22,647 nt of DNA. It comes from a virus. Shown piece after piece: positions 1-22,647 of this stretch. Both the position numbers and the translations under genes were made by a program. The notes under the pieces are model-generated. The model was not told the origin of the DNA and did not search any database. It saw nothing but the letters and a program-made list of their open reading frames with translations. Position 1 is the first letter of the stretch. The number at the start of each line of letters is the position of its first letter. The stretch is taken from positions 1 to 22,647 of IMG/VR virus record IMGVR_UViG_3300021963_000703; one strand, written 5' to 3'.

Positions 1-1024
1 TTGTATCTGCTTCAATCCTACTTTGAGAGGCTCGCATCGCACTCTCCTTATTAGCCTTTATTTTTGCTTCACTATCTGCTCCAAAGTCTCCCAGAGTAAT
101 TTGTTTATTTTTCTTTCCTAATAGATGATTTTCGCGATTAATATCTTTATATGCTTCTTTTAATTTTTCTGCCAGGTCATAACGATCTTTTTCAGCTTTA
201 CTCATTGGCACTTCATTTTGCTTACCTGTTCTTGGATCTGTGAATATTTTGTTGCCGCGAGCGTTAGCTTCGTCTTCTGCTTTTTTTGCTTTCTTTTGTG
301 CTTCGTCTATATAGATTGCCAGTTTACCGAATGATGTTATTAGACTATCATTAACGGATTTAGCAATAGCATCTATGGCTGTTTGATATTTTGCCAGTTG
401 TGCTATTTGAGCATCTTTGAAAGGATCATTAGCAGCGTTAAGTTTAGTGAAGTCTAACTTATTTGCTGTCTTACCAAATATATCTACAGCCAGTGCGGCT
501 CTTTTCGCTGGATCTTCTATGGCTGCCAGTTTGCCTACAGCATCACGAAGTACATCGCCTGTATTGCGGACATTGCCACCAGCATCTCTAACGAACACAC
601 CCAGCTTTTGAAACGCCTTTTGTGCTGTCTCATTGCCCATCGCGGCTTCGCCCAGATTTTGATTTAGTTTTGCCGCTAATGTTGAAAAGTCTTCTGTCTT
701 ACCACCAGCATCTACCAGGCTATTCTTAAAATTGTTTAAGGCACCAGCACTAATACCAGTGGCACTACTAATATCATCTAATTCATCTGCCAGTTGTACT
801 GCTCTTAATCCCAGAGCAGCGAAGGCACCTGCGGCCGCAGCGGCACCCAAGCCCAGGGGTCCCAGTTTACCTACAATACCGCCTATAGTATTAGATAGTG
901 GACCGCCCACTGCTGCTAAATTTTGTAAATCGCTGGTTAATCCATCTACACCTTTACGAAGATTATTAAGTTGATTAACACCTTCTGTTTTAATTCTTAA
1001 TACGAAGTCTTGAATTGCTGCCAT
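1..1024 (-). CDS. Tail tape measure protein, N-terminal part (runs off the window)
   Basis: The frame opens with ATG at 1024-1022, eight bases after the stop of the preceding gene, and stays open to the window edge; 341 codons are visible. A tape measure sets tail length and is threaded inside the tail tube. The visible part fits the family. It starts with a short amphipathic segment, followed by an Ala/Gly-rich hydrophobic stretch at about residues 44-75. Next comes a segment reading DDISSATGIS at about 83-92, the usual start of the tape-measure core, and then Lys/Ala-rich helical sequence with many charged heptads. Its place directly after the frameshifting chaperone and the gp10-like gene is the classical siphovirus order. 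The full protein is expected to be far longer, so length and any C-terminal lytic or membrane domains cannot be judged here. Confidence 0.85.
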   Translation of the reverse strand, partial: MAAIQDFVLRIKTEGVNQLNNLRKGVDGLTSDLQNLAAVGGPLSNTIGGIVGKLGPLGLGAAAAAGAFAALGLRAVQLADELDDISSATGISAGALNNFKNSLVDAGGKTEDFSTLAAKLNQNLGEAAMGNETAQKAFQKLGVFVRDAGGNVRNTGDVLRDAVGKLAAIEDPAKRAALAVDIFGKTANKLDFTKLNAANDPFKDAQIAQLAKYQTAIDAIAKSVNDSLITSFGKLAIYIDEAQKKAKKAEDEANARGNKIFTDPRTGKQNEVPMSKAEKDRYDLAEKLKEAYKDINRENHLLGKKNKQITLGDFGADSEAKIKANKESAMRASQSRIEADT

Positions 1025-1032
1025 ATTTTATT

Positions 1033-1305
1033 TCACTTAGGTTGTTTCTTTATATACTCTTGTATAAACTTTTCTGTGGGTTTGGTCATACCTTGTGGGG
1101 CTTGATTACTATAACCCTCATCTAATCTCTGTGCGTAAGGATATTCTGCCCGTATTTCATTGCCCTGTAATCTTGTTCTACTGCGAGCATTACCACTGCG
1201 AACTGGAGTTTCTCGCTTAAAATAGTCATAGGCTTCTCGGGCCAGATTATTAGGATCCAGTGCCCGTTCCAGTTCATTAATGCGTTTGACTATTTCACCT
1301 GCCAT
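1033..1305 (-). CDS. HK97 gp10-like tail-component protein
   Basis: This is a 90-aa protein. The N-terminal helix (about residues 5-28) is followed by TPVRSGNARSRT (about 33-44), then a YPYAQRLDEG segment and GMTKPTEKFI near the C-terminus. That sequence of blocks (a TPVRTGxLRxS-type motif, then a YAxxLExG-type motif, then a late MxPT-type motif) is the signature of the HK97 gp10 family of minor tail or tail-completion proteins. The start codon overlaps the stop of the chaperone extension as TAATG, so the two are probably translationally coupled. In most siphoviruses the gp10-type gene lies before the major tail protein; here it lies between chaperone and tape measure, so its exact role may differ. 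The family call rests on motif memory, not on a search. Confidence 0.65.
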   Translation of the reverse strand: MAGEIVKRINELERALDPNNLAREAYDYFKRETPVRSGNARSRTRLQGNEIRAEYPYAQRLDEGYSNQAPQGMTKPTEKFIQEYIKKQPK

Positions 1306-1861
1306 TATTGTTTGTCCTTGTTTCTAACTCGTTCCAGGGCTGCCATCATTTCTTCTTGACTTAATTTCGGTGTTGGATTTTTTCCAGAAGCCTGTTCGTG
1401 TTGATATTGTTCCCAAGACATCATTACATCATAGATCATTAAATCATAGGTAGTGGCTGATTCACGAACTACACTGGGCAGCACTCCGTATTGTTTAGCC
1501 ATCATACCTATGTTTATCATTTCTATGCTTGCCCAGTCGTTGGTGTTGATGCCTTGGCTTTTGACTTTCCCAGGAATTCATTGATCTTTACAAGTAAGGT
1601 TAGTGTAAGATCCACAGGTAATATTTCTTCCTGTGTAATAGCCGGTGTGCCATCTTCTTTGAGAATGATCTTACGCAATAAGTCGTTTAACTTATCGCTG
1701 TCCTGATCCTGCTGTAATCTATAGAACTCAAAATAGGTTGAGATAGTCATTTGATCCAGCATATGAAACTCTATGGTTTCACCATATTGTTCTACGACTT
1801 CTGCTTCATCTAACACTATTTTTGTTAGTTCTGGTTTCTTTGCGAATTTACTAATATCCAT
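1305..1861 (-). CDS. Tail assembly chaperone, long -1 frameshift product (gpGT-like)
   Basis: Residues 1-99 are shared with the short chaperone. At 1571-1565 the minus strand reads GGGAAAG, in phase G-GGA-AAG, the same slippery heptamer used for lambda gpG-T. Slipping back one base continues the reading as GTC AAA AGC with no stop for 86 more codons, ending at 1305, for about 185 aa in total. The extension enters the frame whose first ATG is at 1520. It carries a block typical of the T part of such proteins (MMAKQYGVLPSVV, then a helix with YDLMIYDVMMSWEQYQ). The long form is expected to bind the tape measure and recruit tail-tube subunits during assembly. No strong downstream pseudoknot was identified, which is also true for several known sites of this class. 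Confidence 0.82.
1523..1861 (-). CDS. Tail assembly chaperone, short form (gpG-like)
   Basis: This 112-aa protein starts at ATG 1861, three bases after the stop of the preceding gene. It is acidic and helical with a segment ILKEDGTPAI that resembles other gpG-type chaperones (metal- or tail-protein-binding alpha/beta proteins), and it ends with a Thr/Ala-rich tail. Its position between the major tail gene and the tape measure, plus the lambda-type slippery site near its 3' end (codons 98-99), supports the role. As in lambda, the short form would be the main product and the frameshifted form a minority. If the frameshift were absent, the frame at 1520-1305 would have to be a separate gene; nothing resembling a good ribosome binding site precedes its ATG. 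Confidence 0.8.
   Translation of the reverse strand: MDISKFAKKPELTKIVLDEAEVVEQYGETIEFHMLDQMTISTYFEFYRLQQDQDSDKLNDLLRKIILKEDGTPAITQEEILPVDLTLTLLVKINEFLGKSKAKASTPTTGQA
1565..1571 (-). other. Programmed -1 frameshift slippery heptamer GGGAAAG
   Basis: The heptamer is in the correct phase (G GGA AAG; codons 98 and 99 of the chaperone). The -1 frame after it is open into the conserved chaperone extension. It is identical to the lambda G-T slippery sequence. Confidence 0.85.
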
Positions 1862-1864
1862 AAA

Positions 1865-2038
1865 TCATCGTCCTTCATATCGTTGTTTTAGGTAATGAAC
1901 CGTAGCCAGTACGAACTTCATTCTAACTTCTGCCTGTTCCAAGTCTCTCTTGGCACATCTAATTTCGTTTAATGCTTTAGCTACTTCTGCTTCTACACTG
2001 CGAAATATCTCATCATCTGTTTTGTCATCAAATATCAT
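1865..2038 (-). CDS. Small coiled-coil protein of unknown function
   Basis: I do not recognise this gene. The frame can be read from 2077, but the third in-frame ATG (2038-2036) has a strong ribosome binding site (GGAGG, five bases upstream), giving a 57-aa product; the longer reading would begin close to the terminator at 2083-2103 and before the promoter-like box. The product is acidic and almost wholly helical, with regularly spaced Ala/Leu/Val and charged residues (about 12-50) that suggest a coiled coil. It is the first gene after the terminator/promoter pair and lies just before the chaperone, so a tail-assembly role is plausible but unproven. Confidence 0.65.
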   Translation of the reverse strand: MIFDDKTDDEIFRSVEAEVAKALNEIRCAKRDLEQAEVRMKFVLATVHYLKQRYEGR

Positions 2039-2058
2039 TGATACCTCCATATCATTGT

Positions 2059-2066
2059 TATTTATG
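2059..2066 (-). promoter_or_regulatory. Late-promoter-like box CATAAATA
   Basis: It matches NATAAATA, the T4/cyanomyovirus late-promoter consensus. It lies 20 bases upstream of the ATG at 2038 and 16 bases downstream of the terminator at 2083-2103, so it would restart transcription for the chaperone-tape measure block. Confidence 0.55.
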
Positions 2067-2082
2067 CTGTCTTTCACCTGAC

Positions 2083-2103
2083 AAAAACCCGCCGAAGCGG
2101 GTA
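2083..2103 (-). terminator. Rho-independent terminator after the major tail gene
   Basis: On the minus strand a six-bp stem ACCCGC/GCGGGT closes a TTCG tetraloop (2087-2102) and is followed by five T residues. It lies 26 bases after the stop of the major tail gene. The UUCG loop and the oriented T-run make the strand clear. It would limit tail-assembly gene expression relative to the abundant capsid and tube proteins. Confidence 0.9.
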
Positions 2104-2128
2104 ATTGTCTTCTTAATTAAATTAAGAA

Positions 2129-2596
2129 TTAGGTCACGGTGTAATCGCCGGTGACGGTAATTGTCACGGGACTGATCCACACTGGACTATCTGCTGACAC
2201 CGTTGGGCTTAGACCTGTGATATAGCCGTCGCCACTGATAGTCTTACCTGTGCCGCCTGAACTTGTATCACCGAGATATAAGCTGAAGTGTGTTAGAGTC
2301 TTATTTTTGCTTAGACCAAAGATACCTTTGTTAATAGCCACAGGAGTACCTGAGCCTGTTCCAAAGAATACCGTTTGATCTAATACTAAGTTAAGATCTA
2401 AACTATTTGTTGCTGTGGTCGCAACTTGTAATTTACTACCGCTGTCTAATTGAGTCCAGGTGAAAACATCATTGGAATTATTTACCGTGACATTTTGAAT
2501 CGCTGGAATCACTAAGTCACTGGTATCTCCACTAACGCTGATGTTCAGCGTCATTTGAACGCCGGCAACGCCTGGTGCTGGAAATATGTATGCCAT
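2129..2596 (-). CDS. Major tail (tube) protein
   Basis: This 155-aa protein is rich in Thr, Ser, Val and Gly with alternating hydrophobic positions throughout, as expected of the beta-sandwich of a tail-tube subunit. It reads like an Ig-like/tube fold at both ends: an N-terminal FPAPGVAGVQMTLN and a C-terminal SPVWISPVTITVTGDYTVT. The start is ATG 2596, preceded by AAGGAAA. It follows the putative tail terminator and precedes the chaperone, which is the standard tube position, and a strong terminator closes the unit behind it, fitting a highly expressed virion protein. A fibre or decoration protein is the main alternative; no family motif was recognised with certainty. Confidence 0.7.
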   Translation of the reverse strand: MAYIFPAPGVAGVQMTLNISVSGDTSDLVIPAIQNVTVNNSNDVFTWTQLDSGSKLQVATTATNSLDLNLVLDQTVFFGTGSGTPVAINKGIFGLSKNKTLTHFSLYLGDTSSGGTGKTISGDGYITGLSPTVSADSPVWISPVTITVTGDYTVT

Positions 2597-2606
2597 ATTT
2601 TTTCCT

Positions 2607-2999
2607 TTATGCTAAATTATAAAATCTATACTGACCTTCATAGACAACTCTGTCAGCGTCTATGGTGATTGTATAATCAAACAAGCGTTTATACACGCCT
2701 GTTATGGTAGTGATATCTTTAGCACTACCGAGAATTGTCAATGCCGAATCTAAATCTGCGTTTCTATTTTTTGCGTCCATGGTTAAGAACCACCTTATTA
2801 TGGTTATTCTTTCATTGATATTTAGACTACCCAGTGTGGGTAATAATGAGTCTTCTTCAATATAAGGTTCATCCAAATACACTCTACGAGCGTTTTTCAT
2901 ATAGAGAGGATTAGTACCTTCTTGAAACGGCAGTTCCTGACTGGTCTTTATAGTACCAGTTAAGTTTGCTGTCAAATAAGTTAATAATTCTGTTCTCAT
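2607..2999 (-). CDS. Probable tail terminator / minor tail protein
   Basis: This is a 130-aa protein. A helix at the N-terminus is followed by RRVYLDEPYIEED (about residues 39-51), a central strand-rich part (ITIIRWFLTMD) and a C-terminal strand VVYEGQYRFYNLA. Its size, alpha/beta look and location between a head-tail connector candidate and the tube protein fit a lambda gpU-like tail terminator that caps the finished tail. Its ATG overlaps the stop of the previous gene as ATGA, so the two are probably coupled. The role is inferred mainly from position. Confidence 0.5.
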   Translation of the reverse strand: MRTELLTYLTANLTGTIKTSQELPFQEGTNPLYMKNARRVYLDEPYIEEDSLLPTLGSLNINERITIIRWFLTMDAKNRNADLDSALTILGSAKDITTITGVYKRLFDYTITIDADRVVYEGQYRFYNLA

Positions 3000-3502
3000 C
3001 TTGTACGAACTCTATTTACGAAAGCGGCCATCTTGTCGCTGGTATCAATTGTTCCATTTTCGCTGAAGTCATACCAGTCACCTGCTTCAATTAATTCATC
3101 AAACAATAGATTATAGCTGTCCTTGTAGAACTTAATTTTCGCAAATTCAGCACTATCAGGATTGCCAAAGTCAGCTACGCTGGGATAAACATATTCAAAT
3201 AATGCGAAATACACATTAAGATCTATGAACTCCTGCGTTCTGGCTAATATATAATCTGGATTAACAGCGGGTAGTAGGTTAGGATTTATGATCTGTGCCA
3301 TTCTACGCTGATACTCTCTCCACCAATCTGTGTTTCTTATTTGTGTAAGAATACGCTGGCTGGCTTGTTCTAAGTAATTATTGATCTCGTCTTCTGTTAA
3401 ATCTTCATTGGCTTCAAAAACGCGACTATCACGATTCGTGACATCTTCATAGGTAGCGAAACTTATGAATTCCTTATAGCTATATATAAATGTGTTATTC
3501 AT
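2996..3502 (-). CDS. Probable head-tail connector / head completion protein
   Basis: This 168-aa protein directly follows the major capsid gene. It is mainly helical with many aromatic and acidic residues: a segment ATYEDVTNRDSRVFEANEDL near the N-terminus, a helix with QASQRILTQIRNTDWW, and LFDELIEAGDWYDF near the C-terminus. The N-terminal phrase (an F/YxSxxDV-like start, then DLTEDEINNYLEQAS) looks like the opening of gp6-type adaptor proteins that sit under the portal. A role as adaptor between portal and tail fits the position. The start ATG at 3502 is 29 bases downstream of the capsid stop and is preceded by the weak site AAAGGACT. Confidence 0.6.
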   Translation of the reverse strand: MNNTFIYSYKEFISFATYEDVTNRDSRVFEANEDLTEDEINNYLEQASQRILTQIRNTDWWREYQRRMAQIINPNLLPAVNPDYILARTQEFIDLNVYFALFEYVYPSVADFGNPDSAEFAKIKFYKDSYNLLFDELIEAGDWYDFSENGTIDTSDKMAAFVNRVRTR

Positions 3503-3531
3503 TGTGATAGTCCTTTAGATTAATTTAGCAA

Positions 3532-4389
3532 TTACAGAATGCTTGAGTCAAATGCCAAGAAGCGACCATAGTTATTCTGTAGGATACCTGTACCATAGTA
3601 TGCTGAACATACGATATCGTCACCCAAGAAGCTTGCTCTACGCTGTGTCTCAATGCTGATGTCACCGATCAAGCCAAGACCGATGGCATCACGGTGGAAT
3701 ACAGCACCAGGAATGTCACCAGTTGTGCCGTTGTTGGCAATGTTAGATGTCTCATATACTGGGATACCAGCTAACATACCAACATAACCCATACGCATTG
3801 CTTCGTTGGAAACATCGCTGTAAGCACCGGCTGTGAATGGAACATTACCCTGTGTTGTCAATGCTGACTTCAGGTCATAAGAGATTTCTGGGTGTAATAC
3901 GCAGACCATGCCTTCTGTAGGTACAGCGGCTGCTTTTAGTTTTGCCACAGCTTGGAAGATTGAAGCTGCTGTGATTTGACCTGTGTAGTCACCAAAGCCA
4001 GCGTTGAATAAGCTGAACTTTGCTGTTAAGTCTGTGTCAATCTTACGAGCAATAGCTTCACCAAACAATTTACCTAAATCTGCTACGACATTAGAAGCGG
4101 CTGATACACGAGCCAAGTCTGTTAGTAATGTGCGAATAGCAATTGGGCTAACCGTTAATTGTGCTGTATCTGTAGATACGGCTGTGTTAGCTACTTCATT
4201 GCCTTCTGTCACAGCGGCAGCTGTTTGGATAGGATAGATTGGAACATTGACATGAGTGCCTTGACCAGCGGCCAATGTATAATTCTTTACGAGACCACGC
4301 ATAATGCTTCTCTCGCTGGCAACGAACATTGCTTCCTGAATAATTTCGGGTAGTAAGTCGTTGAGTGTTGTGGTTGTTGAACCTGCCAT
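3532..4389 (-). CDS. Major capsid protein
   Basis: This is a 285-aa protein. It begins with a helical N-arm (DLLPEIIQEAMFVASERSIM) followed by GTHVNVPIYP and repeated strand segments (AAAVTEGNEVANTAVSTDTAQLTVSPIAIRTLLTDL split by turns), then a long spine-like helix with EAIARKIDTDLTAKF. A central block reads GMVCVLHPEISYDL, and the C-terminal half contains GMLAGIPVYE, AVFHRDAIGLGL and RRASFLGDDIV. This is the usual progression of a HK97-fold coat protein (N-arm, E-loop-like strands, spine helix, P-domain and A-domain). The ribosome binding site AAGGAG precedes the ATG. The gene directly follows a separate scaffold gene and there is no protease gene in the block, so assembly probably uses a removable scaffold instead of a cleaved delta domain. 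Confidence 0.88.
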   Translation of the reverse strand: MAGSTTTTLNDLLPEIIQEAMFVASERSIMRGLVKNYTLAAGQGTHVNVPIYPIQTAAAVTEGNEVANTAVSTDTAQLTVSPIAIRTLLTDLARVSAASNVVADLGKLFGEAIARKIDTDLTAKFSLFNAGFGDYTGQITAASIFQAVAKLKAAAVPTEGMVCVLHPEISYDLKSALTTQGNVPFTAGAYSDVSNEAMRMGYVGMLAGIPVYETSNIANNGTTGDIPGAVFHRDAIGLGLIGDISIETQRRASFLGDDIVCSAYYGTGILQNNYGRFLAFDSSIL

Positions 4390-4411
4390 ATTATATTCTC
4401 CTTAATGAATT

Positions 4412-5086
4412 TTAGGCTAATCCTGCTGTCTTGCGATAGTCAGCATAGATTTTTCTGTGCTCGGGATTTTTCATATCCAGTTTAGTTATATCAACTTTCT
4501 TTGTAGTATTGCCTGTGACATTGCTGCGAGTATTAGTTGTCGCAGGTGCTGCTGACACGAAATGCGGATTGTTTTGTAGCCACGACTGAACGAAACTATC
4601 CACACTTACGGGCTTGCCGCTGTCATCATAGCGAACAGAACCTTTTTCATCTAATACTTCAACTTCACCTTCTGGACTAAGTCTAACTTGACTGCGAATC
4701 AATGCTTTGACTTGATCTGGATTAACAGCACGATATCGTGCCGCGGCATCTACAATAGGAGTCTCTACTTTGAAACTTTCTATTACTCTATCCCGTTTTT
4801 GAATTTCTGCGTCCTTCTTGGCCGCTAATTCTTGAATAACGCGATCAAACTCTCCACGCTTGAGTTGTTGTTCTTGTTGAATCTTTTGATGCTCACTGAC
4901 AATCTGCCTGAGGGTATCTGGATCTCCAAGTTCTTCATACTTTGAAGTATATTTCTTTTCCAGTTGACTTTTGGTCTTTGCCAGAATAGCATTTACTTCT
5001 TCTTGAGTGAAAGTTTTTACGGTTGCCTGATTTTCATTTTGAGAAGTATCAGTATCTTCTTTTGCCGATGTTTCTTGTTGGGTCAT
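4412..5086 (-). CDS. Capsid scaffolding protein
   Basis: This is a 224-aa, highly charged protein with a disordered Gln/Thr/Asp/Glu-rich N-terminus. It has a long coiled-coil region at about residues 28-108 (FTQEEVNAILAKTKSQLEKK onward, then heptads rich in Gln/Glu/Lys). A compact middle domain contains AAARYRAVNPDQVKALIRSQV, and a basic C-terminal segment reads DMKNPEHRKIYADYRKTAGL. Scaffold proteins guide coat assembly and leave the prohead; the coiled coil, charge, short basic C-terminus and position just before the coat gene fit well. The NPDQVKAL-type block is shared with many phage scaffold-like proteins. The start ATG 5086 is preceded by GCGAGGA, and a promoter-like box plus a leader hairpin lie just upstream. 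Confidence 0.8.
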   Translation of the reverse strand: MTQQETSAKEDTDTSQNENQATVKTFTQEEVNAILAKTKSQLEKKYTSKYEELGDPDTLRQIVSEHQKIQQEQQLKRGEFDRVIQELAAKKDAEIQKRDRVIESFKVETPIVDAAARYRAVNPDQVKALIRSQVRLSPEGEVEVLDEKGSVRYDDSGKPVSVDSFVQSWLQNNPHFVSAAPATTNTRSNVTGNTTKKVDITKLDMKNPEHRKIYADYRKTAGLA

Positions 5087-5119
5087 CGTAGTCCTCGCCT
5101 CTTTAAGAGTTAATGTTGT

Positions 5120-5137
5120 GAATAGATATTTCTATTC
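5120..5137 (-). other. Leader stem-loop after the promoter box
   Basis: A perfect six-bp stem GAATAG/CTATTC with a six-base loop starts six bases after the TATAAATA box at 5144-5151, close to where the mRNA should begin. No T-run follows, so it is not an intrinsic terminator. Confidence 0.45.
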
Positions 5138-5143
5138 GTTATA

Positions 5144-5151
5144 TATTTATA
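5144..5151 (-). promoter_or_regulatory. Late-promoter-like box TATAAATA (scaffold-capsid unit)
   Basis: This exact T4-late consensus octamer lies in the only sizeable gap between portal-side genes and the scaffold gene, 57 bases upstream of the scaffold ATG. It would drive scaffold, coat, connector, tail terminator and tube genes up to the terminator at 2083-2103. Confidence 0.55.
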
Positions 5152-5156
5152 TATTA

Positions 5157-5462
5157 TTATTCTTTTAGGCCCGCTAATATATTTTTAGCCCAGGTTAAAC
5201 CAGCTGGTCCTCCCCAGAGTAAGTAAGCCTGTGTGCCCGGAGTATTCTCACCAGGTTTATAGTAAGTTTTAGCACGACTGAGGAAACTATAAGTTCTCTT
5301 AACTATGTCCAAACTTACATTATCACGATTAATAAATTGGCGTGCTCTGGCCAGGCCCACGGCTGTGCCACCTTGACGACTTCGGGCACTGGCAATGCGA
5401 AGTTTTAGTCCCTGTTTGGCAGCATCCGCCATTGCTTGTGTGGGTTTATAAGTTTCTGCCAT
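5157..5462 (-). CDS. Small conserved phage-module protein (function unknown)
   Basis: This is a 101-aa basic protein. The phrases PTQAMADAAKQGLKLR, GGTAVGLARARQFINRD, DIVKRTYSFLSRAKTYYK and QAYLLWGGPAGLTWAKN form a recognisable conserved pattern. In other phages I recall the same pattern (QGLxLR, GGTxVGxARAR, KRMxSYFxRH, LLWGGDAGxxWA) fused to or beside prohead proteases and head-morphogenesis proteins. The missing partner domain makes this a stand-alone version. Its ATG overlaps the portal stop as TAATG, so it is translationally coupled to the portal. A structural or DNA-binding role in head assembly is possible; no catalytic motif is visible. Confidence 0.65.
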   Translation of the reverse strand: MAETYKPTQAMADAAKQGLKLRIASARSRQGGTAVGLARARQFINRDNVSLDIVKRTYSFLSRAKTYYKPGENTPGTQAYLLWGGPAGLTWAKNILAGLKE

Positions 5463-7021
5463 TAATTATTTGCCGCTGCCTGAGCACCGGCTTCTATGAT
5501 ATCATCCAGAGATAATTCTGGATGTAATGCCAGAATCTCATCATTACTATAACCTTCCATTAGCATATCTTGAATATGTTGTAATCTATCTTGTTGGCTT
5601 ACATTGGCTAAACTTGGGTGCTCACCTTCTGTGCTCACGGGTAATACTATTTCTGGCTGTTCGCCTTCTAATTGTTGTTCTGTGCCCAGTTGTGCTTCTA
5701 ATATTTCAATGTCTAATAATTCGGCTATGCGACTATCTATCTCTGTTTGAACTTCACTGCGAGGACTTAATAATTTAATTTTAGCGTACTGATCCAGTTC
5801 ATTGTCTGTATTATGAAGTGCGAAGTTATCTGGATAATCTATTTCACCATCCCAGACATAACCCATATATTCATAGATAATCTGCCAGACTTGTTCTTCT
5901 GCCAGTTCAAGATTATCTGCGATACTGCTCAGTCTTGCGTTAAGTAATTGGAACTCCGTTTCAATGGCAATGCCTGACATCTCACGAGTTTCTGTTGCTC
6001 TTACCGCACCAACATTACCCATACTATCAATCATCTTCTTACGATTGTTAATTGATGTATAGATCTTATCTATCTGTCCGCCTTCAAATTGTAGGACATA
6101 GGGTTTTAAGTTAGGATCCAGGTTCTCTTCCATGGTGATAACTTGTCCTGCTGCCGCTCCCTGAGCGTTAGTGCCTGCTGTGGCCACCAAACTGGGATGC
6201 GTGTCCAGTCTTATTGAATCATAGACTTCAGCCAGTTCATTATAAATCATACGCTGTTGATCCGCGATGTCATCCACTAAACTATTACCCAGACCACGCA
6301 CCGGACTGCGTTCAGCATAAGCACAGACAAAGGGTAGATAGCCCAGGCCATTTACTTCTACATTCATATCTATGATTCGCTCTTGTTGCGTGTTTAAGTT
6401 ATAAGTTGTAATTGAATCATATGTCCATTCTTTGACCACGGTTTCAGTGCCATTGACTTCTTCAACATATTTGATATATTCCAGTGCGTATCCACCATTG
6501 GGTTGCCTCTTCCAACGCCAGTCTGTGACTGCCAGGGGATTATACATACTTAGATAAGGTCTCGCACCCAAGGCCTGTTCATCTGCCAGAGTGATCGCGC
6601 CTACATCAGGCTTGGCCACGCAGATCCAGACATGTCCAAATACGCTGGTCCAGGTTGCCACATCTTTCATAAACGCATTTAGATTTCTACCATCCAGGTC
6701 AGCGTCTTCACAGATATCTTCTATTGTGGGATTGTCTTCTAACACGCCGAAGTCTCGCTGTGGTTCTGTTCTAAACAAGAAGCTGGTATATAAACTAATT
6801 AAACTGCGAACTTGATTATCCAGTGGTGTGTTGTTTAATCTAACTGCGTATTGGCTGTCTGTTTCCAGTGCGTATCTCTGTAAGTAGGCACCTTCACGGT
6901 ATGCTTGTCCACCTGTGAAACTATCAAGCAGAAACTTCCAGCGTAATTGATTACGGCTGTAAGTTGTATTTCCTGCTGTTGCCTGCAGGTAAGCATTTTG
7001 GAATGTCTGGAGTTCTGCCAT
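5462..7021 (-). CDS. Portal protein
   Basis: This is a 519-aa protein. The portal is the dodecameric ring at one capsid vertex through which DNA enters and leaves. The N-terminal region contains GGQAYREGAYLQRYALETDS and a following AVRLNNTPLDNQVRSLISLY segment, which matches the opening of DUF4055-type portal proteins. It continues with the mixed strand/helix wing and ends in an acidic, Glu/Gln-rich C-terminus (about 430-519) typical of the portal crown. It directly follows the large terminase, the usual order. The ATG at 7021 has the site AAAGGAG. The length (about 520 aa) suits the family. An NATAAATA box overlaps the end of the terminase gene upstream. Confidence 0.87.
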   Translation of the reverse strand: MAELQTFQNAYLQATAGNTTYSRNQLRWKFLLDSFTGGQAYREGAYLQRYALETDSQYAVRLNNTPLDNQVRSLISLYTSFLFRTEPQRDFGVLEDNPTIEDICEDADLDGRNLNAFMKDVATWTSVFGHVWICVAKPDVGAITLADEQALGARPYLSMYNPLAVTDWRWKRQPNGGYALEYIKYVEEVNGTETVVKEWTYDSITTYNLNTQQERIIDMNVEVNGLGYLPFVCAYAERSPVRGLGNSLVDDIADQQRMIYNELAEVYDSIRLDTHPSLVATAGTNAQGAAAGQVITMEENLDPNLKPYVLQFEGGQIDKIYTSINNRKKMIDSMGNVGAVRATETREMSGIAIETEFQLLNARLSSIADNLELAEEQVWQIIYEYMGYVWDGEIDYPDNFALHNTDNELDQYAKIKLLSPRSEVQTEIDSRIAELLDIEILEAQLGTEQQLEGEQPEIVLPVSTEGEHPSLANVSQQDRLQHIQDMLMEGYSNDEILALHPELSLDDIIEAGAQAAANN

Positions 7022-7042
7022 TAATGGCTCCTTTTAATAGTA

Positions 7043-7050
7043 TATTTATA
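7043..7050 (-). promoter_or_regulatory. Late-promoter-like box TATAAATA (portal unit)
   Basis: The exact octamer overlaps the terminase stop codon (7046-7048) and lies 21 bases before the portal ATG. It continues as TACTATT, close to the extended T4 late consensus TATAAATACTATT apart from two extra bases. Confidence 0.55.
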
Positions 7051-8275
7051 TAAGTTGATGCCCAAATCTCTGTGGGATCATTACTGGTTGTTGTTTGTTG
7101 ATAGGGAATAGATATTGAACAGCATAAGTCAGTGCGTCAAAGAAGTGATCAAAGCCTGAATCTTTGTCTGGGATCTGCGTATCTTCTTTGTAGCAGAATT
7201 GTTGGAGACTTTTAATAGTATGCTTACACTTAGGATCTATATAGAACCTTGTTGTATTATCATCACGCTGAAAGAACAAGCTATTGGCTGCGTTTATTCT
7301 ATCTTTAACTAGGGGATGTTGTCTGTGATAGCGTACGGTAAATCCAGCGTTCTCTAATATCTTTATATCTGTATTGCCATTTGCTGATGTCTTGCGTTGA
7401 ACTCCGGCAGGATCCGGATATATCGTTATTGGATTTTTAGGATATCTATTGCGTATCTCATCTACCAGTTCATTGGTATTGCTGCTATACATAATGATCT
7501 CGTCTATTTGGTGTAATCCCTGTTTAGTTCTACGCATTATGGTACAGCTCATAGGGCTTACATTGAAGTCAGTGCCCAAGATCAGTTGTTCATTGGCGGA
7601 TATTTCTTCTGCCTGTTTAATGTTATGTTGCCCAAAGGCGTAGGCAATAATGCCACTGAAGTTCTCAAATGTTGCCAGAAACTCTTGACTGAATGTTCTG
7701 GCATCTAAATCCTCTCGGGCCTGTTCTACTTCATCTTCGGGAACATTACCACCATCCAGAGTAGTAAATTGAAAGCTAATCCAGTTCTTTTTAGTTTGAT
7801 GATTATCATAGATCTCCTTAAACCAGTTCATACCTTTGGGTGTGCCTAGGAATAATGCGTGTCCGCCAGTATCCGCTAAGGTTGGTCTCAGGACTTCATG
7901 CCAGGCTTCGCTGTCAATATCTGCTGCCTCGTCCAGGACTATGAAGTTCAGTCCCACACCACGCAGACTATCATAGTTATCAGCACCGCGTAGAGATATC
8001 TCGCTGCCATTGACCAACTCCAGACTAAGATCTTGTTCATTTACTTTTTTAACCCAGTTTATAGCTAATAGTTTCTTTTTAAGTTTTTTCCAGACGATTT
8101 GCTTGGCCATTCTATATGTGGGAGCAATATACCAGACCTTTTGATCAGGCTTGCTGGCATATTTCGCCAATTCGCGAATCGCGAGATGCGTCTTGCCAAA
8201 TCTTCTTCCACAAACTGCTACTCTAAATCTAAACGGTGCGTCCGCTATAAGTCGCTGTGCTTTACTCAGTGCCAT
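7046..8275 (-). CDS. terL: Terminase large subunit
   Basis: This is a 409-aa packaging motor: an ATPase that pumps DNA into the prohead and a nuclease that cuts the concatemer. Residues 22-29 read CGRRFGKT (Walker A). FIVLDEAAD at 111-119 is Walker B with the catalytic Glu116. GTPKG at 144-148 is the coupling motif. The C-terminal RNase H-like nuclease shows Asp236 in GTDFN, Asp288 in YPDPAG and Asp376/Asp380 in the DHFFDAL segment, so all expected acidic ligands are present. It resembles the Terminase_6-type family and is slightly compact. The ATG overlaps the small-subunit gene by 14 bases. Subfamily placement, and so the packaging mode (cos or headful), cannot be decided by eye. Confidence 0.95.
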   Translation of the reverse strand: MALSKAQRLIADAPFRFRVAVCGRRFGKTHLAIRELAKYASKPDQKVWYIAPTYRMAKQIVWKKLKKKLLAINWVKKVNEQDLSLELVNGSEISLRGADNYDSLRGVGLNFIVLDEAADIDSEAWHEVLRPTLADTGGHALFLGTPKGMNWFKEIYDNHQTKKNWISFQFTTLDGGNVPEDEVEQAREDLDARTFSQEFLATFENFSGIIAYAFGQHNIKQAEEISANEQLILGTDFNVSPMSCTIMRRTKQGLHQIDEIIMYSSNTNELVDEIRNRYPKNPITIYPDPAGVQRKTSANGNTDIKILENAGFTVRYHRQHPLVKDRINAANSLFFQRDDNTTRFYIDPKCKHTIKSLQQFCYKEDTQIPDKDSGFDHFFDALTYAVQYLFPINKQQPVMIPQRFGHQLI

Positions 8276-8672
8276 CTATATCTTCTATGAATTTATTATC
8301 TTCATCGTCTGTGAAAGGTAATACACCCTTACTATCACCCTGAGGACTTTCTTGTTGTCCCAAGATGTTCTTACCCAGCCAGATCAGCATAGTAGCGTTG
8401 CCGTTTATAGCCAGTTTAATTTGAGCACGACGAAGTGCTTGTTTTGTTTCACTGCGACCTTTTGCTACCATATCGCTAAAGTTATACTTTAATGTATTTG
8501 CCGGTACCGCAAAGAAGTCACTCATTTCTTCCCAGCTACACCATAGTTTGGCTAACTTATAGATTTCTTCAGGATCTATCACGGTTTTGTTTTCACCGCG
8601 ACCCACTACCAGACCTTCCTTGGTCATAGTACCATATTTGGGGTTTTCTCGGTTGTGATATTCAACTGCCAT
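8262..8672 (-). CDS. terS: Terminase small subunit
   Basis: The preferred start is ATG 8672, which overlaps the end of the methyltransferase gene by 11 bases and has a weak GGA site; an ATG at 8714 would add 14 residues but lacks a ribosome binding site. The 136-aa product has an Asp/Glu-Ile-Tyr-Lys-Leu-Ala segment leading into a helix-turn-helix-like block (about residues 40-75: LWCSWEEMSDFFAVPANTL) and then KLAINGNATMLIWLGKNILG. That last phrase recurs in many phage small terminases and other phage HTH proteins. It would recognise the packaging site and present DNA to TerL, whose gene follows immediately with an overlap. The acidic C-terminus is typical of the part that contacts TerL. Confidence 0.8.
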   Translation of the reverse strand: MAVEYHNRENPKYGTMTKEGLVVGRGENKTVIDPEEIYKLAKLWCSWEEMSDFFAVPANTLKYNFSDMVAKGRSETKQALRRAQIKLAINGNATMLIWLGKNILGQQESPQGDSKGVLPFTDDEDNKFIEDIDGTE

Positions 8673-10044
8673 TATTTGATTCCATGTTGAAGAAGTCTGC
8701 GAGATGTTCGTCATCTACTTGATAGTAATCTATGTTATCCCAGGGTGTGCCATCACTGCGTATAGCTTGTTCTCCTGAGAAGTCTTGCCAGCGTTTGATG
8801 ATGACATCTACATATTTTGGTTGTAATTCTATGAGTCTGGCTCTGCGACCAGTTTGTTCTGCGGCTATTAGTGTTGATCCTGATCCGCCAAAGGGATCTA
8901 ATACTATGTCGTTTTTAATACTACTATTTAACATCATTTCGGTGATGAGTTTAACAGGCTTCATTGTTGGATGTAAGTCTGCTTTCTGTGTCTTATTACA
9001 ATTAATTGCGTCCTGGGGATAACTTTGTAATGCTTTGATTAATTCGTCCTTGGTCCATTTAGTATAGTCTATTCTTTGATCTATTACTGCGTCTGTGCCT
9101 CGGTCACTGATGAAGTATCTTATTGCTCCAGGTTTGATGGCATAGATAATTGGCTCATATCGTTTTTGATAGTCACTGCCGCCCAGCACTATGGTATTCT
9201 TAACCCAGACCAAATTTTGTTTGAACTTATAGCCAGATAGTTTAGTTGCTTGGTGAAAGTTGTGTATTTCACTTTCGCTGTGACTGATGTATATAGCCGC
9301 ACCTTCTTTGACATTATTGTATGTTTGTTTGATTGCTTTATATATGAACTCTGCGAATTCTTCGTCGGTCATCTTATCGTTGGCGATTACATCATTTTGT
9401 TTATGCTGTTCGCTGGCTGCCCAGCGGCTGTTCTTTGTTCTATATTTGGCACTTTGATATGCTATGTTATATGGTGGATCTGTCCAGCATAGATCCGCTG
9501 ATTCTTGGTTCATTAGTAGCTGATATGTTTCGTCGCTGAGACTATCACCACAGACTATTCTATGATTGCCTAATATCCATAGGTCGCCTTTTTTAGCTCT
9601 ATATTCTGTGGCTACTTCTGGCACAGCATCTGGATCTGTTAGTCCATCTTCGCTGTCACGAAATAGTTCGTTGAGATCTTCTGCCGTAAAACCAGTGTAT
9701 GCTAGATCATAGGTTGATTCTAAATCTTTGAGTTCTTGTTTCAGTAATTCGTTGTCCCAGTCTGCGTTTTCATTACTGCGATTATCCATGATGCGATATG
9801 CTCGTATCTGTTCTTCATTGAGTTCGTCGGCGATGATCACAGGCACTATGAGATAATTTAGTTCTCGGGCTGCCTGATATCTTGTATGTCCCACCACGAT
9901 AGTCATGTCTTTGTCCACAACTATGGGTTGTTTGAAGCCAAACTCTTTGAGACTAATCTTTAGTGTTTCTATGGCGGCTTTGTTCTTACGGGGATTCTTT
10001 GCGTAGGGTTTAATTAAACCTATGTCTATTTGTTCTATTTTCAT
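8662..10044 (-). CDS. ParB-like domain fused to DNA adenine methyltransferase
   Basis: ATG 10044 is chosen because AGGAT precedes it; the frame could be opened at 10107, but that would overlap the previous gene by 34 bases. The 460-aa product has an N-terminal ParB/Srx-like domain (about 1-90) with QPIVVD and GHTRYQAA at 52-59. The methyltransferase begins at about residue 150: motif IV is DPPY at 189-192, HPTMKP sits at 358-363 and the SAM-binding motif I is DPFGGSGST at 383-391. The IV-before-I order is that of beta-class N6/N4 methyltransferases, and DPPY suggests N6-adenine. No restriction enzyme is adjacent, so it is an orphan enzyme, perhaps protecting phage DNA or marking it before packaging. 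ParB-MTase fusions are widespread in phages. Confidence 0.93.
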   Translation of the reverse strand: MKIEQIDIGLIKPYAKNPRKNKAAIETLKISLKEFGFKQPIVVDKDMTIVVGHTRYQAARELNYLIVPVIIADELNEEQIRAYRIMDNRSNENADWDNELLKQELKDLESTYDLAYTGFTAEDLNELFRDSEDGLTDPDAVPEVATEYRAKKGDLWILGNHRIVCGDSLSDETYQLLMNQESADLCWTDPPYNIAYQSAKYRTKNSRWAASEQHKQNDVIANDKMTDEEFAEFIYKAIKQTYNNVKEGAAIYISHSESEIHNFHQATKLSGYKFKQNLVWVKNTIVLGGSDYQKRYEPIIYAIKPGAIRYFISDRGTDAVIDQRIDYTKWTKDELIKALQSYPQDAINCNKTQKADLHPTMKPVKLITEMMLNSSIKNDIVLDPFGGSGSTLIAAEQTGRRARLIELQPKYVDVIIKRWQDFSGEQAIRSDGTPWDNIDYYQVDDEHLADFFNMESNNGS

Positions 10045-10073
10045 ATCTGTTAATATCCTATATTGATGTTTAT

Positions 10074-10340
10074 TTAATCTACAATTCTCACAGAGAAGTC
10101 CTGGCAATTAAACATTTTGTTTAATCTCTGTGCCAGTCTATATGCGTGTGCTTGATTGGTATAAGTTGTTCTTTCATACTTTAATCTTTCTACAAGATCC
10201 TGGGCACTCCAGTATTTTCTACGAAGACTGAAGTGTCTTCGCCGATATAACACTACCCATAGCTGGGTACCGGCTAATACTTCAGTACAACATTCGTCGC
10301 TGTCATTGCTGATTAATATTTCTGCTCCTGGGCGTGCCAT
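10074..10340 (-). CDS. Small basic protein of unknown function
   Basis: This 88-aa protein is not recognised. It begins with MARPGAEILISNDSDECC and contains a strand-rich stretch with WVVLYRRRHFSLRRKYWS. A C-terminal helix and strand follow (AYRLAQRLNKMFNCQDFSVRIV). The Arg-rich centre suggests nucleic-acid contact. The pattern of a short strand, a helix containing AYRLAQRLN and a final strand with F-V-R-I-V recalls small phage proteins of unknown function that handle 'amino-acid plus helix' repeats, but no family is claimed. Its ATG overlaps the previous stop as TAATG, so it is coupled to its neighbour. Confidence 0.6.
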   Translation of the reverse strand: MARPGAEILISNDSDECCTEVLAGTQLWVVLYRRRHFSLRRKYWSAQDLVERLKYERTTYTNQAHAYRLAQRLNKMFNCQDFSVRIVD

Positions 10341-10549
10341 TATGGTACCTGTCTAAGAATATATTTAATTTCTGGCATACATAGATTGGCTAATAACCAG
10401 TTTTCAGGCAGCCAATACACTGCGTAATACTCAAAGTCACGATTAAATTCCAGGGTCTTAGCGTATTTCTTACATAGATCCTGTAGATCGTTGTGTAAAT
10501 CTTCATCTAATTCTTGAAATCTATACACTGCTATTCTTGTTTCTATCAT
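10340..10549 (-). CDS. Small acidic protein of unknown function
   Basis: This 69-aa protein is not recognised. It is helical at the N-terminus (ELDEDLHNDLQDLCKKYAKTL) and aromatic in the middle (FEYYAVYWLPENWLLANL). The start has a good GGAG site, and its ATG overlaps the stop of the HNH-like gene as ATGA. It is likely to be co-expressed with the flanking small genes in the unit that leads to the terminase. Confidence 0.6.
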   Translation of the reverse strand: MIETRIAVYRFQELDEDLHNDLQDLCKKYAKTLEFNRDFEYYAVYWLPENWLLANLCMPEIKYILRQVP

Positions 10550-10878
10550 CGTTGTTGTCTCCTATTTTTATCTATTTTGAAGTGTCTGGGATTACAGCAG
10601 CTGGGATTATTACATATAGTATTAATACTAATATCGTCGGCTGATTGATTATTTACGCTCATCCAGACCAGTCTGCGAGCCTGTGTCATTTGGCTGCGTT
10701 GTTGTTTATAAGCACCAAATAAGGCTCCTCCTGGGCTCATTGATCCGGTCCATATATAACAATGTTCTGGATCTATGATCTTGATCTTTGACCATAATCT
10801 TTGGTCATTCCAAGACCACTGACCCTGTTGTCTGTGTCCCTGTTTTAAGTGATATCTCTTTGGCATTGTTCTAGACAT
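10546..10878 (-). CDS. Degenerate HNH-like protein
   Basis: This is a 110-aa basic protein with the layout of phage HNH proteins. Cys40 is followed by YIWTGSMSPGGALFGAYK, then RRLVWM (about 69-74), and a C-terminal CNNPSCCNPRHF at 89-100. In active relatives the block before the first of these cysteines reads V-x-H-x-C with the catalytic His two positions before Cys; here that position is Thr87. The last His (99) and the Cys/Asn residues are kept. So it may be a DNA-binding or structural derivative, not an active nickase. HNH proteins beside terminase genes assist packaging in HK97-like phages. The start ATG 10878 is preceded by GAGG at five bases, right after the upstream stop. Confidence 0.65.
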   Translation of the reverse strand: MSRTMPKRYHLKQGHRQQGQWSWNDQRLWSKIKIIDPEHCYIWTGSMSPGGALFGAYKQQRSQMTQARRLVWMSVNNQSADDISINTICNNPSCCNPRHFKIDKNRRQQR

Positions 10879-10879
10879 A

Positions 10880-11173
10880 TCAGCCTCGGTATAGATCGTT
10901 GAGTTCAGGATTGTTTTTCATTATGTGAATGAAGCCTGTGGCCAGTACATCCACCTGTTGTTCTGTCAGGCACTGATGTAGAGTTATTTCTATGAGATGT
11001 ATCCATTCGTGAGTCAATGTTTGTAATAACACATCTTCATTGAGGTCTTGATCCAGTTTAATGATATTAGTTCTTGGATCACATAGACCCAGATCGCCGT
11101 CAAGGCTCTGTGATCTAACTGATTCTATCTGCCATATCTGGTTCATGAATTCTATTTTATCTGGTATCCGCAT
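10880..11173 (-). CDS. Small HExxH metallopeptidase-like protein
   Basis: This is a 97-aa protein. H55-E56-W57-I58-H59 is a zinc-metallopeptidase motif sitting on a helix. It is preceded by a strand pair with GLCDPRTNIIKLD (about 29-41) and followed by EQQVDVLATGFIHIM (71-85), where Glu71 or Asp75 could be the third zinc ligand. The layout (short beta-sheet, TLTHEWIHLIE-type helix, closing helix) is that of minimal ImmA/IrrE- or SprT-like phage peptidases. The substrate is unknown. Strong AGGAG precedes the ATG, and an overlapping pair of NATAAATA boxes lies just upstream, making this the first gene of the unit running through the methyltransferase and terminase genes. Confidence 0.7.
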   Translation of the reverse strand: MRIPDKIEFMNQIWQIESVRSQSLDGDLGLCDPRTNIIKLDQDLNEDVLLQTLTHEWIHLIEITLHQCLTEQQVDVLATGFIHIMKNNPELNDLYRG

Positions 11174-11187
11174 ATCTGTCTCCTATG

Positions 11188-11199
11188 TATTTATTTATC
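11188..11199 (-). promoter_or_regulatory. Overlapping late-promoter-like boxes GATAAATA / AATAAATA
   Basis: Two NATAAATA octamers overlap with a four-base offset (11192-11199 and 11188-11195), 14 bases upstream of the gene starting at 11173. The same string TAGATAAATAAATA occurs at 12360-12373. Confidence 0.5.
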
Positions 11200-11228
11200 T
11201 ATGTCATCAATAATCAACGAGTTATAGC

Positions 11229-11392
11229 AGATCCAGGGATCTTCACTTCGTCTATTATCGCTGACGCTCTATAGACATCAGTGATCTTTCTCTGCTCATT
11301 GATTTAACGAAGTGATAAGAAGTTCTACTGGTGTCTCGTCCCAGAAGGGGCGAAGCACTTGTAGAACTTACACCGAGGCGTAGACTCGGTGT
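11229..11392. ncRNA. Candidate structured RNA (unknown class)
   Basis: No convincing ORF lies here, yet helices fill the stretch almost without gaps. They are a small hairpin 11229-33/11238-42; a nine-bp perfect closing stem 11243-51/11307-15; an inner imperfect hairpin 11259-11283; a long hairpin 11320-11369 starting with nine perfect bp (11320-28/11361-69), continuing imperfectly to a GC-rich tip with an AGAA loop at 11343-46; and a perfect eight-bp hairpin 11370-77/11385-92 immediately abutting it. No T-run follows on either strand, so it is not a plain terminator. In the long hairpin G-U pairs are possible at three places if the plus strand is transcribed and at one place if the minus strand is, a weak hint for plus. 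No tRNA, tmRNA or RNase P signature was found. Confidence 0.5.
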
Positions 11393-11404
11393 GTATAATC
11401 AGTT

Positions 11405-11677
11405 CTATTTGTCAGGGGTGTTTGTGTCAGGTGAGCTACCAACCCCTCCCCCAATTGATTCGTAGATATAATCTACAAGTTCAATCCGTGACCCGTAGGG
11501 TATGGACGCTGAAAACTTATTATTATGCTGTGCCCCAGCTATAGACACATTGTTATTAAATCTATAGCCAAGACGAATCCCTTCCCAGGGGCTGCCGCAT
11601 AATTGGCTCGCTTCGTTTTTTACAGACTTTACAGAAGTACTCAGTGAGATCACTGGCTTTGTTTTGGTCTCTGCCAC
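11405..11677 (-). CDS. Doubtful small ORF, unknown function
   Basis: This 90-codon frame can only start with GTG (11677); no ATG lies between it and the upstream stop, and no ribosome binding site precedes it. The sequence is nevertheless protein-like: a Lys/Ser/Thr-rich start, a GIRLGYRFNNNVSIAGAQH segment suggesting amphipathic strands, and a Gly/Ser/Pro-rich end. Its base use differs by eye from its neighbours, with runs of G such as GGGGGAGGGG and more mixed third positions. It could be a recently acquired gene, or the coding look could be accidental and the stretch part of a longer non-coding region reaching 11229. No family is recognised. Confidence 0.35.
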   Translation of the reverse strand: MAETKTKPVISLSTSVKSVKNEASQLCGSPWEGIRLGYRFNNNVSIAGAQHNNKFSASIPYGSRIELVDYIYESIGGGVGSSPDTNTPDK

Positions 11678-11795
11678 GCACAGAGGAGATTTGTGTCGCT
11701 GGGTTAAACTATCTTAAATTATATTAAATTATATTATTTGCTGTGTAGCGATTATTTGCCGTTGTATATATTAGTTATATCTACGATTCTGTTTT
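11678..11795. other. AT-rich gap with tandem 10-base repeat
   Basis: There is no gene here. TTAAATTATA occurs twice in tandem at 11714-11723 and 11724-11733 (plus strand). Read on the minus strand each copy contains TATAAT, which could serve as -10 elements for the ORF at 11677, but no acceptable -35 element is seen. This gap lacks the NATAAATA box found before the other blocks. Confidence 0.4.
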
Positions 11796-12320
11796 TTAGA
11801 ACAACTCATTAAATGTAGAAGTCACTGCCACTGCGGCAAATATATTTCTATCATAGAACTTCTTCAGTACAGGATCAGTGGGGTTCTTGAAAGTGATATC
11901 TATGTCCCAGTCTTTGATCATAGTATTATCACCGATGTCTTTGGCGAATCGTCTTATCAGGTACCGCTGTCTTAGTAGCATACTCAGTGTGGGATCGTGT
12001 CTGCGACGATAGTGATTAGCTGTGTCTTTGATTAGCTCGTCCAGAGTATATTTCACTGGATCGTTGTATATTTTTGGTAAGTTATCCCAGCCGTTGGTAA
12101 TAAGCCAGTCTGGCTGCTGTTGTTGTATCTTTGCCAATATTTCAAAGAAGTTATTTTGATAATCGGCGATCTTCGTATATATCTGGCCGTCCAGGGGTTT
12201 ATATTGATTTTCTTTGAGATATATAGTCTGGCGAGGTAGTCCCCAACCGTCTTTGAGATCGTTGCCCAGACGATTCATTTTAGGCTGTTGTGCCTGTGCG
12301 TACGCTGTGATTTTTAACAT
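11796..12320 (-). CDS. Protein of unknown function, 174 aa
   Basis: This gene is not recognised. It is a soluble-looking helical protein: a Gln-rich start (MLKITAYAQAQQPKMNRLG), a middle with long helices rich in Gln, Tyr and Asp (KIADYQNNFFEILAKIQQQQ), a basic segment NHYRRRHDPTLSMLLRQRYLIRR (in two helices) and a C-terminal part with DWDIDITFKNPTDPV. ATG 12320 has AAGGAT upstream. It is the only clear gene behind the triple promoter boxes and leader hairpin at 12339-12388 and is bounded on the far side by the AT-rich gap, so it may form its own transcription unit. An accessory role is possible. Confidence 0.65.
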   Translation of the reverse strand: MLKITAYAQAQQPKMNRLGNDLKDGWGLPRQTIYLKENQYKPLDGQIYTKIADYQNNFFEILAKIQQQQPDWLITNGWDNLPKIYNDPVKYTLDELIKDTANHYRRRHDPTLSMLLRQRYLIRRFAKDIGDNTMIKDWDIDITFKNPTDPVLKKFYDRNIFAAVAVTSTFNELF

Positions 12321-12338
12321 TTAATATCCTTATTGGTT

Positions 12339-12356
12339 AGAGTATTTGCCTACTCT
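12339..12356 (-). other. Leader stem-loop after the promoter boxes
   Basis: AGAGTA/TACTCT forms a six-bp stem with a six-base loop, three bases after the last NATAAATA box and 18 bases before the gene start at 12320. No T-run follows. Confidence 0.4.
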
Positions 12357-12359
12357 GTC

Positions 12360-12388
12360 TATTTATTTATCTATTATACCTATTTATA
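12360..12388 (-). promoter_or_regulatory. Cluster of three late-promoter-like boxes
   Basis: TATAAATA at 12381-12388, GATAAATA at 12364-12371 and AATAAATA at 12360-12367, all on the minus strand, lie between the terminator at 12415-12442 and the gene at 12320. Confidence 0.55.
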
Positions 12389-12414
12389 TCTTGTAAGTCA
12401 ATAGATATTTTAGC

Positions 12415-12442
12415 CAAAAGAAAAGCCACTATATAGTAGCTT
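12415..12442 (-). terminator. Rho-independent terminator
   Basis: On the minus strand AAGCTACT/AGTGGCTT forms an eight-bp stem (12435-42/12423-30, one G-U pair) with the loop ATAT, followed by TTTTCTTTT. It ends the fibre-to-12533 unit and immediately precedes the promoter cluster for the next gene. Confidence 0.8.
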
Positions 12443-12463
12443 CTCCGGATATATCATTGCGAC

Positions 12464-12525
12464 TATCCTAATAACGGGGGAAACAATACACGAACTTTGG
12501 CAAATACAATAAGGATAAACCCCGT
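12464..12525. other. Interleaved complementary segments: possible pseudoknot
   Basis: Two six-bp complementary pairs are interleaved, not nested: 12464-69 (TATCCT) with 12512-17 (AGGATA), and 12474-79 (ACGGGG) with 12520-25 (CCCCGT). Gaps are 4, 32 and 2 bases. That topology is an H-type pseudoknot or two mutually exclusive hairpins. It lies in the 3' untranslated part of the gene ending at 12533, upstream of the terminator. Confidence 0.35.
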
Positions 12526-12532
12526 CACTATA

Positions 12533-13318
12533 TTATTTAGTATAATCTTCTGTTTTTAGATCTGTATTAGGCAGATTTTCAAGATATTTTTCATATTCTT
12601 CTTTGCTGAGATAACAGAACTCTGGATCAAATTTACGAGCTCGCGTAGCCACCCAGGTTAGACTTATATCTTTGGCTTGGGCAGCTATAGTAGCACTGGC
12701 AAATACACCCCAGGGTGTTCTTATAGGCTTGGTATTACCACTGCCTGCACCGGTAAATGTACCTCGTCGGTGTCTGGGTCTTTTAATTACTTGTATATTT
12801 TCGCTGTCATTGAACTTAAATTTATCTGGCATAGCCTGAACCATATTATAGTCTCCTATTTGATATTTGTTCATTTGCTGTAGCCTAACGGTGAGACTTA
12901 TTGGATCCAGCCCACTATTTCTCGTACCAGGTTCGTCGTCTCGGTCGTTGAGAGTGGGCTGTGGTCTCGCTGCTTCTGCCAGACGATTAGTCCAGACCAT
13001 TTTAGCACCCAGACTAAATTGTAGATCTCGCCAATGATCCAAATTATCTACACCGACTTCATTGACTGCCACGGTTCTTATCCATAATTTTGTTATTGGA
13101 TCTTTATAGATAAATTCATATCTATGTAAATTTACTCTGGATAATTTGGTCCAGGCTGTAGCAGCCGTTAAATTTATTGGTTCTGGATATTGACAACTGG
13201 CCGTGCGTTGATTTTGCCCACGCTGCCAGTTTAATAGTTTTGCCAGAACTTGATCTGGATTTACAGGAACTCCCAGTGTTAGGTCACCCTGCCATAGTTT
13301 TTTGTTTATTCTCGCCAT
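12533..13318 (-). CDS. Protein with C-terminal nuclease-associated-type DNA-binding module
   Basis: The start is ATG 13318; a TTG one codon earlier is possible and no clear ribosome binding site is seen. Of 261 residues, about 1-175 are a domain I do not recognise: WQGDLTLGVPVN near the start, then many Trp and Arg residues (AATAWTKLSRVNLHRYEFIY, KLWIRTVAVNEVG). After a basic linker (RPRHRRGTFTG), residues about 197-246 read PIRTPWGVFASATIAAQAKD, then ISLTWVATRARK and LSKEEYEKY. That is the TPxGxFxSxxxAAxxxxIxxxxVxxR pattern of the helix-turn-helix repeats carried by phage homing-type endonucleases (IENR1/NUMOD-like). No GIY-YIG or HNH catalytic motif is visible in the first domain, so a nuclease is not claimed; a DNA-binding virion or regulatory protein is equally possible. 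Confidence 0.6.
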   Translation of the reverse strand: MARINKKLWQGDLTLGVPVNPDQVLAKLLNWQRGQNQRTASCQYPEPINLTAATAWTKLSRVNLHRYEFIYKDPITKLWIRTVAVNEVGVDNLDHWRDLQFSLGAKMVWTNRLAEAARPQPTLNDRDDEPGTRNSGLDPISLTVRLQQMNKYQIGDYNMVQAMPDKFKFNDSENIQVIKRPRHRRGTFTGAGSGNTKPIRTPWGVFASATIAAQAKDISLTWVATRARKFDPEFCYLSKEEYEKYLENLPNTDLKTEDYTK

Positions 13319-13365
13319 CAACTATTTAAGGTTGATACTCTTAATATCTGCTCTTAAATATTACC

Positions 13366-13506
13366 TTATTTTTTCTTCTTATAGCCTGAAGCATAAGCAG
13401 CAGCGGCTTGTTTGGCCGCTTGTTTCTTAGTAGGATATACCTTACCGGAATTTCCCCATTGATAGCCTTTTCCACCTTGTGGTCCTTTAGCTTTATGTAT
13501 TGGCAT
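13366..13506 (-). CDS. Small basic conserved phage protein, 46 aa
   Basis: This short gene starts at ATG 13506, which overlaps the stop of the 23-aa gene as TAATG, and ends TAA at 13366-13368. The product starts MPIHKAKGPQGGKGYQWG, then NSGKVYPTKKQAAKQAAAAY, and ends in a Lys run. The phrase YQWGxSGKVYPTxxQAxxQAxAxYASGY is a conserved pattern I recall as a stand-alone small protein in many tailed phages; its function is unknown. It is compact and strongly basic, so it may bind DNA or a virion component. Confidence 0.75.
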   Translation of the reverse strand: MPIHKAKGPQGGKGYQWGNSGKVYPTKKQAAKQAAAAYASGYKKKK

Positions 13507-13577
13507 TACTTTTTCTTTGGTGGTCGCTTGCCACGGTTAGTTTTGGTTCGCATTCCGCGTAGTGGTAGGTGTCTCAT
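13506..13577 (-). CDS. 23-residue basic microprotein
   Basis: ATG 13577 has the strong site AAGGAG five bases upstream, and the stop TAA at 13506-13508 overlaps the ATG of the next gene. The product MRHLPLRGMRTKTNRGKRPP, then KKK, has ten Arg/Lys residues. It could be a real microprotein or a leader that couples ribosomes into the 46-aa gene. Confidence 0.5.
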   Translation of the reverse strand: MRHLPLRGMRTKTNRGKRPPKKK

Positions 13578-13586
13578 AGCTTCTCC

Positions 13587-13772
13587 TTATTTCACATTTA
13601 ACTTCTGTTCAATGCGTTCTAATGCTTTGGTTTGGTGCTCTGTATTGGTGTGTATAACAGCAGTCTTTTTGTCCAAAGCATCAATCTTTTCATTCAATGA
13701 TAGATAGCCTGTGCCTCCTATACCCAGGCTGCCTATTACGATCCACGATAATTGTTTTAATGTAAATTCCAT
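13587..13772 (-). CDS. Small membrane-anchored coiled-coil protein (holin/XhlA-like?)
   Basis: This is a 61-aa protein. One predicted membrane segment at about residues 8-26 (LSWIVIGSLGIGGTGYLSL) is followed by a helical, charged segment with heptad-like spacing (about 27-58: LNEKIDALDKKTAVIH, then ALERIEQKL). One membrane span plus a coiled coil just downstream of fibre genes is typical of holin-like or XhlA-like lysis accessory proteins, but no endolysin is visible nearby. The ATG comes one base after the fibre stop with AGGAG inside the end of the fibre gene, so the genes are tightly coupled. Confidence 0.6.
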   Translation of the reverse strand: MEFTLKQLSWIVIGSLGIGGTGYLSLNEKIDALDKKTAVIHTNTEHQTKALERIEQKLNVK

Positions 13773-13773
13773 G

Positions 13774-15732
13774 TCATGCTCCTACTGGCACTAGTGTGAC
13801 AAACAATGCTGCTGTTGCAGGTCCAAATGCTGTTGCGGTAAATGTTGGAAAGTCAATGTGTGCGGCATCATCCACAGCATACATCAGTTCCCAGTAATCT
13901 GTGGTGTTAGCACTGCTGATCATATTATCCCAACCTGCGATAGTTAATGCGTCTCCAGCACCTGCGGCTTTTGGCACACCTACTCTGCCCATACTTCCTG
14001 GAACATCTGTGCCATTCTTTCTCCACCAGAAATAAGCAATGTGTTCTGCGGCTGCGTCATCATTTCTAACCTGAACACTGAATTGTAGTTTATACACGCC
14101 AGCCGCACCTGGAACAATGCGACTTGTGGTATTGATACTAGCAATATTAGCAAAGTCAATTGTTGGCAACGCAAACGCATAAGCAGTATTATTAGCCGCT
14201 GGTGTAACTAAGTTTAAGTTTTGCCATTGTCCATAGACTCGGTTATAGTTTATATTATTACCTACAATACTGGCAGCAGCCGCAGTTTGTAAGTTGATTT
14301 GATCACCAGCCAGTGCCAGAGTAGCACCTGCCGAGCTGGTAGTAATCTGTGTTGTTCCGCCCTGACTTTTAATTTTGTTAGTTAATAAGCGTAGATCTTG
14401 TAAGATATCAGTTGTTGTGCTGGTTTCAGGCACACTGCCAATATATCCAAGGTTGCCTGTAATTGCTTGTCCTGAGAATGTGCCAGGACTACCACTTAAT
14501 TGCCAAGTTGATCCTGAACCACTGCCACTGATATTTGCTACGATATAATGGCCGTTGATGGCATTGCCAGCATTTAGAACTTGACCTACGAAAATAGTTC
14601 CTGCTGTTAATGTGCCAATAGTCAGTGTTGTGCCACTGGTAGAACATCCTGTGGCTGTAAATGTAGTTGATGTCTTGAATACATTGGCAATAGATACCTT
14701 GCCCTGACCTATACTTAATCTATCACCACGAATAGTTGAAGATTCAGCAGATAGATTGAGAATACCCACATTTTGTGTGCCAGAAGTTATAGTTGTATTC
14801 TGCGGAGCCAGTGCCAATGTAAATGTAGTTCCTAGATTAGTGTTTGAAATCCAGTTTTCAGCTGCTTGGAATCCAAAGAAGCCGGGAACGAAACTAACAA
14901 TATTATCATTGATAAATCCTGTGCTGGTATATCCTGTGGCATCAACACTGCCTATGAAATCTCCACTTTGAACCGCTGTAGGGCTGGCACTTGTTCCACG
15001 AGCCTTTTCAAATACAAGACGACCACGAGTGCCTTGAACAGCACCGCCACTGAACGCTCTCAATATCGTACCAGGACCTTTGGCAGTATCAGCACTATTA
15101 TCCAGACTAATACCACGATATGGCAATGTTGGACCAGTTGAATTTACTGCCCAGATATCACCTATGCTTTCTGTAGTAGCATTGCGAATAGCACCAAATA
15201 CATAATTTCTATTATTGAATAAATTACCACCATTGCTGAATGTTGTTAAAACATCACCGGTGCCGTTGGGTGCTAGAGTAATATTGTTATTGGCACCATT
15301 GGCCAGTGTAATACTACCTGCGTTAGTGCCACTATTAGTATTCAATACTAGATCACCTGTGCCATTGGTTGTTATAGTTGCTGTGGCGTTTGAATCACCT
15401 ACCTGAACGGTGTCTGCGGATAAAATAACATCACCGGTGCCGTTGGGTGTCAGTGTGATATTACCATTACTATTTGTGCTGGTAATTGTATTACCACTGA
15501 TATTCAAATTATCTACATTTAATTCTGTGCTTACGGTGATTATACCAGTTGAGTTAGCAATAGTAGCCGCTGCCGTACCATCCAGTGCTTTAATATTTGT
15601 AGTTTCCAGATTGCTGACATCTACGGTAGTAGATGTTATTGATGTAAGACCTGTGGCCACTCCGGCGTCGGTGACGCTGACATTGTCACCAATGTCCAAA
15701 CCAAATCTTACCTTGAAATTCTTATTTGCCAT
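13774..15732 (-). CDS. Tail fibre protein with receptor-binding-type C-terminal domain
   Basis: This is a 652-aa protein. It starts MANKNFKVRFGLDIGDN, a common opening of aquatic-phage fibres. The stalk repeats the phrase NITLTPNGTGDV or close variants (about residues 90-165; its DNA appears as near-identical 24-base copies around 15249 and 15429). At about 350-430 lies a beta-rich inserted module (TLTIGTLTAGTIFVGQVLNA, then GSTWQLSGSPGTFSGQAITG). The last 150 residues (DNA 13774-14230) form a compact globular part with AGVYKLQFSVQVRNDD, then AYFWWRKNGTDVPGSMGRV and DYWELMYAVDDAAHIDF. Its strand pattern resembles a C1q/TNF-like jelly roll, the likely receptor-contact domain. ATG 15732 is preceded by AAGGAC. 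Confidence 0.75.
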   Translation of the reverse strand: MANKNFKVRFGLDIGDNVSVTDAGVATGLTSITSTTVDVSNLETTNIKALDGTAAATIANSTGIITVSTELNVDNLNISGNTITSTNSNGNITLTPNGTGDVILSADTVQVGDSNATATITTNGTGDLVLNTNSGTNAGSITLANGANNNITLAPNGTGDVLTTFSNGGNLFNNRNYVFGAIRNATTESIGDIWAVNSTGPTLPYRGISLDNSADTAKGPGTILRAFSGGAVQGTRGRLVFEKARGTSASPTAVQSGDFIGSVDATGYTSTGFINDNIVSFVPGFFGFQAAENWISNTNLGTTFTLALAPQNTTITSGTQNVGILNLSAESSTIRGDRLSIGQGKVSIANVFKTSTTFTATGCSTSGTTLTIGTLTAGTIFVGQVLNAGNAINGHYIVANISGSGSGSTWQLSGSPGTFSGQAITGNLGYIGSVPETSTTTDILQDLRLLTNKIKSQGGTTQITTSSAGATLALAGDQINLQTAAAASIVGNNINYNRVYGQWQNLNLVTPAANNTAYAFALPTIDFANIASINTTSRIVPGAAGVYKLQFSVQVRNDDAAAEHIAYFWWRKNGTDVPGSMGRVGVPKAAGAGDALTIAGWDNMISSANTTDYWELMYAVDDAAHIDFPTFTATAFGPATAALFVTLVPVGA

Positions 15733-15749
15733 AATTCATTGTCCTTATG

Positions 15750-16898
15750 TTATACCACTATTGTGGTTTTTGTCAGTTTATACGCAGTGACGGCGTTTAT
15801 AGGTGTTGTTAGTAATCTAACATTACCTGAATTAATATCCACGCTGAATGTAGCCAGTGCTGATCCTGTGCTTATATCTGCGTAAGTTGTTTGACTGGCA
15901 GTGGTACCATTGTGAACCACTAATATTTCCAGACTTTGATAACTTGATCCGCTGCTAACACTGATTAGATATTTTGCTGTTCTATAAGTCACAGCCGCAA
16001 AACTATCCAGAACTTGATCTGCTGTTGTTGCTGATGTTGTCAGTGTGGCTGTGTCTAACGCTGCCAGACTATCTAAATTTACGCTGCCAAATGTCACTGA
16101 ATCTGTGGTAGCTACACTTTGCCCAATACTAACCGTTGCTGTATTGGCATCTGTGTAAGCCACCGTGACGCCAGTGCCAGATGCGAATTTAACCGTGTCA
16201 GTTGTGCTATCACTGCCCACCAAGTTTAAGTTTGCTCCACCTGTGGTTGAACTAATATTCTGTGTGTAAGTTGTGTTTGTATCTGTAGATGCGATAGTGA
16301 TTGTATTAGCATCTGTTCTACTCACGGTGGTATTTGTGCCGCTGGCAAACTTTACCGTGTCAGTTGTTGCGTCACTGCCAGTTAAATTTAAGTTTGCTCC
16401 ACCTGTAGTTGATGTAGCATCAATAGTGTAAGTTGTATCAGTGTTTATACTAGTATTTGTAATAACACCTGTGATGTTATCATAACTTATGCCTGTGCCG
16501 GCACTTAGACTTTGGCGAGCCAGAGCCTGACTGAAATATCGGTTAGTTGATCCCTGTGTTAAATTATCAGTGGTTTTTGTAGCAAGACGAGTGTCAAAAT
16601 CTGCGTTGGCCAATGCCGTACTATAGTATAGATTTGTTGTGCCCTGACTGATGTCATCTGTATCCAAAACAACTATGGGACCTGTATTACCATTTACGCT
16701 GGTAATTACACCACTGCTGTTTATGTTTAATGTGCCACCTGTCAATATTGTAATATTATCTGTGGTGTTGGTGACATTTACTGAACTATTAGGCACCGCG
16801 ACATCAATAGTCTGCCCTGTGGGCACGGTCACTGATATGCCACTGGTTTCAGTGACTTCAATAACGCTTTGTGTTGTTGATACTGAGATATCTGCCAT
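15750..16898 (-). CDS. Tail fibre protein with tandem beta-repeats
   Basis: This 382-aa, Thr/Ser/Asn-rich protein is almost free of Cys. After an N-terminal attachment part (SVIEVTETSGISVTVPTGQT), residues about 62-140 carry ITSVNGNTGPIVVLDTDDIS and NLYYSTALANADF, phrases widely seen in phage fibre shafts. Two consecutive copies of a 54-aa unit follow (TTGGANLNL, TTDTVKFASGT, DANT); in DNA they are 162 bases apart, for example CCGTGTCA on the plus strand at 16193 and 16355. The C-terminal part (about 290-382) is a small beta-rich domain (TYRTAKYLISVSSGSSYQSL). The start has AAGGAG upstream. Confidence 0.75.
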   Translation of the reverse strand: MADISVSTTQSVIEVTETSGISVTVPTGQTIDVAVPNSSVNVTNTTDNITILTGGTLNINSSGVITSVNGNTGPIVVLDTDDISQGTTNLYYSTALANADFDTRLATKTTDNLTQGSTNRYFSQALARQSLSAGTGISYDNITGVITNTSINTDTTYTIDATSTTGGANLNLTGSDATTDTVKFASGTNTTVSRTDANTITIASTDTNTTYTQNISSTTGGANLNLVGSDSTTDTVKFASGTGVTVAYTDANTATVSIGQSVATTDSVTFGSVNLDSLAALDTATLTTSATTADQVLDSFAAVTYRTAKYLISVSSGSSYQSLEILVVHNGTTASQTTYADISTGSALATFSVDINSGNVRLLTTPINAVTAYKLTKTTIVV

Positions 16899-16907
16899 TA
16901 TATCTCC

Positions 16908-17411
16908 TTATGCTATTGTCAGTGCTGTATAACCTGCTGATAAAATAGGATTACCAATATCAACATCTGGCTCATAACATTGTATGAAAGCCCAGCGATG
17001 ACTATTGACCTGTGTGGGAGTTGTGTTGGTTGTCCAAGTCACACCCACTATGGTGATTGGAACATTCTTACGGGCATCAGGAATAATTGCTCCTGTGTAT
17101 AAATTTGCTGGGATAGTGATATTCACTAAACCTGTAGCCGCATTTACAACATTAATAGTTGTTGTATCCACTGCCAGTTCTTGCTTGGCAAAATAGCCTA
17201 TAACCAAACTATTACTAAAATTAGGCACGCCATTGCGATCATAACTCACTGGATTTACCACCAGAGTCTGTGCGTCCAGACCCCAGGTCCAGCCTGTGAT
17301 ATTTTGATTGAAGTTATACGCATAAGTGCGTTTGGTACTGGGGAAGATTTGCTCTACCTGAATATTATCTGGGCCACCCAAATAATCTGCGAAACTTAAT
17401 ACACCTGACAT
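16908..17411 (-). CDS. Probable fibre adaptor / baseplate-type protein
   Basis: This is a 167-aa protein. Residues 6-60 contain SFADYLGGPDNIQVEQIFPS and RTYAYNFNQNITGWTWGLDA, followed by a strand-rich body (LVIGYFAKQELAVDTTTINV, then LVNITIPANLYTG) and WAFIQCYEPDVDIGNPILSA near the end. The opening (a cap around TYAYNFxQNITGW) resembles N-terminal domains that in other phages sit between the tail tip and a fibre. A role as adaptor is inferred from this and from its place between the tip gene and two fibre genes. ATG 17411 has CAGGAG upstream, and a promoter box plus a nine-bp leader hairpin lie further up. Confidence 0.6.
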   Translation of the reverse strand: MSGVLSFADYLGGPDNIQVEQIFPSTKRTYAYNFNQNITGWTWGLDAQTLVVNPVSYDRNGVPNFSNSLVIGYFAKQELAVDTTTINVVNAATGLVNITIPANLYTGAIIPDARKNVPITIVGVTWTTNTTPTQVNSHRWAFIQCYEPDVDIGNPILSAGYTALTIA

Positions 17412-17431
17412 ATTGTTCTCCTGAGGGAATG

Positions 17432-17459
17432 TGGTATAGGCTCTGCGGAACCTATACCA
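17432..17459 (-). other. Leader stem-loop after the promoter box
   Basis: TGGTATAGG (17459-17451) pairs perfectly with CCTATACCA (17440-17432), loop of ten bases. It starts one base after the TATAAATA box and ends 20 bases before the gene start. No T-run follows, so it is not an intrinsic terminator; it would be at the 5' end of the transcript or just overlap the start point. Confidence 0.5.
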
Positions 17460-17460
17460 T

Positions 17461-17468
17461 TATTTATA
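17461..17468 (-). promoter_or_regulatory. Late-promoter-like box TATAAATA (fibre unit)
   Basis: The exact octamer lies three bases after the stop codon of the tip gene and 49 bases upstream of the gene starting at 17411. It would drive the fibre genes through 12533. Confidence 0.55.
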
Positions 17469-17471
17469 CTC

Positions 17472-20400
17472 TTAGGTAATTGAGCCGCGACTCATACCAG
17501 TGAATGTAATTGTTGATGTCACATTGCTACTTGCGACTTGATTAACATTGGCAGTCAATATAAAAATACCCGATGAAATACTGGGCGTTAGTGTGTTTAT
17601 CACTGGATTACCTACTACCATCTCGGAAAATATGTTAATATACTGAGTTGAATCACTGGTTCTATGTATAACCATGCCTTCCATATAGTGTATGTTAGCC
17701 AGTGTGGCGGTAATATTTTGTCGCACCATTAAGTGGAATCTAACTCCAGAGTAATCATTTACACTGATATTATTGAATACAATTAAATCTTGTGTGCCTG
17801 AGCCTGCACTGGATGCTGTGTAGCGTTGATCACCGCGTATAGAATACGGCATTGTTATTTCGCCACCTACACTGACATCATTGGTGAACGCGATATCTGT
17901 GCCACTCATTGTTATAACAGCATCACCAGTTGATGATTCTATTTGATTGCCTGTGACTTTTAAGTCGCCACCAATAACAACATCTGTGCCATTAAGTTCA
18001 ATACTATTGCCGCCTGTTGAACTATTCTTAATGATATCTGCTACAATATTGCCATTAAATCTTGTATAACCTGTGGCACTACCTATGCTGACAACACCGG
18101 CATTTAAGAACGCAGTGACGGTTGTTGGGCCATCATTAGTTCCACTGCTTGGACTATCTTTATTAAACAATTCAAAAGTAGTAGCTGTACTATACAAGTT
18201 GCCGCCATTGATTGCCAGACCCGTGCCACCTATTTCAAGAGTATTGTTAATAGTTGTTGTGCCTGAGCCTGAACCGATATTGATATCTGTGGCCGCACCA
18301 AAGGCATTTACCGTTGTTGCCACCGTGTTATATAAAAATTGTGTGCTACTGGCACCCTTCAGTGTTTCACTGCGGATAGTGGTAGTTCCCACGGTAGCAC
18401 CCAAACGCAATGTTGAGGCAACACCAAAAGCATCTACACCAGTGGCCACCGTATCAAATACATTTATGTCAGCCTGTGTGGTAAGAAGATTGCCACCCTG
18501 TATTTCAAGATTATTACTAGTGATAACTTTACCTTCACCACCACGAGTAGTTAGTAATAAATTGGCAGCACCTGGTCCATTATACAAGTAAACTTCAGCA
18601 CCCTGATCTGCTCCTGCCTGGAAGTTAGTGGCCAAACGCATGCCTGCGGCACCATTAGTCATAACATTGGCACCGGCACCAGGATCACCTACTACCACAT
18701 AATCACTGACTAATTTAGTAATGCCTGTGCTACTGGGAGTAATAACAATATCACTGGCAGTGCTGCCACTGGTTATTCTTAATTCACCGGTGCTGTTTGT
18801 AATATCGCCGCCTCTAACATCTAGATCTCCCAGTAGAACCGTATCGGCATTGCGAATCGTTGTTGTGCCTGTGGTAGCACCTAGAGTAATTGCTGTGCCA
18901 GCACCAAAGGCATTTACCGTTGTTGCTGTTGTATTATATAAGTTCTGTGTTGTTTGTGTGCCCACTAATGTTGGACTACCAATAGTGGTAGTGCCAGAAT
19001 TAGCAGCCAGATTTAACGCTGTAGCCGCACCAAAGGCATTTACCGTTGTTGCGGTTGTATTATATAAGTTCTGTGTTGTTTGTGTGCCCACCAGAGTAGG
19101 GCTACGCAGTGTTGTTGTGCCAGAGTTATTACCTACATTTAACGCTGTGGCCGCGCCAAAAGCATTTACCGTTGTTGCTGTTGTATTAAACACAGCCTGT
19201 GTTGTATTGAAACCTTCAATACTTGGTGATTTAATTTGAACACGACCAGAACCTGTATTACCCAGATTAACTTCTGTGGTAGCACCATTACCTACATTGA
19301 CCGTAGTTGCTGTAGCATTGAATAAATTACCAGTTGTCTGTGTAGTTGTGATATCACCACCATTGACAGCGAGATCTAGACCAATAGTTGTATTATTTGG
19401 AATACTTGTATCACCTACATTGTCCAATAATGTTAAACTATGTACTATAGGTGCTGTGCCACCTTCCCAGGGCGGCCCACTTATGCCAGATCCAGCATAT
19501 TGTCTAACATATATTTCACCACCATTACTGCCACTGCCAGCGTTGTCGCCTGTGGCAATTTCCAGATAACCCAGATCTGTGCCAGCACTGCCTGATCCCA
19601 CGAACCAGGGATCATTGTTGGCACTCTTACCACGAATACCATACAGGGGATTAGCACCTGCGGCCTGTGTTTGGAATGTTAGAAAAGGTCTTGTGCCATT
19701 TATTTCTACATTTTGTTGTAGGCCTGTGTATGGATCGCGTATTCTTAATATACTGGAGTTAATCCACTGACTGGTAGCACTATCATAGATCAGTGTTTGA
19801 CCACTTTGTCTGCTGGTTATGGTGACATCACTGAGATCATTGAGGCTACCACCGCCTACTGGGCTTGGCTCATACTGGAAGTTGTCTGTGTCCAGATCTG
19901 CGGCACCATTAACACTCATTTCTCCAAAGATCTTACGCAGTCCCATACGAGCTCTAACGAACCAGCGTCTCCAAGTGCCCAGATTAGCCGGCACCGTTGT
20001 CACCACATAATTTACGGTTTCGCCATTAATAAATTGACTATTATTGCCTGGTGGAACAATACTGAGTAGATAATTATAGTCATCATCTTCGGGCACATCA
20101 TATAATGTAGCTGATCCTGCGGCTGTAGCACTGACATCTACAACATAAGTGCCATTGCCGCCGGTGACCGCATAACTACCTGAGGCCTGCACCGTAAAAG
20201 GTCTATCTACTCTAACCGTATTATTGGCAAGATCTATGTCAATAATTTGTCCGCCGGTGGCCAGACCTGTACCCGTTAGTCTATTACCCAATAAAATACC
20301 AGTTAGGTCTGTCATTTTGATTAAGAACTCACCTACACCACCCAGACTATGATAAGTCTTTGATGCTGGTGTATTGGTTAATTGACTTAGCACGGTCACT

Positions 20401-22647
20401 GGAGGAGATAAATCAAAATAGTCTCCAGTGTTGATACTACCATAGGGTGTTGAAGTCACGGTTAATAAGCCGTTGCCCACTGGTGCTCCATTGCTGCCTG
20501 TGCCAGGTACAATACTGCCTGTCACGGTCATTGGATCCCAGCCTTCAGTGTAATACATTTCTATTTCATTGAAAGGTCCGCCTGTTGCGGGAACATCAAT
20601 TTGTATGGTAAAATTCGGTATAGCCACATCAGCATCTACTTCACTGATTCTAATTATTGGTGGTGGTAATACCACACTGGTATTTCCAGGCTGTATGCCA
20701 ATATTTTCGTTGGTGCTAAATTCTGTTATAGCCTCCAGGGTATAAACATCAGGATTATATTCCAGAGCTTGTATTCTTGCTACCAGACCGCCGTCATCGC
20801 TTTCTACTTCTTTGACACGCATAACCCTAAAATATTTTGGATACCAGTTATATAATTCACTGGTCACAGCTATTATATCACCGGCCTGTGCTTGTATGCC
20901 ATAGAAGTTGCTGGTAAAATCTATGGCCAAGTCTTCTCGGCTTTGACGCATTTCCATACCACCAAGTATCTGTGCTTGAACGCTGTTATTCACTAAACTT
21001 AAACTCATTCTTAGTTGATTATCAGGTTCGTTTTGATTTCTTAGAGTTTCTGGTAAATCTGTTCTTGCGTAATCTCGTTGGTCCTTGTTATATTTGTTGT
21101 AAAATTCTACATCTACCTGATTGTATAGATCTTCTAAACGAGTAGCACTTAAATTAATACCACTGATAATGTTATCATCACTGAATGCCAATACACTTGC
21201 TGGTAGAGTATAGAATGTTGAACTTGACAGAGTTGTTGATACACTGATAGTATAACGACCTTTTTGTCCAGTTGTTTCTCCTGTTGTAGGTGTTAGTTGT
21301 GCTACAATCGTACCAATCAATGAACCAGCATTATTGTATAGTTTTTGTCCAGGTTCTATGCGACCTGCGGGAAAGGCAGTCACGGTCATTGTTGTACTAC
21401 TTGGTCCCACGCTGGCTGTAAAATATGTTGAAGTTTCACCGGGAGTGCCTGCTGATACAGCTTTCTTAATAACTGGGCTCCATAATCCTGTGGCCACATT
21501 ATAACTCATCCAAGCACCACCATTGTTTAAGATAACATCTATATTTGTCTTAACTTCGTTGGCAGTGTCTAATAGTCCGTTGATATTATATCTTGTGGTT
21601 AGTTGATTAGCGTTGCCAGCCAGATCGGTATAAGAGATATCATCATTACAGAATGTATCCCAGGTTGCCAACGCTACAAGGTCCAGGTCGCTGGCACTGA
21701 TGCCTGCACCATAACGCTGACTGGTCATATAGTCATACCATACATCTGCTGGATTAACTATATTATTAGTAATTTGGAATGTCATATTTGGCAGACTTGT
21801 AAATCCCCGATCAGCGTTGTAATTTACTCGTACTATGGCAAATACCAGACCTTTCATTTGATATGTGCTGTCCCACTCACCACCATCATCTGTCCAGAAG
21901 TCCCAGGCGTTTTGTGTATTGCCTGAACTCTGTGGTGGATATATTTGATCTGCGGCACTGCCACTGCCAGCATAAACACGCACTTGAACCAGAGCGTCAT
22001 TGTTCAATAAGAAGTTAGTGTCAATAAAATCTTCTTCCTGTGCTCGTCCTGTGCCTGTGCCCACGGTGGCTGCCAGAAATACGCTGCCAATACCATAAGT
22101 TTGACCCAGTGATCCTGCTATAGTATTCCATTGTGCCTGAGTGGTATTACCCAGATCTGTGATAACATAAGTATCGCCCACCACGAAACTACCTGCTGTG
22201 ATTATATCACCATCAACTACTTTTCTACCATCTTTAACTTTGTGTGCGTTGGTTGTTGAATCCACAGGCGTTAAGCGTAGATCATTCCAATATAATTGTT
22301 CCAGAGTATATGTGGGATCAATATCAAATCTTGTTGGATTTAATTTTTCACTGAGCACCATTGAATAAAACATTGTCTTATTTTCGTTGATCAGTCTGGC
22401 ATCTGTGATCGCACCATTTACATAGGCACTGCCATATAACACTGGCACTTTATTATTAGTTGCTGGTGCTACCTGAACACGACCACCTTGACTTGAATAG
22501 GCACTATTATTACCTTTGTTAGGATTACCATTGATAATCCTTGATGTTATGTAAGCGGCTCCTGTGGCTACAATACTGGCAACCAATACGCCACCTGCGG
22601 ATAAACCCACACCGGCTATAATTGCGGCTGTACCGGTCAGGCCTAAT
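17472..22647 (-). CDS. Giant gpJ-like tail tip protein with fibre repeats (5' end outside window)
   Basis: The frame is open to the window edge (sequence reading LGLTGTAAIIAG before a GTG at 22610), so the true start lies beyond it; residues are counted from that GTG (1712 aa visible). The N-terminus is Gly/Ala-rich and hydrophobic. About 40-690 is a gpJ-type tail hub: VPVLYGSAYVNGAITDARLI, a segment with DYMTSQRYGAGISASDLDL and CNDDISY (about 293-326), and a later QVDVEFYNKYNKDQRDYA with MRQSREDLAIDFTSNFYG. Two inserted modules interrupt it: residues about 137-191 and 397-472. FNIII-like segments follow (about 660-900). From about 1090 to 1600 the protein is a fibre shaft with 42-aa repeats (TTATTVNAFGAAT, TLVGTQTTQN) and 'ITMSGTDIAF'-type units. 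A C-terminal globular domain contains NDYSGVRFHLMVRQN. It would form the adsorption tip and a central fibre. Confidence 0.82.
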   Translation of the reverse strand, partial: LGLTGTAAIIAGVGLSAGGVLVASIVATGAAYITSRIINGNPNKGNNSAYSSQGGRVQVAPATNNKVPVLYGSAYVNGAITDARLINENKTMFYSMVLSEKLNPTRFDIDPTYTLEQLYWNDLRLTPVDSTTNAHKVKDGRKVVDGDIITAGSFVVGDTYVITDLGNTTQAQWNTIAGSLGQTYGIGSVFLAATVGTGTGRAQEEDFIDTNFLLNNDALVQVRVYAGSGSAADQIYPPQSSGNTQNAWDFWTDDGGEWDSTYQMKGLVFAIVRVNYNADRGFTSLPNMTFQITNNIVNPADVWYDYMTSQRYGAGISASDLDLVALATWDTFCNDDISYTDLAGNANQLTTRYNINGLLDTANEVKTNIDVILNNGGAWMSYNVATGLWSPVIKKAVSAGTPGETSTYFTASVGPSSTTMTVTAFPAGRIEPGQKLYNNAGSLIGTIVAQLTPTTGETTGQKGRYTISVSTTLSSSTFYTLPASVLAFSDDNIISGINLSATRLEDLYNQVDVEFYNKYNKDQRDYARTDLPETLRNQNEPDNQLRMSLSLVNNSVQAQILGGMEMRQSREDLAIDFTSNFYGIQAQAGDIIAVTSELYNWYPKYFRVMRVKEVESDDGGLVARIQALEYNPDVYTLEAITEFSTNENIGIQPGNTSVVLPPPIIRISEVDADVAIPNFTIQIDVPATGGPFNEIEMYYTEGWDPMTVTGSIVPGTGSNGAPVGNGLLTVTSTPYGSINTGDYFDLSPPVTVLSQLTNTPASKTYHSLGGVGEFLIKMTDLTGILLGNRLTGTGLATGGQIIDIDLANNTVRVDRPFTVQASGSYAVTGGNGTYVVDVSATAAGSATLYDVPEDDDYNYLLSIVPPGNNSQFINGETVNYVVTTVPANLGTWRRWFVRARMGLRKIFGEMSVNGAADLDTDNFQYEPSPVGGGSLNDLSDVTITSRQSGQTLIYDSATSQWINSSILRIRDPYTGLQQNVEINGTRPFLTFQTQAAGANPLYGIRGKSANNDPWFVGSGSAGTDLGYLEIATGDNAGSGSNGGEIYVRQYAGSGISGPPWEGGTAPIVHSLTLLDNVGDTSIPNNTTIGLDLAVNGGDITTTQTTGNLFNATATTVNVGNGATTEVNLGNTGSGRVQIKSPSIEGFNTTQAVFNTTATTVNAFGAATALNVGNNSGTTTLRSPTLVGTQTTQNLYNTTATTVNAFGAATALNLAANSGTTTIGSPTLVGTQTTQNLYNTTATTVNAFGAGTAITLGATTGTTTIRNADTVLLGDLDVRGGDITNSTGELRITSGSTASDIVITPSSTGITKLVSDYVVVGDPGAGANVMTNGAAGMRLATNFQAGADQGAEVYLYNGPGAANLLLTTRGGEGKVITSNNLEIQGGNLLTTQADINVFDTVATGVDAFGVASTLRLGATVGTTTIRSETLKGASSTQFLYNTVATTVNAFGAATDINIGSGSGTTTINNTLEIGGTGLAINGGNLYSTATTFELFNKDSPSSGTNDGPTTVTAFLNAGVVSIGSATGYTRFNGNIVADIIKNSSTGGNSIELNGTDVVIGGDLKVTGNQIESSTGDAVITMSGTDIAFTNDVSVGGEITMPYSIRGDQRYTASSAGSGTQDLIVFNNISVNDYSGVRFHLMVRQNITATLANIHYMEGMVIHRTSDSTQYINIFSEMVVGNPVINTLTPSISSGIFILTANVNQVASSNVTSTITFTGMSRGSIT
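18280..19330 (-). repeat. 126-bp in-frame tandem repeats in the tip gene
   Basis: A string beginning GCACCAAAGGCATTTACCGT (plus strand) occurs at 18901 and 19027 and as GCGCCAAAAGCATTTACC at 19153, exactly 126 bases apart; the first two copies are nearly identical for about 65 bases. Weaker copies start near 18298 and 18424. They encode 42-aa fibre units with TTATTVNAFG. Confidence 0.85.

Follow-up and report, generated by a model that had tools for sequence, protein, structure and literature searches.

A predicted lambda-type −1 frameshift in the tail assembly chaperone locus of an uncultured phage family, with in-frame G-T fusions in three related loci

In the IMG/VR virus record IMGVR_UViG_3300021963_000703 (22,647 nucleotides, analysed over its full length and called here the window), a short open reading frame (ORF) placed like a tail assembly chaperone gene is followed in the −1 frame by a second ORF. 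The question is whether the latter is a separate gene or an extension reached by ribosomes that slip near the end of the former. A preliminary description had proposed a lambda-type programmed −1 frameshift in a tail chaperone. The features considered are the following (positions of the window).

2-1024, minus strand: tape measure protein, running off the window (PHROG phrog_8462, 1.3e-14; phrog_2276, 1.1e-13)
1033-1305, minus strand: Neck1-like protein of 90 aa, its C-terminal part like tail completion/Neck1 proteins (PHROG phrog_169, E 1.9e-6)
1565-1305, minus strand: T, the −1 frame extension, 86 codons plus the TAA stop (1307-1305)
1571-1565, minus strand: slippery heptamer G GGA AAG, codons 97 (third base) to 99 of G
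1861-1523, minus strand: G, the short tail assembly chaperone ORF, 112 aa, ATG start, zero frame
1875-1871, minus strand: AAGGA, Shine-Dalgarno-like, 9 nt 5' of the ATG of G, presumed to function as such
1865-2077, minus strand: 70-aa ORF between the putative tail tube gene and G, with no assigned function
2129-2596, minus strand: putative tail tube protein of 155 aa, so named by position alone, its place resembling that of the «major tail protein» gene of phage DSL-LC06
3532-4389, minus strand: major capsid protein (PHROG phrog_267, 4.6e-26; Pfam PF25209, above its cut-off)

The end of G reads CTG GGA AAG TCA ... TAG. The zero-frame codons at the site are thus CTG(97), GGA(98) and AAG(99), i.e., the X XXY YYZ phase. 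The preliminary description had placed GGGAAAG in the correct phase, with 86 codons of −1 frame behind it and products of 112 and about 185 aa. These points were all recovered: the heptamer is read G-GGA-AAG within the 112-codon ORF, the −1 frame stays open to the TAA at 1307-1305, and the ORF coordinates give predicted products of 112 aa (G) and 99 + 86 = 185 aa (GT, for a −1 slip at codon 99). Upstream, the −1 frame is closed by the TGA at 1580-1578, just 6 nt 5' of the heptamer. The 22,647-base record has one GGGAAAG on each strand. In-frame separate short and long chaperone genes, i.e., the T4-like arrangement, are absent in the window.

Within the window no ATG, GTG or TTG precedes T residue 16, so that the earliest possible start in the T frame is the ATG at 1520, 15 codons past the heptamer. 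No Shine-Dalgarno-like sequence was seen by eye 5' of this ATG, which agrees with the earlier statement that the extension has no start with a ribosome binding site. Judged from the sequence, it is almost certain that a programmed −1 slip at G GGA AAG makes a 112-aa G and a 185-aa GT.

In order to see how far this arrangement is kept, the predicted fusion was scanned against viral contigs, which gave 33 related loci, and profiles of G and T added more. Of the 180 T relatives listed in the T-profile search, 80 entered the counts, besides others fetched by another scan. Together with the window, 189 fetched loci were pooled; duplicates were merged by T-ORF sequence, many being the same contig fetched again, and L034 and L082 (one contig), which stop short of the site, were left out. 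At least 95 distinct loci of viral contigs, the window included, carry a T domain. Among the matches listed, 92 of 95 have the in-phase heptamer with the −1 overlap (GGGAAAG in 88, GGGAAAA in 4), and the remaining 3 (L081, L124 and L134) have G and T domains fused in frame. In other words, every two-ORF locus among these matches (92/92) keeps the heptamer in phase, which is strong evidence for the lambda-type programmed frameshift of the preliminary description. As a background, 345 other forward-strand ORFs from the fetched loci, each 150 aa long or longer and together 112,076 codons, contain a single in-phase GGGAAAR, and about 0.00016 would be expected by chance in an 18-codon overlap.

Codon use at the site is also constrained. 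In the 14 representatives obtained by clustering at 90%, Gly98 is always GGA, which accounts for 18% of Gly codons, and the Leu97 codon always ends in G. Other invariant Gly residues vary in codon: Gly27 is GGC in 6, GGT in 5 and GGA in 3; Gly71 is GGC in 11, GGA in 2 and GGT in 1. Several codons are used at other invariant residues, and the site is kept at the nucleotide level.

Could T nevertheless be a separate gene, started at the ATG at 1520 (giving 71 aa) or at a later Met, with the heptamer incidental? This ATG does exist in the window, and the first start codon is T residue 16 in 50 of the 92 loci among the matches listed. In 39 of the 92 listed, however, the first T-frame start lies at residues 21 to 49. 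Moreover, the T frame opens 3-15 nt 5' of the heptamer in 88 of 92 loci among the matches listed, and T is conserved as a protein, including the part ahead of any start (20-row alignment; that of G has 18 rows), as the preliminary description had held for the extension. Ahead of the conserved Trp at T residues 10-12, up to which this stretch runs, the T frame has no ATG, GTG or TTG in 91 of the 92 listed loci; the exception is L173, with a T-frame ATG 6 nt 5' of the heptamer. An independent start thus cannot yield the conserved T. As the heptamer is moreover retained in all 92 and the ATG at 1520 has no Shine-Dalgarno-like sequence upstream, a separate T gene is very improbable. The codon-position signal within the overlap is weak, as expected where a stretch is read in two frames: the entropy is 0.91, 0.90 and 1.04 at T positions 1, 2 and 3, weakly favouring coding in the T frame, and codons with a single difference number 326 nonsynonymous and 258 synonymous in the T frame, 396 and 155 in the G frame.

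Slippage of the RNA polymerase, rather than of the ribosome, would likewise give both products from one gene. However, GGGAAAG holds no long homopolymer run, the extra TTTTTTG found a few bases upstream in three loci is missing from most, and the conserved two-codon X XXY YYZ phase is a requirement of tandem tRNA slippage; this explanation deserves hardly any credence. A sequencing or assembly indel that split one continuous gene, for which nothing specific speaks, is refuted by the presence of the same split in 92 distinct loci from many metagenomes, with the G stop and the T frame conserved.

According to the ribosomal −1 slip, most ribosomes would terminate at the G stop, having made the 112-aa chaperone. 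In a minority, with GGA in the P site and AAG in the A site, a slip back by one base (from G GGA AAG to GGG AAA) would lead into T and give the 185-aa G-T fusion. If the roles are as in lambda, the tape measure protein would be coated by G, and GT, the rarer form, would recruit tail tube subunits via T. We infer the slippage itself, its efficiency and the partner proteins.

No conserved downstream RNA structure was found by RNAalifold on 20 sequences (8 pairs, 0 with a two-sided change), nor an unusually stable fold 3' of the site in single-strand folds of 85 nt from 8 loci (z from −1.82 to 1.59). Three candidate signals were rejected: (i) a TGG/CCA stem overlaps the heptamer itself; (ii) a distant CTGGG/CCCAG stem falls on the conserved T-frame codons for Asp-Trp and Leu-Pro-Ser; (iii) the conserved CCAAG just 3' of the heptamer is sufficiently explained by its coding in both frames, for Gln in T and for Lys in G. 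The heptamer appears to work in this phage family with no conserved downstream structure. A review (PMC5009743) gives G_GGA_AAG as highly shift-prone in E. coli, so that the bare heptamer, with no stimulator, may suffice.

At the other end of T, the T stop and the ATG of the Neck1-like gene share one base (TAATG, 1303-1307), and many relatives have a similar junction, TAATG or ATGA. Through this overlap, frameshifted ribosomes might feed the Neck1-like gene by coupling.

The identity of G as a chaperone is drawn from several sources. G/T is located between the tube gene assigned by position and the tape measure gene, with one small Neck1-like gene intervening. The tube gene has no PHROG match, and its Pfam matches are at chance level only; the tape measure protein also matches Pfam PhageMin_Tail at 8.7e-7, under the curated bit cut-off. 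Pfam TAC_13 is matched below threshold by 8 of 18 members of the G family (best E 0.0088; 14.7 bits for the window against a cut-off of 28.8). The first BFVD match of G is A0A6J5LPC3, a protein of 114 aa named tail assembly chaperone, 86% identical. The model of G (mean pLDDT 72.8) finds the HK97 chaperone 2ob9 first among PDB structures by Foldseek, a weak match (E 0.11, model residues 1-105), and VIA-align ranks it tied first, again weakly (Z 5.4). The G profile gave one chance match among PDB sequences. For T there is no convincing fold match in PDB and no PHROG family above chance level.

Searches for more distant relatives gave little: tblastn of GT against 50,697 phage records brought up no relative with an E value of 1 or less, the T of locus L033 gave two chance-like Microviridae matches, the L124 fusion gave two weak Klebsiella phage matches (E 0.01-0.05 over 53%), and the T profile gave no relative in genome contigs. 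No single match is decisive. It is the position, the frameshift and the TAC_13, BFVD and HK97 matches together that make a strong sequence-based case for a lambda G/GT-type tail assembly chaperone, in agreement with the chaperone identity given in the preliminary description.

Pelagiphages HTVC026P, HTVC111P, HTVC112P and HTVC202P have a terminase and a capsid (the latter by tblastn) that share about 50% identity with their counterparts in the window. Elsewhere in the window, a 481-aa ORF (8662-10107) adjoins the packaging genes; by eye, we take it to resemble a fusion of a ParB-like domain and a DNA methyltransferase. A 1712-aa ORF (17472-22610) has repeats such as TTVNAFGAATALN in its C-terminal half (by eye); its appearance is that of a long, internally repetitive tail protein.

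The three loci without the heptamer come from two metagenome samples and encode a separate G followed by a second gene, denoted G'T.

L124:2345-3267: separate G and G'T fusion
L134:2345-3258: separate G and G'T fusion
L081:1-923: separate G and G'T fusion

The standalone G gene ends with TAA and is followed, after 2 bases, by the ATG of the second gene, which encodes a further G domain and T in a single frame. In the separate G, the alignment to the G family covers residues 1-98. In the profile alignment, fusion residues 7-93 correspond to G 11-97 and residues 96-181 to T 1-86; the fused protein thus has the junction predicted for a slip at codon 99, with two other residues in place of the Gly-Lys of the slip site. 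The fusion proteins of L081 and L134 are 65-76% identical to that of L124. L124 and L134 have the same order as the window: capsid, 172-aa, 130-aa, 158-aa and about 62-aa proteins, G, G'T, a Neck1-like protein of about 90 aa and tape measure. The gene families in this order were tested for L134. The ORF of 61-62 aa in L124 and L134 occupies the place of the 70-aa ORF of the window.

The preliminary description had named a disrupted heptamer with independent starts in relatives as evidence against the frameshift. Such an arrangement is present in form in these 3 of 95 loci among the matches listed, but a G-T fusion is still encoded there, since in the gene with the independent start T is preceded by a further G domain. 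These in-frame fusions support, at the level of sequence, a G-T fusion as the functional long product.

A tree of G domains groups the separate G copies of the three loci with their fused G' copies (86/89), on a branch 2.25 long and with a midpoint root; given this branch and this rooting, no timing is claimed for the duplication. In a quick tree of T, the three loci stand beside frameshifting loci with SH-aLRT 89, below the 95 mark. A T tree constrained to unite the three with eight frameshifting loci beat the free search and was not rejected (p-AU 0.708), which does not prove the clade.

It is likely that the frameshift was lost in this family and replaced by a duplication: G would have lost the heptamer and T, while a second copy of G, starting 2 nt past the G stop, was joined to T in the same frame. 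As G'T has its own start at this distance, the G:GT ratio would be set there by translation initiation and not by slippage. If this is true, the family, with its gene order otherwise unchanged in L124 and L134, would amount to a natural experiment: neither product could be dispensed with, and Leu-Gly-Lys would be kept at the slip site for the sake of the RNA and not of the protein. In the literature searched, which was thin on subscription papers, no paper brought gene duplication together with tail assembly chaperones and frameshifting; one paper mentions a paralog along with the latter two.

An annotation that ignores the frameshift misses the long product or calls T a separate gene. In the records of phages DSL-LC06, HTVC026P and HTVC111P, an unannotated gap follows the chaperone gene. 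The ORF at the chaperone position in HTVC111P (L191:10399-10931), DSL-LC06 (L192:10298-10818) and HTVC026P (L193:10396-10904) ends with an in-phase A-rich heptamer, AAAAAAG or AAAAAAC; beyond it, some 60-70 codons of −1 frame that carry no annotation are open in the direction of the tape measure gene. From their sequences, these are probably unannotated frameshift extensions.

The closest known system is that of lambda. Lambda itself uses the heptamer G_GGA_AAG. The window shares with it (i) a −1 shift, here predicted, at this shift-prone heptamer; (ii) a G that ends soon after the site, with T as an extension that is not started independently; (iii) a location ahead of the tape measure gene. 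Unlike lambda, the window has a 90-aa Neck1-like gene between T and tape measure and a 70-aa ORF before G, and it has no above-threshold sequence kinship to a named chaperone family. The lambda G/GT chaperones are the subject of Levin 1993 and Xu 2004, 2013 and 2014, as cited in PMC5009743. The window is thus another instance of the known lambda G/GT kind, in an uncultured phage family.

The HK97 tail assembly chaperone 2ob9, the top Foldseek match in PDB for the G model, shares 9-10% identity with it and is suggestive only. The chaperone locus of Vandenendeviridae/Andersonviridae (phage Adele), for which PMC12846349 infers a conserved −1 shift from comparative genomics, has the same gene position as the window but a GTTTTT motif instead of GGGAAAG.

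T4-like phages have separate short and in-frame long chaperone genes and no frameshift, according to the PRFect paper (PMC10885494, citing Vladimirov 2022). The window frameshifts, in contrast, by the reading preferred here. It is the three frameshift-free loci that resemble T4-like phages, with one short gene and one in-frame fusion gene, and this same solution, as described in that paper, is a precedent for them. The present family differs from T4-like phages in that the frameshift-free form is found among frameshifting relatives of the same gene order, and it therefore offers a closely matched comparison of two routes to G and GT.

Follow-up and report, generated by a model that had tools for sequence, protein, structure and literature searches.

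The window, that is, the whole stretch of DNA analysed here, is the 22,647-base virus record IMGVR_UViG_3300021963_000703. Its convincing genes all lie on the minus strand, and among them TerL and portal genes are recognisable, the TerL being approximately 50% identical to that of small Pelagibacter and lake phages. Between a HEXXH gene (10880-11173) and an ORF at 11796-12320 lies a gap of approximately 620 bases without a conserved gene; among reference phages, the Pelagibacter and lake phages whose terminase is nearest have tightly packed genes upstream of it and no comparable gap. The gap also holds a 90-aa ORF (11405-11677, minus strand), whose reading as a protein we rejected. Because its frame is broken by indels and stops in relatives while the DNA covaries, this ORF is not conserved as a protein, and the description of the region as gene-poor in an earlier note on this DNA is borne out. 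The features of the locus are as follows:

11764..11774, minus strand: imperfect promoter-like stretch CTAATATATAC, at the site where most relatives carry TAAATAC
11740..11760, minus strand: 5' leader GGCAAATAATCGCTACACAGC, matching AGGCAAAYRACGCTACCCAGC of relatives; probable 5' end of an RNA
11443..11703, minus strand: class A core, 261 nt, multibranched and closed by CTCCTC/GAGGGG, defined by profile match and covariation
11370..11392, minus strand: tail hairpin 1, 8 bp; relatives carry a hairpin of other sequence in the same order
11320..11369, minus strand: tail hairpin 2, long; its apex CTTCGCCCCTTCTGGGACGAG is identical in relative L045, and its base arms are replaced there by other complementary ones
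11243..11315, minus strand: tail stem 3, 9-10 bp, around an inner hairpin; counterparts are ACTTCGTCAA/TTGACGAAGT in L045 and TTTGATGAA/TTCATCAAA in L178
11229..11242, minus strand: terminal palindromic hairpin AGATCCCTGGATCT, with counterpart AAGTCCTTTAGGACTT in classes B and C; probable 3' end region of the RNA
11188..11199, minus strand: promoter-like motif GATAAATAAATA assigned to the HEXXH gene, which it separates from the RNA
10880..11173, minus strand: putative HEXXH metallopeptidase-like gene, 97 aa, downstream of the RNA and used as a synteny anchor

The earlier note had singled out the 164 nt at 11229-11392 as a set of abutting helices, and all of its main stems were found in the sequence as described: AGATCCAGGGATCT at 11229-11242, nine perfect base pairs between TCACTTCGT (11243-11251) and ACGAAGTGA (11307-11315), a long hairpin with nine perfect outer base pairs at 11320-11369, and an 8-bp hairpin at 11370-11392. 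The inner hairpin at 11259-11283 is also present; it is weak on the plus strand, where it contains two C/A mismatches, and better on the minus strand, where these become G-U pairs. The segment folds at -69.2 kcal/mol on the plus strand (z -5.97) and at -60.7 kcal/mol on the minus strand (z -5.59), and for neither strand did any of 200 dinucleotide shuffles fold as well. When both strands of the contig were scanned, 11281-11440 (plus strand) ranked third by z among 564 windows. The helices are real.

As the extent of the whole element, 11229-11392 proved too small. The segment is the 3' tail of an intergenic element of approximately 540 nt, which spans about 11764 to 11226 on the minus strand and contains the 261-nt conserved core. 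We gathered relatives, contigs of one phage group, by searches with the HEXXH, TerL and portal genes, and found the core in three of them (L045, L025 and L178), so that class A has only four members including the window; nhmmer gave E-values of 1e-51 or better, with a profile built from those same sequences. Across the 54 pairs that we named by hand in the core, 94.9% of cells are paired. Two-sided changes that keep the pairing occur in 12 of the 54 pairs, compared with 4.1 in shuffled alignments (none of 500 had as many) and with 1-4 pairs when the structure was slid along the alignment. A further replacement, of the window stem ATTATGC/GCATAAT by GTCGTG/CACGAC in L178, was not registered by the alignment. 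The core alone folds no better than shuffles (z -1.6 in the window, +0.2 in L045). A pseudoknot between AAGT and ACTT is possible within the core, and in L045 an ORF ends directly at the core.

In each of the four class A members the tail shows the same succession of hairpins, with arms that mostly differ in sequence. Those of the first hairpin read ACACCGAG/CTCGGTGT, GCATCG/CGATGC, AACTGC/GCAGTT and GAACTAC/GTAGTTC; the other three hairpins likewise differ in their arms between members, and L025 has one extra hairpin. The fold z-scores of the tails are -6.0/-5.6 for the window segment, -3.1 for L045, -3.3 for L025 and -1.6 for L178, the last being not clearly better folded than shuffles (z -1.55). 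The tail thus evolves fast while its architecture is kept.

Walking from the TerL, portal and HEXXH genes, we found the same slot upstream of the HEXXH gene in many phages. Two further classes of element were recognised: class B in ten contigs (L002, L008, L149, L019, L058, L125, L139, L069, L048 and L122), with three fragments (L010, L016 and L070) and a distant member (L134) in addition, and class C in five (L004, L030, L043, L052 and L155), with a partial copy in L033. The core profiles of classes A, B and C do not cross-match and their cores cannot be aligned, whereas the tails of classes B and C match each other strongly and are near-identical. Two-sided changes were seen in 37 of the 65 class B pairs (n = 9 distinct sequences), compared with 18.4 in shuffles and at most 9 when the structure was slid, a control over which the class B structure has an advantage since it was predicted from the same alignment; the covariation score was 0.452, compared with 0.201 for shuffles. 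For class C, whose alignment is less certain, two-sided Watson-Crick changes occur in 19 of 77 strand-shared pairs. Covariation beyond that of controls, a general criterion for a structured RNA, was found in classes A and B. In roughly half of the relatives the slot holds an ORF or repeats and no RNA element, so the element is dispensable. Class B also stands before GIY-YIG-like, methyltransferase-like and unknown genes, as named from their translations, and is thus not tied to one downstream gene.

Two other kinds of sequence were observed in these genomes. In L194, L196, L197 and L198 the slot before the HEXXH gene is taken up by iteron-like tandem repeats (GTTAGTAGT, AGTAGCAGAT and others), a possible replication origin. 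At 4819-5549 of L046 lies another region that is free of genes and looks structured; its hairpin tail (CTGCTTCGCCCTCTGCGGG...) is similar, and it is perhaps a fourth class.

The earlier note had inclined to the plus strand for the RNA, opposite to all genes, which is most likely wrong; we favour the minus strand, the same as the genes. TAAATA, a predicted phage promoter that presumably resembles T4 late promoters, occurs 18 times on the gene strand of the window and once on the other, and many of these sites stand before genes. In minus orientation it is followed by AGGCA leaders before most members of classes A, B and C, and it also precedes the gene downstream of the element. The window's own site, CTAATATATAC, matches less well than those in L002, L025, L058, L019, L004 and L030. 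The class B consensus energy is -51.8 in sense and -40.8 in antisense, and among the ten members the sense structure contains 62 G-U and 4 A-C cells, compared with 40 and 10 for the antisense structure. For the four class A members, too, the consensus energy favours the gene strand, as do pairs that alternate between U-G and C-G. An RNA read from the plus strand would accord with the slightly better fold of the 164-nt segment on that strand (-69.2 vs -60.7), which is what misled the first reading, and with the larger number of G-U pairs in the long hairpin. The latter count is true (three vs one), but the minus strand has at least as many once the inner hairpin is counted together with a tenth pair in the 9-bp stem. 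With the consensus energies of both classes favouring the gene strand, and the promoter-like motifs and leaders oriented the opposite way, we consider a plus-strand RNA very improbable.

In the strand-shared helices of classes A to C, the G-U/A-C count, made on small sets, gave few G-U pairs for classes A and C. This would also suit hairpins acting as DNA, at a replication origin or a packaging/cos site, as would the position between replication and packaging genes and the iteron-like repeats in the same slot of some relatives. Such a DNA element is, however, difficult to reconcile with absence from roughly half of the relatives, with long-range multibranched pairing and covariation, and with the excess of G-U pairs on the sense strand in class B, and the window has no clear GC-skew switch; we regard it as quite unlikely.

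We consider it probable that the segment belongs to a structured noncoding RNA gene that stands by itself and is read in the direction of the protein genes. Neither a U-tract nor another obvious intrinsic terminator was found at the 3' end of the RNA, so the RNA could form the beginning of the downstream transcript. As a riboregulator or attenuator, such a long structured 5' leader would control the HEXXH/packaging transcript in cis, which would explain why the element directly precedes the HEXXH gene and shares its strand. This reading is nevertheless unlikely, given that the promoter-like GATAAATAAATA separates the element from the HEXXH gene, that relatives lacking the element retain both promoter and gene, and that class B elements stand before unrelated genes. 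The promoter-like motif before the gene, the unrelated neighbours of class B and the many relatives without an element point instead to a stand-alone, accessory RNA that would act in trans.

Three lines of evidence speak for the proposed unknown structured RNA: the element covaries among relatives, its position is conserved, and it is absent from Rfam. Searches of the window and relatives against Rfam 15, at gathering and permissive thresholds, matched no family and returned sub-threshold chance matches only. In agreement with the earlier note, the element is not a tRNA, tmRNA or RNase P, with no ARAGORN or Rfam match; ARAGORN detected no tRNA in the window or in L002-L005, all of which are genome fragments. 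A group I or II intron was rejected, there being no Rfam match and the element being intergenic in the window and relatives, where it interrupts no gene. When each class was compared by blastn with 50,697 phage records, no match was found, and a pattern scan of bacterial genomes for class A gave none. A scan of viral sequences also gave none, but it carries no weight, since the spacer of the class A pattern used there was one base wrong for L045. A literature search, mostly of sources other than subscription journals and preprints, found no description of these elements.

The packaging-associated pRNA of phi29, which we take to be encoded near packaging genes, is likewise a structured phage-encoded RNA close to such genes. 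It belongs to another phage type, however, and the element here is about three times longer, does not match the pRNA model of Rfam and is missing from roughly half of the relatives with the terminase in common. The nearest kind is that of GOLLD and ROOL, large, elaborately paired "ornate" noncoding RNAs of phages and prophages that form homo-oligomeric RNA nanocages and occur patchily and often, though not always, near tRNA islands (PMC12286853). The elements here are also elaborately paired and patchy, and like GOLLD they join a conserved part to a variable one. They are not members of these families: they are shorter (approximately 300-550 nt vs 600-800 nt or more), several unrelated cores occupy one slot, there is no tRNA in the window and the four relatives scanned, and searches that admitted E-values up to 10 gave no match to GOLLD or ROOL, either at 10870-11900 of the window or among the elements of L002 and L004. 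A palindromic repeat hairpin of the ACGAAGCGnnAGCGTAGT type, which is the tail hairpin of classes B and C, recurs in unrelated phage contigs, but there as a lone hairpin without core or slot. We observed the lone palindrome in L141, L142, L147, L151, L154 and L158, in some cases within integron attC-like sequence.

Elsewhere in the window, a second noncoding region (12321-12532, minus strand) contains TAAATA, followed by TTGTATTTGCCAAAG and a terminator-like hairpin GCTACTATATAGTGGCTTTTCTTTT. Its segment GTATTTGCC is complementary to GGCAAATAC in the leader of the next gene, and because the two change together in relatives (GTTATTTGCC with GGCAAATAAC in L002, L030 and L058), the region may be a small antisense RNA or a long-range switch. 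A strong intrinsic terminator, CCCGCTTCGGCGGGTTTTTG, lies between two genes at 2074-2110 (minus strand).

As predicted from sequence for its transcription, strand, ends and action in trans alike, an RNA of about 540 nt would be transcribed on the minus strand from its own phage promoter. Behind a 5' leader it would carry the covarying 261-nt core and then stacked hairpins as a tail, whose probable role is to end the transcript or protect it. The element would sit where the packaging operon starts, in an exchangeable slot filled in relatives by core A, B or C or by none. The RNA could then serve in trans as a structural RNA that aids infection. It might, for instance, bind machinery of the host or of the phage, as GOLLD and ROOL are suspected of doing; we put this role forward tentatively, at somewhat below an even chance.

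With similar reserve, we suggest that in small aquatic phages one slot is dedicated to RNA and that several unrelated large structured RNAs are swapped in it, with leader and tail modules in common and differing cores. These would represent new RNA families and may assemble into complexes, RNA-only or host-targeting, like those of ROOL and GOLLD. Large structured RNAs without an assigned job are seldom met, and new families of them have usually brought surprises in biology. In the present phages, of approximately 30 kb, one exchangeable position is occupied by at least two families that covary and that Rfam lacks. The compact genomes of these phages, the relatives that have no such RNA and the exchange of cores above a common tail provide natural controls for the role of phage RNAs.
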